Assembly (NCBI RefSeq): GCF_016863295.1
Contig: NZ_BOOP01000021.1
Location: forward strand, 62,001-126,000
Origin: Planotetraspora phitsanulokensis
GTDB taxonomy: Bacteria; Actinomycetota; Actinomycetes; Streptosporangiales; Streptosporangiaceae
Direction of reading: 5' to 3'
DNA length: 64,000 bases
Part shown: positions 1 through 64,000 of the stretch, piece after piece
Layout: the number at the start of each line of letters is the position of its first letter
Position numbering within the stretch: position 1 is the stretch's first letter
Translations under genes and position numbers: made by a program
The notes under the pieces: model-generated
Seen by the model: the letters and a program-made list of their open reading frames with translations, nothing else
Database searches by the model: none
What the model was told of the DNA's origin: nothing

Positions 1-255
1 GAGCAGGCGCTGGCCGGGTGGGCGCGGAAGGTGGCCCGCGACCCTAACGCCACCGGCGAGGGGGATGTCCAGAAGTTGCGCGACGCCGGTTTCGACGACA
101 CGCAGATCTTCGCGATCACGGTGTTCGTGGCGCTGCGCGTCGCGTTCTCGACCGTGAACGACGCGCTCGGCGCCCGTCCCGACGCGGCGCTGGGCGCCAA
201 CGCCCCGGAAGCCGTCCTCGGCGCCGTCACCTTCGGCCGTCCCGTCTCCGCCTGA
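1..255 (+). CDS. Carboxymuconolactone decarboxylase/AhpD-like protein, C-terminal part
   Basis: The reading frame is open from the first base of the window, so this is the 3' end of a gene that starts outside. The 84 visible residues are helical. They carry the 'AGFDDTQIFAITVFVALR' and 'AFSTVNDALG' segments typical of the last two helices of AhpD-like/peroxidase-related alkylhydroperoxidase folds. The catalytic CxxC would lie upstream and cannot be seen. Family members are cytosolic antioxidant or unknown-substrate enzymes. The assignment rests on these two segments only. The gene ends about 45 bp before a HAD hydrolase on the same strand. Confidence 0.6.
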   Translation, partial: EQALAGWARKVARDPNATGEGDVQKLRDAGFDDTQIFAITVFVALRVAFSTVNDALGARPDAALGANAPEAVLGAVTFGRPVSA

Positions 256-298
256 CCGTGGGTCCGGCGTCCGGAGCGGGTGATGGCATGGTGGGTAT

Positions 299-1027
299 GT
301 GACGATCCGTGGGGTTCTGTTCGATATCGATGACACGCTCTTCGACTACTCGTCGTCGGAGCGGACCGGTGTGCTGCGGCACCTGACGGCCGAGGGCCTC
401 CTGGGGCTCTTCCCTTCGCCCGACGACGCGGTGGCCATCTGGCGGGAGATCATGGAGGAGGAGTACGCCCGGTTCCTCGAGGGGAAGCTCACTTTCGCCG
501 GACAGCAGATCACCCGGGCCAGGAGGTTCCTGTCGCACGTGGGCCGCGTTCCCCTCGGCGGCATCTCCGACGACGAGGCGGACCTCTGGTTCGCGCGGTA
601 CCGGGGACTGCGCGACGAGGTGTGGGCCGCCTTCCCCGACGCCGACCCCGTGCTCAGGAGACTCGCGCCCCGATTCCGGCTGGGGATCGTGTCGAACTCG
701 TCGCTCTCGCACCAGCAGGGCAAACTGCGTGCGATCGGCCTGCTCGACCATTTCGGCGAGGCGATCGTCTGCGCCCTTGAACACGGCGCCGCCAAGCCGG
801 ACGCCCGCATCTTCCTGGCGGGTTGCGCGGCCCTCGGCCTGCCCGCGCACCAGGTGGCGTACGTCGGCGACAAGTACGAGATCGACGCCGTCGGCGCCCA
901 TACGGCCGGGCTCCGTTCGTACTGGCTCGACAGGGCGGCCACCGGGGCCACCCCCCTGGACGGGATCACCGTGATCCGCTCCCTGGACGACCTATTGCCG
1001 GCCCTGATCGGCTCGGACCTGACCTGA
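299..1027 (+). CDS. HAD-superfamily hydrolase
   Basis: A 242-residue cytosolic hydrolase with all four HAD motifs. Motif I is DIDDT (residues 9-13; nucleophile Asp9, acid/base Asp11). Motif II is the SNSS at about residue 130, motif III the Lys of 'KPDARIF' near 166, and motif IV GDKYEIDAVGA near 190. Residues about 20-110 form the helical C1-type cap. The start is GTG. The family dephosphorylates small phosphorylated metabolites or dehalogenates; nothing in sequence or context fixes the substrate. It is followed by a strong hairpin shared with the convergent SH3 gene. Confidence 0.85.
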   Translation: MTIRGVLFDIDDTLFDYSSSERTGVLRHLTAEGLLGLFPSPDDAVAIWREIMEEEYARFLEGKLTFAGQQITRARRFLSHVGRVPLGGISDDEADLWFARYRGLRDEVWAAFPDADPVLRRLAPRFRLGIVSNSSLSHQQGKLRAIGLLDHFGEAIVCALEHGAAKPDARIFLAGCAALGLPAHQVAYVGDKYEIDAVGAHTAGLRSYWLDRAATGATPLDGITVIRSLDDLLPALIGSDLT

Positions 1028-1145
1028 GGCACAAGCTCGCCACCTACACCGCGCAGAGCTCCTGGGATCTGGTTCTCCCCGGTGCCCCGGGGGCGCCCTG
1101 ACGATTCCCCGCGGCCCGGGACGTCTCGCGTGTCCCCTGGTGGTG

Positions 1146-1183
1146 GGCCTGCTTCCGAGTGCCGGCGATCTCGGAAGCAGGCC
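1146..1183. terminator. Bidirectional hairpin terminator
   Basis: A perfect 14-bp stem (1146-1159 pairing with 1170-1183) with a 10-nt loop lies between the convergent HAD hydrolase and SH3-protein genes. No U-tract follows, as is usual in high-GC actinobacteria. Confidence 0.75.
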
Positions 1184-1259
1184 GCATCCGCCTGGCGGGC
1201 GCGGGCCGGTCAGCAGGTGCCCTCCGCCGGGTAGGCAGGCGTGGGATGGCCGGTGCGCG

Positions 1260-2090
1260 CTAGCCGGTCACGCGCTGGAGGTAGTAGTCGGAGATCCATC
1301 CGGGCCGCCCGTTGGAGGACGTGACGGGGACCCAGCCCTGGTTGGCGGTGCAGCCGCCGCCGAACCGCCCGTCGGACAGCCGCAGCGTGCCGACCGGCTG
1401 GTAGGCGGTGCCGCGACCGTTGTAGACGGTGACGACGCCGTTCGGCTGGACATGGGTCAGCTGGTAGGTGCACCCCCATGGGCGCGACGCGGAGGCGGCG
1501 AGGGGGGTCCGGTTGGTCTTGCGCAGGTAGTGCGCGGCGGCCCAGCCGGTTCGGCCGTTGGACGACTTGACCGCGACCCAGCCGCGGCTGGAGGAGCACC
1601 CGCCGGAGAACCGCCCGTCGGACACCCTCAGCGTGCCGACCCGCCGCGCGGTGACGCCGGGGGCGGTGCGCACGTTGAGATAGCTCGCCCGGCGGACGTT
1701 CGCGACCTGGTAGCTGCACGTCAGGGACGGGATCGTCGGGACGGCGGCGCGGTGCACCGTCCTGCGCAGGTAGTGGCCGGAGACCCAGCCGGAGCGGCCG
1801 TTGGAGGAGGTGACGGAGAACCAGCCGCGCGTGGACGTGCAGCTTCCGGTGAACGTCCCGTCGGACGGCTTCAGCGTGCCGACCGCCCGTGAGGTGGAGG
1901 CGGGCGAGGTCCGGACGTTGAGGTAGCCGCCCGTGCGCAGGTTCGTGAGCTGGTAGCTGCAGGTGACGGTCCGGATTGCGGGTGCGCCCGCCGGAGGGGC
2001 GGTCGCGTGGGCCGGAGGAGCGGCGACCGCGAGCCAACCTGTGGCGGCGCAGATGGTCAGTGCGGACGCGACCCTCTTGGCGACTTTCAC
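1260..2090 (-). CDS. Secreted protein with three bacterial SH3-like repeats
   Basis: A 276-residue protein with a Sec signal peptide: basic 'MKVAKR', a hydrophobic stretch to about residue 24, and an AHA-TA cleavage site near residue 30. The mature part is three tandem SH3b-like modules of about 65-80 residues, starting near residues 44, 124 and 207. Each holds a 'C-[ST]-YQ' start, a 'G.L..SDG.F.G.C' centre and a 'GW..V.SSNGR.GW....YL' end. Two cysteines per repeat probably form one disulfide each. Such modules usually bind cell-wall peptides or other extracellular ligands; no catalytic domain is fused to them. An inverted repeat sits about 90 bp upstream. Confidence 0.8.
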   Translation of the reverse strand: MKVAKRVASALTICAATGWLAVAAPPAHATAPPAGAPAIRTVTCSYQLTNLRTGGYLNVRTSPASTSRAVGTLKPSDGTFTGSCTSTRGWFSVTSSNGRSGWVSGHYLRRTVHRAAVPTIPSLTCSYQVANVRRASYLNVRTAPGVTARRVGTLRVSDGRFSGGCSSSRGWVAVKSSNGRTGWAAAHYLRKTNRTPLAASASRPWGCTYQLTHVQPNGVVTVYNGRGTAYQPVGTLRLSDGRFGGGCTANQGWVPVTSSNGRPGWISDYYLQRVTG

Positions 2091-2175
2091 GATGTCTCCC
2101 TTCTGTCCGCATCGCTGTCCGGGGTGGCCGGGGTGATGGTCGGGGTCAGGAGGACCCGATCCACGATGCTCACGC

Positions 2176-2197
2176 TAAGTAATGCTCTGTTTACTTA
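2176..2197. promoter_or_regulatory. Inverted repeat upstream of SH3 gene
   Basis: TAAGTAA (2176-2182) and TTACTTA (2191-2197) are perfect inverted repeats separated by 8 bp, in an AT-rich pocket about 90 bp before the SH3 gene start. The size fits a dimeric repressor site; the regulator is unknown. Confidence 0.4.
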
Positions 2198-2308
2198 ACG
2201 CTTACACTCGCGGTCGAAGATTCGATGATTCTTTTACGTTCTGGACGTTTGCAGTGATCACCATTTCCGGCGGGCCGGTCACCCGACGCCGTGTGCCGGT
2301 GCGGAGGG

Positions 2309-3079
2309 CTACTCGAACAGGTGCCGGTTGTCGCGGCTCCAGGCGAGCTTCCGCTCCAGTTCGCCGAGGTAGCCGCCGGCGACCCAGCCCGCCTGCGGCT
2401 GGTATCCCGCATCCGCCAGGCGGCGGACCTGGTCGATGCCGTCCTGCTGGACGTCGATGACGGCGTCGACCAGGCCGGTCAGGGAGGTCAGGCCGTAGGC
2501 GCCGGCGAACAGTTCCAGCCGGCGGCGCCGGTCGGGAGGCCGGGGGTAGGCCATCCAGCGCAGGCACTCGTCGTCGTCGCGGAAGGGCGCGAAGTACTCC
2601 AGCGCGTAGGCGACGTCGTACAGGCGGTCCGCCGGCCTGGCGTAGTCCCAGTCGAGGAGCCCGACCGGACGCCCGTCCCGCCAGACGACGTTCCAGGGGC
2701 CGAAGTCCCCGTGGCAGATCAGTTCGCCGTCGGCCGGCCGGGTCTGGCCCGTGAACCAGCTGAGCTCATCGGGCGGACGGAAGCCGGCCACCGCGTCGTG
2801 AAAGTCGCGAAGCAGACGGGCGGAGGACACCAGGCCCGCGTCACCGGCAACTTCGATCCAGCTCTGCGGCCCGGATCGGCCGTCCAGGTAGGTCAGGACC
2901 TCGCGGTCCTGTTCGTCGATTCCGCGCACGCGTGGCGAGTAGGGGAACCCGACGCCCTCCAGATGGCGGAGCAGGGCGTGGACGGCCGGTGTCCACGGTT
3001 GTCTGGGCCTGCGGACGGTGTCGCCGACTCGCACGACCCGGCGATGCGGCGCGTCCTGGAGTACCTCTTCCTCAGACAT
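2309..3079 (-). CDS. Aminoglycoside phosphotransferase-family (APH-like) kinase
   Basis: A 256-residue protein kinase-like phosphotransferase. The catalytic HGDFGPWN motif (Brenner motif) is near residue 121 and the metal-binding LLDWDYA near residue 141, spaced as in APH/choline kinase relatives. It is slightly shorter than typical APH enzymes, and the N-lobe Lys region is poorly conserved ('VVRVGDTVRRP'). The family phosphorylates aminoglycosides or, more often in actinobacteria, unknown small molecules; resistance is not implied. It is divergent from the sulfatase gene. Two further APH-like genes occur in this window (near 36.3 and 39.4 kb). Confidence 0.8.
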   Translation of the reverse strand: MSEEEVLQDAPHRRVVRVGDTVRRPRQPWTPAVHALLRHLEGVGFPYSPRVRGIDEQDREVLTYLDGRSGPQSWIEVAGDAGLVSSARLLRDFHDAVAGFRPPDELSWFTGQTRPADGELICHGDFGPWNVVWRDGRPVGLLDWDYARPADRLYDVAYALEYFAPFRDDDECLRWMAYPRPPDRRRRLELFAGAYGLTSLTGLVDAVIDVQQDGIDQVRRLADAGYQPQAGWVAGGYLGELERKLAWSRDNRHLFE

Positions 3080-3285
3080 GACCTCAAGAGACTAACCGCG
3101 GCCCCCGGCCGGGCGCAGCCCCCGTTCTCCCCGGCTCCGGTGTCGGTCACGTGGCATGGACGTGGCCGGCGGGAGCACCGCGGCTGAACCGGCGGCGGCC
3201 GCCGGACGTACACACAGGTGGCGCCCCCGACACGGTCGACGGCCTGTCGCGGCGCCACCGGCTTCGCAGGGGAAGGACTTTCGGC

Positions 3286-5046
3286 TTGTCGCTCATCACG
3301 CGCTTTCATCAGCCGCAGCCTCAGGGACGGACGACGGCGGAGGAGGACCTGACGGCGGAGGAGGGCACGGCGGGTGACGGCCCCGGCTCTCGCCGACGCC
3401 TGCGCTCCGTCGTCGCCCGGGTGACGACCTACCTGGCCTGCCTGCTCGTTCTGCTGGCCCTCATCGCCCCCGACGAGGTCGGCCGGCTCACGCCCGGGGC
3501 GTTCGTGCGCATCCCGGTCGAGGCGCTGCTCACCGTCGCCTTCATCCTCGTTCTGCCGGCGAGGGCGAGACGGGTGGTGGCGGTGGTCGCCGGGGCGGCC
3601 CTTGGGGTGCTGGCCATTTGGAAGATCACTGACCTGGGCTTCTCCGCGGTCCTCGACCGGCCGTTCAACCCCGTGTTCGACTGGTCGTTCTTCCCCGCCG
3701 CCGTCGACTTCCTCACGGCGTCGATCGGGCGGGCCGGCGCGATCGGCTCCGTGATCGGCGTGGGCGCCCTCGCCGTCGCCGTGCTCGTCGTCATGGTGCT
3801 GTCCGTCCTGCGGTTGAGCCGCCTGGTGGTCCGGCACAACAGCACGGCGACCGGCGCCGTCGCCGCGCTCGGGATCACCTGGGTGGTCTGCGCGGTGCTC
3901 AGCGTGCAGATCGTCCCGGGCTTACCGGTCGCCGCCGTCGCCGACGACAAGCTGACCCAGGTGGGCGCGAGCCTGCACGATCAGGAGGCGTTCGCCGCTG
4001 AGGCCTCCGTCGACGCCTTCCGCGACACACCGTCCGACGAACTGCTGAGCGCACTGCGCGGCAAGGACGTCATCGTCTCCTTCGTCGAGAGCTACGGGCG
4101 TGACGCGGTCGAGGATCCGAACTTCGCGTCGCAGGTCGGCGCGGTGCTCGACGCCGGGACGAGCCGGCTGCGCGCGGCGGGATTCGGCTCGCGGAGCGCG
4201 TTCCTCATCTCGCCGACGTCGGGAGGCGGCAGCTGGCTGGCCCACGACACGCTGATGTCCGGTCTGTGGATCGACAACCAGCAGCGTTCCGACAACCTGC
4301 TCAAGAGCGACCGCCTGACCCTCAGTGGCGCCTTCAAACGGGCCGGCTGGCGTACGGTCGCCGTCATGCCGGGCTCCACCGAGCCCTGGCCGGAGGGCGC
4401 GTTCTTCGGCTACGACAAGATCTACACCGCCCCGGACCTCGGGTATCGAGGCCCGCGGTTCAACTGGGGCACGATGCCCGACCAGTACACCCTGTCGAAC
4501 TTCCAGCGCACCGAACGGGCGGCGCCGGGCCACACCCCGGTGATGGCGGAGATCCCCCTGGTCTCCAGTCACGCGCCCTGGACGCCCATCCCCCGTCTTG
4601 TCGACTGGGACGATGTCGGCGACGGCTCGGCCTTCAACGGCATGACCTCGGCGGGAGTGTCGCAGGGCTCCGCGTGGAGCGACTTCAGGCAGGTGCGCAC
4701 CGACTACGGCCGTTCCATCGAGTATTCGCTGAACAGCCTCATCTCCTATGTGGAGAAGTACGGCGACGACGATCTGGTGCTCGTCTTCCTCGGCGACCAC
4801 CAGCCCGCCCCGCTCATCACGGGGGTCGGCGCCGACCGGGACGTCCCGATCACGATCGTCGCCCACGACCCGGCCGTACTGGACCGGATCTCCGGGTGGG
4901 GCTGGCAGGACGGCCTGAAGCCCGGTCCGCGGGCTCCGGTCTGGCAGATGAGCGACTTCCGCGACCGGTTCCTGTCGGCCTTCGGATCGCAGCCCCCGTC
5001 CACACAGCCCCCGTCCTCTCAGCCGTCGGCCCCGCCGGCCCGATGA
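3286..5046 (+). CDS. Membrane-anchored sulfatase/LTA-synthase-like phosphatase-superfamily protein
   Basis: A 586-residue protein if the TTG at 3286 is used. I choose it because GGAAGGA lies 9 bp upstream and the preceding in-frame residues are low-complexity. The N-terminal half has four hydrophobic helices (about residues 45-200). The rest is an extracytoplasmic alkaline-phosphatase-superfamily domain with metal-binding 'FVESYG' near 266, a 'SPTSGGGSW' nucleophile region (Thr/Ser) and 'LGDHQP' near 502. This layout resembles LtaS-like phosphoglycerol transferases and membrane sulfatases, so an envelope role is likely. The 3' end overlaps the convergent LysR gene by 28 bp. Confidence 0.75.
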   Translation: MSLITRFHQPQPQGRTTAEEDLTAEEGTAGDGPGSRRRLRSVVARVTTYLACLLVLLALIAPDEVGRLTPGAFVRIPVEALLTVAFILVLPARARRVVAVVAGAALGVLAIWKITDLGFSAVLDRPFNPVFDWSFFPAAVDFLTASIGRAGAIGSVIGVGALAVAVLVVMVLSVLRLSRLVVRHNSTATGAVAALGITWVVCAVLSVQIVPGLPVAAVADDKLTQVGASLHDQEAFAAEASVDAFRDTPSDELLSALRGKDVIVSFVESYGRDAVEDPNFASQVGAVLDAGTSRLRAAGFGSRSAFLISPTSGGGSWLAHDTLMSGLWIDNQQRSDNLLKSDRLTLSGAFKRAGWRTVAVMPGSTEPWPEGAFFGYDKIYTAPDLGYRGPRFNWGTMPDQYTLSNFQRTERAAPGHTPVMAEIPLVSSHAPWTPIPRLVDWDDVGDGSAFNGMTSAGVSQGSAWSDFRQVRTDYGRSIEYSLNSLISYVEKYGDDDLVLVFLGDHQPAPLITGVGADRDVPITIVAHDPAVLDRISGWGWQDGLKPGPRAPVWQMSDFRDRFLSAFGSQPPSTQPPSSQPSAPPAR

Positions 5047-5930
5047 GCCCGGCGCTCGGCGTCGGTGGCGGCGCGCACGAACTCGCGTACCCGGGCCGTG
5101 GTGTTGGTCTCCAGCCAGACCAGGCCCCGTTCGATCGGGGGCGCGTCGTCAATCGGCACGTAGGCGATGTCCGGCCGTGGGTAGTACCGGCGGCTGTGCT
5201 CGCCCACGGGGAGCACGCCCCTGCCCATCGCGACCAGCGACAACATCTCCGAGAACGTGTTGCCCGCCGGGCCCTTCGGCACGGGCCGGCCCGACGGGGT
5301 GTGGTCGGGTGTGCGGTCGCGCTTGAACTCCGCCGAGGTGACCTGGGGGTACTGGATCACGGGGTGCTCGGCGAGCACCTCGAGGGACACCGACGTCTCG
5401 CGGGCGAGCGGGTGATCGGCGGCCACGGCCAGCGACCGGCCCTCGGACAGCAGGGCCGGTCCACAGGCCATGCCGTCGAAGGGGTACGACGCGATGAGGA
5501 GGTCGATCGAGCCGTCGAGCAGGCTCGCCCTCGAGTTGGACAACTGCACCTCGTGTACCTCGACCTCGCAGTCGGGGTGGCGCTCGCGGAAAACGCCGAC
5601 GGCTCTGAGCAACACCGGCCCGGTCCACTCGCCGAGGAACGCCACGCGCAGCCGTCCGCTGACGCCTCGCCCGGCCTCGACGGCCCTGCGGATCGCCTCG
5701 TCCATCTGAGCCGCCAGCGGCGCCAGGTCGTCGGCCAGTCGCCGGCCGATCGGAGTGACCTGGACGACGCGGCTGGTGCGTTCGAACAGCGGCGCCCCGA
5801 TGCGGCGTTCCAGCTTCTTGACGACGTGGCTGATCCGCCCGGTCGTCACCCCCAGCCGCTCGGCCGTACGGCCGAAATGCAGTTCCTCGGCGAGCGTCAG
5901 GAAAGTCTCGAGTTCGTGGCGCTCCAGCAT
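5019..5930 (-). CDS. LysR-family transcriptional regulator
   Basis: A 303-residue regulator. An N-terminal winged HTH (about residues 4-63: 'LETFLTLAEELHFGRTAERL' then 'ISHVVKKLERRIGAPLFERT') is followed by a LysR-substrate effector domain from about residue 90. ATG 5930 begins the canonical HTH; the in-frame ATG 15 codons upstream would run through the operator and is less likely. It is divergent from a VOC/glyoxalase gene, the usual arrangement for a LysR regulator and its target. An 8-bp inverted repeat lies just upstream, suggesting autoregulation and control of the VOC gene. Confidence 0.88.
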   Translation of the reverse strand: MLERHELETFLTLAEELHFGRTAERLGVTTGRISHVVKKLERRIGAPLFERTSRVVQVTPIGRRLADDLAPLAAQMDEAIRRAVEAGRGVSGRLRVAFLGEWTGPVLLRAVGVFRERHPDCEVEVHEVQLSNSRASLLDGSIDLLIASYPFDGMACGPALLSEGRSLAVAADHPLARETSVSLEVLAEHPVIQYPQVTSAEFKRDRTPDHTPSGRPVPKGPAGNTFSEMLSLVAMGRGVLPVGEHSRRYYPRPDIAYVPIDDAPPIERGLVWLETNTTARVREFVRAATDAERRAHRAGGADG

Positions 5931-5941
5931 GGCGACTCTCC

Positions 5942-5964
5942 ATCGTTGAATCCGAGTCAACGAT
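5942..5964. promoter_or_regulatory. LysR-type operator (8-bp inverted repeat)
   Basis: ATCGTTGA (5942-5949) and TCAACGAT (5957-5964) are perfect inverted repeats with a 7-bp spacer, 12 bp from the LysR start. They contain the TTGA-N7-TCAA core expected of LysR sites. A further ATCGTTG half-site occurs near 6005. Confidence 0.65.
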
Positions 5965-6097
5965 CGTAGCCTCATCGTGGCTTGGTCGGCCTCGCCGTCC
6001 GGAGCATCGTTGGACGTGGCCCGGCGAGCACCACACCGGTCCCTCCGAACACCGACTGGCTGGGCCAGACTCTGGCCCTGGAATCGAGGTAACTGTC

Positions 6098-6484
6098 ATG
6101 CGAGTGAAGGCTTTCGACCATCTGGTGCTCAACGTCGAGGACGTCGAGCGCGCGCTGGAGTTCTACTGCGGGGTTCTCGGCCTGGAGCCCGTACGCGTCG
6201 CCGAGTGGCGGGCGGGCCAGGTCGGGTTCCCCTCCGTGAGGGTCACCCCGGAGACGATCATCGACATGGTGCGCCGTCCCCGGGGCGAATCGAACGTCGA
6301 CCACATCTGCCTGGTCGTGGAACCACTGGATTGGCAGGAGGTCGTCGACTCGGGCGTCTTCACCGTGATCGAGGGGCCCGTCGGCCGGTTCGGTGCGCGC
6401 GGAAACGCGACCTCGATCTACGTGCTGGACCCTGACGGCAACACCGTTGAGCTGCGCTGGTATCCGCAGGACGCCGAAGGCTGA
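6098..6484 (+). CDS. VOC (glyoxalase/dioxygenase-like) family protein
   Basis: A 128-residue protein with the paired beta-alpha-beta-beta-beta modules of the vicinal-oxygen-chelate fold. It starts with 'FDHLVLNVEDVERALEFY', has the mid-protein 'VDHICLVV', and ends with 'SIYVLDPDGNTVELRWYP', where the final Glu is a metal ligand. Family members include glyoxalase I, fosfomycin-type resistance proteins and dioxygenases; the substrate is undetermined. It is divergent from, and probably controlled by, the LysR regulator at 5019-5930. Confidence 0.85.
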   Translation: MRVKAFDHLVLNVEDVERALEFYCGVLGLEPVRVAEWRAGQVGFPSVRVTPETIIDMVRRPRGESNVDHICLVVEPLDWQEVVDSGVFTVIEGPVGRFGARGNATSIYVLDPDGNTVELRWYPQDAEG

Positions 6485-6703
6485 ACGGCGGGGGCTGTGC
6501 GGGTTCGCGCCGCGTGAGCGCGAGGGCGCGGAGAGCGCTCCGCAGGCCTTCCCCCTGGCCCGGAGACCGGCCGGCGCAGCCCGATCATGATGCCTGGCGG
6601 CCTCGCCTCGTCGCGCATGTCACAAGGGGCGGCGTATCGGAATTCCCGCCATGCCGAGGTCGTTGGCGTCTACAGCTTTGGGCAGTCGAGAAAGAGGCGA
6701 AGG

Positions 6704-7762
6704 ATGTCCGCACCACTTGAGTTCGGTATCGACACGTTCGGGGACGTCACCGTGGACGCGGACGGAAACCGGCTGTCGTACGCGCAGGTGATCCGCAACG
6801 TCGTGGAGGAGGCCGTGCTCGCCGACAGCCTGGGGATCGACGCGATCGGCCTCGGGGAGCACCACCGCGACGACTTCGCCATCTCGGCGCCGGAGATCGT
6901 GCTGGCGACGATCGCCGGCCGTACCGAGCACATCCGTCTCGGCACGGCGGTGACCGTGCTCAGCTCCGACGACCCGGTGCGCGTGTTCGAGAAGTTCGCC
7001 ACGCTGGACGCGGTGTCCAGCGGCCGGGCGGAGATCATCCTGGGCCGCGGCTCGTTCACGGAGTCGTTCCCGCTGTTCGGCTACGACCTCGCGCAGTACG
7101 AGGAGCTGTTCGAGGAGAAGCTCGACCTGCTGTTCCACCTGCTTCCGGAGGGGCCGGTCACCTGGCAGGGCAAGCTCCGCCCCGGGCTGAAGGACCAGCA
7201 CGTCTACCCCAAGACGGAGTCCGGCCGGCTGCGCACCTGGGTCGGCGTCGGCGGAAGCCCCCAGTCGGTCGTGCGGGCGGCGAGTTATGCGATGCCGCTC
7301 ATGCTCGCGATCATCGGCGGTCAGCCGGAGCGGTTCGCGCCGTACGTCGACCTGTACCACCGCGCGCTCGCCCAGCTCGAGGTTCCGAAGCTGCCGGTCG
7401 GCGTGCACTCGCCGGGTTACCTCGCCGAGACCGACAAGCAGGCGCGCGAGGAGCTCTGGCCGCACTACCGGGCCATGCACGACCGCATCGGCCGCGAGCG
7501 GGGCTGGGGTCCCACGACCCGCGACCGCTTCGAGGCGGAGGCCGACGAGGGGGCGCTGTACGTGGGAGCGCCGGAGACCGTGGCCGCGAAGATCGCGAAG
7601 ACCGTGCGCGCGCTCGGCGTCGACCGCTTCGAGTTCAAGTACAGCTCGGGGACCCTCGCGCACGAGAAGCTCATGAACACGATCCGGCTGTACGGCGAGG
7701 AGGTCGTCCCGCGGGTGAAGGAGCTCCTGGCCCAGACCCCGGCCACGTCGTCGGCGGGATGA
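6704..7762 (+). CDS. LLM-class flavin-dependent oxidoreductase
   Basis: A 352-residue luciferase-like monooxygenase (TIM barrel, F420 or FMN dependent). The N-terminal 'GIDTFGD', 'GIDAIGLGEHHRDDF', 'RIRLGTAVTVLSSDDPVRV'-type region and 'GRAEIILGRGSF' are characteristic of the family. ATG 6704 is chosen because a GAGG-type site precedes it by about 6 bp and the family N-terminus begins there; the longer frame upstream does not resemble the family. It probably acts in the cytosol on an aldehyde or small organic substrate. It is monocistronic, with its stop 18 bp from the convergent FAD monooxygenase gene. Confidence 0.88.
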   Translation: MSAPLEFGIDTFGDVTVDADGNRLSYAQVIRNVVEEAVLADSLGIDAIGLGEHHRDDFAISAPEIVLATIAGRTEHIRLGTAVTVLSSDDPVRVFEKFATLDAVSSGRAEIILGRGSFTESFPLFGYDLAQYEELFEEKLDLLFHLLPEGPVTWQGKLRPGLKDQHVYPKTESGRLRTWVGVGGSPQSVVRAASYAMPLMLAIIGGQPERFAPYVDLYHRALAQLEVPKLPVGVHSPGYLAETDKQAREELWPHYRAMHDRIGRERGWGPTTRDRFEAEADEGALYVGAPETVAAKIAKTVRALGVDRFEFKYSSGTLAHEKLMNTIRLYGEEVVPRVKELLAQTPATSSAG

Positions 7763-7780
7763 CCCGGACGCCCCCCTCGT

Positions 7781-8926
7781 TCACCGGTACACGAGACCGG
7801 ACAACCGCCATGCGAGCCTGTGCCGGAAGGCCGGGATCGTGGCGAGTAGGCGGAGGATGACGTTCCGGAACGGCCGGACACGCCTGTCGACGGTGGCGAG
7901 GCGGGTGAGCCGGTCGGCGAGGGACACGATCTGCTGGGCCGCGGGTCTGCGGGTGGCGCCGTAGGCGTCGAGGGAATCGGGGGATTGCCCGCCGAGGACG
8001 GCGTCCAGGGACTGCGCGAGTGCGACTCCGTCTGAGATCCCGGCGTTCATGCCCTGCCCGCCGGCCGGGCTGTGCACGTGGGCTGCGTCTCCGGCGAGCA
8101 GAATCCGCCCCGCTCGGTAGGCGTCGGCGACCCGGTGCTGGACGTGGAACCTCGACCCCCACACCACCTCGTGGACGATCGCCCGCGTCGCCTTCGGGCC
8201 GCGGGCGTCGAGGAGGCGCTGGACGAACTCGACGCCGGGCACCTTCGGCGCATCGGCCACGGTCGCCACGATTCTGTGGACGCCGCCGGGAAGCGGCGCG
8301 ACGACGACCAACCCGGCGGGAGAGAAGTAGAGGATCACCTCGTCGTTCGGGAGTCCATCAGAAAGGCGCACGTCGGCGAGGCTGAACGACTCGTCGTAGG
8401 CGCCGCCGGTGAAGCCGATGCCGGCCTGTTCGCGCACGGTGCTGTGCATCCCGTCGGCGCCGACCACGTAGGACGCGAGTACGGTCTCACCGGTCGCGAA
8501 CCTCACGGTCACTCCCGCACCGTCCTGCGTGAGCCCGGTCACGGTGTACGGGCGGAGCACCTGGCCGCCGAGCTCGGTCAGTCGCTCCAGCAGCACCGAC
8601 TCGGTGACCTCCTGGGAGATCATCAGCGTGTACGGGTAGGCGGTCGGCAGGCCGTCGAAGGAAACCGGCAGTAGCACCTTGTCACGGTCGCGGATGGTGA
8701 AGCGGGATGCGTGGATGCCTCGGGCGACGAGCCTGCCGGCCACGTTGTACGGCTCCAGCAACTCCAGGGTGCGCGCGTGCACGACGGCGGCCCGGGTGGT
8801 GGTGGCGCCTGTGGGCTGAGCGTCGACCACGGTGACGTGGCGACCCTGTCGCGCGAGTCCGATCGCCGCGGTGAGCCCGGTGGGGCCGGCGCCGATGATC
8901 AGCACATCTGTGGTGGTGGGAAGCAT
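7781..8926 (-). CDS. FAD-dependent aromatic-ring monooxygenase-like protein
   Basis: A 381-residue group-A flavoprotein monooxygenase. It has the Rossmann GAGPTGL motif at residues 12-18, the 'GADGMHS' DG motif near 160 and the second FAD motif 'GRILLAGDAAHVHSPAGGQG' near 278. The C-terminal thioredoxin-like domain of phenol hydroxylases is absent, so it is of the short PheA/TfdB or tetracycline-monooxygenase-like type. It is divergent from a TetR repressor, with two repeats of one operator between them, implying substrate-inducible expression. No partner catabolic genes flank it, so a detoxifying hydroxylation is as likely as catabolism. Confidence 0.87.
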   Translation of the reverse strand: MLPTTTDVLIIGAGPTGLTAAIGLARQGRHVTVVDAQPTGATTTRAAVVHARTLELLEPYNVAGRLVARGIHASRFTIRDRDKVLLPVSFDGLPTAYPYTLMISQEVTESVLLERLTELGGQVLRPYTVTGLTQDGAGVTVRFATGETVLASYVVGADGMHSTVREQAGIGFTGGAYDESFSLADVRLSDGLPNDEVILYFSPAGLVVVAPLPGGVHRIVATVADAPKVPGVEFVQRLLDARGPKATRAIVHEVVWGSRFHVQHRVADAYRAGRILLAGDAAHVHSPAGGQGMNAGISDGVALAQSLDAVLGGQSPDSLDAYGATRRPAAQQIVSLADRLTRLATVDRRVRPFRNVILRLLATIPAFRHRLAWRLSGLVYR

Positions 8927-8955
8927 GTGCGACCTCCGAAGGTCAACGCTTGTTG

Positions 8956-9014
8956 GTCAACAACTGTTGGCATAACTATGCGCCTCTCGCATAGCCGTGT
9001 CAACAGTTGTTGGC
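8956..9014. promoter_or_regulatory. Twin TetR-type operators plus a central palindrome
   Basis: Two near-identical 16-bp, nearly palindromic elements, GTCAACAACTGTTGGC (8956-8971) and GTCAACAGTTGTTGGC (8999-9014), flank a perfect 7-bp inverted repeat, CTATGCG/CGCATAG (8976-8994). The set lies between the FAD monooxygenase and TetR starts, 43 bp centre to centre. It probably binds the adjacent TetR repressor. Confidence 0.7.
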
Positions 9015-9028
9015 CTACGCTCGTTGGC

Positions 9029-9583
9029 ATGAGGAGATCCTCCGAGGACACCAAGGCGTCGATCCTCGCCGCGGCCCGCGAGCGCTTCGCCGCCGACGGC
9101 TATGACCGCACGACCATCCGGGCCGTCGCCGCCGACGCCGCCATCGACCCCGCCATGGTGATGCGCTATTTCGGCAACAAGGAGAAACTGTTCGCCGCCG
9201 CGGCCGACTTCGACCTTCAGCTCCCCGACCTGGAAGGTGTCCCCGGTGACCGGATCGGAGCGACGCTGGCGGCCCACTTCGTGGAACGCTGGGAGGCGGA
9301 CGAGGCGCTCATGGTGCTCCTGCGTACCGCCGTCACCAACGAGGAAGTCGCGGGACGGATGCGGGCGATCTTCGCGGGGCAACTCGGTCCCATGGCCGCC
9401 ACCCTGTCGGGCGACCCGGCGACCGCCGCTCGGCGAGCCGGTCTCGTCGCCACTCAGATGCTCGGCGTGGCGCTGTGCCGCTACGTCCTGCGCCTGCCAC
9501 CCGTCGTCGAGATGACGCGCGAAGAGATCGCCGCCTGGCTGGGACCCACCTTGCAGAGATACCTCCTTGGCTCGCCGCAGTGA
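9029..9583 (+). CDS. TetR/AcrR-family repressor
   Basis: A 184-residue regulator. The N-terminal HTH is clear ('ILAAARERFAADGYDRTTIR' followed by 'DPAMVMRYFGNKEKLFAAA', residues about 10-55), with a helical ligand-binding domain after it. ATG 9029 is chosen because it directly follows the operator region and begins the canonical N-terminus; the long upstream extension of the frame is antisense to the monooxygenase. It is divergently arranged with the FAD monooxygenase, and the ligand is probably that enzyme's substrate. An acetyltransferase remnant follows in the same frame right after the stop codon. Confidence 0.9.
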   Translation: MRRSSEDTKASILAAARERFAADGYDRTTIRAVAADAAIDPAMVMRYFGNKEKLFAAAADFDLQLPDLEGVPGDRIGATLAAHFVERWEADEALMVLLRTAVTNEEVAGRMRAIFAGQLGPMAATLSGDPATAARRAGLVATQMLGVALCRYVLRLPPVVEMTREEIAAWLGPTLQRYLLGSPQ

Positions 9584-9774
9584 GGACGGGCCGTCGAGCA
9601 CGCCCAGGGACTGCTGGAGGCCGGCAAGGACCCCGAGGCGTGGACCTGGCTCAATGACAGGCAGCCGGCCGATCTCGCGGCGATGCCCGCGTACGTGACG
9701 CGACTGCTCGCGATGTATGAGGCCCGAGCCCTGACACCGTGGGCACAGATCGACATCCGGACCGGGGAACGCGA
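9584..9774 (+). pseudogene. Acetyltransferase (GNAT-like) fragment
   Basis: Directly after the TetR stop, in the same frame, the sequence reads as protein: 'GRAVEHAQGLLEAGKDPEAW', 'WLNDRQPADLAAMPAYVTRL' and 'YEARALTPWAQIDIRTGER'. This resembles the front of an actinobacterial GNAT N-acetyltransferase. There is no start codon, and the acetyl-CoA-binding half is missing because the frame runs into the 3' end of the convergent SDR gene. I read it as a decayed 5' fragment. Family assignment is by recollection of typical motifs and is moderate. Confidence 0.45.
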
Positions 9775-10518
9775 TCAGCCTTGGACGGTGGGACGGACGA
9801 CGATTTCGTTGACGTCGACGTCGTCCGGCTGGGCCAGGGCGTAGCCGATGGCGTCCGCGACGGCGGATGCGGGGATGGCGAGCTGTTCCGCCGCGGCCCG
9901 CGCGGCGGCCTGTGCCTCCGGGTCGCCGCCGCGGTCGGTGAGCTCCGACCGGGTGAAGCCCGGGCTCACGACGGTCACGCGCACGTCCCGGCTCTCCTGG
10001 CGCAATCCCTCGGACAGCGCCCAGACGGCGTACTTCGTGGCGCAGTAGACGGCCGCCGTGGGGTCGACCCGGTGCGCCGAGGTGGAGGCGACGTTCACGA
10101 TGTGACCGGCGCCTCGTGACCGCATGTACGGCAGAACGGCGGCGATGCCGTGCAGGGCGCCGCGCAGGTTCACGTCGATCATCTGGTTCCACTCCTCGAC
10201 GCGCAGCGCGTCGACCCTCGACAGCGGCATCACGCCCGCGTTGTTGACGAGCACGTCGATGCGGCCGAGCCGGTCATGGGCGGACTCCGCGAAGGCGCGC
10301 ATGCTGCCGAGGTCCGTCACGTCGAGCTCCCGATGATCGGCTCGGCCGCCTGAGGCGCGGATCTCGTCGGCGAGCGCCGCGAGCCGGTCCACGCGCCGCG
10401 CTCCGAGGACGACGTGGTGGCCGTCCGCGGCCAGCCGGCGGGCCGTCGCCTCACCGATGCCGCTGGAGGCTCCGGTGATGAGAACGATCTTGCTGGGAGC
10501 GGTGGACGGGCTGTGCAT
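9775..10518 (-). CDS. SDR-family oxidoreductase
   Basis: A 247-residue classical short-chain dehydrogenase. It has the NAD(P)-binding TGASSGIG near residues 15-22 with a following 'GARRVDR' that favours NADPH, the NNAG motif near 90, catalytic Ser in 'NVAST' near 143, and YxxxK as 'YCATK' near 157. ATG 10518 starts the family-like N-terminus; the upstream in-frame residues come from a perfect hairpin and are rejected. The substrate is unknown. It is divergent from a SnoaL-like gene, with the long hairpin at 10594-10642 between them. Confidence 0.9.
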   Translation of the reverse strand: MHSPSTAPSKIVLITGASSGIGEATARRLAADGHHVVLGARRVDRLAALADEIRASGGRADHRELDVTDLGSMRAFAESAHDRLGRIDVLVNNAGVMPLSRVDALRVEEWNQMIDVNLRGALHGIAAVLPYMRSRGAGHIVNVASTSAHRVDPTAAVYCATKYAVWALSEGLRQESRDVRVTVVSPGFTRSELTDRGGDPEAQAAARAAAEQLAIPASAVADAIGYALAQPDDVDVNEIVVRPTVQG

Positions 10519-10593
10519 GAGAACTCCTGGAAGACGCCGGACTCGCGGCAGGTGCGCCGCGGGACCCAGCGTGCGGGTGCTGTCGCGAACGGA

Positions 10594-10642
10594 GAAGGCC
10601 GTGTCTTCCTGGGTGTGGCGCCCCCAGGAAGACACGGCCTTC
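10594..10642. other. 20-bp perfect hairpin in a divergent promoter region
   Basis: Bases 10594-10613 are perfectly complementary to 10623-10642, leaving a 9-nt loop. The structure sits 76 bp upstream of the SDR start and 58 bp upstream of the SnoaL-like gene, so it would be transcribed in the leader of one or both. A normal 3' terminator is not expected here, since neither neighbour ends on it. It may be an attenuator, an insulating terminator or a small mobile repeat. Confidence 0.8.
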
Positions 10643-10700
10643 CATTCCCACATGGCCGGGCCGCACGATCAGAGTCCAGACCTCATGGAGGGCGACGATC

Positions 10701-11066
10701 ATGGCGAAGGTCATCACCGAACAACAGGTCGAGCACTGGGTCGACGGCTACGTGAAGGCGTGGACCACCGGGGATCCCGAAGACATCAAGGCCCTGTTCG
10801 CCGAGGACGCCGAATCGTACGAATGGCCGTACGAGACGGCGTGGATCGGCCGCCAGGAGATCATCGACGGCTGGCGGGCCCGAGCGCCGTGGCAGGAGGG
10901 AGGGTGGACCTTCGACTGGTCCCTGCTGGTCGTCAACGGTGACACGTTCGCCATCAAGGGAACCGGCGTCTATGCGAAGCTCGGGACCTTCGACAACCTC
11001 TGGGTCGTCACCCTCGGCGACGAAGGTGAGTGCACCGTGTTCCGGATGTGGAACAACGAGGTCTGA
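10701..11066 (+). CDS. SnoaL/NTF2-like domain protein
   Basis: A 121-residue single-domain protein with the NTF2-like cone fold pattern: helix 'VEHWVDGYVKAWTTGDPEDI', then 'ALFAEDAESYEWPYE', 'GRQEIIDGWRA', and a beta-rich end 'ECTVFRMWNNEV'. A GGAGGG site lies 8 bp before the ATG. Such proteins are small cyclases, isomerases or ligand-binding proteins, and catalytic residues are not conserved enough to decide. It ends 16 bp before the convergent XRE regulator. Confidence 0.8.
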   Translation: MAKVITEQQVEHWVDGYVKAWTTGDPEDIKALFAEDAESYEWPYETAWIGRQEIIDGWRARAPWQEGGWTFDWSLLVVNGDTFAIKGTGVYAKLGTFDNLWVVTLGDEGECTVFRMWNNEV

Positions 11067-11081
11067 GGGCCGGAAGGCCGG

Positions 11082-11909
11082 TCAGGTCGTGGAGTGCGGG
11101 GAACCCAGGTGGGCGAGGGCCTCGGCGCTGCGGCTGCCGGGCTCCGGCGTGCCGACGAGCAACTGCTGACCGGGAGCGTCGCGGACGTCGAAGGTCTGGT
11201 ACGTCAGCTCGATCCGGCCCGCCACCGGGTGGACGAAGACCTTGAACATGCGGGTGAGTCCGCCCACGGTCTGGTCGCGCCACAGGTCCCGGAACTCGGG
11301 CGAGGTCTCCAGGAACTCGCCGACGACCGCCCGGATCCGCGGATCGTCCGGGTAGTGGCCCGCGTTGAGGCGCAGGGCGTGGACGACCTGTTCCACGAGC
11401 GTGGGCCACTCGACGAACACGGCCCGCGCCTGCGGATGCCGGAACAGCACCCTGACCATGTTGGTCATGCTGGAGAAGGGGGACAGCAGCGCGGCGGCGA
11501 CGGAGTTGACGGCGAGCACGTCGAACGCCGGGCTCAGCACGTATGCGGCGGAGGAGGGAAACGACTCGAGCAGTTGCAGCAGGGCAGGATGGACCAGGTC
11601 TCGTGAGGCGTACGGGCCCGTGCTCGGGTTCAGCCCGGCGAGCCGGAAGATGTGGCCTCGGGCGTCGGCGTCGAGCCTGAGCGCCTGGCCGATCGCATCC
11701 AGGACCTGCGCGGACGGGTTGCGCTCCCGTCCCTGTTCCAACCGGGCGTAGTAGTCGATGCTCACTCCGGCGAGCACGGCGACCTCTTCGCGACGCAGTC
11801 CGGCGACTCGGCGGTCGCCACCCCCTGGCAGGCCGACATCCGCCGGGTCGAGGCGCGCGCGATGGGCCCGGAGGAACTCTCCAAGCGTGTTGGTGACTGC
11901 GGCCGGCAC
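11082..11909 (-). CDS. XRE-family regulator with MmyB-like ligand-binding domain
   Basis: A 275-residue regulator if the GTG at 11909 is used. The N-terminal Cro/C1-type HTH (about residues 5-85) contains 'GLRREEVAVLAGVSIDYYARLEQGRERNPS', split here by reading as 'GLRREEVAVLAGVS' plus 'YYARLEQGRERNPS'. The rest matches the MmyB-like domain ('ALLQLLESFPSSAAYVLSP', 'EFRDLWRDQTVGG'), thought to bind fatty-acid-like ligands. An in-frame ATG at 11999 would leave only 27 bp to the divergent lipoprotein gene, so I prefer the shorter form. It converges on the SnoaL-like gene. Confidence 0.83.
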   Translation of the reverse strand: MPAAVTNTLGEFLRAHRARLDPADVGLPGGGDRRVAGLRREEVAVLAGVSIDYYARLEQGRERNPSAQVLDAIGQALRLDADARGHIFRLAGLNPSTGPYASRDLVHPALLQLLESFPSSAAYVLSPAFDVLAVNSVAAALLSPFSSMTNMVRVLFRHPQARAVFVEWPTLVEQVVHALRLNAGHYPDDPRIRAVVGEFLETSPEFRDLWRDQTVGGLTRMFKVFVHPVAGRIELTYQTFDVRDAPGQQLLVGTPEPGSRSAEALAHLGSPHSTT

Positions 11910-12026
11910 GCTGACCAGCGTACTTCCCTCGTTTTCAGGGCTGGGCCGCGAGGAAGCCGGAGGGTGATCCCCGATCTTCACCGCGATGTAAGGTGGCATT
12001 TCGCATTCGCGGCTTAACATCCGAGC

Positions 12027-12299
12027 ATGACCGGCAGAAGCGCCATTGTGCGATTTGCGGGACTTGGGATGGCCGCACTGGTTTTGACGGGGTGCGCCAA
12101 CGACGACGAGATCTTCGTCTCGAACTTCAGCGACTCGCACGGCCGGGCCTGCACGTTCGTCTACACCGCCCGGGAAGGCGAGAGCTGGACCAGCAGCAGA
12201 GACGTGGACGTCAGCCAGCTCGACTGCGAGTACCCTCCGGCGGGCCGTACCCCGGGGCCGCCTCGGACGACCCATCTGGACGTCGGCCCGGCGGAATGA
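12027..12299 (+). CDS. Small lipoprotein of unknown function
   Basis: A 90-residue protein with a lipoprotein signal: basic N-terminus, hydrophobic core 'FAGLGMAALVL' and lipobox LTGC with Cys near residue 23. The mature part is short, polar and ends in a Pro-rich tail. Two further cysteines (in 'GRACTFVY' and 'QLDCEYPP') could form a disulfide. No family recognised. Lipidation would anchor it to the outer face of the cytoplasmic membrane. Confidence 0.7.
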   Translation: MTGRSAIVRFAGLGMAALVLTGCANDDEIFVSNFSDSHGRACTFVYTAREGESWTSSRDVDVSQLDCEYPPAGRTPGPPRTTHLDVGPAE

Positions 12300-12380
12300 C
12301 CGGCATTGGCATGCCTTATGCGTGTTTAATTCGATAAGACATATTCCTGTGCCGCCCACCGGTGACGGAGGAATGCCCCC

Positions 12381-13409
12381 GTGCGTCTTTCCGAGAAGCG
12401 TTGGACCGAGCTCGCCCGCGAGAGCAACCACTACGGTGAGCAGGCCGCGCTGCTCCTTCTCGACGGGCATTACGAAATCGCGATGGGCGCGGCCGGCCGG
12501 GCGATCCGTGCGGCGAGCAGGCTTCACCGGAACGACAAGGGTGACCGCGACGTCATCGAGGTCCTCGCGGACTACCTGCGCAATCGTGCCCAGATCCAGT
12601 CCTTGTGGGCGCGGACTCCGGATGTGTGGACCCCCAAGGCGACTGCTCTGATCAAGGGCGGGATCAAGGATGCCACCCAGGCGCTGAAACTGGTCGAGGA
12701 ACTGGCGGCGGCGCCGGACGCGAAGTATCCGTTGCGTCCGGCGGAGGTCCGCCTGACGCTGAGCGAACTTCACGGCATGGCCGGCGACATGGAGACGGCC
12801 AGGGAGTCGGCCGAGTCCTCCATCGCGGACTATCGGCGGCACTGCACCTCCGATGATCGCGACCAACGGCTCCCGTTCGCGCGAGCATTGTCCAGATACG
12901 CCGACATCATGATCGTGGCCGGCAGGGAAGCCGACGCCTTGGCGGCCCGGCGCCGATCCATCGAGCTCTCCCGGCCCGACGCGCGGCCGGACGGGTGGTT
13001 GTGGACCACACGGTACGACCGCGGCCTGGTCTGGCTGAGCACGCAGACTCTGGAACGGTTCTGCCATACCGCCTTCCTGCTCGCGGAACAACTCGCGGAA
13101 CAACTCGCCCTCGGCGACACCTCGGCCGCGGGGGAGGCGTTGCTCGCGTTGCAGGACGTCGCCGAGGGCTACGCGGGCCTCATCGAGTACTCCCCGTCGC
13201 CCCGCGACGCGCTCTGGAGCACGTCGCGGGCGCTGGAACGGCAGGCCGACTGGCTGCTCGCGGTAGACGAGCCGGAGTTGGCCGAGGACCGCATGACCGC
13301 GAGGGCCGCCCTGAACGGCCGGCACGCGCACGAGGTGGTCACCCGGCTCAGGGCCCCGCTCGGAGAGGTCGTCGAACGCCTGGTCACAGGGCGGGGAACG
13401 CCGCAGTGA
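12381..13409 (+). CDS. Helical cytosolic protein of unknown function (TPR-like)
   Basis: A 342-residue, Ala/Arg/Glu-rich protein with GTG start and a good GGAGGA site 8 bp upstream. It lacks signal peptide and membrane segments. Repeated amphipathic helices (e.g. 'GEQAALLLLDGHYEIAMGAA', 'AADALAARRRSIELSRP'-like segments) suggest a TPR-like helical repeat, as in many actinobacterial bookkeeping or regulatory proteins. No catalytic motif is evident. It converges on the MMPL transporter gene with a 38-bp gap. Confidence 0.65.
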   Translation: MRLSEKRWTELARESNHYGEQAALLLLDGHYEIAMGAAGRAIRAASRLHRNDKGDRDVIEVLADYLRNRAQIQSLWARTPDVWTPKATALIKGGIKDATQALKLVEELAAAPDAKYPLRPAEVRLTLSELHGMAGDMETARESAESSIADYRRHCTSDDRDQRLPFARALSRYADIMIVAGREADALAARRRSIELSRPDARPDGWLWTTRYDRGLVWLSTQTLERFCHTAFLLAEQLAEQLALGDTSAAGEALLALQDVAEGYAGLIEYSPSPRDALWSTSRALERQADWLLAVDEPELAEDRMTARAALNGRHAHEVVTRLRAPLGEVVERLVTGRGTPQ

Positions 13410-13447
13410 CCAGGCGCCCGGCGACTCGCCGATCCTCCGGCCGAGCG

Positions 13448-15724
13448 TCAATCCGCGGCGCCGACCGGCCGGACGTCCGCCAGGCCGGGTACGGCTCGGC
13501 GCCGCCGCATCGTGCGTGACGGCCACCAACTCGCCTCGCCGAGCAGCGTCATGATCGACGGCAGGATCATCGTCCGTACGACGAAGGCGTCCAGCAGCAC
13601 CGCGACGGCGAGGCCGAAGCCCATCTGTTTCATCTCGACCAGCGACAGGAACACGAAGGCGGCGAACACCGACACCATGACGACCGCCGCGCTGGTGATC
13701 ACCCTGGCGGAGCCGCCGATGCCTTCGACCACCGCCTCACGCGTCGGCACGCCCCGCAGGGCGGCCTCCCTGATGCGGCTGACCGCGAACACCTGATAGT
13801 CCATCGACAGTCCGAACAGGATGACGAACAGGAACAACGGCACCCGGGACCCGATGAATCCGGTGGAGGTGAAGTCGAGCAGGCCCTCCGCCCAGGTGTG
13901 CTGGAAGACCACGACGAGCAGGCCGAAGGCCGCCGCGGCCGACAGCAGGTTGAGGATCACTCCGACGAGGCCGAGCACCACGGAGCCGAACGCCGCCACC
14001 GTCATGACGAACGTCGCCACCAGCAGGAAGCCGATCACCCAGGGGAGCTTCTCGTTCTGGTGCGAGACGTAGTCGACGTCCCTGGCGACGTCCCCGCTGA
14101 CGGCCGCCTCGGCTCCGGCGACCCTGCCGACCGTGACGGGGAGGTGTTCGGACCGCAGGCGCTGGAGCGGCTGCCGCGCCTCCTGCGAACCCGCCGGGAA
14201 CGGGACCGCCAGCTCGAGCGTGCTGACCCGCCTGTCGGAGGAGGTCTTCGGTTCCGGAACCGGGTCCGCGGCGAATCGCCGATCCGACTGGACACGCCGC
14301 GCGAGGTCCCGCAACGCGGTGACGACCTCGCCGGAGCGCGCCGGGTCGGCCCGGACCGCGATCAGATGCGTCGCCTGCAGATGGGGGAAGGCGGTGGTCA
14401 GCCGGTCCCAGGTCCGCACGGCCGGGATCTTCCGCGAGAACGTGTCGGTGCCCGGCACGTTCAGCTTCAAGGTCACGGCCGGCAGCGCCAGCGCCAGCAT
14501 CGCCACCGTGGCCACGAGCAGGGTGACGACAGGGCGCCGCGTGGCCGGCCGCAGGATCGCCGCCCACACCCGCCCGCCGTCCTGCCGCTCGCCGTCCCGC
14601 CATCCAGCACGTCCAGCGCGTCCGGAAGCCGGGCGTACGGCACGGCGGGCCCGGCGGCGCTCGACCCGGTCGCCGGCCTTGGCCAGCACGGCCGGCAGAA
14701 CGGTCAGCGAGCTGACCATGGCCACCAGGACGGCGATCACGGTCCCGGTGGCCAGGGAGGAGAAGATCACGTCACCGGCCAGATAGAGGCAGGCCGTCGA
14801 GACGATCACCGCGAGGCCGGACACCACGATCGCCCGTCCCGAGGTGGCCGCGGCGATCTCCACCGCGGCCGCCGGGCTGACGCGGCCCCCCGCACGCGCA
14901 CGCTCCTCCCTGTCTCGCTTGAGGTAGAAGAGCGAGTAGTCGACGCCGACCGCCATGCCGATCAGCAGGATCACGTTGTTGCCCACACCCGCGTCCGGCA
15001 GCGCGTGCGAGGCGACCATCGCCAGTCCCATGGAGGCGGCGATCGAGGAGACCGCCAGCAACAGCGGCACACCGGCGGCCAGCACGGAACCGAAGACGAG
15101 CAGCAGGACCGCCAGCGTCACCGGGAAGGTGATCATTTCGGAGAGGAGGAGGTCGTCGGAGCGTTGCTCGTCGAGGCCCTGGCTCATCGACGGCCTGCCG
15201 GTCTCCGTGACGCGCAGGCCCGGGTTGGCCGCCTGCACGGCCGCGGTCTGCTCGATCAGCGGCCCGATGTGCCGCTTGGCCGCCAGTTCCTCGCCGTTCA
15301 TCACGATCGAGACCATGACGATCTCGCCGTTCTCGGAGCGGACCGGGGGTTCCACCCGATCCACCTCGGGAAGGGCGCGCATCCGGCGGGTGAGCTCCTG
15401 GACGGCCCGGTCCGCCGCCACGGCGTCCACGGGACCGGACGGGGACTCGATGAGGACACGCTCCGTCGGCGGGCGCGCCAGGTGGCCCTCCGCCGCGATC
15501 GCCTCGGCGCGGCCGGCCTCGCCGACCCGGTAGTCGGCGCTCGTGGCGCTGTTGGTCCCGGCCAGTGAGCCCGCTGCCAGGCACAGCGCCACGAACACGA
15601 ACCAGGTGGCGATCGCCCGCCATGGATGGGTGGCACTCCAGCTCGCCATGCGTACCGTGAGTGGCCGGGGGACGACTTGGGCGGACTCGGCCCGCCCTCG
15701 ATGGGATTTGCCTCGGAGCAGCAT
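13448..15724 (-). CDS. MMPL/RND-family membrane transporter
   Basis: A 758-residue inner-membrane transporter. TM1 lies near residues 32-55, followed by a large extracytoplasmic loop, a cluster of five or six TM helices (about 180-340, including 'GVGNNVILLIGMAVGVDYSL', the MMPL proton-relay region), a second loop, and another cluster from about 530 ('LFLFVILFGLSMDYQVF', 'SRIREA'). ATG 15724 is preferred since AAAGGAGAG lies about 7 bp before it. Relatives export lipids, siderophores or drugs. It lies downstream of the winged-helix regulator gene pair and may be controlled by it. Confidence 0.88.
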   Translation of the reverse strand: MLLRGKSHRGRAESAQVVPRPLTVRMASWSATHPWRAIATWFVFVALCLAAGSLAGTNSATSADYRVGEAGRAEAIAAEGHLARPPTERVLIESPSGPVDAVAADRAVQELTRRMRALPEVDRVEPPVRSENGEIVMVSIVMNGEELAAKRHIGPLIEQTAAVQAANPGLRVTETGRPSMSQGLDEQRSDDLLLSEMITFPVTLAVLLLVFGSVLAAGVPLLLAVSSIAASMGLAMVASHALPDAGVGNNVILLIGMAVGVDYSLFYLKRDREERARAGGRVSPAAAVEIAAATSGRAIVVSGLAVIVSTACLYLAGDVIFSSLATGTVIAVLVAMVSSLTVLPAVLAKAGDRVERRRARRAVRPASGRAGRAGWRDGERQDGGRVWAAILRPATRRPVVTLLVATVAMLALALPAVTLKLNVPGTDTFSRKIPAVRTWDRLTTAFPHLQATHLIAVRADPARSGEVVTALRDLARRVQSDRRFAADPVPEPKTSSDRRVSTLELAVPFPAGSQEARQPLQRLRSEHLPVTVGRVAGAEAAVSGDVARDVDYVSHQNEKLPWVIGFLLVATFVMTVAAFGSVVLGLVGVILNLLSAAAAFGLLVVVFQHTWAEGLLDFTSTGFIGSRVPLFLFVILFGLSMDYQVFAVSRIREAALRGVPTREAVVEGIGGSARVITSAAVVMVSVFAAFVFLSLVEMKQMGFGLAVAVLLDAFVVRTMILPSIMTLLGEASWWPSRTMRRRRAVPGLADVRPVGAAD

Positions 15725-15880
15725 GAGCTGCTCTCCTTTCCCTTGGAGGTGTGTGCGCTTCAAGGCACGCCGATTCGGCGTGGTCGCACGACTTCCGTTT
15801 CCGGGGTGGCGAGTTGCCGCTCGCCGCCCCGGCCTTTCATCAGGTGGTTCAGGACTCCGATCTGCGCGACCGCGCCCCGG

Positions 15881-16114
15881 TCATCCGACGCTTCGCAGGA
15901 GTTGCTCGACGGCGGCGAGCCGTGAGGTCAGCTCGGCGAGCTGGGCGTTCAGCCGTTCCTGGTTCTGGCCCGACTGCTCGGCGAGCTCCTGGTATCTCGC
16001 CATCACGGCCGCGTCCGCTCGGTGCTGGAGAAACCGGAAGTAGTAGATGAGGCCCACGGCGACGACGGTGAACACCGCGAACAGCGCCGCGACGGGAACG
16101 ATGATGTTCTTCAA
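15881..16114 (-). CDS. Small membrane protein with coiled coil
   Basis: A 77-residue protein: one N-terminal TM helix (about residues 4-26), then a charged heptad-rich segment ('ELAEQSGQNQERLNAQLAEL', 'RLAAVEQLL') predicted as a coiled coil on the cytoplasmic side. Its TTG start overlaps the TGA stop of the winged-helix regulator (TTGA), so the two are translationally coupled. PspC/LiaF-like or PadR-associated small membrane proteins share this layout, but no specific family is recognised. Confidence 0.7.
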   Translation of the reverse strand: MKNIIVPVAALFAVFTVVAVGLIYYFRFLQHRADAAVMARYQELAEQSGQNQERLNAQLAELTSRLAAVEQLLRSVG

Positions 16115-16470
16115 CTCGGGGTCTCCTGCACGTCTTTGAGCCCTTCCTCTTCGTCTGCGCGGAGCGCCGCAAGGACCACGTCCACCGTCAGGTGGACGTC
16201 GAACGGCACCAGCTCGAAATACTTCATCGCCTTGCCGTCCGGTGACAGCTCAAGGTCTCCGGTGACCAGCCCGGCCTTCTCCAGCCGCTCCAGATGCAGG
16301 TAGAGAAGGGGGCGGGACATGCCGAGCCGCCGGGCCAGTTCGCTGACGTGGACCCGGCCGGCGGACAGCCCGGCGATGACCCGGAGCCGCTGCGGATGAC
16401 CGACGGCGGCGAGCAGGGCCAACAGCTCCTCACTGGTCAGAGTCCCAATCCTGTCGCCTCGTGATTTCAC
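16111..16470 (-). CDS. Winged-helix (ArsR-like) transcriptional regulator
   Basis: About 119 residues with the GTG start at 16470; a longer start at 16578 is possible. The core 'LLALLAAVGHPQRLRVIAGL', 'VHVSELARRLGMSRPLLYLH' and 'LERLEKAGLVTGD' is a canonical winged HTH followed by a wing, with no metal-binding cysteines. It is co-transcribed and translationally coupled with the small coiled-coil membrane protein, suggesting that the membrane protein modulates the regulator. The putative start overlaps an ACCTGT-N12-ACAGGT inverted repeat (16469-16492), consistent with autoregulation or leaderless expression. Confidence 0.8.
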   Translation of the reverse strand: MKSRGDRIGTLTSEELLALLAAVGHPQRLRVIAGLSAGRVHVSELARRLGMSRPLLYLHLERLEKAGLVTGDLELSPDGKAMKYFELVPFDVHLTVDVVLAALRADEEEGLKDVQETPS

Positions 16471-16492
16471 CTGTAAGTAAAGACTGACAGGT
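16469..16492. promoter_or_regulatory. Inverted repeat over the winged-helix start
   Basis: ACCTGT (16469-16474) and ACAGGT (16487-16492) are inverted repeats, 12 bp apart. The arrangement covers the presumed start codon and promoter of the regulator gene. Confidence 0.4.
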
Positions 16493-16669
16493 AAGCCCGG
16501 CGAGGTCAATGCCGGTGTGAGGCGGGGGACGGGTGGTGACGGATCGAGTGCCTCACGGAGGGGGTGGGCCACTCCCACCCTCGAAGCTTTGCCCTATTTC
16601 GGGACGTTGTTGTTGAAATGTGCGGTTTCTTTGACTAGTAGGGGGTGAGCAATCGCGTTCGGGGGACAG

Positions 16670-18064
16670 ATGCCAGCCTGGTACCGGCCATCGTTCAGGG
16701 CCCGGAGAACAGTGGCCACCGGAGTCGCGGCAGTGCTGCTCTGTATCGGGGTCAGCCTGCTCTTCCTTCTGTTCGCGGGAAACAAGGAGGCCGACGGCGC
16801 CCAGACCCGGGCCACCGCGGCCTGGAACCGCGTCGTCCCCCTCATCCGGCAGGGCCCTCTCCCGTCCGTGCTGACACAGGGCAGGGTCGAGGCGATCCAG
16901 GTCGTGAACAGCCGCGGCCAGGTGGTCGCGGCGACACCCCAGCTCGTCGGCAAGCCGCCGATGGCCGACTTCCATTCGACCAACAGCAACGTGCGGGCCG
17001 CCCGGGTCCTGTGCCCTCCCGCGGGGCTGCAGGGCTGCATGACCGTCGCGTCGTACAAGGTCTACCAGCCGGGAGGCGTCTGGCTCCTCTACGTGGCGGT
17101 CCGGGTGGTCCCCTGGTACGGGAGCACCACGGCGCTGCTTCTGGCGATCGGCGTGTCCCTGCTGGTGACGGCGCTGATGACAGCCTGGTCTTTCCGTGAT
17201 CTCACCAAGGCCATGGCCCCGGTGAACGCCATCCGAGCGGAACTGGCGGAGATCACCGCCACCGCCCTCGACCGCCGGGTCCCGGTGCCCAGGAAGTACG
17301 AGGAGATCAAGTGGCTGGCCGAGACGGTGAACGACACTCTGGACCGTCTCGAAGGCGCCTACCAGCAGCTGCGGCGCTTCACCTCGGACGCCTCACACGA
17401 CCTGCGCAGCCCCATCACCGCCATGCGGGCGCAACTGGAAGAGGCGCTCATGCACCCGCAGGGGACCGACTGGCCGAAGATGACCGTGGCGGTGCTCGCC
17501 GGGGTGGACCGGCTTCAGGCGATCGTGAGCGACCTGCTGACCCTCGCCCGGCTGGACGCGCGAGCGCCCCTCAGCCGCGAGCCGACCGACCTGGGCCAGT
17601 TGGTGAGCGCCGAACTGGACCGGCGAACCTACCGGATGATGATCGTCAAGGACCTGCGGCAGGGCGTCGTCATCGACTGCGACCGGCTGCGGATCACCCG
17701 CGTGCTGGTCAACCTGCTCGACAACGCCGAACGCCACGCCTCCTCGCAGATCACCGTCACCGTGCTGGCGGACGGGACGGACGCCGTCCTGGAGGTCGTC
17801 GACGACGGGGCGGGCGTCGCCCCCGAACATCGGGAGATCGTCTTCGACCGGTTCACCCGGCTGGACGCCTCCCGCGACCGGGACGCGGGGGGGACCGGGC
17901 TGGGGCTGGCGATCGCGCGGGAGATCGCCGAAGCGCACGGGGGCACCTTGACCATCCAGGACAGCGCACGGGGCGCCCGATTCGTCATGCGGCTCCCCAG
18001 GCGCCGGGGCAGACAGGACGCGCCGAAAGTGTCGGGCCACTCTGGCAAGCTTGGCGGCAGCTGA
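16670..18064 (+). CDS. Orphan membrane sensor histidine kinase
   Basis: A 464-residue kinase. TM1 is near residues 16-36, followed by a roughly 110-residue extracytoplasmic sensor with two cysteines ('LCPPAGLQGC'), TM2 near 152-172 and a HAMP linker. The HisKA domain has phospho-His in 'SDASHDLRSP' (about 243). The HATPase_c domain has N-box 'NLLDNAERHA', G1 'DDGAGV', F-box 'FDRFTRLD' and G2 'GGTGLGLAI'. All catalytic boxes are intact. No response regulator gene is adjacent, so the partner lies elsewhere. It is followed 38 bp later by the transglutaminase gene. Confidence 0.88.
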   Translation: MPAWYRPSFRARRTVATGVAAVLLCIGVSLLFLLFAGNKEADGAQTRATAAWNRVVPLIRQGPLPSVLTQGRVEAIQVVNSRGQVVAATPQLVGKPPMADFHSTNSNVRAARVLCPPAGLQGCMTVASYKVYQPGGVWLLYVAVRVVPWYGSTTALLLAIGVSLLVTALMTAWSFRDLTKAMAPVNAIRAELAEITATALDRRVPVPRKYEEIKWLAETVNDTLDRLEGAYQQLRRFTSDASHDLRSPITAMRAQLEEALMHPQGTDWPKMTVAVLAGVDRLQAIVSDLLTLARLDARAPLSREPTDLGQLVSAELDRRTYRMMIVKDLRQGVVIDCDRLRITRVLVNLLDNAERHASSQITVTVLADGTDAVLEVVDDGAGVAPEHREIVFDRFTRLDASRDRDAGGTGLGLAIAREIAEAHGGTLTIQDSARGARFVMRLPRRRGRQDAPKVSGHSGKLGGS

Positions 18065-18101
18065 CAGATCACCCGACGCCCCCCGATTCGCGAGGTGAGC
18101 G

Positions 18102-19121
18102 ATGCAGCTCCACCGGCAGTCCGCGTCCTTCTACACCAGCCCGTCGGTGATGACCTCCCCGGGCCGCCACGAACGGCTTTTCGACGCGGTGATCCCGCGC
18201 GACGTCGCCGGCCTGGCCTCCATCGGGCACGGTCTCATCGTCCACGAGCACATCGCACCGGCCTACGGGGTGGAACTGTCCGACGAGGACCGCGGCAGCG
18301 TGCACATTCGGCCGGTGGAGCGGCTGCTGGACCGCATCGCCGGTCGTGACGATCGCCCGCTGGAGATCGCACGAGAGCCGGATGCCCGGATCGCCGGCAA
18401 CTGCCGGCACTTCACGGTGCTCCTGGTCGCCCTGCTTCGGGCTCAGGGGGTCCCCGCCCGGGCGCGGTGCGGTTTCGGCGGCTACTTCGTGGCCGGCAGG
18501 TTCGAGGACCACTGGGTCTGCGAGTACTGGAACGACGCGCGGGGGCGGTGGATCCTCGTCGATCCGCAGATCGACCAGCGGCAGAGCGGCATGTTCCCGA
18601 TCGACTTCGACGTCACCGACGTCCCGCGCGATCGTTTCCTGACCGCCGGGGAAGCCTGGACCCGGTGCCGGGCCGGGGAACTGGATCCCGGCGTCTTCGG
18701 GCTGAGCGTCATCGGCGAGGCCGGGTACTGGTGGATCGCGGGCAACCTGATGCGCGACGCCGCCGCCTTGCTCAACGTGGAGCTCCTGCCGTGGGACAGC
18801 TGGGGTGCGATGCCGGCGCCGGATCAGCCGATCGACGACGACCTGGCTGCTCTCTTCGACCAGGTCGCCGCCCTCACCCGGACGCCGGACTCCGCGGAGG
18901 CGGAGGTGATGAACGCCTCCGCCGGTCGTACGCGGCGGGGTCATGCGCGCACGTGGAACCGTGCCGGACGGCGCGGGCGATCAAGGCGCGTCGACGAGCC
19001 GGCGCCGGTACCTCACGCCCGGACGCCCTTCGATGTTGATGTCCTCCACAGCGGTGAACCCGTTGCGTTCGAGCACGGCCTGGGACGCGTGGTTGTCGAC
19101 AGTGGTGACCGCGACGAGTGA
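18102..19121 (+). CDS. Transglutaminase-like domain protein
   Basis: A 339-residue protein without signal peptide. The transglutaminase core holds Cys in 'GNCRHFTVLLVALLRAQGVP' (about 101), His in 'DHWVCEYW' (about 138) and Asp in 'LVDPQID' (about 153), the expected C-H-D triad. Cytosolic members are proteases or amidases rather than cross-linkers. Residues after about 275 look degenerate and the last 47 codons run antisense to the convergent GNAT gene, a 141-bp overlap. The true end may therefore be a recent stop-codon loss or frameshift. Confidence 0.75.
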   Translation: MQLHRQSASFYTSPSVMTSPGRHERLFDAVIPRDVAGLASIGHGLIVHEHIAPAYGVELSDEDRGSVHIRPVERLLDRIAGRDDRPLEIAREPDARIAGNCRHFTVLLVALLRAQGVPARARCGFGGYFVAGRFEDHWVCEYWNDARGRWILVDPQIDQRQSGMFPIDFDVTDVPRDRFLTAGEAWTRCRAGELDPGVFGLSVIGEAGYWWIAGNLMRDAAALLNVELLPWDSWGAMPAPDQPIDDDLAALFDQVAALTRTPDSAEAEVMNASAGRTRRGHARTWNRAGRRGRSRRVDEPAPVPHARTPFDVDVLHSGEPVAFEHGLGRVVVDSGDRDE

Positions 19122-19472
19122 GGCGAGGCCGTAGGTGGCGGCGGCCAGGCGGCACACTTCCTCGACCGCGGCCGTCGCCACGCCCCGGCCCGAGGCGCTC
19201 TCGCCGATCCGATAGCCGAGTTCGGCGGCGCCGTCCTTGACGTCCACGAGATTGACGCGGCCGATGAGGTCTCCCTCGTCGTCCACGATGACGTGAAAGT
19301 GACAGATCCCGATCGCCTGCTCGGCGAGCAGGGCGCGGTGCCGGGCGGCGAACTCCACGAAGAACGCGTCCCCGCGATCCGGTATCGACCGTGCGAAGTA
19401 CTCCCGGTTCTCCCGCTCGAAGACCAGCAGGGCGGGCGCATGGTCGGTGCGGAGTCGCTCCAGCCTCATCAT
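18981..19472 (-). CDS. GNAT-family N-acetyltransferase (RimJ/RimL type)
   Basis: A 163-residue acetyltransferase. It has the N-terminal 'RLERLRTDHAPALLVFERENREYF', motif A 'ELGYRIGESASGRGVATAAV' with the acetyl-CoA pyrophosphate-binding 'GRGVAT', and the C-terminal 'VDNHASQAVLERNGF'. This is the pattern of ribosomal-protein and amino-group acetyltransferases. The substrate is not determinable. Its 3' end overlaps the tail of the convergent transglutaminase gene. Confidence 0.88.
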   Translation of the reverse strand: MMRLERLRTDHAPALLVFERENREYFARSIPDRGDAFFVEFAARHRALLAEQAIGICHFHVIVDDEGDLIGRVNLVDVKDGAAELGYRIGESASGRGVATAAVEEVCRLAAATYGLASLVAVTTVDNHASQAVLERNGFTAVEDINIEGRPGVRYRRRLVDAP

Positions 19473-19531
19473 GCTCGACAGCGTATTCGCCGGCCGCGCC
19501 GAAGATCCTCACACCGAAAAATAAAATTGTC

Positions 19532-19561
19532 TTGACGCATGAATTTGTCGGTTGGTAGCGT
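19532..19561 (+). promoter_or_regulatory. Candidate promoter of the DHFR-like gene
   Basis: TTGACG (19532-19537), an 18-bp spacer and TAGCGT (19556-19561) lie in an unusually AT-rich pocket, 42 bp before the ATG of the reductase gene. Confidence 0.4.
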
Positions 19562-19602
19562 TCAACCACCACCCAGTGACACGACCCGGAGGAGCGAGTC
19601 CC

Positions 19603-20196
19603 ATGCGCATCGTGATCGTCGAGTTCATCAGCTTGGACGGCGTCGTGCAGGCGCCCGGCGGACCGAATGAGGACACCGACGGCGGCTTCGCCCACGGCGG
19701 CTGGTCACACCCGTTCTTCGACCCGGACATCGCGGGCGGCGCCTTCGACGGCGCGATGACGAACGCCCAGGCGCTGCTGTTCGGACGCCGCACGTGGCAG
19801 ACGATGGCCGCGGCATGGCCCGGCCGGGCCGGCGACCCGTTCGCCGACCAGATGAACGCCATCCCGAAGTACGTCGTGTCCGAGACGCTGGGCGACGGCG
19901 ACCTGACGTGGAACACCACGCGCATCCCCGGTGGCGAGGCCGTCGCCCGCATCCGGAAGCTGCACGAGACCGAAGGCGGCGACCTGGTGGTCATGGGAAG
20001 CCCCACGCTCGGCCGCGCCCTCCTCAGCGAGGGCCTGGTCGACGAACTCCGGCTCGTGATCATGCCCGTGATCCTCGGGGGCGGAAAGACGATCTTCCCT
20101 GATGACGGTTCGCGGTCCACGTTCGAACTGGTCTCCACGGTCACCAGCGGCGCGGGCGTGAACCTCTGCGTCTACCGCAGGGCCGCCGAGAAGTAG
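19603..20196 (+). CDS. Dihydrofolate reductase-like (RibD C-terminal domain) protein
   Basis: A 197-residue protein of the RibD_C/DHFR-like family: 'MRIVIVEFISLDGVVQAPGG', the 'ALLFGRRTWQTM' core, the nucleotide-binding 'GDLVVMGSPTLGRALL' and 'VDELRLVIMPVILGGGKTIF'. ATG 19603 follows a CGGAGGAG site. Such stand-alone proteins are NADPH-dependent reductases of unknown substrate; they are not needed for folate synthesis. A second family member is encoded at 43859-44446. Confidence 0.87.
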   Translation: MRIVIVEFISLDGVVQAPGGPNEDTDGGFAHGGWSHPFFDPDIAGGAFDGAMTNAQALLFGRRTWQTMAAAWPGRAGDPFADQMNAIPKYVVSETLGDGDLTWNTTRIPGGEAVARIRKLHETEGGDLVVMGSPTLGRALLSEGLVDELRLVIMPVILGGGKTIFPDDGSRSTFELVSTVTSGAGVNLCVYRRAAEK

Positions 20197-20336
20197 GCCG
20201 GGCCGGTGCGGGACGACGGCCGGATCGGGAGGCTCGACGGAGGCCGGAGGATCGCGCGCCAGAGTGATCCCCCGGGGGCTCCAGGAGAACCCCCCGATAG
20301 ACTGGCCGGGAGCGGTCACCCTTCCGGAGGTCGCGC

Positions 20337-20433
20337 GGCGGTGGGGCCCGCCGTACCCGAACCGCGGCGAATCGCGCCGCCAACGGTCCCTACCTGGTGA
20401 CGAACGCGCCTGCGTGCGCACACGGGTAGGAGG
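20337..20433 (+). promoter_or_regulatory. Fluoride riboswitch (crcB motif) with RBS-sequestering platform
   Basis: The aptamer (20337-20394) shows every element of the crcB RNA. A pseudoknot forms between GGCG (20337-20340) and CGCC (20349-20352). P1 pairs 20343-20348 with 20385-20390. A 6-bp P3 pairs 20364-20369 with 20375-20380 around a 5-nt loop. The conserved CCUAC end is present. The usual GAUG/UGAUG positions read GGUG and CAACG, a covarying-looking variant. The P1 3' strand CCUACC (20389-20394) is also complementary to GGUAGG (20425-20430), which overlaps the AGGAGG ribosome site of crcB. Fluoride binding would free the site (inference). Confidence 0.78.
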
Positions 20434-20440
20434 TATGCGG

Positions 20441-20911
20441 ATGGAAGCGCCCCAGTCTGAGCCGATCGACTCCGATGTCGACTTCGCGGTCCCGTTGTGG
20501 CGGCGAGACCTGTGGCAGGGTCAGGGGCCGGTGGTCTTCGTGGTCGCGGTGGGCGGCGCCATCGGAGCGTGCGCCCGCTACGGGGCGTCACTGTTGTGGC
20601 CCGCCCTCACCGGCGCGTTTCCCTGGGCCACGCTGCTGGTCAATCTCAGCGGCTGCGTGATCATCGGCGTCTTCATGGTGACGATCACGGAGTTGTGGAC
20701 GGCGCACCGGCTGGTGCGCCCGTTCGTCGGCACCGGGATCCTGGGCGGTTACACCACCTTCTCCACGTACGCCGTCGACATCCAGCGGCTGGTGAACTCC
20801 GGGCACGCGGGCACGGGGCTCGCCTATCTGATGTTGACGCTGGTCACCGCCTTGGCCGGAGTCTGGGCGGCCGCCAGGCTGACACGCCTGCTGATCGGAT
20901 GGAGGGCATGA
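20441..20911 (+). CDS. crcB: Fluoride channel CrcB/Fluc, first subunit
   Basis: A 156-residue protein of the Fluc family, which exports fluoride through a dual-topology dimer in the cytoplasmic membrane. Four TM helices are visible. '[13 protein letters not shown]', '[14 protein letters not shown]' (the conserved pore Asn) and '[17 protein letters not shown]' (central Na+ site and Phe box) are diagnostic. The roughly 30-residue N-terminal polar extension is longer than usual. ATG 20441 is 7 bp from AGGAGG; the ATG at 20435 is too close. It is the first gene of a three-gene operon behind a fluoride riboswitch. Confidence 0.92.
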
Positions 20912-21258
20912 TGACCGCTTTGACCGGGACGGCGCTGCGGCTGACCATCTTCATCGGGGAAAGCGACCTGTGGCATCACAAGCCGCTGTCGAGTGAGATC
21001 GTGCACCGCGCACACAAGGCGGGTCTCGCCGGAGTGAGCGTGTTCCGCGGGGTGGAGGGATACGGAGCCTCCTCACGGATCCACACCGCGCGGTTGTTGT
21101 CGCTGAGCGAGGATCTTCCGCTGTGCATCGTCATGGTGGACGCCGCCGAGCGGATCCGTGCGTTCCTGCCCCAACTCGACGAACTGGTCGGTGAGGGGCT
21201 GGCGATCCTGGACGAGGTCGAGGTCGTCCGTCATGCGATCAGGGCGGCCGCTCGGTGA
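20908..21258 (+). CDS. DUF190 protein (CrcB-associated)
   Basis: A 116-residue cytosolic DUF190 protein: '[20 protein letters not shown]', '[19 protein letters not shown]' and '[20 protein letters not shown]', the PII-like ferredoxin-fold signature. It overlaps the upstream crcB stop by ATGA and the downstream crcB start by GTGA, so all three genes are translationally coupled. DUF190 is commonly encoded between or beside crcB pairs. A regulatory role on the channel by analogy with PII is inference. Confidence 0.88.
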
Positions 21259-21629
21259 ACTGGCTGCTGGTCATCGCCGGCGCGGTGGTGGGCGCACCCT
21301 TGCGGTACCTCACGGACCGGGCCGTCCAGGTCAGGCACGACACCGTCTTCCCGTGGGGGACCTTCACCGTCAACGTCGTCGGCTGCCTGATCCTCGGCGT
21401 GCTGACGGGCGCAGTGGCCGCGGGCGCCGCCCCGTCCTCTGTGCAACTGCTGGTGGGCACCGGGCTGTGCGGAGCGCTGACCACCTATTCGACGTTCTCG
21501 TACGAGACGCTGCGGTTGGTCGAGACGGGAGCACGGTTCTTCGCCGTCGCCAACGTCGTCGCCAGCGTGGTCGCCGGTCTCGGAGCGGCGTTCGTCGGCG
21601 CCGCGGTGGCGCGAGCCGTCTGGGGATAG
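21255..21629 (+). CDS. crcB: Fluoride channel CrcB/Fluc, second subunit
   Basis: A 124-residue, four-TM Fluc protein. It has '[15 protein letters not shown]', '[16 protein letters not shown]' (pore Asn) and '[17 protein letters not shown]'. The GTG start overlaps the DUF190 stop. Two crcB genes in one operon usually encode a heterodimer, in which the antiparallel dual topology is fixed by the two different subunits. It completes the fluoride-resistance operon. Confidence 0.92.
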
Positions 21630-21707
21630 CGACCTCGCCGGGCGGGACGTGCTCGCCGAACCGGTGAGATGCGGCACCTCGGCGCCCGGCGGCCGAGCGG
21701 AGCCGCG

Positions 21708-22322
21708 TCAGCGGTGGCGAGCCCGATACAGATCGCGGAGCAGGGCGATCTCGGCTCCGTGGTGGAGCAGTTCCTGGTTGACCCACCACACGATGTCGAT
21801 GAAGGGGTTCTCGGGGTCGCTGCCGTAGGGGTAGGTGCTGTGTCCCACGGTGTCGAGAGCACGGTCGTCGGCGGCGAGCAGGGCCGACCGCCACGCTTCG
21901 GCACCCGCGTCCAAGGCCGCGACCGCGGTGGCGGCGTCCGCGGCCACCGGATACTCCTCCCGCGTCATGGCGTGGCTGCCGTTGGTGTGGTCGGCGCGCA
22001 TGGCGAGGAGCTCGCTGAGATGGCTGAGCCGCCAGGCGATGGTGGTGAACGGCGGCGGCTCGGGGTGCGGGGCCGGCGCCGCGTCGCGGCCCCAGTCGCC
22101 GGTTCCGGTCAGCAGGGTCGCGCCCGGTCCCGGACCGGACGAACGTCGGCGGACCGACCAGCAGCCGGGCACCGGCTCCCAGAAGTACTCGTCGTCGGTC
22201 ATGGGCTCGACGCCGACGTCGGTGCCGCTGCCGCTGTCCATCAGCGGGCCCGCCAGCCGATTGGTGAGACGTCTGCGGGCGAAGTCGAATTGCTCCAGCA
22301 GGGGGGCGAGGCGTGGTGGCAT
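21708..22322 (-). CDS. DinB-superfamily protein
   Basis: A 204-residue four-helix-bundle protein of the DinB/YfiT type, with 'FTTIAWRLSHLSELLAMRAD' near the middle and 'DIVWWVNQELLHHGAEIALL' near the end. These supply the metal-binding histidines (one per helix: 'LSH', 'LHHGAE'). Members are metal-dependent transferases or thiol-transfer enzymes, often using mycothiol or bacillithiol in actinobacteria. The first 60 residues are unusually Gly/Pro/Ser rich. It lies 28 bp downstream of the TetR gene on the same strand, so the two may be co-transcribed. Confidence 0.8.
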   Translation of the reverse strand: MPPRLAPLLEQFDFARRRLTNRLAGPLMDSGSGTDVGVEPMTDDEYFWEPVPGCWSVRRRSSGPGPGATLLTGTGDWGRDAAPAPHPEPPPFTTIAWRLSHLSELLAMRADHTNGSHAMTREEYPVAADAATAVAALDAGAEAWRSALLAADDRALDTVGHSTYPYGSDPENPFIDIVWWVNQELLHHGAEIALLRDLYRARHR

Positions 22323-22350
22323 GGTCGTCGGGGGCTCCTGCCCCGGGTCA

Positions 22351-22920
22351 TCAGGCTGGGGGCCAGTTTCTGAGGAGGCTATCGAGGGCGTCGAGTGTTC
22401 TGGACCACGAGGCGTCGACCTCGCGGGGGGTGTGGCGGAACCCGCCCGCCTTCTCCAGGTTCACGTACCCGTGGAACAGGCCGTGCAGCATCCGGATCGC
22501 GTCCGTCTGGTCGGGCTCCGACAGCTCATAACCGCGCAGGAGCGCCCGGGTCAGCTCCGAGTGCCGGACCGCCGCGCTGGCGGCCAACGTCTCCGGGTCG
22601 AGCTCGATCTGCATCGCGGCGTACCTCCCGGGATGCTCCTTCGCGTAGTCCCGGTAGACGTTCGCGAAGGCCACCAGCGCGTCCTTGCCCGCACGACCGG
22701 CCAGGGCGGCGGCGGCCCTGTCGGCGAGCTCGGCGAGGGCCAGCAGCGCCACCCGGACCCTCACGTCCTGAGCGTCCTTGACGTGGGAGTACAGAGCCGC
22801 GGGCTTGACGCCGAATCCGCGCGCGAGCGCCGAGACGGTCACGTTCTGAAAGCCGATCTCGTCGGCCAGGTCCGCGGCCGCCTGGGTCAGACGTTCCGCG
22901 GTCAGCCCCGCCCGTGCCAT
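22351..22920 (-). CDS. TetR/AcrR-family regulator
   Basis: A 189-residue regulator. The N-terminal HTH 'LTQAAADLADEIGFQNVTVS', 'ALARGFGVKPAALYSHVKDA' is canonical. The C-terminal region ('GLFHGYVNLEKAGGFRHTPR') matches the TetR C-terminal WHG-type domain, so its ligand pocket is of that class. It is divergent from the FBP (EF-G-binding) gene with a palindrome between them, and upstream of DinB on the same strand. Control of one or both is likely; the ligand is unknown. Confidence 0.88.
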   Translation of the reverse strand: MARAGLTAERLTQAAADLADEIGFQNVTVSALARGFGVKPAALYSHVKDAQDVRVRVALLALAELADRAAAALAGRAGKDALVAFANVYRDYAKEHPGRYAAMQIELDPETLAASAAVRHSELTRALLRGYELSEPDQTDAIRMLHGLFHGYVNLEKAGGFRHTPREVDASWSRTLDALDSLLRNWPPA

Positions 22921-22975
22921 GTGTCACCCTTCTCCGCTCGCCTACACACTTTAATGGATTGCTTAATAGGTTTAA

Positions 22976-22985
22976 GTTAGCTAAC
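22976..22985. promoter_or_regulatory. Palindromic operator between TetR and FBP genes
   Basis: The perfect palindrome GTTAGCTAAC sits in an AT-rich stretch 10 bp before the FBP ATG and 56 bp before the TetR start. It partly resembles an iron-box core (DtxR/IdeR), but the flanks match poorly, so a TetR site is preferred. Confidence 0.5.
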
Positions 22986-22994
22986 CTCACGCCC

Positions 22995-23492
22995 ATGAGA
23001 CCAGTCACAGAGCAGGACATTCGTACATCATTCGTCAACTGTTCCAAGGGAGAGGCCAAGCGTCTCGATCTCCCCCAGGATCTCGCGGACCTTCCCTGGG
23101 AAGACCTCGACTTCCTCGGATGGCGAGATCCGGGTGCACCCGGACGCGCCTATCTGATCGCCGAACGCGACGGCCCCCTCGTGGGAATCGCGCTCCGGGT
23201 GACGTCGGGCGCGTCCCGCGGCTTCACCTCGCGCAGCATGTGCTCACTGTGCCTGAGCACGCACACCGGCGGCGGGGTGGCGCTGATGACCGCGCGCCGA
23301 ACCGGGGAGGCCGGCCGCCAGGGCAACTCGGTCGGGCAGTACCTGTGCATCGACCTCGCCTGCTCCCTCTACACGCGGGGGAAGAAGGAGACCGCGGGGG
23401 CCGGAGTCGTCCACGAGTCCCTCACCCTTGAGGAGAAGGTCGCCCGTACCCGGGCCAATCTGCACTCCTTCGTGGACAAGGTGGTCGAGTGA
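22995..23492 (+). CDS. FBP-domain protein (FusB-like EF-G-binding treble-clef zinc finger)
   Basis: A 165-residue protein. It has an N-terminal helical part ('MRPVTEQDIRTSFVNCSKGE') and a C-terminal treble-clef zinc finger with two cysteine pairs ('CSLCLSTH' and 'CIDLACSLY'). This is the organisation of FusB/FusC and their actinobacterial FBP homologues. In staphylococci FusB binds EF-G and promotes its release from the ribosome, giving fusidic acid tolerance; a similar action here is inference. It is controlled, presumably, by the divergent TetR regulator, which would make it inducible. Confidence 0.82.
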   Translation: MRPVTEQDIRTSFVNCSKGEAKRLDLPQDLADLPWEDLDFLGWRDPGAPGRAYLIAERDGPLVGIALRVTSGASRGFTSRSMCSLCLSTHTGGGVALMTARRTGEAGRQGNSVGQYLCIDLACSLYTRGKKETAGAGVVHESLTLEEKVARTRANLHSFVDKVVE

Positions 23493-23548
23493 CCGGTCCG
23501 ACACATCGGTCATCCGGGTCGCTCGGGATCGAAGCCCGGTCGAAAACT

Positions 23549-23570
23549 GCCCCGCCGCCCCCGGCGGGGC
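23549..23570. terminator. Hairpin terminator between FBP and methyltransferase genes
   Basis: A 9-bp GC stem (23549-23557 with 23562-23570) and a 4-nt C loop lie between two convergent genes. Confidence 0.65.
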
Positions 23571-23577
23571 GTCCACG

Positions 23578-24231
23578 TCACTTCGGATGACCGGTGCCGC
23601 CGCTCGGGGGTTTCCTGGCCGCGAGCCGCTCGATGACGCCGAGCTTGAAGCGCCCGTGTTGCTCGACGGTGAACCCCATCGCGGACACCTGGCGCATCGG
23701 CCGCCGGCGGTAATGCTCCCCGGACATCGGCACGGTGAACGCGTCCACCAGCGCCTGCAGCACGCGAACCGGCCAGGCTGACGATTCCACGTGGTCGGCC
23801 AGGAGCAGCAGTCCGCCGGGCCGCAGGACTCGTGCCATCTCGGCGAGAGCCGCGTGTTCGTCGGGGATCCCGCACAACGCGAACGTGCACACGACCGTGT
23901 CGAAGTGCTCGTCGGGGAAGGGCAGATCCCGGGCGTCGCCCTGCCGCAGATCGACCCCCCGGCCGAGGGCGCCGGCTCGACGCCGGGCCGTCGCCAGCAT
24001 CGGGGCACTCCACTCCACGCCGGTCAGTCGCACGTCGTCGGGGTAGTGGGGGAGGTTCAGGCCGCTGCCGACGGCCACCTCCAGCGTGTCGCCGACCGCC
24101 TGCCCGCACAGCCAGGGGCGGGTGTCGGCGAACAAGCGGCGCTCGGCGAACGCCATCTGCCGATCGTAGGAGTCGGCCTGCCGGTCCCAGTACCGGCGTA
24201 ACCGTTCGTCCCGTGGTGAAATGTCCGACAC
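23578..24231 (-). CDS. Class I SAM-dependent methyltransferase
   Basis: About 217 residues from GTG 24231; a GTG at 24261 with an upstream GGAGG is an alternative. Motif I 'LEVAVGSGLNLPHYP' binds SAM, 'LTGVEWSAPML' carries the acidic ribose contact, 'GDARDLPFPDEHFDTVVCTF' is motif II, and 'RVLRPGGLLLLADHVES' is motif III. It resembles UbiE/phosphatidylethanolamine-type small-molecule methyltransferases. The substrate is unknown. The gene is monocistronic and convergent with the FBP gene. Confidence 0.85.
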   Translation of the reverse strand: MSDISPRDERLRRYWDRQADSYDRQMAFAERRLFADTRPWLCGQAVGDTLEVAVGSGLNLPHYPDDVRLTGVEWSAPMLATARRRAGALGRGVDLRQGDARDLPFPDEHFDTVVCTFALCGIPDEHAALAEMARVLRPGGLLLLADHVESSAWPVRVLQALVDAFTVPMSGEHYRRRPMRQVSAMGFTVEQHGRFKLGVIERLAARKPPSGGTGHPK

Positions 24232-24442
24232 CGGATCACCGTAGCTCTCTCCGGGGAGCACGGACAGCGCCTCCGGTGATATTCGGCCGGACGGGGTGGG
24301 CCCTGGTCCGCCCGGCGTGTTCCGAGGCCGGTCGGCTGGAAGAGACTGGGGCGGAACGCCGGATGGGCGACCGCCGCACGACGAACTCGTCCTGCGCACG
24401 GCCGCCCACACCTGGCCTTGGGGGCCAGGGGTCATCCGCCTC

Positions 24443-24949
24443 CTAGTCCTCGTCTATGAACCCGAACCGGTCGCGGCCGCGCTCCTCGCCGAACCGCTCG
24501 CGGAAGGGACGCTCCTCGCGGAACCGCTCGCGGCCGCGCTCCATGCCGCGCTCCTCGCGGAACCGCTCGCGACCGCGCTCCATGCCGCGCTCCTCGCGGA
24601 ATCGCTCGCGGCCGCGCTCCATGCCGAACCGCTCGCGGACGCGGTGCTCCCTGAACCGTTCGCGTTCGCGGACGGGAGCCCGACGGCCCTCTCTGAACCG
24701 CCGGTCCTCTCTGAACCGCTCGTGGACGCGGTGCTCGCGGAACCGCTCGCGGTAGTGCCGGCGCTCTCGGTCAGGGCGGGGCGGCTGCGCTGGAGATGCC
24801 GCAGCCGTCTTTGCGTGGTTCGCCATGCTGAGCGTTGTCGTGTTCATCGAATTCGGGCCGGTGGAGCCATTCGGCGCCTGACTGAGTCCGAACACCAGAG
24901 CCCCGAGGACTGCGGCGCCTAACGACGCCGACAGCAGATTTTTGGGCAT
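24443..24949 (-). CDS. Exported Arg/Glu/Phe tandem-repeat protein
   Basis: A 168-residue protein with a signal peptide ('NLLSASLGAAVLGALVFGL') then a short spacer and, from about residue 60, a low-complexity domain of repeated 'RERFREERGMERG'-like units. The domain is almost entirely Arg, Glu, Phe, His, Gly and Met, alternating opposite charges, and should be a highly charged rod or disordered polyampholyte. Three copies of the unit are identical at DNA level but for a few bases. No family is recognised. The strand is supported by the signal peptide. Confidence 0.6.
   Translation of the reverse strand: MPKNLLSASLGAAVLGALVFGLSQAPNGSTGPNSMNTTTLSMANHAKTAAASPAQPPRPDRERRHYRERFREHRVHERFREDRRFREGRRAPVRERERFREHRVRERFGMERGRERFREERGMERGRERFREERGMERGRERFREERPFRERFGEERGRDRFGFIDED
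24511..24627. repeat. 39-bp tandem repeat (3 copies)
   Basis: Units begin at 24511, 24550 and 24589, each starting GCTCCTCGCGGAA, with one or two differences among copies. They lie in frame (13 codons) within the Arg/Glu repeat gene, so copy-number change would not shift the frame. Confidence 0.85.
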
Positions 24950-25567
24950 GATGCCTCCTCCCCGAATCGCCTGAACGCGGCGATTGCGGATCTACATCCA
25001 TCGTGGGCATTGAGTTCCGGGCCCGTCTAGGGAAGTTGGCGGGTATTGAGACGACGGCACGGTTATTCAGTAGAGCGGCATGACTTTGTGTTTCCTGTCG
25101 CCCGCGCGGACTTGCGGTGGGTTGTGATCCTTGTGTGGGAGAGATTGCGTTCAGAACAGTGAACAGGGGTGCTCGGCGTTCCACGACTGCCTGAGCGGCG
25201 CTCTCACCGGAGTCCGCCGCCGACGTCGCCGCTTTCCTTGCCGGTCATTTTCTGCGCCGGTGGCGCCGTATTGACGACCCGGGGGAAGCGCCGTCCCGGC
25301 TTTCGCGGTCGATGCGAATCGGCGGCTCGAAGGGTCGCAGCGGCCGACTGGGGCGTGATGCCGTTTTTTCTGGTGAATGCGGATAATAAAACTCATGGAG
25401 TGATGAGCCGGAAATAATGTTTTGCCTCGGACGGGGAGATCTCGTCTGATGTCATGATTAGTCTGAGTAGTGTTCAGCGCCACATCTGCGTATCCCGAGA
25501 CTCGGAACCGACGCTCGTCATCCCCCTCCATCGGGGGTTCGGTCCTCACTTCAGGGAGTGATCTCTG
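24950..25567. other. Gene-free stretch, relatively AT-rich
   Basis: About 620 bp with no convincing gene on either strand. Base composition is lower in GC than the surroundings, particularly 25360-25480, which probably holds promoter sequence for the small Cys-rich gene that follows. No repeats or RNA gene were recognised. Confidence 0.5.
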
Positions 25568-25798
25568 ATGCTCAAGCGTTTACTCTTCGCCGTCACGCTG
25601 GCCGCGTCCACGCTCATCGTCACCGGAACCGCCGCCGGCACCGCGCAGGCATCCGAGCCGAGCGTCTGCGCGTCTGGTCAGCGCACCGCCCCTGCCATCG
25701 ACACGGCCCGCCCGGCGCCGCCGTGCATGTGGAAGGGTGACTGCTACATGTGCTACAGCTACCGGGGCGCGAGGTGGGAGACCCAGCACTGCGAGTAG
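25568..25798 (+). CDS. Small secreted Cys-rich peptide
   Basis: A 76-residue precursor: a Sec signal ('MLKRLLFAVTLAASTLIVTG') with AQA-S cleavage near residue 28, then about 48 mature residues containing five cysteines, four of them in the last 25 residues ('PCMWKGDCYMCYSYRG' and a terminal 'HCE'). The odd number suggests a free or metal-binding thiol. It is possibly a small extracellular signal or defence peptide; no family recognised. It is preceded by 'TTCAGGGAGTGATCTCTG', which supplies a GGGAG ribosome site. Confidence 0.65.
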   Translation: MLKRLLFAVTLAASTLIVTGTAAGTAQASEPSVCASGQRTAPAIDTARPAPPCMWKGDCYMCYSYRGARWETQHCE

Positions 25799-25972
25799 CG
25801 CCGACGGACGACGGCAGCCCTGCGAAGCCACCGCCTCGCGGGGCTGCTCAACGCGTGGGGGAGCGCATCGCGGGCGCGCGGCCGGTGTCCCCGGCGCGAC
25901 GCGACGCCGAATGTCGCCTGACCGCCTGCCCGCACGGTCAGGGCGCTCAAGCAAGCGGGTAGCTTCTGGCGG

Positions 25973-27142
25973 GTGCGCACCCGGACCGCCCTGGAGGCCC
26001 TCACCCTGCGTCCGCTGTCCTTCCTGCGGTCCTGGTGGCCGTGGCGGTCACTGGCGTACCTGCTGTCGAGTGCCCTGCTGGGCGTCACCGTCGCCGCCAC
26101 CGCGGTGTCGATCTCTCTTCTGGGGTTCGTCCCGCTCATGGCCGTCATCGGGATCGCCGCCGCGGGGATGGTCGTGCCGCTGGTGGCGGGGTTCGAGCGC
26201 TGGCGGATGCGCCTGGTCGACTCCGTGCCTGTCACCCGGGTGAACGCCGGGCGGTGGCGGGAGATCAGCCTGACGCTGGTCTCGGTCCTCGCGCTCTGGT
26301 GGATCGACCTGGTGGTGGTCTGCTTCAGCGTCGGGGGCCCCGTCGTGCTGATCCTTTCGCCGGTCCTCCAGCCCGTGGAGGCGGGATGGCCGCTCGCCGC
26401 CGCGCTGACGGCCTCGGCCGCAGGGCTACTTCTGCTCCCGGTGGCCGCCTACATCGTCACCGCCTGGGCGGGAGCACGTGAAGCCATGATCAGGGCGCTG
26501 CTCGCTCCACGGGAGGCGGAACTGGCCGACGTGCTTCGTTCGCGGGCACGCCTGGTGGACGCATTCGAGATGGAACGCCGCAGGATTGAGCGCGACCTGC
26601 ACGACGGCGCCCAACAGCGGCTTGTCGCGCTGAGCATGAAGCTGGGGCTGGCCCGGCTCGACCTGCCGCCGGACGGACCGGTCGCGGAGCAGGTCGCGCA
26701 GGCCCATGAGGAGGCCAAACGAGCTCTGGCCGAGCTGCGGGAGCTGATCCGCGGTGTGCATCCGCAGATACTCACCGACCGCGGCCTCGCCGCCGCCGCC
26801 CGCGACACGGCCGGGCGCTCCCCTGTTCCGGTGGACGTGGACCTCGCTCTGCCGCGGCGGTTGCCCGAGGCCGTGGAGATCACCGCCTATTACGTCGTGT
26901 CGGAGGCTCTGTCGAACATCGCCAAGCACAGCCAGGCGAGCCGTGCTCAGGTGCACGGCCGTCTGGTCGACGACATGCTGATCATGGAGATCCGCGACGA
27001 CGGGGTGGGCGGCGCGGATCCCGCGGGCGGGACCGGCCTGACGGGGCTGGCCGACAGGGTCTCCGTGGTCGACGGGAGGATGGCCCTGTCCAGTCCGGCA
27101 GGCGGCCCGACGACGATGCGAGTGGAGATCCCGTGCGTGTAG
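25973..27142 (+). CDS. NarL-type sensor histidine kinase with membrane domain
   Basis: A 389-residue kinase with about four or five TM helices in the first 190 residues. The HisKA_3 dimerisation domain carries phospho-His in 'IERDLHDGAQQRLVAL' (about 208). The C-terminal HATPase has 'AYYVVSEALSNIAKHSQA' and 'IRDDGVGGADPAGGTGLTGL'. The GTG start follows short intergenic DNA. It overlaps the following LuxR-type response regulator by 10 bp, so the pair is a complete two-component system. The stimulus is unknown; the multi-TM input resembles DesK/envelope-stress kinases. Confidence 0.9.
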   Translation: MRTRTALEALTLRPLSFLRSWWPWRSLAYLLSSALLGVTVAATAVSISLLGFVPLMAVIGIAAAGMVVPLVAGFERWRMRLVDSVPVTRVNAGRWREISLTLVSVLALWWIDLVVVCFSVGGPVVLILSPVLQPVEAGWPLAAALTASAAGLLLLPVAAYIVTAWAGAREAMIRALLAPREAELADVLRSRARLVDAFEMERRRIERDLHDGAQQRLVALSMKLGLARLDLPPDGPVAEQVAQAHEEAKRALAELRELIRGVHPQILTDRGLAAAARDTAGRSPVPVDVDLALPRRLPEAVEITAYYVVSEALSNIAKHSQASRAQVHGRLVDDMLIMEIRDDGVGGADPAGGTGLTGLADRVSVVDGRMALSSPAGGPTTMRVEIPCV

Positions 27143-27783
27143 CGATCGCCGAAGACTCCGTCCTCCTGCGCGAGGGCCTCGCCGGCCTGCTGGAGCGCTT
27201 CGGGCACACGGTCGTCGCCTCGGTCGGTGACGCCCCCTCCCTTGTCGCCGCGGTGGAGGAGCACAGGCCCGACATCGTCGTGGTCGACGTTCGGATGCCG
27301 CCTGGCTTCACCGATGAAGGGCTGCGTGCCGCGCTCGTGCTGCGCGTGGACCACCCGGATCTGGCCGTGCTGGTGCTGAGCCAGTACGTCGAGCAGACCT
27401 ACGCCGCCGAGCTGCTCGGCTCCGGCCGTGGCGCCGGGATCGGTTATCTGCTGAAGGAGCGGATCGGCGACGTGGGCGAGTTCGTCGACGCGCTGGTCCG
27501 GGTCGCGGAGGGCGGCACGGTCGTGGACCCCGAGGTGGTGCGGCAACTGCTCAGCGGACGGCGCGACCCGCTGCGGCGTCTCACCCCGAGAGAGCTGGAA
27601 GTGCTCGCTCTGATCGCCGAGGGACGGTCCAACGCCTCGATAGCTCGGGCTCTCTTCGTCACTGATGCGGCGGTCGCCAAGCACATCGCGAGCATCTTCG
27701 CCAAGCTCGACCTCCCGCCCGCCGCCGACGGCCATCGTCGCGTCTTGGCCGTCCTCGCCTTCTTGCAGGCCGAGCCGAGGTAG
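27133..27783 (+). CDS. LuxR/NarL-family response regulator
   Basis: A 216-residue regulator: a receiver domain with acidic pair 'IAEDSVLLREGL', phospho-acceptor Asp in 'IVVVDVRMPPGF' (about 51) and conserved Lys in 'GYLLKERIGD', then a C-terminal LuxR HTH ('LTPRELEVLALIAEGRSNAS', 'VAKHIASIFAKLDLPP'). It is partner to the overlapping kinase gene. The target promoters are not identifiable; the following membrane protein gene is a candidate. Confidence 0.92.
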   Translation: MRVAIAEDSVLLREGLAGLLERFGHTVVASVGDAPSLVAAVEEHRPDIVVVDVRMPPGFTDEGLRAALVLRVDHPDLAVLVLSQYVEQTYAAELLGSGRGAGIGYLLKERIGDVGEFVDALVRVAEGGTVVDPEVVRQLLSGRRDPLRRLTPRELEVLALIAEGRSNASIARALFVTDAAVAKHIASIFAKLDLPPAADGHRRVLAVLAFLQAEPR

Positions 27784-27854
27784 TGCCAGGTCTACTCCAA
27801 GGCCGGGCCCCTGGGCCAATGCGCGGCGGAGGTCGCGTCGGTTGGATCGACGGC

Positions 27855-28556
27855 ATGACCACGACCTCTTTCGAGTTCCCCGGCCGCTGGGTCGAGGGCG
27901 CCGGGCTTGTCCTCGGGCCGGTTCTGATGCTTGGCGGCGTGCTCCTCCGTGCGGATTTCGATGGCTTCTTCCCCCGGCAACTCGCCGCGTTCGCCGGGAG
28001 CCCCGGCCGGATGACCGCCTCCTACAGCGCCTTCGTCGCGGGCGACGTCCTGCTGTGGCCGGCCGTCATGGCGCTGGTCAGGGGCGTGTGGGGGACCCAG
28101 ACGAGGTGGGCGCTGTGGGGTGGCCTGCTGGTTCTGTCCGGGCTGTTCGCACGCGCCTTCCACGCCGGGATCAACCACCTGGCCTTCCAGGTCGTCGACG
28201 TCCAGGGGGTCGAGGCGGCGCAGAAGGTGATGGCCGACTCCTACGGCGCGTTCCACGTGTTCCACTCACTGTCAGGCGCGATCTTCTTCGGCTGGATCGT
28301 GCTCGCCGTCGGGGCGTGGCGGGCAGGTGTGCTGGGAATCGCCAGATCCGTCGCGCTGGCGTCGATGAGCGCGCTGCCGATCGGCGTGCTCAAGGGCACG
28401 GGCCCGATGTCGATCGTCGCCACCATCGGCCTGTGCGTGGCGCTCGTCCCACTGGGGGTGCGGGTCCTGAGGGACGGCCCCCCGCCCAGGTGGTGGGCTT
28501 ATCCGCTCACGCTGGGCGTGGGCGCCGCGGCTGTACTCCTCGGCATGGCCGGTTAG
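27855..28556 (+). CDS. Multi-pass membrane protein, unknown function
   Basis: About 233 residues with ATG 27855, or 257 if the GTG that overlaps the response-regulator stop is used. Six hydrophobic helices are spaced evenly (e.g. 'GAGLVLGPVLMLGGVLL', 'GGLLVLSGLFARAFHAGI', 'AIFFGWIVLAVGAW', 'VATIGLCVALVPLGV'). No transporter motif is recognised. It lies immediately downstream of the kinase/regulator pair on the same strand, so it may be part of that operon or its direct output. Confidence 0.7.
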   Translation: MTTTSFEFPGRWVEGAGLVLGPVLMLGGVLLRADFDGFFPRQLAAFAGSPGRMTASYSAFVAGDVLLWPAVMALVRGVWGTQTRWALWGGLLVLSGLFARAFHAGINHLAFQVVDVQGVEAAQKVMADSYGAFHVFHSLSGAIFFGWIVLAVGAWRAGVLGIARSVALASMSALPIGVLKGTGPMSIVATIGLCVALVPLGVRVLRDGPPPRWWAYPLTLGVGAAAVLLGMAG

Positions 28557-28726
28557 AAGTGAGGCATCGTGAGGCGGCCTGAGGCGTGGTGTCTGGATCT
28601 GCTCCAGGCGCGCTTTCTCGGGTCGCTCCGTTGAGTCGGTTCGAGTCGTCCGTACGGTCGATCCGTACCGGATCGGGGCCTTTCGCAGCTGCCCGTTTTG
28701 TGGGAGATGGTCGATAAGATCCGCAA

Positions 28727-29614
28727 ATGCTTCGCCTCTCCCGGCGCTTGTTGGTCTGTGTCCTCCTCCTGGCCGCGTGTTCGCCGGCCGATCCCGCGCC
28801 CTCGTCGGTCCCCCTCGCGGCTCCGCGGACGGCCGCGGCCCCCGCGATCACGCCGTCCCCTTCGGCTTCCCCCTCACCTTCCGCTTCGTTGCCGGCGACG
28901 GCGCAGTTACGTGATATCCCCTGGGGCCGCCCCGCCGCGGTCAACAGCCCGCTCTATGCCGCACCCCAGATGAAGGGGAGTTGCAAGATCCCCGCGCTCA
29001 GGTCCGGTAGTTGGCGGTCGATGAAGAAGTACATGGAGTCTGTTTCGAGCTGCCTGGATCGGATCTGGGCCCGCTCGTTCAAGGCGGAGAACATGTATTT
29101 CGAGCCGCCCAAACGGAAGTTCGTCCAGCGCCGTGTGCGCGACCCGATCTGCGGGCTGCTGCCCAAGAAGAACGACACCGGGGCCTACTGCGGCGGGACC
29201 GCCACCTATTACCTGCTCATCCCCGACGACCTGCTGCGGCATCCCCTGGCAGCCGCCTTCGTGTCCAAGACGATCAGCCACGAGTACGGTCATCACGTTC
29301 AGTACTCGACGCACATCCTGGATTACAAGGCCGCGGAGGTCGGCGCCGCCAGGAAGCGCGCGACGGCGGACCTGGCGAGCAGGCGTCTCGAGTTGCAGGC
29401 CGAGTGCTTCGCCGGAGTGGCCGTGAAGGCGATGCGCCGTGAGATGCCTCCGTGGCAGCAGTTCCGCTACCTGTTCATGGGCATCGTCAACGATCCGTTC
29501 GCTCACGATCACGGCCGTCAGTCCACGCGACTGAAGTGGATCGAGAAGGGATACCGCTCGGGCAGGCCGGGTGCGTGCGAGACCTGGTCGAGCCCGAAGA
29601 GCAAGGTCACGTGA
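28727..29614 (+). CDS. Lipoprotein neutral zinc metallopeptidase
   Basis: A 295-residue lipoprotein: signal with lipobox LAAC at about residues 15-18, a Ser/Pro/Ala linker of about 40 residues, then a zincin domain. Zinc ligands and catalytic Glu are in 'KTISHEYGHHVQYS' (HExxH near 185), and the third ligand is probably Glu of 'RLELQAECFAGVAV' near 222, as in the YpfJ-type neutral zinc metallopeptidase family. Four or more cysteines suggest disulfides outside the cell. It is tethered at the outer membrane face. Substrate unknown; it converges on the next two-component operon. Confidence 0.87.
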   Translation: MLRLSRRLLVCVLLLAACSPADPAPSSVPLAAPRTAAAPAITPSPSASPSPSASLPATAQLRDIPWGRPAAVNSPLYAAPQMKGSCKIPALRSGSWRSMKKYMESVSSCLDRIWARSFKAENMYFEPPKRKFVQRRVRDPICGLLPKKNDTGAYCGGTATYYLLIPDDLLRHPLAAAFVSKTISHEYGHHVQYSTHILDYKAAEVGAARKRATADLASRRLELQAECFAGVAVKAMRREMPPWQQFRYLFMGIVNDPFAHDHGRQSTRLKWIEKGYRSGRPGACETWSSPKSKVT

Positions 29615-29655
29615 AAGGCGCCATGGCGGACGACCGCCCCTGACGGACCGGTGTC

Positions 29656-29674
29656 CCGGCACGGGCAGTGCCGG
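29656..29674. terminator. Hairpin between metallopeptidase and response regulator
   Basis: A 7-bp stem (29656-29662 with 29668-29674) and 5-nt loop lie between two convergent genes. Confidence 0.5.
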
Positions 29675-30349
29675 TCACCTCGGTGCTCGTGGGACGAGCA
29701 GTCCGCGGTTGAACGCCTCGGTGACGGCGGCGGCGCGGTCGCTCACGCCCAGCTTGCTGTAGATGTTCAGCATGTGGGTCTTGATGGTGGCCTCGGTGAT
29801 GAACAGTTTGGCCGCCGCTTCCCGGTTGGTGGACCCGGCCGCCACCAACTGGAGGACCTCGAGTTCTCGTTGGCTGAGTGGCCCGGGGGTGGCGGTGGCC
29901 GGCCCGGGCGTGGAGGAGCGAAGCCGGTTCATGAGCAGGGCCGCGGCTGACGGGGCGAGGACCGCCTCGCCCCGGGCCGTTGCCTGGACCGCGCGGAGGA
30001 GGTCGTCGCGGGGGGCGTCCTTGAGCAGGTAGCCGGTGGCGCCCGCTTCGATCGCGGGGAGCACGTGGCTGTCGGTGTCATAGGTGGTCAGCACCAGCAC
30101 ACGCGCACTGCTCCCGCGTGCGGAGAGTTCCCTGATCGCGGTCACTCCGTCCATGCCGGGCATGCGCAGATCCATGAGGATGACGTCTGGGCGGAGGGCC
30201 TCGGCGAGGCGGACCGCTTCGGCTCCGTCGGAGGCCTGGCCGATCACTTCGAACCCCGGCTCGCGTGCGAACATGCTGCTCAGGCCGTCTCTGACTACGG
30301 GATGGTCGTCGGCGACCAGCAGTTTGATCGGGCCGGTGGGGCGGCTCAT
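29675..30349 (-). CDS. LuxR/NarL-family response regulator
   Basis: A 224-residue regulator with receiver domain ('LLVADDHPVVRDGLSSMF', Asp in 'VILMDLRMPGMDG' near 57, 'GYLLKDAPRDD') and LuxR HTH ('LSQRELEVLQLVAAGSTNRE', 'IKTHMLNIYSKLGVSDRAAA'). ATG 30349 overlaps the stop of the upstream kinase by ATGA, so the two are translationally coupled and form one system. A pair of direct-repeat sites at 32206-32241, upstream of the first gene of this cluster, could be its binding site. Confidence 0.92.
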   Translation of the reverse strand: MSRPTGPIKLLVADDHPVVRDGLSSMFAREPGFEVIGQASDGAEAVRLAEALRPDVILMDLRMPGMDGVTAIRELSARGSSARVLVLTTYDTDSHVLPAIEAGATGYLLKDAPRDDLLRAVQATARGEAVLAPSAAALLMNRLRSSTPGPATATPGPLSQRELEVLQLVAAGSTNREAAAKLFITEATIKTHMLNIYSKLGVSDRAAAVTEAFNRGLLVPRAPR

Positions 30350-31608
30350 GCGGGGACCCGCACCGGTTCGGCGGGGACGCAGGCGGAGATTCCGGTGCCG
30401 GCGCCCGGTTCGGACTCGATCTGCAGGGTTCCCGACAGGCCTTCGATTCGTTGGCGCATCGCGATCAGGCCGAACCCTCCGTGGTCTTCGCGGGAATCGT
30501 CGGTGGCGTCGTCGTGGATCCGGGCAGGGTCGAAGCCGCGGCCGTCGTCGCGTACGTCGAGGGCGACCTGGTGCTCCATGTAGGAGAGTGTCACGCCGAC
30601 TCGGGTCGCGCGTGCGTGTTTGGCCACGTTGGTCAGTGCTTCCTGTGCTGTTCTGAGGAGTGCGACTTCCGCTTCCGGGCGCAGGGCTCGTGCCGTACCG
30701 GTCGTGGTGACCTGGACGGGCACATCGTGCAGCGAGGACCAGCGCTCGGCCACGTTCGCCAGGGCCTCGCCCAGTCGCGCCGTCCGCAGGGGCTCTGGGC
30801 GCAACTCGTGGACTGACCGTCGTGCTTCGGACAGGCTTTCCTTGGCGAGTGCGGTCGCGGCTTCGATGTGCCTGCGCCATGCCGCGGGGTCGTCGGCGGC
30901 GTGTTCGGCCGCGTGGAGTTGGGTGATGATGCCGGTGAGTCCTTGGGCCAGGGTGTCGTGGATCTCCCGTGCCATTCGCTGTCGTTCGTCGTTCACGCCG
31001 GCCTCTCTCGCCTGCGCCAGTAGTTGCTCGTGCAGGGCCGCGTTCTCCGCGAGAGTCGCCTCCAGCCTGCGGTTCGCCTCTCGTGTCTCCTCGAGTGCGC
31101 GGTCGCGTTCGTCGCTCTGCCGGGCGCTACGGCGGGCGAACCAGGCGAAGCCGACCATGGGGATCACGTTCGCGGCCATGACGGCGACATACGTGATCAG
31201 GCCGAAGACGGTCGTCTTCTCCACGCCGTACGCCTGCGCCGTCCCCGACACCATCGCCACCGCGGCGACGCCGACGGGCAGCCACGGCCAGATCAGGACC
31301 CTGAACGCGTAGATGTATCCGGCGGCGGTGAAGAACCCGAACCACGGGTCCCGGATCACCAGGACCGTCATGATCGCGGTCAGCCCGGTGAAGAACACCG
31401 CCATGACCGGCACGCGCTCCCGCCAGGCGGGGTGCAGCGTGAAGATCCACAACATCCATGCCGCGGCCAGTGCGCACAGGGCCAGATCGATGAACAGGGA
31501 GTGGCCCGCCGAGCGTTTGCCGACCACCGTGACGACGACCAGGATCGCCAGCAGCACGTACGGCATGGCCGTCACCACCGCAGACCGAGGCGGTACCAGA
31601 CGACTCAT
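30346..31608 (-). CDS. NarL-type sensor histidine kinase
   Basis: A 420-residue kinase from ATG 31608, which follows GGTGGAGG. Five or six TM helices occupy residues about 10-170, then a coiled-coil linker ('ALEETREANRRLEATLAENA'), HisKA_3 with His in 'MAREIHDTLAQGLTGII' (about 214), and a HATPase domain with 'AQEALTNVAKHA' and 'DVRDDGRGFDP', ending 'GGFGLIAMRQRIEGLSG'. All boxes are intact. It is coupled to the response regulator at 29675-30349. Confidence 0.9.
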   Translation of the reverse strand: MSRLVPPRSAVVTAMPYVLLAILVVVTVVGKRSAGHSLFIDLALCALAAAWMLWIFTLHPAWRERVPVMAVFFTGLTAIMTVLVIRDPWFGFFTAAGYIYAFRVLIWPWLPVGVAAVAMVSGTAQAYGVEKTTVFGLITYVAVMAANVIPMVGFAWFARRSARQSDERDRALEETREANRRLEATLAENAALHEQLLAQAREAGVNDERQRMAREIHDTLAQGLTGIITQLHAAEHAADDPAAWRRHIEAATALAKESLSEARRSVHELRPEPLRTARLGEALANVAERWSSLHDVPVQVTTTGTARALRPEAEVALLRTAQEALTNVAKHARATRVGVTLSYMEHQVALDVRDDGRGFDPARIHDDATDDSREDHGGFGLIAMRQRIEGLSGTLQIESEPGAGTGISACVPAEPVRVPA

Positions 31609-31662
31609 GGGGCCTCCACCGTAGGTCTTTCCAACCGGACAATCTAGCCGCATCGACGCGTT

Positions 31663-32106
31663 CTACGCAGTAGCGAACATCGAGCGCAGGTGCTTGCCGT
31701 TGGCGATCACGACGACGGCCGCGAGGAGCAGTCCGCAGACGCTCTGCTCGATCCTCATCCACGCCGGCAGGAGCCCGGGGAGTACGACGAGGGCCGCGAT
31801 GGACACCACCATGAGGGCCGAGGCGATTCGCAACCGCAGGTAGGCCCGGCGGCGGCCGCGGGCGGCGCCGGTCACGAAGGAGAGCATCAGCACAGAGGTG
31901 CCGGCGACGATCCCGCCGCGGATCCAGGCCGTGTCGTTCACCAGTGCGGGGTTGTGGCGCAGCAGGTAGACGGCCACGAGGGTGAGCAGGCTGAAGCCGG
32001 CGTAGCCGCCGACGGCGAGCTTCATCCCGCGGAACGCCGCGACGCTGTGCGGGTGGTTCAGGGCTTCGTCGGAGATCGTGGCGGGAGGTGCGATTCGGGC
32101 GTTCAC
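31663..32106 (-). CDS. Small membrane protein upstream of two-component operon
   Basis: A 147-residue protein with four TM segments ('YAGFSLLTLVAVYLL', 'IRGGIVAGTSVLMLSFVTGA', 'LRIASALMVVSIAALVVLPG', 'CGLLLAAVVVIANGKHL') and a short polar N-terminus. It is probably the first gene of the operon with the kinase and regulator (54 bp gap). No recognised family. It could be an accessory sensor or an output gene. Direct-repeat operators lie about 100 bp upstream. Confidence 0.65.
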   Translation of the reverse strand: MNARIAPPATISDEALNHPHSVAAFRGMKLAVGGYAGFSLLTLVAVYLLRHNPALVNDTAWIRGGIVAGTSVLMLSFVTGAARGRRRAYLRLRIASALMVVSIAALVVLPGLLPAWMRIEQSVCGLLLAAVVVIANGKHLRSMFATA

Positions 32107-32205
32107 GGTGAGCCCTTCCTGTTGTGGAGACGGGCTTCAGCCTCGCAATCGCCCGGTAGGCCGCACATCGCCCGATCTCCTGAGGTCGCGGCTGAATCGG
32201 CCGCT

Positions 32206-32241
32206 CCACCGGACGGTTGAGTCGATCCACCGATCGGTTGA
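32206..32241. promoter_or_regulatory. Tandem 15-bp direct repeat upstream of the 32.1 kb operon
   Basis: CCACCGGACGGTTGA (32206-32220) and CCACCGATCGGTTGA (32227-32241) repeat with a 21-bp period (two helical turns). The core ACCG-N2-CGGT is palindromic, and the second copy is the perfect palindrome ACCGATCGGT. It is a good candidate for a dimeric regulator site. Confidence 0.5.
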
Positions 32242-32325
32242 TCCGCGCTCAGCGCGTGACGTCGTTCCAGGGGTGCTCCGCAGCCGTCACCTGCGCTGTC
32301 GTACGGAGCACCTGCCGCGGCCAGG

Positions 32326-33741
32326 CTACGGCAGTGCCGACTCTCGGTCCGCGTTCACAACCGGCAGACGGAGCACGAACCGTGCTCCCCTCGGAGAGTC
32401 CTCGATCGTGAGCGACCCCCCGTGAGCGTTGACCGTCTCGAGGGAAAGGGCCAGGCCGAGCCCACCACCTCCGGGATCCAGGCGCCGCCCCTCCTCCAAG
32501 CGGACAAAGGGTTCGAAAACCCGTTCGCGATCCTCTGGTGCGATGCCCCTGCCGTCGTCCTGTACGGTCACGACGGCCTGCTCTCCGGTGCACTCCGCTG
32601 TGACATCGACGCGAGAGGTGGCGTGCCGCTGCGCGTTCGTCAGAAGGTTGCGCAGGACGCCGGCCAGTTGCACCCGGGTGCCGAGGACGGTGGGGTGGCA
32701 CGTCGCATCGATCCGTATCGGCGTGCCGAAGGGAAGGGCGGCCGTCTCCTCCTGAAGAAGGACTGAGAGGTCGAACGGCTCGGTGGCGGATGCGCGGGTC
32801 TCCTTGACCCGGGTGTAAGCCAACAGATCGTCGATGATCGCCTGGAAGCGTTCCGTGGTGCGCAGAGCCGTCTGGATGGTCTCGAGCGGATTCACCTCCT
32901 GGGGGTAGGTCAGCGCCTCATCCAGTTGGGTGTGCAGAGCGGCGACCGGAGACCTGAGCTCGTGAGAGGCCGAGGAGGCGAAACGCCGCTGAGCGGTCAC
33001 CGCCTGCTCGAGCCGTTCGAGGTACTGGTTCGAATTGTGCGCGAGCTGCGCGATCTCGTCATCGCCGGGCGGCGTCGGGACCCGCAGGCTCAGGTCGCTC
33101 GCCGTGGCCACGCGCATCCTCTCGCTGATCGCCTTCACCGGGCGCAGGGTCCGGCCCACCACCACCCAGGTGGCCCAGGCCGCGGTGGCGGAGGCGAAGA
33201 GAACCGCGGCACCGATGCCGATCTCCAGATAGTGGTTGGCCAGGCCGGGGGGTTCCTCGACACCGACGTAGACGTAGTGGGGCCGGCCGTTCCACACCAT
33301 GGAGGACGCTTGCGGGCTGAGCCGCATGGCCGTGACCAGGAGGCTCCTGTCGTCCCACGACGGGTATTCGATGAGATTGAGGATCCGGTCGTCAGGGGGA
33401 GGACGGACCGTGGTCAGCGGGGGCTTGCCCGCCGCCGCCGCGTTGGACGCCACCACGCGCCCCTGGTCGTCGATGAGCTGGACATAGTCGACGTGACCTA
33501 TCGACTCGGTCGGCGGCACATAGCCGGGCCGCATCGCATCGGCCCATGCGAAGGTGGCATGACGCGTATCGCGGAAGACGTCCCCATCGATCTTGCTCCG
33601 GATCCAGCCGTCGACGAAGCCACCCACCACCGTGAGAACGATCAGGAACAGCGAACCCACGATGAGGGCGTAACGAGCACGGATGGAGCGCCAGAACCGC
33701 CAGTTCTGGCGCATGACCGGCCCCTGCCGTCGGCCAGCCAT
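32326..33741 (-). CDS. Orphan HAMP sensor histidine kinase
   Basis: A 471-residue kinase. TM1 lies near residues 25-45, the extracytoplasmic sensor runs to about 165, TM2 near 170-195, then a HAMP linker ('ERMRVATASDLSLRV'). HisKA carries His in 'SSASHELRSPVAAL' (about 259), followed by HATPase boxes 'NLLTNAQRHA', 'DDGRGI', 'FEPFVRLEEG' and 'GGGGLGLALS'. The start at ATG 33741 follows a G-rich site; ATG 33714 is an alternative. No response-regulator gene is adjacent. It resembles the orphan kinase at 16.7 kb in architecture. Confidence 0.86.
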   Translation of the reverse strand: MAGRRQGPVMRQNWRFWRSIRARYALIVGSLFLIVLTVVGGFVDGWIRSKIDGDVFRDTRHATFAWADAMRPGYVPPTESIGHVDYVQLIDDQGRVVASNAAAAGKPPLTTVRPPPDDRILNLIEYPSWDDRSLLVTAMRLSPQASSMVWNGRPHYVYVGVEEPPGLANHYLEIGIGAAVLFASATAAWATWVVVGRTLRPVKAISERMRVATASDLSLRVPTPPGDDEIAQLAHNSNQYLERLEQAVTAQRRFASSASHELRSPVAALHTQLDEALTYPQEVNPLETIQTALRTTERFQAIIDDLLAYTRVKETRASATEPFDLSVLLQEETAALPFGTPIRIDATCHPTVLGTRVQLAGVLRNLLTNAQRHATSRVDVTAECTGEQAVVTVQDDGRGIAPEDRERVFEPFVRLEEGRRLDPGGGGLGLALSLETVNAHGGSLTIEDSPRGARFVLRLPVVNADRESALP

Positions 33742-33908
33742 TGGTTCCCCCCCGACGTCGCATCTCCACGATGGAGAGCCGCCATAGAGCCGGATATCGT
33801 CCTTACACGCTACTTGACAGTCTGTGTGGGGATCCATGCGGGCCCTTGCCGGTTGATGACACCTCCTTGCCCTGCGTGTCGGCACCGCCACGCCCCCTCC
33901 AAGTCGGA

Positions 33909-33953
33909 GGTACGCCGGCCACCATGGAGATGATCAAGGTTGCGGTGAAGTGA
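33909..33953 (+). pseudogene. Short fragment matching the cupin gene 5' end
   Basis: About 45 bp match the region around the start of the truncated cupin at 38.65 kb: GGTACGCCGGCCACCATGGA reads GGTACGCTGGCCACCATGGA there, and the match continues for about ten more bases with a one-base difference and one indel. It covers promoter-proximal sequence and the first codons, in the same orientation, and reads out after nine codons. It is interpreted as a relic of a duplication. Confidence 0.45.
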
Positions 33954-35238
33954 GCACGGCCTTCGACGGCAGGTCCCTCGAGCTCGACGTCGTCGGCGGA
34001 CGCGCCGCATCGCCGGACAGGGCCGTGTCGGTCCTGTCAGCCGTGACCTGGCGGCGGTCGAAGCGGAGCAGGATGGCGGCACCGGTCAGCGCCGAGCCGA
34101 TCAGGAACAGCCAGGGCAGCGATCCGTCGACGGCCAGCAGGGCGGTGAAGACCGAGGGGGCGAGGGCGGCGGACAGTGACCAGGACAACTGGTACGACGC
34201 CAGGTATCGGCCGCGAAGGTCGGCAGGTGCGGCCTCGATCGCCAGCGTGCTCGCGGCTGGACTGTGGACCAGCTCCCCGGTGGTGTACAGGATCATCATG
34301 CCGATCAGCGCGACGATCAGTACGGCGGCGCCGCCGGGACGGATCATCCCGATGAGCGCGAAACCGAGAAACGACAGCGCGAAGACGGCGGCACCGGTGG
34401 CCGCGATCCGGGAGCGCCGGCCGATCCGCTGGGCCCACCGGGACATCGGCACCCCGCCGAGCGCGCAGAGTGCGGTGTTGACGGCGAACAGCCCGCCGGT
34501 CGTCGCGGCCGGGGCATGCAACACGGTGACGGCGTACGCGGGCAGCAACAGGGACAGGGCCGAGTAGCCGAACGCGATCAGGAAGTTCGCTCCGGTGAGG
34601 CTCAGGAACGGCAGGTCGGCGAGGATCGCACGGTAGCCGCCGGCGGTGTCGGTGGCGGTCACGGCAGCGGCCGGAGACCGGCGAGGCAGTCGCCGCGCGA
34701 TCAGCGCGGCGACGAGGAAACTCGCGGCGTTGAGCCAGGCGGCGATGACGAACCCGGTGTCGCCGGCCAGCCCGACGATGAGTGCGGCGAGCAGGCCGCC
34801 TGCGCCGAGGCCGGCGTTGCGCAGGCTGCGGCCCAGCGCGTTGAGCCGGTCGCGGTCCGTGCCGGTGGAGATCTCGCCCACGAGCGCCTGCTGGATGGCG
34901 GGGAACGCGCGGTCGCCGGCGGCGGTGAACAGGGCGACGGCCGCGAACGCCGGCAGCGAGGTCGCGAAGGGGTACGCCACGAACCCCAGGCCGCGCACCG
35001 CGTACCCGATCAGCTGCATGCGGCGGGCGCCGAAACGGTCGACGGCGGCGCCGGCGAGCGGGAGCAGCGCCATGCCGGCGAGGCCGGCGACGGTCAGGAC
35101 GACTCCGATCACCGTGAGCGGAAGGCCGGTGACCCGCTGAAAGAAGATCAGCGAGAAGGGCACGTACATCCCCGAGCCGAGCGCGTCGATCGTCATGCCC
35201 GTCACCAGCGCGCGCTCGCCTGGGTTCCGCCTGACCAT
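33934..35238 (-). CDS. MFS transporter
   Basis: A 434-residue transporter with 12 predicted TM helices and the MFS signature region 'GAAVDRFGARRMQLIGYAVRG' (loop 2-3), here split as 'GAAVDRFGARRMQ'. The C-terminal 30 residues are polar and cytosolic. Resembles drug/metabolite exporters of the DHA1 type. It is divergent from the MarR regulator at 35337, with two inverted repeats between them, the usual arrangement for a ligand-induced efflux pump. The substrate is unknown. Confidence 0.88.
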   Translation of the reverse strand: MVRRNPGERALVTGMTIDALGSGMYVPFSLIFFQRVTGLPLTVIGVVLTVAGLAGMALLPLAGAAVDRFGARRMQLIGYAVRGLGFVAYPFATSLPAFAAVALFTAAGDRAFPAIQQALVGEISTGTDRDRLNALGRSLRNAGLGAGGLLAALIVGLAGDTGFVIAAWLNAASFLVAALIARRLPRRSPAAAVTATDTAGGYRAILADLPFLSLTGANFLIAFGYSALSLLLPAYAVTVLHAPAATTGGLFAVNTALCALGGVPMSRWAQRIGRRSRIAATGAAVFALSFLGFALIGMIRPGGAAVLIVALIGMMILYTTGELVHSPAASTLAIEAAPADLRGRYLASYQLSWSLSAALAPSVFTALLAVDGSLPWLFLIGSALTGAAILLRFDRRQVTADRTDTALSGDAARPPTTSSSRDLPSKAVLTSPQP

Positions 35239-35263
35239 GCTGGTTCCTCCCGAAATCGTTAGC

Positions 35264-35303
35264 CACTAACTAACTTAGTGCCAAGATACTTAATGCTAAG
35301 TAT
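35264..35303. promoter_or_regulatory. Two MarR-type operators
   Basis: CACTAA/TTAGTG (35264-35280, 5-bp spacer) and ATACTTA/TAAGTAT (35286-35303, 4-bp spacer) are perfect inverted repeats in the 98-bp AT-rich gap between the MFS and MarR genes. Confidence 0.65.
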
Positions 35304-35336
35304 TTGAGAGGTTGTGAGACATGGCACACTGAGCGC

Positions 35337-35858
35337 ATGGCGCAGCAGCGCGGTGAAGACCTGATCGATGCCGACGAGGTGGACGCGATCGTCCAGCAGT
35401 GGGCCGTCGAGCGCCCCGAGCTGGAGACGCTCCCGATGGAGGTGTTCGGCCGGATCTACCGGATCGCCCGTCAGATGGGAGACCGGGTGGAGGAGTCGTA
35501 TGCCCGTTTCGGCATCGGCCGGGGGGAGTTCGACGTACTCGCGGCGCTGCGTCGTTCCGGCGAGCCGTACACGCTGTCGCCCAGTCGGCTGTCGGCGACG
35601 CTGATGCTCACCAGCGGCGGCATGACCGGCCGGCTCGACAAGCTGGAGCGGGCGGGTCTGGTCGAGCGGGTGCCCGACCCGGGCGACCGCCGGGCGCTCC
35701 GGGCGCGGCTGACCGCGAAAGGCAGGGAACTGGTCGACGAGGCCGTCGGCGCGGGCCTGGCGGAGCAGGCCGCCGTGCTGAGCCGGGTGCCGGAGCGGCA
35801 GCGCACCGAACTGGCCGCGTCGCTGCGGACGTTGCTGGCGGCCTTCGCCGATCGCTGA
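35337..35858 (+). CDS. MarR-family transcriptional regulator
   Basis: A 173-residue regulator with the MarR winged helix: 'YARFGIGRGEFDVLAALRRS', 'LSPSRLSATLMLTSGGMTGR', 'LDKLERAGLVERVPDPGDRR' and 'LTAKGRELVDEAV'. It is divergent from an MFS exporter, with operators in between, so it most likely represses the pump and itself. ATG 35337 gives the family-typical length; earlier in-frame start TTG 35304 would run through the operator. Confidence 0.9.
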   Translation: MAQQRGEDLIDADEVDAIVQQWAVERPELETLPMEVFGRIYRIARQMGDRVEESYARFGIGRGEFDVLAALRRSGEPYTLSPSRLSATLMLTSGGMTGRLDKLERAGLVERVPDPGDRRALRARLTAKGRELVDEAVGAGLAEQAAVLSRVPERQRTELAASLRTLLAAFADR

Positions 35859-35870
35859 GGCGCGTTCCCG

Positions 35871-36761
35871 CTACGACGCGTCCACCACGATGCGTTCCAG
35901 GGTGCGCCGGCCCATACGGCTCATGGCCGGGTTGGTTTCGAGGTAGTACCAGACCAGCCCCATCGCCTGCTCGAAGGCCCACGCCTTGCCTCGCTCCCAT
36001 TCGAGGTCGCCGCACTCGAGGTCCCGGCGGAGCTCCTGCCGCGGCCCGGCCTCGAGCAGGTGCCAGGCACTCACGAGATCGAGAGCCGGGTCGGCCGCTC
36101 CGAAACCGCCGACGTCGAGAATCCCGGCCAGCCGGCCCGCGGACACGAGCACGTTGCCGGGGATGAGATCACCGTGGGTCATCACGTCGGCGGTCTCGCG
36201 CGGCAGACTTCGAAGGTTCTGCCACATCTGGCGGAGCCGGCGGACATCCAGGAGCTGCTCGCTGTGCTTGAAACAGATCTCCATCCACGCGTCGTGGGAG
36301 TGAAGGTCGCCTCCCCGTCCGCTGCCGGCGAAGGTGCGGCCACGCGTGTCGATCGCACGCAGTTCTTCGATGAGCTCGGCCAGGTCGTGCGCGAATGCGA
36401 TGGATTCGCCCGGATCCTCGTCGGCGGCCACGGCACCCGGCAGCCACGTCTGCACCGACCACGGCAGCGGGTATCCCGCGCCCGGTTCACCCAGCACGAC
36501 CGGCTCCGGCGTGGGAAACCGCGTGCGACCACTCAGCTCACGAGCCGCTTCCGCCTCGGACTCGAGCCATCGGCGCGTCGCGTCGACGTGCCCGGGTTGC
36601 AGAGGGAACCGCGCCGTGAAGCGCTCGCCGATGCGAAAGATGGCGTTTACCGTCCCATGGGCGGCGATGACCGTGATGGGCAGGCTTCCCCACTCGGGGA
36701 ACTGCTCGTCCACCAATGCGCGCACCGTCTCCGGCGACACCGTCAGCTGGTCGTCGTGCAT
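35871..36761 (-). CDS. Aminoglycoside phosphotransferase-family (APH-like) kinase
   Basis: A 296-residue kinase with the MTHGDLIPGNVLV motif (catalytic His-Gly-Asp) and 'LAGILDVGGFGAADPALDLV', where the metal-binding Asp is present but the usual WD/WE is replaced by 'DVGGF'. N-lobe 'GTVNAIFRIGERFTARFPL' carries no clear Lys. It is similar to MrsA/macrolide-phosphotransferase-like actinobacterial enzymes. ATG 36761 is chosen; GTG 36767 two codons upstream is possible. It converges with the MarR gene (12-bp gap). Confidence 0.83.
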   Translation of the reverse strand: MHDDQLTVSPETVRALVDEQFPEWGSLPITVIAAHGTVNAIFRIGERFTARFPLQPGHVDATRRWLESEAEAARELSGRTRFPTPEPVVLGEPGAGYPLPWSVQTWLPGAVAADEDPGESIAFAHDLAELIEELRAIDTRGRTFAGSGRGGDLHSHDAWMEICFKHSEQLLDVRRLRQMWQNLRSLPRETADVMTHGDLIPGNVLVSAGRLAGILDVGGFGAADPALDLVSAWHLLEAGPRQELRRDLECGDLEWERGKAWAFEQAMGLVWYYLETNPAMSRMGRRTLERIVVDAS

Positions 36762-36934
36762 CTTCACGCCGGGAGCGTTCCGCATCCCGGTCTTCCGCCG
36801 CAACATGATTTCGACCGAGGACCTGGGCGTTCATGCGTCCGGGACGTCAGCGGCCTCCGGCGGGCGGTCAGCTGTGTGTCAAGCGAGAGCAGGGGATCTG
36901 ACGCGGGCGGCCACTCATCCAACGTGGTGAGCAC

Positions 36935-38446
<1,512 letters not shown>

Positions 38447-38656
38447 ATCTCCCTCACGCGATGGCAGGCCCTCAGCGGATTGATGATCGCACCAAGGGCG
38501 ACGAGAGCCGAGTCATTTTTCGTGCGCGCCGGCGGTGGTGACTGACCCTCACGTTTCGACCCGCGAAGCACGTCGCGATCGCCGTTCACTCGCACACATT
38601 GATGCGCTCTCAACGGTCACCAGACCGCCCGCCACGTCGTCGGTACGCTGGCCACC

Positions 38657-38854
38657 ATGGAGATCATCACAGGTGCGGGGGAGTGGGCGCAGCCCGCCGC
38701 CGGGGCCGCCAACGACTGGGTTGAGCAGCTCAAGGTGCCGGACCTGTCCGTCGGGACGTACTGCATCCCGGCCGGTGGGGTCGACGACCAGAGCCCGCAC
38801 ACCGAGGATGAGATCTACGTGGTGACCGCTGGCCGTGCCCGGATCGGCGCATGA
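38657..38854 (+). pseudogene. Truncated cupin-domain gene
   Basis: Sixty-five residues equal to the front half of a cupin ('SPHTEDEIYVVTAGRARIGA'), with metal ligands His and Glu of the first cupin motif visible. The second cupin motif and the rest of the barrel are missing: the frame stops where the following APH-like gene begins (ATGA). Full family members are about 110-130 residues, so a deletion probably removed the 3' half and fused the remnant to the kinase gene, whose start it now provides with a promoter. Confidence 0.6.
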
Positions 38855-39867
38855 GGGACAGGCCGGCGGGTCTGGCAGAGGCCGAACTGATGGTGGCGCT
38901 GACCGAGGGCTGGGGCATCGAGCCTCACTCGGTCGAGTACCTCCCGGTGGGTGCGGGCAGCTACCACTGGTCCGTGCTGGATCGGCGTGGAACGGCGTCG
39001 TTCGTCAAGGTCGACGACCTCGGCGTCGATGTCGCCGGACGCGATGAGGCGTTCGACCGGCTCGGCCGATCGTTCGCCACCGCCCTGGCACTGCACCGGG
39101 ACGCGGGGCTCGACTTCGTCCTCGCACCCGTCGCGACCGCGACCGACGCCCCGGTCATGCGGCTGACCTCGCGGTACGCCCTGTCGGTGTATCCAATGGT
39201 CGCGGGTGCGGCCGGAGACTTCGGCGCGCACCGTCCCGAGGACCGCGTCGAGGTCGTCGACCTGCTGGCCGAGCTGCACGAGGCGACCCCGATCGTGGCG
39301 GACACCGCGTCACGGGCCGACCTGGTGCTGCCCGGTCGGGACAGGCTGGAGGAGGCGCTGCGGGATCTCGATCGGGAATGGACCGGCGGGCCTCACGCCG
39401 AGCCGGCCCGCGAGCTCCTGTCCGTTCACGGCGGGCGGGTCCGGCGCTGGCTCGCCGACTTCGACCGCAGGGTCGACCAAGTACGGAACACCGCGGCGGC
39501 CTGGGTGGTCACCCACGGCGAACCGCACCCCGGGAACGTCATGCGCACCCCGGCTGGAGTCCGGCTCATCGATTGGGACACCGTGCAGATCGCCCCGCCG
39601 GAGCGGGACCTGTGGATGCTGACCCCCGCACTCGCCCGCATGCTCGGAGACGACCCGGCCGGCGATGCGGACGACGTAATCGCCCGATACACCCGGGCCA
39701 CCGGCCGGACCGTCACGTCGGCCGGCCTCGCCCTCTATCCGCTTTGGTGGCGGCTCGCCGACATCGCCGTCTTCGTCGACGAACTGCGCCGGCCCCATGG
39801 CACGGGTGAGGACATCGCCGCGTCGTTGACGTACCTGAGCGGCTATCTCGAATCCAGCCGGGACTGA
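38851..39867 (+). CDS. Aminoglycoside phosphotransferase-family kinase
   Basis: A 338-residue kinase-fold protein. 'VPVGAGSYHW'-like nucleotide loop near residue 30 ('LPVGAGSYHWSVLD', followed by VKVDD with the lysine), the catalytic 'VVTHGEPHPGNVM' (Asp replaced by Glu in the HGD position) and 'VRLIDWDTVQIAPPERDLWML' metal-binding segment, read as 'VRLIDWDTVQIAPPERDLWM'. The Glu for Asp change is seen in some homologues. It is likely a small-molecule kinase; target unknown. Its start overlaps the stop of the truncated cupin. Confidence 0.83.
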   Translation: MRDRPAGLAEAELMVALTEGWGIEPHSVEYLPVGAGSYHWSVLDRRGTASFVKVDDLGVDVAGRDEAFDRLGRSFATALALHRDAGLDFVLAPVATATDAPVMRLTSRYALSVYPMVAGAAGDFGAHRPEDRVEVVDLLAELHEATPIVADTASRADLVLPGRDRLEEALRDLDREWTGGPHAEPARELLSVHGGRVRRWLADFDRRVDQVRNTAAAWVVTHGEPHPGNVMRTPAGVRLIDWDTVQIAPPERDLWMLTPALARMLGDDPAGDADDVIARYTRATGRTVTSAGLALYPLWWRLADIAVFVDELRRPHGTGEDIAASLTYLSGYLESSRD

Positions 39868-40037
39868 CCCGCGGTCCGCATGGCGTGTGCACCGCTCTGC
39901 GCGGAGGGATGCCTCCGTGCCGGGCTGTGGCGCGACGGCGGCGCCTTCCGATCACATCATGATCAAGGCACGCTTTAGGTAGGTGGCTGAGCGGCAGTAT
40001 TTGTGAAATGTCGTTATCTGCCGGATGGGGTTCCGCC

Positions 40038-40985
40038 GTGACCGATGCGATCACCATGAATGCGCGCCGTCTGCTGGTGGGTCTCCTTGTGGTCATCGGT
40101 GCGACGGGTTGTGGCGTGGCCGGGGATGGAGGGGCCGCGAGTGCGGTCCCGACTCCGCGGACCGCTGCCGACCTGACTCTTCCCCTGGACGCATACGACC
40201 TGTCCGCGGCCGATCGCAAGATCGTGGACAAGGCCCGGTTCATGATGCTCGCCGACTGCACCCGGGCGTACGGCGTGGAGTTGAAGACTCCTCCGCCGTC
40301 CCCCGAGTGGCCCGAGCGGCACAGGAACGCCGATTACCTCCACTGGATGGGTGACCTGCAGGTGGAGAGGTACGGCTATGCGGGCGCGCCCGCTCAACCC
40401 GTCGTGAACTTCGCCGGGGGATACTCCGTGTCCGATGAGCAGTTCATCGTCATCGAGGGCAGGAGGCGGACGTTCCGCGGTAAGGCCGTACCTGCCGGCG
40501 GATGCATGGGCATGGCGGAGGCGCTCCTTGGCCAGGGGTCCCTGGAACTCCTTGGTGGCAAGGCTGCCGCGGTGCGCGAGGAGGAGGGCCTTCTCGTGCT
40601 GGCCGACGAGGCGTCGGATGGCGCGTACAAGGACGCTCGCATCCGTGAGGCCGAGCGCGTGTGGAGCGAATGCATGCAGGATGCGGGCTTCGACTACCCG
40701 GATCCCGGGGCCGCCTTCGGAGATCCGAGATGGCGCAAAGGCGCGGTGGACGAGCAGTTCGGCAATCCTCAGGGGAGCCCGGCGGAGATCGCGACAGCCG
40801 TCGCTGATGAGGCGTGCAGGGTGGAGACGAACTACTCCGGCGTACGGCAGGTGGCATATCGCGACAGCCAGCAGAGGATCATCGCGAAGAATCAGGCTCG
40901 GCTGGACCGCATCAAGATCATCAATAAGGCGCAGATCAAGAACGCGCGTAAGTTCCTGGCCGGCGAACTCGCGGTGACGTGGTAG
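40038..40985 (+). CDS. Putative lipoprotein, unknown function
   Basis: A 315-residue protein with a lipoprotein-like signal: 'RRLLVGLLVVIGATGCGVAG' with the Cys near residue 22 from GTG 40038, which has a GGGG stretch about 8 bp upstream; ATG 40056 is an alternative. The exported part contains six or so cysteines ('ADCTRAYG', 'GGCMGM', 'SECMQDAGFDYPD', 'EACRVETN'), a spacing often seen in actinobacterial lipoproteins of unknown role. It probably sits on the outer face of the membrane. It ends in Lys/Arg/Asn-rich helices. Confidence 0.7.
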   Translation: MTDAITMNARRLLVGLLVVIGATGCGVAGDGGAASAVPTPRTAADLTLPLDAYDLSAADRKIVDKARFMMLADCTRAYGVELKTPPPSPEWPERHRNADYLHWMGDLQVERYGYAGAPAQPVVNFAGGYSVSDEQFIVIEGRRRTFRGKAVPAGGCMGMAEALLGQGSLELLGGKAAAVREEEGLLVLADEASDGAYKDARIREAERVWSECMQDAGFDYPDPGAAFGDPRWRKGAVDEQFGNPQGSPAEIATAVADEACRVETNYSGVRQVAYRDSQQRIIAKNQARLDRIKIINKAQIKNARKFLAGELAVTW

Positions 40986-41133
40986 CCCGACGACATCGCG
41001 CACGTCCTCAGCGATCAGCCCGGAGCCACGAGTACCGCTGGAGGCGGGAGGTCGTGATCATCCGGTCGTGCCGTAAGAACTGCCTGCTCACGTAGAGGCT
41101 TGGCGAGACCGGATCGCCGACGAGTTCGTACGC

Positions 41134-41466
41134 CTATACGTCGATTCCGCGGGCGGCGAGGATCTCGCGCCACGACTTTCCCTCATGGGCGACATCACCG
41201 GCCATGATCTCTCCAGCCCGGATGTGCATCTGTCGGCGGCCTTCGGGATCACGCACAGAGTCGCAGGCGGAAATCCACCAGCGGTGTACGAAGGCGTTCA
41301 GCGCGCCGAGGTCAAGGCTGACTCTGGCCTCGTGGAGCACCGCCTTCAGGCCGGAATCGAAGGCCTCGCGGTCCTGAGGGACGACGAGCGCGGCCCGTAT
41401 GGCCCGCAGATTCTTCTCCGGCAACGGCGAGTCACCGGGCATGAGGTCGTGTGGTTGCACGGTCAT
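41134..41466 (-). CDS. DUF6247-like small protein
   Basis: A 110-residue protein: 'LRAIRAALVVPQDREAFDSG', 'LKAVLHEARVSLDLGALNAF', 'VHRWWISACDSVRDPEGRRQ'. The pattern (R..L...D...F...L..A....LD...L..FV..WW..A) is that of DUF6247 family proteins, often the antitoxin-like partner of a downstream RelE-type toxin in actinobacteria. No intact toxin frame follows here. I assign by memory of the pattern; moderate certainty. Confidence 0.55.
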   Translation of the reverse strand: MTVQPHDLMPGDSPLPEKNLRAIRAALVVPQDREAFDSGLKAVLHEARVSLDLGALNAFVHRWWISACDSVRDPEGRRQMHIRAGEIMAGDVAHEGKSWREILAARGIDV

Positions 41467-41782
41467 GGCCTGCTCCCTTCCCCGAAGGCAGAGGCTACAG
41501 AGGAGCGGTGACGTCTAGGTCGATGAGCCCGCTTCTCTACTGGAACTGCCGATTCCACGCCGGCCTCTCGGGTGGCATCTTGATCGCCCGATCCTGGAGT
41601 TCTTGCAGGCGACGAACGCCGAACTTGATGTCGACGAGTACGGGGACACCGACTGACCGGGTCGGGCACGTACTGCAGAAGTAGCTGCGCACGGCGTGAT
41701 CCCTGGGCTGCTCGGCTTCTCCCGGGTCGATGGCGGGCGAGGTGAGGGTCTGGGCTGGTCGGGTCCGCTACGGTCACAGCCC
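41467..41782. other. Gap with a protein-like open frame
   Basis: No complete gene. On the + strand, 41519-41656 is an open frame without start codon that reads 'VDEPASLLELPIPRRPLGWH' and ends 'FLQATNAELDVDEYGDTD'. It looks like the C-terminal end of a protein rather than random sequence, so it may be a gene remnant. Family not recognised. Confidence 0.35.
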
Positions 41783-42604
41783 ATGAGAATCCTCATCGTC
41801 GGCGGCAGTGGCTTTCTCGGGAACGAACTCGTGCGGCAGTCTGCAACGGACGGCCATGTCGTGGCGGCGACCTATCTGACTCGGCCGGGAACGGCACCCG
41901 GAGTCGACTGGCTGCCGCTCGATGTTGGTGACCGTACGGCCGTGGCCGACCTGATCGGCGCGTTCAGCCCTGACGTCGTCGTCAACGCGGCCTACCGGCA
42001 AGCGGACTGGGTGACGACGGCCGTGGGCGCCGCACATGTGGCCGTCGCAATCTCCGGTAACGGCGGCCGCTTGGTGCACGTGTCCAGCGATGCCGTCTTT
42101 TCAGGTAAGGCGATCACCTACGCCGAAGACTGCGTCCCCGATCCGGTCTCTCCGTACGGAGCGGCGAAGGCAGCCGCAGAGGCGGCTGTCCAGGTCATCG
42201 ATCCCACGGCGGTGATCGCACGGACGTCTCTGATCATCGGCGACGACGGTGGCTCTCCACATGAACGCCTGGTGCATTCGCTGGCCACGGGGGGCATGCA
42301 CGGGATGTTGTTCACCGATGAGGTGCGCTGCCCAGTGCATGTATGTGATCTGGCAGCGGCCCTCTTGGAGCTTGCGAACTCTGATCGTGCAGGGATCCAT
42401 CACGTAGCCGGGGCGGATGCGATGACTCGCTATGAGCTCGGATGTCTTATCGCGCAGCGTGATGGACTGGACCCGGCTCGGCTGCCGACTGGCCGACGTG
42501 CGGAAACCGACGTGCCTGGGCCGATCGACGTGCGGTTGGACTGCGTCCTGACTCAGGGTCATCTGAAGACCAGGCTGCGCGGTGCGCGGGAGTTCGTGAA
42601 GTGA
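41783..42604 (+). CDS. NAD-dependent epimerase/RmlD-like sugar-nucleotide reductase
   Basis: A 273-residue extended-SDR protein. Rossmann 'MRILIVGGSGFLGNELVRQS', 'DVVVNAAYRQADW', Ser in 'LVHVSSDAVFSG', and YxxxK as 'SPYGAAKAAAEAAV' fit the dTDP-4-dehydrorhamnose reductase branch. It stands alone, without the rhamnose pathway genes, so the substrate is uncertain. It converges on the GDPD gene. Confidence 0.85.
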   Translation: MRILIVGGSGFLGNELVRQSATDGHVVAATYLTRPGTAPGVDWLPLDVGDRTAVADLIGAFSPDVVVNAAYRQADWVTTAVGAAHVAVAISGNGGRLVHVSSDAVFSGKAITYAEDCVPDPVSPYGAAKAAAEAAVQVIDPTAVIARTSLIIGDDGGSPHERLVHSLATGGMHGMLFTDEVRCPVHVCDLAAALLELANSDRAGIHHVAGADAMTRYELGCLIAQRDGLDPARLPTGRRAETDVPGPIDVRLDCVLTQGHLKTRLRGAREFVK

Positions 42605-42621
42605 CGCTGCTCTGGTCAGCC

Positions 42622-42649
42622 CCCGGCAGCGCGGCGTTGAACTGCCGGG
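42622..42649. terminator. Hairpin between epimerase and GDPD genes
   Basis: An 8-bp CCCGGCAG/CTGCCGGG stem (42622-42629 with 42642-42649) with a 12-nt loop lies between two convergent genes. Confidence 0.55.
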
Positions 42650-42661
42650 TGGCCGTGGCGG

Positions 42662-43537
42662 TCAGCTCTTCGAGACTTTGCCCTCGGCTTTCCCACGGCC
42701 GGCGCGCCGGAGCGGAGTGACGGCCAGGTCGCTCAGCACGTCCGGCTTGTTGGTGATGATGCCGTCGACGCCGTAGGAGATCATGCGGCTCATGTCGCCG
42801 GGGTCGTCCAGGGTCCAGGTGAATATCTGCATGCCCTCGTCGTGGACGCTCCTGACGTAGGAGGGGGTGACGTCCGCGTACGGCGGGTTGATCTCGTCGG
42901 CGAACGTCGCAAGGTCGTCGAGCTCCGCGGCCTTCGGTGTGCCGAGCAGGCCGATCGGCACCTGGGGCAATTCCTCGTGGAAGGTGCGCATGGAGTCCCA
43001 GTCGAACGACTGGACGACGACCCGGTTCCCGGTGAGCCACAGGGGGTTGCGGAGCAGTTCGTCCGCGACGCGGGCCTCGATGCCCGGGTAGAGGTCCGGG
43101 GACTTGATCTCCAGCAGCAGGCCGAGCCCGCTTCCCTGCATCGCACTCAGCGTTTCGCCGAGCGAGGGCACCGGTTCGTGGAAATCCGACCCGAACCATG
43201 AGCCGGCGTCGAGCTCGCGGATCTGCGAGAAGGTCAGGTCGCCGACCCTCCAGGGGCTCTGGCCGGGGAAGACCGTCTCCGCGTCGGTGGTGCGGCTCAG
43301 TGTCGTGTCGTGCATGAGGACCAACTCGTGGTCCCGGGTCTCCTGAACGTCGAGCTCGAACATGTCCGCGCCCTGCTCTGCGGCCAGTTCGAAGGCCGCG
43401 ATGGTGTTCTCGGGCGCGTACGCCGACGCTCCGCGGTGGGCCACGTTGACCACCACAGAGGGATCGGCGGCCGCTGTGGTCGTGACCACCGCCAGGGCCG
43501 CCAGGATGGTCGTGATGACGAGGCCGACTCGACGCAA
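42662..43537 (-). CDS. Secreted glycerophosphodiester phosphodiesterase
   Basis: A 291-residue enzyme from TTG 43537, preceded by GGGGAGAG. A signal peptide ('VGLVITTILAALAVVTTTAA') leads to the GDPD TIM-barrel: 'VVNVAHRGASAYAPENTIAA' with the catalytic/metal His-Arg-Gly, 'MFELDVQETRDHELVLMHD', 'LLLEIKSPD' and the C-terminal 'MQIFTWTLDDP'. All key acidic residues are present. It releases glycerol-3-phosphate outside the cell from glycerophosphodiesters or teichoic acids (family knowledge). Confidence 0.88.
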   Translation of the reverse strand: MRRVGLVITTILAALAVVTTTAAADPSVVVNVAHRGASAYAPENTIAAFELAAEQGADMFELDVQETRDHELVLMHDTTLSRTTDAETVFPGQSPWRVGDLTFSQIRELDAGSWFGSDFHEPVPSLGETLSAMQGSGLGLLLEIKSPDLYPGIEARVADELLRNPLWLTGNRVVVQSFDWDSMRTFHEELPQVPIGLLGTPKAAELDDLATFADEINPPYADVTPSYVRSVHDEGMQIFTWTLDDPGDMSRMISYGVDGIITNKPDVLSDLAVTPLRRAGRGKAEGKVSKS

Positions 43538-43858
43538 TGCAGCTCTCTCCCCGTTTCGGCTGGGCTGGCCGGACGTGACGGTTGATCGCGGCTTTCGATG
43601 ACAGACCGGTAAGTCGTTGATATCCCGACGCGCGGGCGTCCGACCGCCGCATGACCAACTCTTGTCACTCCAGTCCCAACGGCCTGGCCACAAGGGCAGA
43701 TCGTGCCGGGTTCTTGGGGTAGTCCCTGCCTGCGGCGGCCCTGCGGGGGATCGTCCAAGGCGGTGCGTCGACACGGTGCGGCGGGCGTGGTCCGGCGATG
43801 AGAAATGCCGTCGTCGTCGATCTATGCAGAGGATGAATCAGGAACCCAGGAGGTCGAA
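43538..43858. other. Gene-free stretch between divergent GDPD and DHFR-like genes
   Basis: About 320 bp, no convincing gene, no notable repeats. Contains the promoters of both neighbours presumably; none can be assigned confidently. Confidence 0.5.
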
Positions 43859-44446
43859 GTGGCCGCTTCTGTGCTTTACATGTCGATGTCGCTCGACGGG
43901 TACATCGCGGGGACGAACGACGGGCCGGACAATCCCGGCGGCGACGGCTTCATCCGGCTGCACGAGTGGTGCCTCACGCCCGACGGGGAGTTGCGCAGGG
44001 GAAACGGGCCAGCCGGGCAATTCGCCGACGAATACGACGTGATCGGCGCGGTCGTCGTGGGGCGGCGGACCGCGGAGCAGGTCGATCACTGGGGTGGCGA
44101 TCACCACGGTCGCGGGGTGCAGATCTTCGTGCCCAGCCACCGGCCGCCCGGCCCTTCGGTCGCGAACTATCCGCTGGTGACCTACGTGACCGATGGGATC
44201 GAGAGCGCGATGGCGCAGGCGAAGGCCGCCGCCGGGGACCGGGACGTGCTGGTGCACGGCGCGTACACGGCTCAGCGGGCGTTGGAGGCCGGGGTGCTGG
44301 ACGAGTTGCAGATCCACCAGATCCCGGTGCTGTTCGGGGGCGGCCGCCGGCTGTTCGACGTACTGCCGTCCCGTGTCGAGCTGGACGTCGTGCGGGTCGT
44401 CGACACCCCAGAGGCGACCCACATCCGCTACCGCGTCCGCCGCTGA
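43859..44446 (+). CDS. Dihydrofolate reductase-like (RibD C-terminal domain) protein
   Basis: About 195 residues from GTG 43859, which has AGGAGG 5 bp upstream; ATG 43805 is an alternative. 'LYMSMSLDGYIAGTNDGPDN', 'IGAVVVGRRTAEQVDHWGG', 'RDVLVHGAYTAQRALEAGVL' and 'LQIHQIPVLFGGGRRLFD' give the RibD_C fold. It is a paralogue-type relative of the 19.6 kb protein. NADPH-dependent reduction is inferred from the family. Confidence 0.87.
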   Translation: MAASVLYMSMSLDGYIAGTNDGPDNPGGDGFIRLHEWCLTPDGELRRGNGPAGQFADEYDVIGAVVVGRRTAEQVDHWGGDHHGRGVQIFVPSHRPPGPSVANYPLVTYVTDGIESAMAQAKAAAGDRDVLVHGAYTAQRALEAGVLDELQIHQIPVLFGGGRRLFDVLPSRVELDVVRVVDTPEATHIRYRVRR

Positions 44447-44496
44447 AGGGTCAGTGGCAGGATGCCCGAATGGAGCAGATCGTGCACGCTGCGAGC

Positions 44497-44552
44497 GCCG
44501 GCGACTCGCCGGCCCTGGCGTGATCATGTGCTGCCGAAGCGCCCATGATCAC
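44497..44552. terminator. Two hairpins in the convergent DHFR-like/GH95 gap
   Basis: Hairpin 1: GCCGGC 44497-44502 with 44508-44513. Hairpin 2: perfect GTGATCATG/CATGATCAC (44520-44528 with 44544-44552), loop 15 nt. They lie between convergent genes, in keeping with bidirectional termination. Confidence 0.55.
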
Positions 44553-44568
44553 CAACCAGGGCCGCGAT

Positions 44569-46941
44569 TCAGCGGCCGGGGGTCAGGGTGACGGATCCGC
44601 CCGGCTTGAGCGTGATCCGGCGTCGCCAGCCGCCCGAACGTACCTCGGTCTCGGTGCCGCCGACGCTGCGGATCGTCGCGCTGGTCACCTTGCCGTCGCG
44701 CCAGGCGAGATCCACCTCGAAGCCGCCGCGGGCGCCGATGCCGGTCACCTCACCGCTCTGCGCCCAGGCGTGGGGGAGCGCGGGCGCCAGTTCGATGACG
44801 CCGGGCCGGGAGTAGAGCAGCATCTCCAGCGCCGCGGTGGCGCCGCCCAGGTTGGCGTCGATCTGGAAGATGGTGTAGCTGCCCTGGCTGTACATGTCGA
44901 ACAGGTTGGCCGCGGTGCCGTTGCCGTTGTTCATCGACGGCCGCAGCACGGTCAGGTAGAGCTGGTAGGCGTTCTCCGCGTCCTTGAGCCGGGACCAACA
45001 CAACGACCGCCACGCGCAGGCCCAGCCGTAACTGTCCATGCCGCGAGCGGTGAGCAACGCCCGTACACCGTCGATCAGTTCCTTCGGGCCGGTGTCGGTG
45101 TTGATCCGGTCGCCGGGGTAGACGCCGATCAGCGGGGAGAGGTGCCGGTGCGTGGTCTCGCCGAGGTTGTCCGGCGTCATCCATTCCTCAAGCCAGCCGG
45201 TCTTCGGGCTGACCCGGGGCAGGTAGAGCCGGGCCTGGAGATCGGTGACCTCGGCCGCGAAGTCCTCGTCCCGGCCGAGCACCTCGGAGGCGACCCGGAT
45301 CTGCTGGAACAGATCCCAGGCGAGCTCCTGGGCGTACGTGATGCCCTTCGCGTCCGGGCCGTGCTCCGGTGACCAGGCGGTGTCGTCGATCAGCACCTGG
45401 CGGGTCGTACCGTCCGGCTCGGTGACGGTGGTCGGGATGAGCCGGGACTGCCAGAACTCGGCCGCGCCCTTGAGCGCGGGATAGATCTTCGCCAGGTACG
45501 AACGGTCCAGGCTGTACTCGTAGTGCCGCCACAGCGAGTTGCACAGCCAGGCGTTGCCGGACGGGTGCCAGGCCCAGCCGCTGCCGCCGTAGATGTTCGT
45601 GGAGAACGCGATCGCCCAGCCGGCCAGTTTTCCGCTGGTGTTGCGGAAACGGTTGCTGGGGTCGTTGAACAGCCGCCGGGTCACGTCGGTCCAGACCGGC
45701 AACTGGGACACGCAGTAGTCGGCCAGAGCATGCGCGCTCTCGCCGAGCCCGGCCGGGTCGGCCAGCCAGTAGTTCATCTGGACGTTGATGTCGGTGTGGT
45801 AGTCCGCGAACCAGTCCGGGTTGTTGTTGTGCACCCAGATGCCCTGCAGGTTCATCGGCAGTCGGTCACGCGACCCGGTGATGGTCAGGTACCGCCCGAA
45901 CTGGACGTACATGGCCTCCAGTTCCGGGTCGGGGGTGGTCGGGTCGGTGTAACGCACCGCGACACGCGACCAGGTGTCCAGCGCCCGCTGCACCGGTGTC
46001 GATTCGCCCAGGCGCAGCCGCATCCGGTCGTAGAGCCGCCGGTAGTCGGCCACGTGCGTGGAGAGCAGCGTGGTTCCGGCGACACCGGCGGCCGCGGCGA
46101 CCTTCGTACGGGCGAGGGCGAGCGGGTCGATCGCCGGGTCGCGGAAGTTCTTCGCCGCGTCCTGGGAGTAGTCGGTGCCCCCGCAGATCACCACCAACAG
46201 TTCGCTGCAGCCCTCGAAGGTGACCTTGGAGCCGTCGGTGCCGATCCGGCCGCCGGTGCCGACCGCGGTGACCGCCGCCGCGTACCTCAAGCCGTTGGCC
46301 AGCGTGCCGCCGAAGCTCGCCTGGCTTCCGGCGGCCGTGGTGATCTCGCCATGTGTGCCGACCAGGGATACGGTGCCAGTGTGGCTGCCGCCGCCGGACT
46401 GGGTGAGTCGCAGGACGATCACGTCGTCCGGGTGGCTGGCGTAGACCTCGCGCCGGTAGTGCGCCTTCCCGATTCGGTAACTCACCGACACGATCCCGTT
46501 GCTGAGGTCGAGCGTCCGGCGATAGTCCGTATACACCTCCGGAGTGTGGTCCGTAAGCGCGATGCGCACCTGAGCGAGCAGCCCGAAACTGCCGAAACCA
46601 TTCGAGTCGTACGGCAGTTGACCGTCGCTCTGCAGCGTGTCGTTGCGCCCACCGGTCCAGAACGAGCCGTCGGTGAGGTAGACGACGTCGTCGGCGGGAT
46701 CGCCGCCAGTCAGCGCACCGAGACGACCGTTCCCGATCGGCAGGCCCTCCCGGATGATCTGGTCCTCGCGGGCCGGGGTGCGGTACCAGATCGTGGTGGC
46801 CTTGGTGTCCGGGACGAGCGCGGCTTCGGCCGGACGGGCCGGTGCGGCCTGCGCGGCGAACGGCCGGGCGCCGGCAAGCGCGAGACCGGCCCCGGCCGCC
46901 CCGGTGAGGCTGAGGAAGTCACGACGGGAGGATTCAAGCAT
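44569..46941 (-). CDS. GH95-family alpha-L-fucosidase-like glycoside hydrolase
   Basis: A 790-residue exported enzyme from ATG 46941. A twin-arginine signal ('SSRRDFLSLTGAAGAGLALA') shows Tat export. The N-terminal beta domain ('LPIGNGRLGALTGG', 'LTDGSFWTGG') and the (alpha/alpha)6 catalytic domain ('MNLQGIWVHNNNPDWFADYH', 'DINVQMNYWLADPAG', 'LIDDTAWSPEHGPDAKG', 'QIDANLGGATAALEML') are those of GH95 1,2-alpha-L-fucosidases. The general acid Glu (about 526) and the Asp of 'QIDANLG' (about 694) are present. The first Asn of the usual NxN pair is Asp here (about 384), so substrate or mechanism may differ. Confidence 0.88.
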   Translation of the reverse strand: MLESSRRDFLSLTGAAGAGLALAGARPFAAQAAPARPAEAALVPDTKATTIWYRTPAREDQIIREGLPIGNGRLGALTGGDPADDVVYLTDGSFWTGGRNDTLQSDGQLPYDSNGFGSFGLLAQVRIALTDHTPEVYTDYRRTLDLSNGIVSVSYRIGKAHYRREVYASHPDDVIVLRLTQSGGGSHTGTVSLVGTHGEITTAAGSQASFGGTLANGLRYAAAVTAVGTGGRIGTDGSKVTFEGCSELLVVICGGTDYSQDAAKNFRDPAIDPLALARTKVAAAAGVAGTTLLSTHVADYRRLYDRMRLRLGESTPVQRALDTWSRVAVRYTDPTTPDPELEAMYVQFGRYLTITGSRDRLPMNLQGIWVHNNNPDWFADYHTDINVQMNYWLADPAGLGESAHALADYCVSQLPVWTDVTRRLFNDPSNRFRNTSGKLAGWAIAFSTNIYGGSGWAWHPSGNAWLCNSLWRHYEYSLDRSYLAKIYPALKGAAEFWQSRLIPTTVTEPDGTTRQVLIDDTAWSPEHGPDAKGITYAQELAWDLFQQIRVASEVLGRDEDFAAEVTDLQARLYLPRVSPKTGWLEEWMTPDNLGETTHRHLSPLIGVYPGDRINTDTGPKELIDGVRALLTARGMDSYGWACAWRSLCWSRLKDAENAYQLYLTVLRPSMNNGNGTAANLFDMYSQGSYTIFQIDANLGGATAALEMLLYSRPGVIELAPALPHAWAQSGEVTGIGARGGFEVDLAWRDGKVTSATIRSVGGTETEVRSGGWRRRITLKPGGSVTLTPGR

Positions 46942-47241
46942 GGGCGATTTCCCTTCCGACACATTCATCGGATCTCTACTGACGGAACTGGGGAGTTATC
47001 CAGCCAGTTAGACGGTTTGCGCCTTGATTGCTCCGATGTTTTCATAAAATATGACGGATGTTTCGGGGATGTCAACGCCTGTCGACGCTGCCTGTCAGAG
47101 CCTCGGTGCGGCCGTCTCCCGGATGGCCATTCCGGTCCCCTCCCGTTCTGCGCCCCTGATTCGCCTGTTGACGGTCGACAGTCCATTTCGTACGTTGCGC
47201 GTGGGCCTTCCCCTGGGTGCCCGGAACCGGAAGGGGTTGCG
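46942..47241. other. Divergent GH95/P450 promoter region
   Basis: 300 bp between the GH95 gene and the P450 gene. An AT-rich pocket near 47040-47060 is the likely promoter region. I see no clear operator palindrome. Confidence 0.4.
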
Positions 47242-48456
47242 ATGACCACCGAGCTGGATCCGAACGGGACTTGGCCGGACATCGTGCCGGGACCACTCGC
47301 GACGCCGTCACCGGAGTTCGCCCGCAGGCGCGAGTCGGGGCCGCTTGAGCCGGCGCCCATGCCGAGCGGCGACCGGGTCCCGGTGGCCGTCAGGTACGAG
47401 GACGTACGGGCGCTGCTGGCCTCGCCCACCTCCAGCCGCAACCTGCGCCTTCCGGGGTTGCCGCGGTTCGTCAGCGGCGTCGGGATCGACGACGACCCGG
47501 ACGCGCTGATCAATCAGGACCCGCCGGACCACACCCGCTACCGCCGGATCATGCACGGCACCTTCACCCCGCGCCAGATCGAACCGTGGCGCCCCCGCGT
47601 CGCGAACATCGCCCGAGAACTCCTCGACGGCCTGGGCGACGACTTCGATCTGGTCCAGGGATACGCGCTGCAACTGCCGGGCCGTGTCATCTGCGAGATG
47701 CTCGGCGTGCCGATGGACGACTACGAGCAGTTCGTCCGGTGGACGGACATGTTCCTGACCACCTCCACGGTCACCGAGCAGGCGCGGTACGAGGGCTACG
47801 CCGAGTTCATGGCCTATGCCGCGGAGCTGGTCGCCCAGCATCGCGCCAAGCCCGGCACGGACCTCATCGACCTGCTCATCCAGGCCAGAGACGAGGAGGA
47901 CCGGCTGTCGGAGGGCGAGCTGGTCAACACCGTCTTCTCTCTCATCACGGCCGGTCATGAGACGACGGCGTCGATGATCGGCCGTGGTGTCTTCCGGCTG
48001 CTCCTGCATCCCGGCCAGTGGGCTGAGCTGGTCGCGGACCCGTCCCTGGCGGCGACCGCCGTCGAGGAGATCCTCCGGTTCGACGGGCCGCCCGCCAGTG
48101 CCTTCATGCGCCGGATCACGGAGGACATCGACCTCCCCGGCGGCTCGCTGTGCGCGGGGACGGTCGTGATGCCGAACCTGAACGCGGCCAATCACGACCC
48201 GAACGCGTTTCCCGATCCCGGTCGGTTCGACATCCACCGCTTCACCGACCATCCCCCCAACCCGCATGTGGCATTCGGGTACGGCCCGCACCGCTGTCTG
48301 GCCGCCAGCCTCGCCAGGGTCGAGCTCACCGAGGCGATCAGAGCTCTGGTCGTTCAGCGACCCGCCCTCCGCCTGGCGATCTCGCCCGAGTCGGTGACCT
48401 GGACCGATGGTCTGGTCTATCGGCCGGTCACCCTGCCCGTCACCACGGGGAGCTGA
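47242..48456 (+). CDS. Cytochrome P450
   Basis: A 404-residue class-I bacterial P450. I-helix 'FSLITAGHETTASMIGRGVF' with the AGxET proton-relay, ExxR as 'EEILRFDGP' near 275, and heme-binding 'HVAFGYGPHRCLAASLARVE' with the axial Cys near 351. ATG 47242 is preceded by GGAAGGGG. No ferredoxin or reductase is adjacent. Open frame upstream of this ATG is antisense to GH95 and ignored. Likely hydroxylates a secondary metabolite or xenobiotic. Confidence 0.93.
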   Translation: MTTELDPNGTWPDIVPGPLATPSPEFARRRESGPLEPAPMPSGDRVPVAVRYEDVRALLASPTSSRNLRLPGLPRFVSGVGIDDDPDALINQDPPDHTRYRRIMHGTFTPRQIEPWRPRVANIARELLDGLGDDFDLVQGYALQLPGRVICEMLGVPMDDYEQFVRWTDMFLTTSTVTEQARYEGYAEFMAYAAELVAQHRAKPGTDLIDLLIQARDEEDRLSEGELVNTVFSLITAGHETTASMIGRGVFRLLLHPGQWAELVADPSLAATAVEEILRFDGPPASAFMRRITEDIDLPGGSLCAGTVVMPNLNAANHDPNAFPDPGRFDIHRFTDHPPNPHVAFGYGPHRCLAASLARVELTEAIRALVVQRPALRLAISPESVTWTDGLVYRPVTLPVTTGS

Positions 48457-48484
48457 CCTCGACCGAGCCTCCGTCATGCCGCGT

Positions 48485-48519
48485 CATGCCTGGCATCATG
48501 ATCCGGTGCACCAGGCATG
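48485..48519 (+). promoter_or_regulatory. Inverted repeat enclosing the VanZ-like start codon
   Basis: CATGCCTGG (48485-48493) and CCAGGCATG (48511-48519) are perfect inverted repeats, 17 bp apart, and the likely GTG start at 48506 lies in the loop. It could be a transcriptional operator or a translation-controlling hairpin, or serve as the P450 terminator. Confidence 0.5.
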
Positions 48520-49024
48520 GAACGCATGGGGACACGTGGTCATCGCGGCCGTCCTGACCCTTCCCGTCGCGGCTCTGATCGCGTTGCTCCTCGCGCGCTT
48601 CCGCAGCCGCCGGGGGCATCCCGCTCCTCGGCGCACGGCCGTCGCGGACGTCGCCGTCGTCGTCGGAACCGCTCCCTGGATCTGGATGATCTTCACGCCG
48701 GGGACCTTGCAGCTTGTCCACCTCGTCCCCCTGGTCGACCTCGCTGACCAGATCACACTGATGTCGCCGGGGGCGGCATTCGTACAGATCGTGGGCAATC
48801 TCCTGGTCTTCGCGGTGCTCGGAGCGATGCTCCCGGTCCGCTCGGCGCGCTTCGCCTCGCTCGGAACGGTCGCCGCAGTCGCGGCGACGTCCTCGCTCAC
48901 CGTCGAGGTGCTCCAGTACGCCTTGCGGATCGGCCGGGTGAGCTCCGTGGACGACGTGATCCTCAACACGGCGGGTGCCGTACTCGCGGCGCTCGTCACG
49001 CGCAGGTGGTGGGCCCGCAGGTGA
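48506..49024 (+). CDS. VanZ-like membrane protein
   Basis: About 172 residues from GTG 48506; ATG 48476 gives ten more. Four or five TM helices ('HVVIAAVLTLPVAALIALLL', 'VVVGTAPWIWMIFTP', 'FVQIVGNLLVFAVLGAMLPV') and the VanZ signature: 'LVPLVDL' after TM2, 'VGNLLVFAVLGAML', and 'VEVLQYALRIGRVSSVDDVI' followed by 'LNTAGAVLAALV'. The family contributes to teicoplanin tolerance in enterococci, but most members are of unknown role. Confidence 0.86.
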   Translation: MHQAWNAWGHVVIAAVLTLPVAALIALLLARFRSRRGHPAPRRTAVADVAVVVGTAPWIWMIFTPGTLQLVHLVPLVDLADQITLMSPGAAFVQIVGNLLVFAVLGAMLPVRSARFASLGTVAAVAATSSLTVEVLQYALRIGRVSSVDDVILNTAGAVLAALVTRRWWARR

Positions 49025-49178
49025 AGGTGCTCGGCGACCGGGCGCATCCCCGCGATGCCGGAGTCGCGGGACTACTCCCGGCGTCGTAGTCCGGCCGGTC
49101 GTTGATCCCCGTTCGGTAGCGGCAGATGACTTCGCTAGTGGGACGCCTCTGAACAGTGGCCGGAAGACGATTGCGGTC

Positions 49179-50624
49179 ATGAGAACCCATTCAGTAGGTG
49201 CTCGGCCGGGGGTCATCCTCGCCGCGGTGGCCGTCGTGCAGTTCATGGTGTCGCTGGATCTGTCGGTCGTGAACGTCGGACTCCCGCAGATCGCCGTCGG
49301 CGTCGGCTTCAGCGCGGTCGGGCTGACCTGGGTGATCCACGCCTACGCGCTCACCTTCGGTGGGCTGCTCCTGCTGGGTGGCAAGGCCGCCGACCGGTAC
49401 GGCCGCAAGCCGGTCCTGCTGCTCGGGCTCGGCCTGTTCGGTCTCGCCTCGTTCGCCGGCGGCTTCGCCCAGGAACCCGGCCATCTCGTCGCGGCTCGTG
49501 CCGTACAGGGCGTCGGGGCCGCGGCACTGGCTCCGGCCGCGCTGGCGCTGCTGGCCGCGACCTTCCCCTCGGGCAGGGCCCGCGTCCGGGCCTTCGGAAT
49601 ATGGAGCGCGACGAACGCCGCCGGGGGCGCCTTCGGCGTCCTGATAGGCGGCCTGCTCACCGAGTACGCGAGCTGGCGCTGGGTGATGTTCGTGAACGTG
49701 CCGATGTCCGCCTGCGCGCTGGCCATGGTCTGGCGGAGTGTCGTCGCCGGCCCGCCCCCGGTTCGCGGCGGCCGCCCGGACGTCCTCGGTGCCGTCCTGG
49801 CCACGGCGGGCATGACCCTGCTGGTGTTCGGCATCGTCCGCACCGACCGGTATTCGTGGACCTCACCGATCACCGTGACGACCCTGGCGGTCGCCGCCGC
49901 GCTGCTGGCCGCGTTCGTCTACGTCGAGCGCACCACCACCCGCGAACCGCTGCTCCGGCTCGGCCTGTTCGCCAACCGCTCGGTCGCCGGCGCGAACGCC
50001 TACAGCCTCCTGGTCGGTGCGGCCATGGCCTCGTCCTTCTACTTCGCGTCCCTCTACCTGCAACGAGTGCTCGGGATCGGGCCGGCCCTGACCGGGGTCG
50101 AGTTCCTGCCGTTCGCCCTCGGCGTGGTCGCCGGCTCGGTTTTCGCCGTCAAACTCGGCTACCGTCTCGCGCCGCGGACTCTGCTGGTCATCGGCGGGCT
50201 GCTGACCGCGACCGGGTTGGCCTGGTTCGGCCTGATCAGCTCAGACGGCTCTTTCACCACGGATTTCCTGGGGCCCTCGATCGTCGCCAGCATCGGCTTC
50301 GGACTCTGCCTCGGGCCGCTCGTCTCAACCGCCACCACCGGCGTCGCGCCTCGTGAGGTCGGCACCGCATCGGGCCTGCTCAACAGTTCACGCCAGATCG
50401 GCGCCTCGCTCGGGCTGGCCGCCCTCGGCACCGCCGCGCACGACCGCACCGGCCACGCCGTCACACCCGGGGCACTCAACGACGGGTACGCGCTCGGCCT
50501 GACACTCGATGCGGTGCTCCTGGTGGCCGCGGTCCTTGTCGCCCTCACCGTCCTGCGCCGGACCAGCCCGCCGGCACGGGCCGAGCAGGCCGATGACCGC
50601 GATTCGCTCCCTGTCCGGGGTTGA
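49179..50624 (+). CDS. DHA2-family (EmrB/QacA-type) MFS exporter
   Basis: A 481-residue transporter with 14 predicted TM helices: 'VQFMVSLDLSVVNVGLPQI' (motif D1), 'GGKAADRYGRKPVLLLGLGL' (motif A), 'RAVQGVGAAALAPAALALLA' (motif B), 'NAAGGAFGVLIGGLLTEYAS' (motif C), all typical of multidrug exporters. ATG 49179 starts the family N-terminus. It is an H+-coupled efflux pump by family; no regulator is adjacent. Confidence 0.92.
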   Translation: MRTHSVGARPGVILAAVAVVQFMVSLDLSVVNVGLPQIAVGVGFSAVGLTWVIHAYALTFGGLLLLGGKAADRYGRKPVLLLGLGLFGLASFAGGFAQEPGHLVAARAVQGVGAAALAPAALALLAATFPSGRARVRAFGIWSATNAAGGAFGVLIGGLLTEYASWRWVMFVNVPMSACALAMVWRSVVAGPPPVRGGRPDVLGAVLATAGMTLLVFGIVRTDRYSWTSPITVTTLAVAAALLAAFVYVERTTTREPLLRLGLFANRSVAGANAYSLLVGAAMASSFYFASLYLQRVLGIGPALTGVEFLPFALGVVAGSVFAVKLGYRLAPRTLLVIGGLLTATGLAWFGLISSDGSFTTDFLGPSIVASIGFGLCLGPLVSTATTGVAPREVGTASGLLNSSRQIGASLGLAALGTAAHDRTGHAVTPGALNDGYALGLTLDAVLLVAAVLVALTVLRRTSPPARAEQADDRDSLPVRG

Positions 50625-50691
50625 CCGGCGACCCACCCCACGCCGGTGACTCAACCCAGATGAAAGATCACCGTAGGAAGGGCGTCTCGGC

Positions 50692-51081
50692 ATGACTGTC
50701 ATCCCGATCGATCTCTTCGCGTCCCACATCAGCCTTCACCATGGCGGCGAGGTTCACGCCGCGAGACAAGCGATGGACTCGGACGAGGACGGCTGGCGGT
50801 TGACGGCCTTCCACGCGAAGACCGTCGCCGACGTTCACGGCGACCACTGGGAGGTCCATCCCGAGGCCGAGGAGGTCGTGTCCTGCCTCGTCGGGAAGAT
50901 CAGCGTCTACCTCCGTCCGGAGGAGCCGGGACAGGAGGAGGAAGAGATCAGGTTGTGGGCCGGAACCGCGGCCATCATTCCGCGCGGGCGATGGCACCGC
51001 ATCGAGCTGGACATTCCCAGCAACATCATGGCCGTCACTCTGCCGCGTGGCAGCCGGCTGGAGAAGCGGACCGAAGCCTAG
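50692..51081 (+). CDS. Cupin-domain protein
   Basis: A 129-residue protein with a single cupin barrel: 'KTVADVHGDHWEVHPEAEEV' (His/Glu metal ligands, with the E-V-x-H variant) and 'WAGTAAIIPRGRWHRIELDI' (second His). It is complete, unlike the truncated cupin at 38.7 kb. Function unknown; cytosolic metal-binding or small-molecule enzyme. A GGAAGGG site precedes the ATG by about 9 bp. Confidence 0.75.
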   Translation: MTVIPIDLFASHISLHHGGEVHAARQAMDSDEDGWRLTAFHAKTVADVHGDHWEVHPEAEEVVSCLVGKISVYLRPEEPGQEEEEIRLWAGTAAIIPRGRWHRIELDIPSNIMAVTLPRGSRLEKRTEA

Positions 51082-51120
51082 GCCGGTCCTCTCGACCCTG
51101 CGCGGCAGGACCTGCGGGAA

Positions 51121-51624
51121 TCAGAAGTGGGTGGCGATGCCGTACACCCTGCGCAGTTGGGCCATGTCGTGCCGGTCCCGGTCGGTCGGCTCGTAGCCCT
51201 GGTGGAAGTGGACCTGCTGCTTGGCCGAAAGGCAGGCGACGGTCACGCCGAGGATCGTGCCGGTGGTGAAGGCGTCGGCGGGATAGGGGAAGACGTCCCC
51301 TTGGTCGTTGGCCGGCTGTACGGCGGAGCCGTCCGGCCGGAAGGTCAGCGGGTGCAGGTCGAGCTCCCGCCCGTCGGGATGGCGCATGACGAACCGGGCA
51401 GGTCGTCCGGGGACGATGTCGTGCCGTTCGGCGAAGCCGGCGTTCTCCAGGAGCTTGATCAGGATGGGCTCCCGGGTGGCGTCGTGCATCAGGTCCAGGT
51501 CCCGGTGAGGGCGGGTGACCTCGCCGACGAGCGCGTCGATGCCCCAGCCGCCGCCGACCCACACCGCGCATCCACCGTCGTGGAGCAGCCGGACGATCTC
51601 GATGACGTCGGTGGCGTCGAACAC
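51121..51624 (-). CDS. Nucleotidyltransferase (lincosamide/aminoglycoside type)
   Basis: A 167-residue protein from GTG 51624. 'HDGGCAVWVGGGWGIDALVG' followed by 'TRPHRDLDLMHDA' gives the GS/GGW...DxD nucleotide-transfer motif of LinB/ANT-type enzymes; the rest ('FVMRHPDGRELDLHPLTFRP') supplies the third Asp. Members adenylylate antibiotics or unknown small molecules. It is not proof of resistance. The start is uncertain; an ATG at 51687 would run into Zur-box-proximal DNA. Confidence 0.8.
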   Translation of the reverse strand: MFDATDVIEIVRLLHDGGCAVWVGGGWGIDALVGEVTRPHRDLDLMHDATREPILIKLLENAGFAERHDIVPGRPARFVMRHPDGRELDLHPLTFRPDGSAVQPANDQGDVFPYPADAFTTGTILGVTVACLSAKQQVHFHQGYEPTDRDRHDMAQLRRVYGIATHF

Positions 51625-51732
51625 GACGGAGACCCTACTTGCCGGCGCTCGGTCGAGGCGAGCCGTTTGCGCCGGGTGCGGCGCCACGTGGACGGAGGGC
51701 TTCGCCCGGATCCGAAGCCTGCGCCCAGCATT

Positions 51733-51755
51733 TTGAAAATGAAAACCATTGTCGA
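51733..51755 (+). promoter_or_regulatory. Zur/Fur-type box for the ABC importer operon
   Basis: TTGAAAATGAAAACCATTGTCGA (51733-51755, given here as position and core: GAAAATGA...CCATTGTC) is a partially palindromic Fur-family site, 71 bp before the permease start. It matches the reverse complement of the box at 54824-54844 at 17 of 21 positions. Confidence 0.75.
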
Positions 51756-51825
51756 TAAGGTCTCCTCACTGCGAAGGACCGGAGCCGGGTTTCCCGCCTG
51801 GTCGTGTGAGCCCGAGGAGGCTGTT

Positions 51826-52935
51826 GTGTCATCAGTGGAACTCGCGCCGGCTCGATCCAGCCCTCCGCAACCGGCCATGGTGACGGGCACCCCGCAGGGC
51901 AGGCACCGGCTCCGCACCCCACTGGCCCTCTTCCTCGTCACACTCGCCTTGCTCGCAAGTCTTGTGCTGTCGACCGCGTTCGGGGCGGAGTCGCTGTCGC
52001 CGGCCACGGTGCTCGACGTGCTTGTCGGCCGGGTGACCGGCGGGCCGGCCGCGGACCTCGCCTACGACACCATCGTGTGGCAGTTGAGGGTGCCCCGCGC
52101 GTTGCTGGCGGCCCTTGTCGGCGCAGGTCTCGCGCTGGCCGGGGCCGGAATGCAGACGCTCGTGCGCAACCCCCTCGCGGACCCGTACCTGCTGGGCGTC
52201 TCCTCGGGCGCGAGTGTCGGCGCCACCGCGGTGATCACCTCAGGGCTGTTCGCCGGCGCCGGGGCATTGGCCCTGTCCGGGGGCGCGCTCGTCGGTGCGC
52301 TCGGTGCCGCGGTGTTGGTTTTCGTCGTCGCCACCGCCCAAGGTGGGCTGACCCCGTTGCGGCTGGTGCTCACCGGCACGGTTCTCGGCTCGGCGTTCTC
52401 GGCGATCGCGAGCTACCTGGTCTTTCGCAGTCCCGATCCGGCCGCGGCGCAATCCGTGCTGTTCTGGTTGCTCGGCAGCCTGGCCGGCGCGGACTGGCAC
52501 CAACTCGCGATGCCGGCGATCACGGTGGGGGCCGTCGCCGCGGCGCTGCTCGCCGGCAGCGGCTGGCTCGACGCGCTGGCGACGGGTTCCGATACGGCGG
52601 CATCGCTCGGCGTTCCGGTCCGCGCGGTGCGCATCACCCTGTTCGTCCTCCTGGCGATCCTGGTCGGCGTGCTGGTCGCGGTCTCCGGCGGCATCGGTTT
52701 CGTCGGTCTGGTCGTGCCGCATGCCGCGCGACTGCTGGTCGGAGCCCGGCACCGGGTCCTGCTGCCGGCCTCGGCGCTGTGCGGCGCCCTGTTCCTGCTG
52801 TGGGTCGACGTGGTCACCCGAATCCTCGTGCGGCCCACCGAGATTCCGCTCAGTGTCGTATCGGGGCTGGTCGGCGCACCGGCGTTCCTCGTCCTGCTCG
52901 GCCGCCGGCGTTATCGCTTCGGGGGGAACGGGTGA
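51826..52935 (+). CDS. FecCD-family ABC permease
   Basis: A 369-residue permease with about ten TM helices: 'WQLRVPRALLAALVGAGLAL' and 'MQTLVRNPLADPYLLGVSSG' are the FecCD/BtuC signature, with 'GGIGFVGLVVPHAARLLVGA' and 'RPTEIPLSVVSGLVGAPAFL' near the C-terminus. GTG 51826 is chosen: GAGGAGG is 5-6 bp upstream. It is the membrane subunit of a siderophore/cobalamin/heme-type importer whose ATPase and binding protein follow with GTGA and ATGA overlaps. The gene lies behind a Zur-type box, so zinc or a zinc-binding metallophore is the likely substrate (inference). Confidence 0.92.
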   Translation: MSSVELAPARSSPPQPAMVTGTPQGRHRLRTPLALFLVTLALLASLVLSTAFGAESLSPATVLDVLVGRVTGGPAADLAYDTIVWQLRVPRALLAALVGAGLALAGAGMQTLVRNPLADPYLLGVSSGASVGATAVITSGLFAGAGALALSGGALVGALGAAVLVFVVATAQGGLTPLRLVLTGTVLGSAFSAIASYLVFRSPDPAAAQSVLFWLLGSLAGADWHQLAMPAITVGAVAAALLAGSGWLDALATGSDTAASLGVPVRAVRITLFVLLAILVGVLVAVSGGIGFVGLVVPHAARLLVGARHRVLLPASALCGALFLLWVDVVTRILVRPTEIPLSVVSGLVGAPAFLVLLGRRRYRFGGNG

Positions 52936-53720
52936 CCGTCCACCTGCTCGCCGAAGGGCTTGCCTGCTCAGTGGGGCAACGCGTCATCCTCCGGGATGTC
53001 GAGCTCGACATCGCCGAGGGGGAGACGGTCGGGATCGTCGGGCCGAACGGATGCGGGAAATCCACGCTGCTGCGCATCCTCGCCGGGATCCGCGCCCCCT
53101 CGGCCGGTCGCGTGCTCCTCGACGGTGTCCCGTTGCACCGCCTCGGCGCCCGCCGGCGAGCACGCAAGGTCGCGCTGGTCGGCCAGGAGCAGGACCTGCC
53201 CTCGGATCTGCTCGCCGGTGAACTCGTGGCGCTGGGCCTGACGCCCTACCGCTCCCCGTGGAGTGGCGGTGGGTCCCATGAGCGTGCCGCCGTCGCAGCC
53301 GCGCTCGCCGAGGTCGATCTTGCCGATCACGTGGACCGGCCCGTGGACCGGCTGTCCGGTGGCGAACGCCGCAGGGTTCTGCTGGCCAGGGGATTGGTGC
53401 AGGAGACGCCCCTGCTCCTGCTCGATGAACCGACCAACCACCTCGACGTACGGCATCAGCTGCACCTGATGCACCTCGTGCGCCGGCTCGATCGCACCGT
53501 GGTGGTGGCACTGCACGACCTCGCCCTGGCGACCACCACCTGTGACCGCGTACTCGTGCTGCACGAAGGCCGCGCGCTGTCTCTCGCGCCACCCCGCGAG
53601 GCGCTGACTCCCGATGTCGTCAACGCCGTCTTCGGCGTCGACGCGACCCCGATCCGCCATCCCGTCACCGGTGACACGCACCTGCTGATCACCCCCCTCC
53701 GTCCGGAGGACATGCCATGA
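52932..53720 (+). CDS. ABC-transporter ATPase (FepC/BtuD type)
   Basis: A 262-residue ATPase: Walker A 'GPNGCGKSTLLRILAG' (about 36-44), Q-loop 'VGQEQDLP', signature 'LSGGERRRVLLARGLVQ' (about 140), Walker B 'LLLLDEPTNHLD' (about 163), H-loop 'VVVALHDLALAT'. GTG start overlaps the permease stop. It energises import with the permease and the lipoprotein encoded directly after it. Confidence 0.93.
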   Translation: MTVHLLAEGLACSVGQRVILRDVELDIAEGETVGIVGPNGCGKSTLLRILAGIRAPSAGRVLLDGVPLHRLGARRRARKVALVGQEQDLPSDLLAGELVALGLTPYRSPWSGGGSHERAAVAAALAEVDLADHVDRPVDRLSGGERRRVLLARGLVQETPLLLLDEPTNHLDVRHQLHLMHLVRRLDRTVVVALHDLALATTTCDRVLVLHEGRALSLAPPREALTPDVVNAVFGVDATPIRHPVTGDTHLLITPLRPEDMP

Positions 53721-54751
53721 GGCTGGCCATTCCCGTCGTCGCCCTCGCGGCGGCCGTCTCGCTCGCCGCCTGCGGTACGAGCACCCTCACGCAGCCGGCC
53801 GGCGCGGCGATCGCGATCACCAACTGCGGTGAGCGCGCGCAGTTCCCCTCTCCCGCGCGGCGGCTCTTCGTCAACGACGGCAACATGATCGCCATGACCC
53901 TCGCCATCGGGGCTGCCGACGAGATCGCCGCGGTGTCGAGCCTGCAACGTGACGCCGACACGCTGCGTCGCCACTACGGCGACGTCGTCGACCGGCTGAA
54001 CGTCGTCGCACCTCAGTACCCGTCCAGTGAGACCGTGCTCGCGCAACGGCCGGATGTCATGATCGCCGGCTGGAACTACGGCTACAGCGAAGACACACGG
54101 CTCACCCCGGCTTCTCTGCGGGCACAGGGAATCGCGCCCTACGCGCTCACCGAGAGCTGCCGGCAGCACGGCGAGCAGCGGCGCGGAGTCGTCGAACCGT
54201 GGCAGGCGCTGCGCGACGACCTGACCAATCTGGGCGCGATCACCGGCCGTGGGCGGCAGGCGCAAGCGGTCGTCGACGACATCACTCGACGGCTCGACGC
54301 GCTCGAGGACGCGCCACGGCCACAAAAGCCGCCCACGATCTTCCTGTTCGACAGCGCGAGCGACACGGTGTTCTCCAGCGGCCGGTTCGGCGCGCCCCAG
54401 GCGATCATCGACGGCGCGGGGGGCCGCAACGCGATCGAGGACGTCGACGACAGCTGGACCAAGGTGTCCTGGGAACGGGTAGCCGCGGCCAAACCCGACG
54501 CGTTCGTCTTCGTCGACTATCCCCCGCAGACCTTTCAGCAGAAGGTCCACCTGCTCAAGTCGCGGCCGGGCATCGACAGCCTGCCCGCGGTGACCGAGGA
54601 ACGATTCCTCAATCTGCCCTACGCCCTGTGGACCAGCAGTCCCCTGAACATCGACGCCGCCGAACAGATACGCAAGGCGCTCGAACGCTGGCATCTGGTG
54701 CCGGAGTCCACGATCGTCCCGCGCTTCGACGACCGTGTCGCCGGTGGCTGA
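53717..54751 (+). CDS. Metal/metallophore-binding lipoprotein (FecB/BtuF type)
   Basis: A 344-residue periplasmic-type binding protein: lipobox 'VSLAACG' (Cys near 19) anchors it; the two-lobe PF01497-type fold shows 'ADEIAAVSSLQRD', 'AQRPDVMIAGWNYGYSE' and 'WERVAAAKPDAFVFVDYPPQ'. Its ATG overlaps the ATPase stop. It captures the substrate outside the cell. The family is of siderophore/cobalamin/heme type, not the ZnuA type, so a chelated metal is more likely than the free ion (inference). Confidence 0.88.
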   Translation: MRLAIPVVALAAAVSLAACGTSTLTQPAGAAIAITNCGERAQFPSPARRLFVNDGNMIAMTLAIGAADEIAAVSSLQRDADTLRRHYGDVVDRLNVVAPQYPSSETVLAQRPDVMIAGWNYGYSEDTRLTPASLRAQGIAPYALTESCRQHGEQRRGVVEPWQALRDDLTNLGAITGRGRQAQAVVDDITRRLDALEDAPRPQKPPTIFLFDSASDTVFSSGRFGAPQAIIDGAGGRNAIEDVDDSWTKVSWERVAAAKPDAFVFVDYPPQTFQQKVHLLKSRPGIDSLPAVTEERFLNLPYALWTSSPLNIDAAEQIRKALERWHLVPESTIVPRFDDRVAGG

Positions 54752-54823
54752 AGCCGCGAGCAGGTGGTCTGTCGGGCGACCGTGCGATGTAGGTCGAGCG
54801 CAGTGGTGCGGGCTCGAGCTGAA

Positions 54824-54844
54824 TGGAAATGGTATTCATTTTCA
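54824..54844 (+). promoter_or_regulatory. Zur/Fur-type box upstream of zur
   Basis: A 21-bp element, core GGAAATGGTATTCATTTTC, 57 bp before the zur ATG, with the same sequence, in reverse, as the box at 51733-51755. It suggests autoregulation and shared control of both operons. Confidence 0.78.
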
Positions 54845-54900
54845 TATAGTGTGCTGTGGCCGGATTCGGCGACGAATGTCCAGCTGGGGGTGATATCGCT

Positions 54901-55362
54901 ATGAGCTGCCGGAATGCCGAGCAACTGGCGCGCGCCCTGCCGGCAGGACGCCGGACGCGGCAGCGGGGCGCGGTCCTGCATGTCCTGCTGGACTGCCCGG
55001 ACTTCGTCTCGGCCCAGCAGTTGCACGCGTTGACCACCGCCGACGGGATCGGGGTGGGGTTGACCACCGTCTATCGCACGCTGCGAGAACTGGAGGCACG
55101 CGGCCGGGTCGATGTCGTACGCGACGACGTCGGAGAACGGCTGTACCGGATAAGGCCGTTCGGCCGGCACCGCCACTACCTGGTCTGCCGAGCCTGCGGT
55201 CGCAGCCGGCCGGTGGAAGCGGACGCGGTGGAGGCGTGGGTCGACCTGATCGGCGAGGCCGCCGGATTCGACGCGGTCGAGCACACCGTCGAACTCACCG
55301 GAATCTGCGCCACCTGCCGTACCGACGCACCAGCCGTCGCCGACGACGGAGAGCCGTTATGA
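54901..55362 (+). CDS. zur: Zur-like Fur-family metalloregulator
   Basis: A 153-residue Fur-family repressor. HTH '[20 protein letters not shown]' with recognition '[19 protein letters not shown]'; His-rich '[20 protein letters not shown]' with structural Cys pair CRAC (about 95) and a second pair CATC (about 136). '[17 protein letters not shown]' is the Zur-type C-terminal signature rather than Fur. ATG 54901 follows a GGGGGTGAT site. It is first gene of a coupled operon with the CobW-type GTPase and WD40 protein. Confidence 0.88.
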
Positions 55363-55403
55363 CGTGGGAAACCGCCCCTCCGTACCAGAAGGAGTCTGAC
55401 CTC

Positions 55404-56438
55404 ATGAGCGAATCCACCTCCGCTCCGCAACCCGCCGATGCGGGGGACGGCCGCGTTCCCGTCACCGTCCTGACCGGATTTCTCGGTTCGGGCAAGACGA
55501 CGCTGGTCAACCGCATCCTCACCGAGCAGCACGGCCTGCGGATCGCCGTCATCGAGAACGAGTTCGGCGAGGTCGGCATCGATGACGCCCTCGTGCTGGA
55601 CGCCGAGGAAGAGATCTTCGAGATGAACAACGGATGCATCTGCTGCACGGTTCGCGGCGATCTCATCCGCATCCTCGGTGCTCTCATGCGCAAGCGAGAC
55701 AGGTTCGACCACATCCTGATCGAGACCACCGGTCTGGCCGACCCGGCGCCCGTCGCCCAGACCTTCTTCATGGACGACGAGATCGCCGCCCAGTTGCGCT
55801 TGGACGCCATCGTCACGCTGGTCGACGCGGCCCACGTGCTGCGGCACCTCGACGAGGAGAAACCCGAGGGGGTGGAGAACGAGGCCGTGGAACAGATCGC
55901 CTTCGCCGACCGCGTCGTGCTCAACAAGACCGACCTCGTACGCCAGGAGACCATCGACGAGGTCGTGTCCCGCATCCGCGCCGTCAACGCCCCGGTGGAG
56001 ATCATCCCCGCCCGGCACGCCGAGATCGACCTCCGCCGGGTCCTGGACGTCGGCGCGTTCGACCTGGACCGGGTGCTGAAGGACGACCCGGCCTTCCTCA
56101 CCGAGACCGAGCACCAGCACGACTCCACCGTCACCTCGGTCGGCATCGACGTGCCGGGCGAGGTGGATGAGGACCGGCTCAACCGGTGGCTGGGAAACCT
56201 GCTGCGCACCAGGGGCGCCGACATCTTCCGTTCCAAGGGCATCCTCGCCATCGAGGGAGAACCCCGGCAGTACGTCTTCCAGGGAGTGCACATGCTGCTG
56301 GACGGAGAGTTCGGGCGGGACTGGCGGGAGAACGAGGCCCGCCGGAACCGGCTCGTGTTCATCGGCCGCAACCTCGACCGGGAGGCGCTGGAGCGCGCCT
56401 TCGCCGACTGCCTGACCACCGTGGGGACCGCTGCATGA
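55404..56438 (+). CDS. CobW/COG0523-family GTPase metallochaperone
   Basis: A 344-residue G3E GTPase: Walker A '[15 protein letters not shown]' (about 25), '[16 protein letters not shown]', metal-binding CxCC '[16 protein letters not shown]' (about 77), '[15 protein letters not shown]', NKxD 'VVLNKTDLV' (about 172), and a CobW C-terminal domain with His/Glu-rich 'ETEHQHDS'. ATG 55404 has AAGGAG 9 bp upstream; ATG 55359, overlapping the zur stop, is a second option. Zur-linked members are thought to deliver zinc to key enzymes during starvation (family knowledge). Confidence 0.9.
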
Positions 56439-57463
56439 GCGGCATCACGTCCGCCGATCTCGACACCGCCTGGGATGTCGCCGTCGACGACGCACCCGTC
56501 GCGCTCAGCGCCCAGGGCGACCTCGTCGCCGTCGCCGGGGCCGAGGGCACGGTCTGGGTGCTGGACATGGCCACCGGCGCCACGACCAGGGCACTCGACC
56601 TGCCGGGAGGGCTGCTGGACGTGGCCCTGGCCCCCGATGCGCGGCATCTGGCGGCCGCCGGTCCCTTCGGACACGCGCTGTGGAGACGCGACGACGGCCT
56701 CACGACCGTCTCCGACACCGGCGCCTGGTCATCGAGGGCGACATGGGCCGACGAGGGGCGGGTCGCGATCACGTCCGGCCGGCGTGCCCTGGTTCTCGAT
56801 TCGGACGGCGGGGAGTTGTGGTCCACTGAACCCGCTGCCAGCACCGTCACCGATGTGGCGTGGATGCGCAACGGCCGCCGCCTGGCCGTGGCCGCCTACG
56901 GCGCGGTCCGCTGCTACGAACGGCACAGCCGTACGCCGGTGGTCACCTATCCCTACGTCGGCTCGCACCTGGCGCTGGCCATCTCCTCCACCGGCCGGTG
57001 GATCTGCAGCGGCAACCAGGACGCCTCCATCCACATCTGGCGTACCCGTGACGGATCCGAGCTGACGATGTCCGGCTATCCGGAGAAGGTCTCCCGCCTC
57101 GCCTTCGACGACACCGGTACCTGGCTCGCCGCCGACGGCGCTCCGGACGTGACCGTGTGGGACTTCTCCGGCAAGGGCCCGGCCGGCACCGCGCCCCGCT
57201 CGCTGAGCGCTCACGAGACCATCACCGCCCTGACCTGGCGCCCCGGCTCGGCCGGGCATCTGGCCAGCGGTGGCCACGACGGCACCATCGCCCTGTGGCA
57301 TGCCACGTCGGGGCTGCCCAAGGCGCGGCTGCGCCCAGCCCGCACCATGGACGGCGGGGCCGCCGTGACCGCGCTGACATGGGCCGGGCGTGACCTGCTG
57401 ATCGCCGCCCATCGCGACGGTCGTGTCCGGGCTCACCGGCTGCCCCATCGGGCCCGTCTGTGA
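56435..57463 (+). CDS. WD40-repeat protein linked to the CobW GTPase
   Basis: A 342-residue cytosolic beta-propeller. About seven WD-type blades are visible, for example '[20 protein letters not shown]', '[19 protein letters not shown]', '[20 protein letters not shown]' and '[20 protein letters not shown]'. Its ATG overlaps the GTPase stop (ATGA). It has no catalytic motif, so it most likely scaffolds or receives metal together with the GTPase. The role is not established; the coupling is seen, the function inferred. Confidence 0.82.
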
Positions 57464-57584
57464 TGTCCAGTGACGGCTTCGTCGTCGACCAGAGTCGGGC
57501 ACCGCGGCGGCTGGTTCGAGTCGGACGTCGTCATCGCGCGTACGACGTGTCGGACGGCATGGCGAGTGGGGGTGTGGGCAGCCT

Positions 57585-58337
57585 TCAGTGATCTGTTGTC
57601 CCGAGCGTGACGGTGAGGTCTTCCTCGGCGGCCAGCACATCCCCGTCGAACGCCAGTTGAGCGGCGGCGACTGAGGCAGCCCGGTCGTTGCCTGGCCAGA
57701 AGTGGGTGAGCATCAGCCGGCGGGCGCCCGCCCGGCGGGCCCAGTGACCGGCCTCGGTGGAGGTCAGGAGATTGCGTTCGAGGCGGCTGGTCTCGCCGTC
57801 GCGGTCGGTGGCCTCGACGATGAACAGGTCGGCGTCGCGGCCGAGTTCGGCCAGCGCGGGGGTCGGGCCGGTGTCCCCGGAGTAGGCCAAGGTGATCCCG
57901 TCGGCCTGTAGGCGGACACCTGCATTGGGCACGTAGTGCGGGAGCGACAGTCCGATCAGGTCGAACGGTCCCACCTGGTAGCTGCCGGGCAGTGAATGCA
58001 CTTCGAAGACCGTTTCCAGGTCGACATCGGGTTCCAGGCCGCTGATGCGGTCGAGCACGCCCGGCGGGCAGTACAACGGCAGTCGCGGTCCATTGGAGTC
58101 ACCGTAGAACCGCATCCGGAACAGCCCGTGCAGGTCGACGCAGTGGTCGGGATGCTCGTGGGTGATGACGACGGCGTCTACGGCACCGTCTGGCCAGTGC
58201 GTGAGCAGCCGTGGCAGCGTGGCGTATCCGAGGTCGAGCACCAAGCGGTAGCCATCCCAGTCCACCGCGAAACCACTGCAGGCACGGCCGGGTTCCGGAA
58301 AAGCGCCGCAACTGCCAAGCACGGTGACCTGTCGCAT
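57585..58337 (-). CDS. MBL-fold metallohydrolase
   Basis: A 250-residue metallo-beta-lactamase fold protein with 'VVITHEHPDHCVDLHGLFRM' (HxHxDH, about 62), 'ITLAYSGDTGPTPALAEL' with the bridging Asp, and a further His in 'LMLTHFWPG'. It resembles RNase Z/ElaC-type or cyclic-nucleotide phosphodiesterase relatives ('MRQVTVLGSCGAFPEPGRAC'). No extra RNase Z exosite arm is visible. ATG 58337 is used; GTG 58343 two codons upstream is possible. Confidence 0.85.
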   Translation of the reverse strand: MRQVTVLGSCGAFPEPGRACSGFAVDWDGYRLVLDLGYATLPRLLTHWPDGAVDAVVITHEHPDHCVDLHGLFRMRFYGDSNGPRLPLYCPPGVLDRISGLEPDVDLETVFEVHSLPGSYQVGPFDLIGLSLPHYVPNAGVRLQADGITLAYSGDTGPTPALAELGRDADLFIVEATDRDGETSRLERNLLTSTEAGHWARRAGARRLMLTHFWPGNDRAASVAAAQLAFDGDVLAAEEDLTVTLGTTDH

Positions 58338-58386
58338 TCGCACAGAATGTCAGACGCTTCCATTTGGTGGCCGGCACCCTCACTCG

Positions 58387-58426
58387 TGGCGGATGACGGG
58401 AATCGAACCCGCGCGGTCAGCTTGGG
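58387..58426 (-). other. tRNA-Gly(CCC)-like 3'-half fragment
   Basis: Read on the minus strand, this is the 3' half of a tRNA: anticodon CCC and 3' anticodon stem (CCCAAGCTGA), variable loop, a perfect T arm (GCGGG-TTCGATT-CCCGT) and acceptor CATCCGCC. The D arm and the 5' half are missing, and homology stops at the anticodon. It is in the MBL/LysE divergent gap. It resembles the attachment-site part of a tRNA rather than a functional gene. Confidence 0.65.
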
Positions 58427-58483
58427 ACCTCCGCGTAGGCAAACATATTGAGCTCGTGAAATGTGTGCTGGCACGATCACCGT

Positions 58484-59134
58484 ATGGACCTGGTCGCCTC
58501 TTTGCCCGCCTTCGTGGTCGCCGTCGTGCTGATCTCGGCCTCGCCGGGGCCTGCGATGGCATTGATCTTCCGTCGTGCCGCGCTGCGTGGCTTCACCGGA
58601 GCCGTGCCCACGGTGCTGGGGTTGGAGGCGGGTCTGTATGTCTGGGCGCTGTGCGCTGCGGGAGGACTGGCCGCCTTGGTCGCCGCCTCGGAGGTGGCCT
58701 TCGTCGTTCTCCGGGTGATCGGTGGGCTGTTTCTGCTGTATCTCGGGGTGAAGGCCTGGCGTACAGCCTGGCGCAGCCGTGGGGTCGAATCGACGCCGGA
58801 GGTCGTTGAAGAGGCGCCGTTGCGCCGCGCGCGGGGCTGGTGGGCGGCCTTCGGCGAGGGCATCGTGGTGATGCTCGCGAACCCGAAAGCCGCAGTATTC
58901 ATGATCGCCTTCTATCCGCAGTTCGTGCCATCGAACCGGCCACTGTTCGCCACCACCGCCCTGCTGGCGCTGGCACAGGTGGCGATCGAGACCGCCCTTT
59001 ATCTCACCCTGGCGGCCGCGGTGGGCCGTGCCGGAACCTGGTTCCGCCGGCCGGTCATCCGTCGTCGCCTGGAGGCTGTCAGCGGCGCCGTTCTCATTGC
59101 CCTGGGCGTGCGCGTGGCCACCTCGACCCGGTGA
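58484..59134 (+). CDS. LysE-family amino-acid exporter
   Basis: A 216-residue, six-TM LysE/RhtB translocator: 'VVAVVLISASPGPAMALIF' (signature SPGPA), 'FTGAVPTVLGLEAGLYVWAL', 'RVIGGLFLLYLGVKAWRTAW', 'GEGIVVMLANPKAAVFMIAF' and 'YPQFV'. It exports amino acids or related metabolites by family. No ribosome site is obvious before ATG 58484, so it may be leaderless. It is flanked on both sides by tRNA-like fragments. Confidence 0.88.
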   Translation: MDLVASLPAFVVAVVLISASPGPAMALIFRRAALRGFTGAVPTVLGLEAGLYVWALCAAGGLAALVAASEVAFVVLRVIGGLFLLYLGVKAWRTAWRSRGVESTPEVVEEAPLRRARGWWAAFGEGIVVMLANPKAAVFMIAFYPQFVPSNRPLFATTALLALAQVAIETALYLTLAAAVGRAGTWFRRPVIRRRLEAVSGAVLIALGVRVATSTR

Positions 59135-59220
59135 CGGCCACCGCGGTCGGCCACAAGCTCGAGAAAGATCGAAGCCGAGGTCCCGAATGCATCGGCTGAC
59201 CTGGGCCTTTTGTGTGTAGA

Positions 59221-59260
59221 GCGGTGGCGGGAATCGAACCCGCGCCGTCAGTTGGGGGAA
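59221..59260 (-). other. Second tRNA-like 3'-half fragment
   Basis: Read on the minus strand it shows a perfect T arm (GCGGG-TTCGATT-CCCGC), a variable-loop-like GACGGC and an upstream CCCCCAACT. It aligns with the fragment at 58387-58426 over about 32 bp with about six differences, in the same orientation. Confidence 0.6.
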
Positions 59261-59343
59261 GTACGTGGGGCACGCCGCGTACGATTCGCCTGATCACGCC
59301 GGAGCCGGAGTGCCCCTGCCGGAGGCGATGGGAGGCTGTGTCC

Positions 59344-59595
59344 ATGGCAAGATCTCTTCAGATCGGGTTGATCGCTGGTCTGAGCGTCGGCGGTGTCGAG
59401 GCTTTCTTCGTGATGATCGCAGCTATTTTGGGTGCCCCATACGCCCTGACCTGGAATTCTCTGGCTGTGGGTGCAGTGATGGCCATGTTTGCCGGGCTTT
59501 CCATGACGGCCATCGGGTACCTAGAGCGGATGCGTCAACGGCACTACGGTCACTACCCGTATGACGTTGGGAATCGGCCGGCGGATACCGCGTAG
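59344..59595 (+). CDS. Small two-TM membrane protein
   Basis: An 83-residue protein with two TM helices ('QIGLIAGLSVGGVEAFFVMI', 'LAVGAVMAMFAGLSMTAIGY') and a basic C-terminus. ATG 59344 follows GGGAGGC. Unknown function. Its 3' end is followed by a very strong hairpin shared with the sigma operon. Confidence 0.6.
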   Translation: MARSLQIGLIAGLSVGGVEAFFVMIAAILGAPYALTWNSLAVGAVMAMFAGLSMTAIGYLERMRQRHYGHYPYDVGNRPADTA

Positions 59596-59690
59596 CGTCC
59601 CCGGGTGGCCGCGCAGGGGAACACCTCCAGGCCTCGCGCGCAGACCTGCCTTAGCGCTTTGTCCCAGGTGGATGGCGGGACAACGACGCG

Positions 59691-59733
59691 ACCGTACGGG
59701 CCGCCCGCCCCCGGTAAGGGCGGCCCGTACGGT
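59691..59733. terminator. Strong bidirectional hairpin terminator
   Basis: A perfect 16-bp stem (59691-59706 with 59718-59733) and an 11-nt loop lie between convergent genes, 35 bp from the end of the sigma-operon partner gene. Confidence 0.8.
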
Positions 59734-59767
59734 CAAGCCCGGCTGAGTTCCGGGGCGTCGGGTGGGA

Positions 59768-60868
59768 TCAGAACTTGCCGGCCTTGACGTCGGCCACCGA
59801 TACCCGGGACGCCTTGAAGGTGGTCACGGAATCCGGCTTCTTCCCCGGGGCACCCACCGCGGAGCGGATCGGCATCCCGGTCTTGGCGTTGATCGTCAGC
59901 ACCTGCTCGGCGCTGCCCTGAAACAGTGCCGATCCCGCCGTGAGGGTCAGCGTGGGCTGCCCGCCGGTCGTCGAATCCTTGACGGTGACGTCCGGAATGG
60001 TGGAAATCAGGCGGAGCACGCCCGCCCGGATCTTCGGGTTGGCCGCCCCCCGGGCCAGCGCGTCAACGGCGTTGGTCCAGAGGTGGTTGTTGATGAGACC
60101 CTGCAGGGCCTTGCCGGTGGGCCGCTTCGGCGGGGTCTTGACCCCCTTCTGCTGCAGGATGCGTGCCTCCTCGGCCAGGGCCTTGTCCCACGCCGCCTTC
60201 TGCTCGGCGGGGCTGAGGCCCAGCCCGAACGGGTTGGGCGTGGCGTTGATCATCTGCTTCCGGGCGGTGTCGAGGTTGCCGGTCGCCGCGTAGCGCGCCG
60301 CCGCCACCTCACGGGCGTTCACGTCCTCGGCGAGGTTGTCGTGACCCGCGATCGCTCCCGGGAGGGCGTTCTGGGTGTCCGTCACGTAGTACTCGCCGCT
60401 GTCGGTGTACAGGCTGTACGTGACATATGGCGATCTGCCGACAATGGCCTGGGTGTTGACGACCAGCGACGCGTCTCCCGACAGCGAGCCGTCACTTGCG
60501 TTGATGTCGGTCGCCAGGGACACCAGCTTGATGTTGGCCGCCGGTGCCTGGGAGGTCGACCCGGTCGGCGCCGCGGGCCGGGGCGTCGACGGAGCGACGA
60601 GCACGATGGCCGTCGCCGCGGCGAGCGCGCCGATGCCGGCGCCGATGGTGATCTTGCCCAGAATGCCCACGCGGCGGTTACGCGGCCCGGAAAGTCTCTT
60701 TCTCCGCGCCGGAGCCGCGTCAAGCACTGGAGCCATCTCCTGCACCGGTGCGGGCCCGGACTCGGTCATCGCCCCCCGCAGCGTCATCCGCGCCCGCTCG
60801 TACGCCTCGGGCCGCAGGGGTGCGGCCTCCTTCAGCTGACTGACCAGGTCCATCTCGTCCACGATCAC
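59768..60868 (-). CDS. CU044_5270-family membrane protein, ECF-sigma partner
   Basis: A 366-residue protein: about 70 cytosolic residues, one TM helix ('ITIGAGIGALAAATAIVLVA'), then a large extracytoplasmic domain. Segments such as 'YYVTDTQNALPGAIAGHDNL' and 'VLTINAKTGMPIRSAVG' match the CU044_5270 family of actinobacteria. GTG start overlaps the sigma-factor stop. Its topology is that of an anti-sigma or sigma-coupled sensor, but the classical ZAS Cys/His motif is absent, so an anti-sigma role is inference. Confidence 0.75.
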   Translation of the reverse strand: MIVDEMDLVSQLKEAAPLRPEAYERARMTLRGAMTESGPAPVQEMAPVLDAAPARRKRLSGPRNRRVGILGKITIGAGIGALAAATAIVLVAPSTPRPAAPTGSTSQAPAANIKLVSLATDINASDGSLSGDASLVVNTQAIVGRSPYVTYSLYTDSGEYYVTDTQNALPGAIAGHDNLAEDVNAREVAAARYAATGNLDTARKQMINATPNPFGLGLSPAEQKAAWDKALAEEARILQQKGVKTPPKRPTGKALQGLINNHLWTNAVDALARGAANPKIRAGVLRLISTIPDVTVKDSTTGGQPTLTLTAGSALFQGSAEQVLTINAKTGMPIRSAVGAPGKKPDSVTTFKASRVSVADVKAGKF

Positions 60869-61434
60869 TTGCTCTCCTTCACACTGTTGAGATCGGTCAA
60901 TAGCGCGGCCACTTCCGGCGCGTTCCGCAGCGCCATCCGGGCCTGATGCAGCAGGCGGCGTGCCGTCCCGGCCGGCATCCGGAGCACCCGCGCGGCCTCG
61001 GCGGCGGTCAGGTCCTCCCAGGCGACCAGGGTCAGCACTTCTCGTTCTTCCTGCCTGAGCTTGGCCAGGGCCGCCCGGAGCACCGCCTGAGTGTCCACGC
61101 GGGCGTCCACCGCCGGCCATGGATCCCACCCGTTCGCCATGCTCGTCACGTCCGGCACCAGATCCTCGGCCGGCCGGGACCGCCAGTAACGCCGCAGCGT
61201 GTTCAGCGCCACCCCGTACAGCCACGGCCGCGCCTCGGGGAACGCTTGGTCATAGGTCCTCCGCGACTCGAAGGCCGCCACCCATACATCGCCGAGCAGG
61301 TCTTCGGCCGCCTCACGCCCCACTCGCCGCGAGAGGTAGGCCCCGACTGCACCCTCGTGGCGGCAGATCACCTCCACGAAGGCTTCCCCGTCGCCAGCGA
61401 GCGATCTGCCGATCAGTTCTGCGTCTGACGTCAT
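60865..61434 (-). CDS. ECF-type RNA polymerase sigma factor
   Basis: A 189-residue sigma70-family factor with region 2 ('AEDLLGDVWVAAFESRRTYD', 'PWLYGVALNTLRRYWRSR') and region 4 ('LRQEEREVLTLVAWEDLTAA', 'AARVLRMPAGTARRLLHQAR'). Region 1/3 are absent. ATG 61434 has AAGGAGG 4 bp upstream. It is first in a two-gene operon with the membrane-anchored CU044_5270-type protein, with which it overlaps by 4 bp. Promoter specificity is unknown. Confidence 0.9.
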   Translation of the reverse strand: MTSDAELIGRSLAGDGEAFVEVICRHEGAVGAYLSRRVGREAAEDLLGDVWVAAFESRRTYDQAFPEARPWLYGVALNTLRRYWRSRPAEDLVPDVTSMANGWDPWPAVDARVDTQAVLRAALAKLRQEEREVLTLVAWEDLTAAEAARVLRMPAGTARRLLHQARMALRNAPEVAALLTDLNSVKESK

Positions 61435-62069
61435 GTTCCTCCTTGCCTTGCCTTCCACCCTGGGATTGTCAATTCGCCCCCCAAAGCGTTCAGAGCCGAG
61501 AAGAGCGAGGTGCGGGACGGACCCATCGGCCGGGCAATGCTGCTGGGGGTATGGGGGACCGCGTCTCCGGTCGTGCTGATTTCCTTGTCATTCCGAACGG
61601 CGGCGAGTGATCGCCGCAGCCCGGGCTCAACCTGCCCGATCCCGCAACCCACCGTTCCGCGGCGCTACAAGGCGACACACAGCGGGACACGCAAGAACGG
61701 TCCGCGTAGCCGTGTATGCGCAGTCGGCAAGTCGTTTCCGCAGGTGGTGGCGGGTATTTGGCTCGAACCAACGTAGCGCGGCAACTTCACCGGGGCGATG
61801 GCGGGCGGGATGCCTCGTGGCTGCCGATCCCCAGAGTGAGGCCGCCATGTCGAGGGCTTGCGAAGTCGATCGCGTGGCGACACCGTAGGCGCCCTTGATT
61901 CCAGGAGCACGCCCGTCCTCGATGTGTACGCGGCCGTGCGTAGCCCAGGCGTTCTTACGCTTGCCGTGCCGGCAGCCGATCGTGAAGACGCCTACCCCAT
62001 TGCATGACGTCTACGGCTCGGTTAACGAGTAGCCGCTGCTGTCCGCATGGTGGTTCGATTGCGAGGCAA
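61435..62069. other. 635-bp gap with degenerate coding and tRNA-like relics
   Basis: No intact gene. On the minus strand an open frame without start, from about 62020, reads 'GVGVFTIGCRHGKRKNAWAT' and 'HGRVHIEDGRAPGIKGAYG', which looks coding. Near 61755-61785 the plus strand has a T-arm-like GGCTCGAACC, weakly like the fragments at 58.4 and 59.2 kb. Both are likely relics. Confidence 0.35.
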
Positions 62070-62567
62070 ATGACCACGTATGGCGCCGCTGGTGAGAGCG
62101 CGCTGTTGCGGTGTCTCCTCACAGGAAGTCGGTTCCATGGCCCGGCGTACGTTCAGCTCGCCTCGGGAAGGAAGCTTGCGCTGTCGACCGTCGAGCTCTC
62201 TTCCACCTACGGCGGGTTGTTGGAGGGTTACCCGTGCGCCCGGTTGAACGACAGAGTCATTTCGGGACTCGGCGGTTGGGCGCGAACGCACTACCCGTCG
62301 ATGCCGTTCCACCTCATCGACCCGCCGCGGACCTACCCGGACACACAGCCCGGCCACTTCGGGCCGGTTGAGGTGTTGCCGGCCGTGAGCTGTGTGGGTG
62401 TCTTCAGCGCGTCGCCGGTGAGTGAGGACAGCGACTCCGTTCTCTGCGAATCCGTGCTCGTCGTGGCGTGGTTTCAGGCCGACGTCTCGCTGCCGGTCGG
62501 GGAGGATGCGCTGCCGGCGTTCCGGGAGTTGGCGTGGGAGAACCTGGCCGAAGACCGGGAGCTCTGA
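62070..62567 (+). CDS. Hypothetical protein
   Basis: A 165-residue protein from ATG 62070 (GAGG 3-4 bp upstream). No signal peptide or TM. Segments 'LHRCLLTGSRF'-like ('LLRCLLTGSRFHGPAYVQLA') and a C-terminal 'LPAFRELAWENLAEDREL' suggest a soluble alpha/beta protein, possibly an immunity-type or barnase-inhibitor-like protein; no family recognised. It is 42 bp from the next hypothetical gene on the same strand. Confidence 0.55.
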   Translation: MTTYGAAGESALLRCLLTGSRFHGPAYVQLASGRKLALSTVELSSTYGGLLEGYPCARLNDRVISGLGGWARTHYPSMPFHLIDPPRTYPDTQPGHFGPVEVLPAVSCVGVFSASPVSEDSDSVLCESVLVVAWFQADVSLPVGEDALPAFRELAWENLAEDREL

Positions 62568-62609
62568 CGTCCTGGCCGCACTCGCCACCTGAGCGATTGG
62601 TCATCAGGC

Positions 62610-63080
62610 ATGAAGTACGTCAATCTCAATGCCACGATCAATGGCATCGAAGGGGTGCTCGATCCCTCTGAGTACCTCCAACAGCTCCACACATTCGGTG
62701 CTCTGCTGCCTGTAGGCGCTCGGACGTTCGCGATGGCTGCTGAGCACTACGACTTTTACAGTCAACGATGCACGAAGGATCTGGCTCTCGAACGAATTCG
62801 CTTCGGCGAGGAGGGCGAAGAGCGGTGGATGGAACTCGGCTTCCGGCATAACTGTTGGAAGCATGAGGAAGACCTGACCATCCGCTACCTCGGTGTGTCC
62901 GCGTACGCACTGGACATGTCCGAGGCCGCCGGACGTCCCGACGTAGTCATCCTCGACGAAATACTTCCGCACCCGCGCGGATGCACTCATGAGATCGCGT
63001 TGCGGCCAGGAACAATCATGGTGACCTGCCGAGACCTGACGGCCACCTGGACTGAGGCCGACTGCCCGGATAAAAGCTGA
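62610..63080 (+). CDS. Hypothetical protein (immunity-like)
   Basis: A 156-residue soluble protein. Contains 'FAMAAEHYDFYSQRCTKDLA', 'EERWMELGFRHNCWKHEEDL' and 'VVILDEILPHPRGCTHEIAL'. GC content is lower than neighbours, with AAT/TTC-rich codons, suggesting transfer. It lies in tandem with the preceding gene (42-bp gap). No family recognised; SUKH-/Imm-type proteins share the size and composition, but I cannot confirm this. Confidence 0.5.
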   Translation: MKYVNLNATINGIEGVLDPSEYLQQLHTFGALLPVGARTFAMAAEHYDFYSQRCTKDLALERIRFGEEGEERWMELGFRHNCWKHEEDLTIRYLGVSAYALDMSEAAGRPDVVILDEILPHPRGCTHEIALRPGTIMVTCRDLTATWTEADCPDKS

Positions 63081-63200
63081 CGGCTGGAACACCTGGTCTC
63101 CTGCGCGGCGCGCACGCCTCGCCTCAGGCACGACCTCAGCCCATGATCAGTCGGCGAATGGCACACCGAGCGCAACGCTGTTGATCACAGGGCAGTACGC

Positions 63201-63279
63201 CTAGGCGCGCTTGCGGACGTAATGCAGGCAGTCGATGAATTGATGCTCGGCCCCTTCCCCTGCTCCGACCCGCCGCCGT
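63201..63279 (-). pseudogene. Possible C-terminal gene remnant
   Basis: On the minus strand an open frame ends with 'EHQFIDCLHYVRKRA' and a stop at 63201-63203; its upstream half is replaced by a terminator hairpin. Too short to identify. It may be chance. Confidence 0.25.
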
Positions 63280-63309
63280 GTCACGGGGTCCGGAGAGGGA
63301 CCCCGTGAC
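63280..63309. terminator. Hairpin terminator of the 63.3 kb gene
   Basis: Perfect 12-bp stem GTCACGGGGTCC/GGACCCCGTGAC (63280-63291 with 63298-63309), 6-nt loop, 30 bp after the stop of the minus-strand gene. Confidence 0.8.
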
Positions 63310-63338
63310 GAGCTGTAGCTGCGCAGGTCGACATCGGA

Positions 63339-63740
63339 TCAAGCGGCGTCGAGGGCTCCGGTGATCTTGCGGGCCATCTCCGCCATGGTGGGGCTGGGCT
63401 CGCCCTTCTGAGGCCGGGCGGATGCTTCGATGGAGACGATGACGGTGCTGCGGAAGTTGTCGGCCTCTGCCGGAGCCTGCTTCTTCAGCAGGTTCATGGC
63501 CGCCGTCAGGGCCGGCAGCACCTTGTCGGCGAGTGCGGCGGTGGACTTGCTGTTCAGGCCCTTGGGCGCCTTGGTGAGCACGTGCCCGACCAGGCCGGTC
63601 GCGGAGGCCAGGGCGATGGCGCCTTCGGTTGCGGCCTTGTGGGGCGACCCGGCGACAGCGGCGGCGGCCATCAGCGAGACGGCGCCCCACGCGGCGGTCC
63701 GCAGGGTGAACGTGTCCTGGTCGGTAAGGGTGATGGACAT
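63339..63740 (-). CDS. Hypothetical helical protein
   Basis: A 133-residue protein from ATG 63740, which has GAGGAG 8 bp upstream. It is Ala-rich with one moderately hydrophobic segment ('RTAAWGAVSLMAAAAVAGSP') and amphipathic helices ('TAALADKVLPALTAAMNLLK'). No family recognised, no signal peptide; might associate with membrane. It is followed by a clear terminator. Confidence 0.55.
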   Translation of the reverse strand: MSITLTDQDTFTLRTAAWGAVSLMAAAAVAGSPHKAATEGAIALASATGLVGHVLTKAPKGLNSKSTAALADKVLPALTAAMNLLKKQAPAEADNFRSTVIVSIEASARPQKGEPSPTMAEMARKITGALDAA

Positions 63741-64000
63741 GGTGGTGCTCCTCAAATCTGGTGGGAATCCAATTGAACGGACGGCTGCAATCGCTGAACC
63801 GTTCATGGCATCCACCATCGCCGACCGCTCTGATGCCGGGCCGTTGTCGTGCTGACACGGCCGCTGACACACGACTCCGCATGATCGATGGCGAGCGCGA
63901 GGGCTGGTCGACGACGTCCTTGAGGGGTTCAGCGGCAGGCTGGAGGAGTGGCAAGGAGTGGATGCCGCTGGGCCTGGAGCGATCGCCGGCCTCGAGTACA
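63741..64000. other. Unassigned right end of the window
   Basis: 260 bp with no convincing complete gene. It holds the promoter of the minus-strand gene at its left edge. Any gene further right may begin beyond the window. Confidence 0.4.

Follow-up and report, generated by a model that had tools for sequence, protein, structure and literature searches.

According to the available excerpts of the papers cited here, the structure of the fluoride aptamer of T. petrophila contains A6.U38 as a reversed Watson-Crick pair and A40.U48, the linchpin, as a reversed Hoogsteen pair (PMC11586693, PMC10687018), and the exchange U41A abolishes switching in B. cereus (PMC11077080). The genes reported in such excerpts as targets of fluoride riboswitches include mutS, formate hydrogenlyase, enolase and pyrophosphatase (PMC2864571, PMC11139923).

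In the window, the whole stretch of 64,000 nucleotides from Planotetraspora phitsanulokensis analysed here, the leader of a crcB/fluC gene (20441..20911, + strand; PF02537, 89.6 bits) was very probably a fluoride-responsive ON switch acting on translation, with an aptamer of a variant type. The gene was followed by a DUF190 gene (20911..21258, +; PF02641, 128.4 bits), the start of which overlapped the crcB stop, and by a second crcB/fluC gene (21255..21629, +; PF02537, 97.4 bits), giving the order crcB-DUF190-crcB, a fluoride-tolerance context, 3' of the leader. The 5' neighbour was a RibD_C-domain gene ending at 20196. A putative -10-like hexamer, TAGACT (20298..20303, +), would place the transcript start near 20310; in 141 leaders, the interval -60..-30 relative to the aptamer contained 92 TANNNT motifs, versus 16 in single-base shuffles. 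The Shine-Dalgarno (SD) sequence AGGAGG (20428..20433, +) was separated by 7 nt from the ATG at 20441.

The crcB-type fluoride aptamer fold occupied 20337-20393, with positions numbered after the T. petrophila aptamer. P1 was formed by GGCG (20337..20340, +) and CGCC (20349..20352, +), between which lay G6 and U7 (20341..20342, +) and the 5' pseudoknot strand GGGGCC (20343..20348, +). The latter paired with GGUCCC (20385..20390, +) in six pairs, one of them G.U. P3 was the hairpin GCGGCG/CGCCGC (20364..20380, +), with arms 20364-20369 and 20375-20380 and the loop 20370-20374. C38 A39 A40 C41 (20381..20384, +) replaced the canonical U38 G39 A40 U41, with C38 opposite G6, which is A6 in canonical aptamers, and U48 A49 C50 (20391..20393, +) provided in U48 the linchpin partner of A40 (20383). 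Compared with T. petrophila, the core thus carried A6->G, U38->C, G39->A and U41->C with the linchpin retained, and the window read GGUG...CAACG where the canonical form reads GAUG...UGAUG. An earlier note on this DNA had drawn the fold with letters, coordinates and pairs that were all exact; the pairs of GGCG/CGCC, 20343-20348/20385-20390 and P3 were kept, while its labels of P1 and pseudoknot were swapped relative to published usage as found in the available excerpts. A minimum free energy (MFE) pairing of CCG 20357-20359 with CGG 20384-20386 was dismissed, being disrupted in orthologues (CAACAGUCCC and CCCAACC forms), and the leader as a whole had an unremarkable fold energy (z -1.05), which is no evidence either way.

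A protein scan with crcB gave 345 relatives, the best 80 of which were used, mostly from Streptomyces and otherwise from Planotetraspora, Actinomadura, Actinacidiphila and Streptantibioticus. The element was present at 61 of these 80 orthologous crcB loci and was not found at the other 19; a wider set (L009-L118) had it at 82 of 110 loci, 21 of these outside L009-L088. The orthologous leaders shared the core GGCG-GU-GGGGCY-CGCC, a junction mostly ending in AACC, P3, and CAAC-RGUCCC-U[AG]C, which was near-invariant in Streptomyces. In L042 and L068, two of the 19 loci counted as lacking the element, a decayed form was seen no more than 200 bases 5' of the crcB match, where P1 with its loop and the SD were present and most else was gone. 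By eye, an extra hairpin between P1 and P3 was noticed in the crcB-type variants L095, L097, L100, L102 and L108.

Covariation was counted in 91 distinct aptamers, aligned with a model that contained P1 and P3 and was blind to the pseudoknot, 6.38 and 40.48. A 17-pair structure including the pseudoknot and tertiary pairs was paired in 97.4% of cells (P1 99.5%, P3 92.7%, pseudoknot 99.6%), with double changes present. These numbered 149, versus 37.5±11.9 in 500 shuffles that ignored relatedness (none reached the observed value), and at most 43 when the 17-pair structure was slid. P1 pairs were replaced by UA, GC and AU among relatives, two-sided changes occurred at each of the five P3 pairs counted, and the pseudoknot pair 13.42 was CG in 96, UA in 25 and UG in 19 of 142 distinct variant sequences. 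A40.U48 was kept in all 91 aligned rows and in 140 of the 142 variants.

The pair 6.38 was G.C in 44, A.U in 43, G.U in one and another combination in three of the 91 aligned aptamers. It was G.C in 139 of the 142 sequences, a set whose first 75 members were chosen by a motif favouring G6 and the others by a model built on those 75. Canonical aptamers, variants and those of islands, 246 in all, were also parsed with a score blind to positions 6, 38, 39 and 41. The parse succeeded for 239 (seven were unparsed) and gave G.C in 160, A.U in 71 and another combination in eight, of which about four were mis-registered. Its canonical set held 52 of 58 RF01734 matches in the phylum, taken from among the matches listed, with L152, L154, L159, L165 and L166 left out as low and chance-like and L151 as a variant. 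All combinations with position 41 existed (A.U with U41 or C41, G.C with C41 or U41), and the 6.38 exchange is independent of that position.

The earlier note had read the core changes together as compensating. For A6->G with U38->C this agreed with the comparison, in which 6.38 is kept as a pair, A.U or G.C, by compensatory change. G39->A was dropped from the compensation and is not diagnostic of the variant, since four of the 48 canonical aptamers that could be parsed had A39 too. U41->C stands apart and has no compensating change; C41 occurred in the window and in 137 of the 142 variants. U7->A was considered as a mark of genes other than crcB and dropped, since the crcB leaders L094, L223 and L226 carried it too. 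The natural exchange of A6.U38 and G6.C38 supports, from evolution, a tertiary pair that had otherwise been seen in structures. The natural mutants, in which the pair and positions 39, 41 and 7 vary separately, form a set for testing what the anion site needs. One point against the reading as a fluoride switch is that U41, whose exchange for A abolishes switching in B. cereus according to the available excerpt (PMC11077080), is C in the window.

By the covariance-model search that the earlier note had proposed as a check, its observation would nearly fail. The window element aligned end to end with RF01734 at 21.2 bits (E 0.0012 for 401 bases), below the gathering cut-off of 34 bits of the model as curated in Rfam, and Rfam at gathering threshold gave no match across the window. 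The best match among those listed for the same genome was L001 (24.2 bits), which lacked P3 and was judged to be chance as a fluoride aptamer; the window element was absent from the RF01734 matches of its own genome, where 150 of 1185 candidates were scored. Because L001, probably a product of chance, scored higher, the Rfam score alone is not evidence, and the case for an aptamer rests on comparison instead. The other check, comparison of the same leader in relatives, bore the observation out: it stands despite the weak Rfam score because orthologues carry the element, with helices and anti-SD pairing covarying. At 18 other G6.C38 loci, cmscan with RF01734 reported five (18.8 to 32.5 bits) and left 13 unreported at E up to 1. 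In the phylum, RF01734 matched in 89 of 396 genomes, 68 above the cut-off; only three of the 89 belonged to the class, and one of these (L151) was the variant.

A covariance model based on 75 sequences, the window's among them, gave 114 matches in 96 of 394 class genomes (E up to 0.01). At 35 bits or more, the variant had 72 matches in 65 of the 394 genomes and 19 families; 17 of the 42 matches below 35 bits were inspected and all 42 were treated as chance. Exceptions among the 72 at 6.38 were L189 (G.U), L240 (A.U) and L247 (A.C), and L231 was deranged at P1. Over 396 phylum genomes the model matched in 13 at E up to 1e-4, nine of them in the class. Among the four matches outside it, L270 and L271 were canonical and also found by RF01734, L271 being the same canonical element as L148, and L272 and L273 looked like chance. 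A second model over 200 genomes of the window's family matched in 84; these were inspected in part, and canonical aptamers were also picked up. The variant is therefore neither rare nor local, being widespread in actinobacteria. The Rfam threshold thus misses an RNA regulator that often precedes crcB in Streptomyces and its relatives, which leaves their fluoride response under-annotated.

A crcB operon lay 3' of 59 of the 72 survey matches, L187, L188 and L212 among them, and the remaining 13 preceded other genes or contig ends. The former were genes for a dynamin-like GTPase (L222, L246), enolase (L215), pyrophosphatase (L240, whose element was mixed, A6.U38 with C41), MFS (L213, L233), NUDIX (L247, with A6, C38 and U41, and 35.1 bits with RF01734) and PPE (L245); L229, L237 and L241 were without gene-family assignment, and L178 and L179 stood at contig ends. 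Outside the survey, a dynamin-like GTPase gene followed the variant in L096, L098, L101 and L112, which served as profile seeds. PF00350 was present in all five dynamin-like genes scanned (L101, L321, L329, L330, L332), and the other loci were assigned by the profile or as its seeds.

Several genomes of the window's family contained islands with three to eight aptamers within 10-17 kb (L321, L322, L323, L324, L326, L327, L328, L329); in L321, 11.8 kb contained eight, including two weak ones. The islands combined canonical (A6/UGAU), mixed (A6/UGAC) and variant (G6/CAAC) aptamers, and in several cases two divergent aptamers lay in a common intergenic region. Canonical island aptamers preceded NADHdh, MutS and Usp genes, and G6.C38 aptamers lay before HTH genes, dynamin-like genes and, in the case of L330, an enolase gene; YaaH, NUDIX, MFS and Complex1/Proton_antipo_M genes lay within the same islands. 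Dynamin-like genes were located directly after variants at L321:2739-4568, L329:13970-15703, L330:2025-3740 and L332:3-1733, and a DUF4129 membrane-protein gene directly after a variant at L103:557-1477 (identical in genome position to L327:955-1875). Within a single genus of family f6, variants were found before the PPE-family gene (L245:301-360, +) and before the unassigned gene of L241 (2201-2258, -), both with a weak anti-SD helix.

Because variants preceded enolase and dynamin-like genes and shared islands with canonical aptamers, and because mutS, enolase and pyrophosphatase, seen among the island and target genes, are reported for fluoride riboswitches, fluoride is taken as the likely ligand of the variant. 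The G6.C38/C41 aptamers might even be a separate fluoride-sensing subclass with another threshold or metal-fluoride preference. Islands, in which up to about eight switches of this and the canonical kind coexist, would then serve to read a single stress at several levels, and dynamin-like GTPases would take part in the fluoride response; this we regard as a doubtful extension. Both the multi-switch islands and the dynamin-like GTPase genes as targets suggest that fluoride tolerance has parts yet to be studied.

The same fold could instead bind another ligand, the G6/C38/C41 core having shifted to another anion or metal-fluoride complex that induces crcB. The core did differ in concert, G6.C38 occurring with A39 and C41 in 128 of the 142 sequences, and some variants preceded dynamin-like GTPase, PPE and HTH genes, for which we know of no fluoride link. 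This alternative is nevertheless improbable, as fluoride-exporter operons made up 59 of the 72 survey targets, and islands were common to both kinds of aptamer. Moreover, according to the available excerpts it is backbone phosphates and water that hold the Mg-fluoride cluster (PMC8752731, PMC11586693), and enolase, a variant target, is among the genes reported for fluoride riboswitches (PMC11139923).

The strand CCUACCUG (20389..20396, +), containing C46, C47 and U48 of the aptamer, paired in the unconstrained MFE fold of the leader with CGGGUAGG (20423..20430, +), which overlapped the SD. Since the anti-SD strand opens with C46 and C47 of the pseudoknot and U48 of the linchpin, the two structures are mutually exclusive, and the leader thus has what marks a translational riboswitch, an alternative helix masking the SD. 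The earlier note had proposed that CCUACC (20389-20394) pairs either in the helix it labelled P1 or with GGUAGG (20425-20430), overlapping AGGAGG (20428-20433), which was confirmed and covaried. In most Streptomyces the helix was CCUACUUGC/GCGAGUAGG, and others had CCUGCGUG/CACGCAGG, CCUAUCAGU/GCUGAUAGG, CCUAUCUCG/CGAGAUAGG or CCUGGUC/GACCAGG.

At least 8 consecutive base pairs adjoining the SD core were present in 56 of 57 distinct leaders of crcB orthologues and in 98 of 142 distinct leaders overall, versus a mean of 2.8 and a maximum of 10 leaders after shuffling positions 49-55 (300 trials, relatedness ignored). Re-pairing was done on 130 leaders; 5 of 142 had no assignable SD, and 5 of the other 137 had too short an SD region. 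At least 7 bp were found in 23 of 53 distinct combinations versus 6.8±2.1 in 5000 re-pairings, and in a register fixed by the SD at least 6 pairs in 27 of 49 combinations versus 13.6±2.1 when re-paired, both counts ignoring relatedness. Seventeen fully paired forms (G.U allowed) existed, such as ACUUG/CGAGU, GCGUG/CACGC and AUCAG/CUGAU. Adjoining the SD core, 44 of the 142 leaders had no 8 bp and 26 no 6 bp; the leaders with fewer than 6 pairs included L096 and L222, both before dynamin-like genes. A few leaders short of 8 bp paired just beyond the searched core (L216, 8 bp), and others were unpaired (L055).

When P1 and P3 were forced, with the pseudoknot and linchpin strands left free of pairing, the probability of being unpaired rose at 20428-20430 from at most 1% to 77, 24 and 21%; at 20432-20433, where it had been 0.10 for each base, it became 0.16 and 0.03, and these bases stayed paired. 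The energy model, which can score neither the pseudoknot nor fluoride, thus opens the SD only in part. We infer that the switch is turned ON by fluoride and that translation is the controlled step. Without fluoride, CCUACCUG (20389-20396) would pair with CGGGUAGG (20423-20430) and mask the SD. Once Mg2+ and fluoride are present, the aptamer would lock through its pseudoknot (20343-20348/20385-20390) and its linchpin (A40.U48, 20383/20391), and C46, C47 and U48 would no longer be available to the anti-SD helix, so that the ribosome could start crcB, and DUF190 and the second crcB would be translated through the overlapping genes. In this variant type, G6.C38 stands in for the reversed Watson-Crick pair A6.U38 and C for U41. 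The earlier note had read the mechanism directly from the sequence; its translational switch was supported by the comparative data, and its fluoride-stabilised P1 gave way to the pseudoknot and linchpin as what excludes the anti-SD helix.

Transcription termination instead of SD masking is the mode of the well-studied B. cereus and T. petrophila fluoride switches (PMC11077080, available excerpt), but here it is quite unlikely, somewhat more so than another ligand. The competing hairpin (20389-20430) was followed by AGGU and had no U run, its 3' arm overlapped the SD and covaried, and nearly no transcriptional ones were found in Actinomycetota when 1901 Rfam fluoride riboswitches were tested, as far as the available excerpt reports (PMC13273304). 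That the leader is no riboswitch, only a conserved protein-binding or structural leader resembling an aptamer by chance, would suit the Rfam score under the cut-off and the near-invariant Streptomyces sequence, but is highly improbable given that the pseudoknot, the 6.38 pair and the anti-SD helix covaried and that canonical aptamers and fluoride genes coexisted with variants.

The variant aptamer and the dynamin link were not found in titles and abstract starts on fluoride riboswitches, crcB, Streptomyces, Actinomycetota and dynamin, a comparison outside which the original riboswitch descriptions of 2012 lie. A review (PMC11139923), in its available excerpt, mentions extensive riboswitch regulation in S. 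cattleya, citing a 2012 paper, on account of which the variant may be partly known already. The leader belongs to a known kind of riboswitch, of which the variant appears new, though part of it may be known.

With the RF01734 crcB motif, the variant shared P1, the six-pair loop-tail pseudoknot, P3, the linchpin A40.U48, the AACC at the junction end and the position before crcB. It differed in G6.C38 for A6.U38, C41 for U41 and mostly A39, and the variant crcB leaders had a longer junction, GUACCCGAACC. In P. syringae and B. pseudomallei, the fluoride riboswitches have a canonical aptamer core, unlike the variant. Like the variant as proposed here, they are translational, with no terminator function and with ribosome access controlled, according to the available excerpt (PMC13273304). 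For the 6.38 exchange, and for this only, an analogy is offered by another RNA, the Levitt pair of tRNA. It is G15.C48 in tRNA numbering and has an A.U counterpart. Like 6.38, it joins distant bases in reversed Watson-Crick geometry and occurs as G.C, as described in the excerpt available (PMC3902895).
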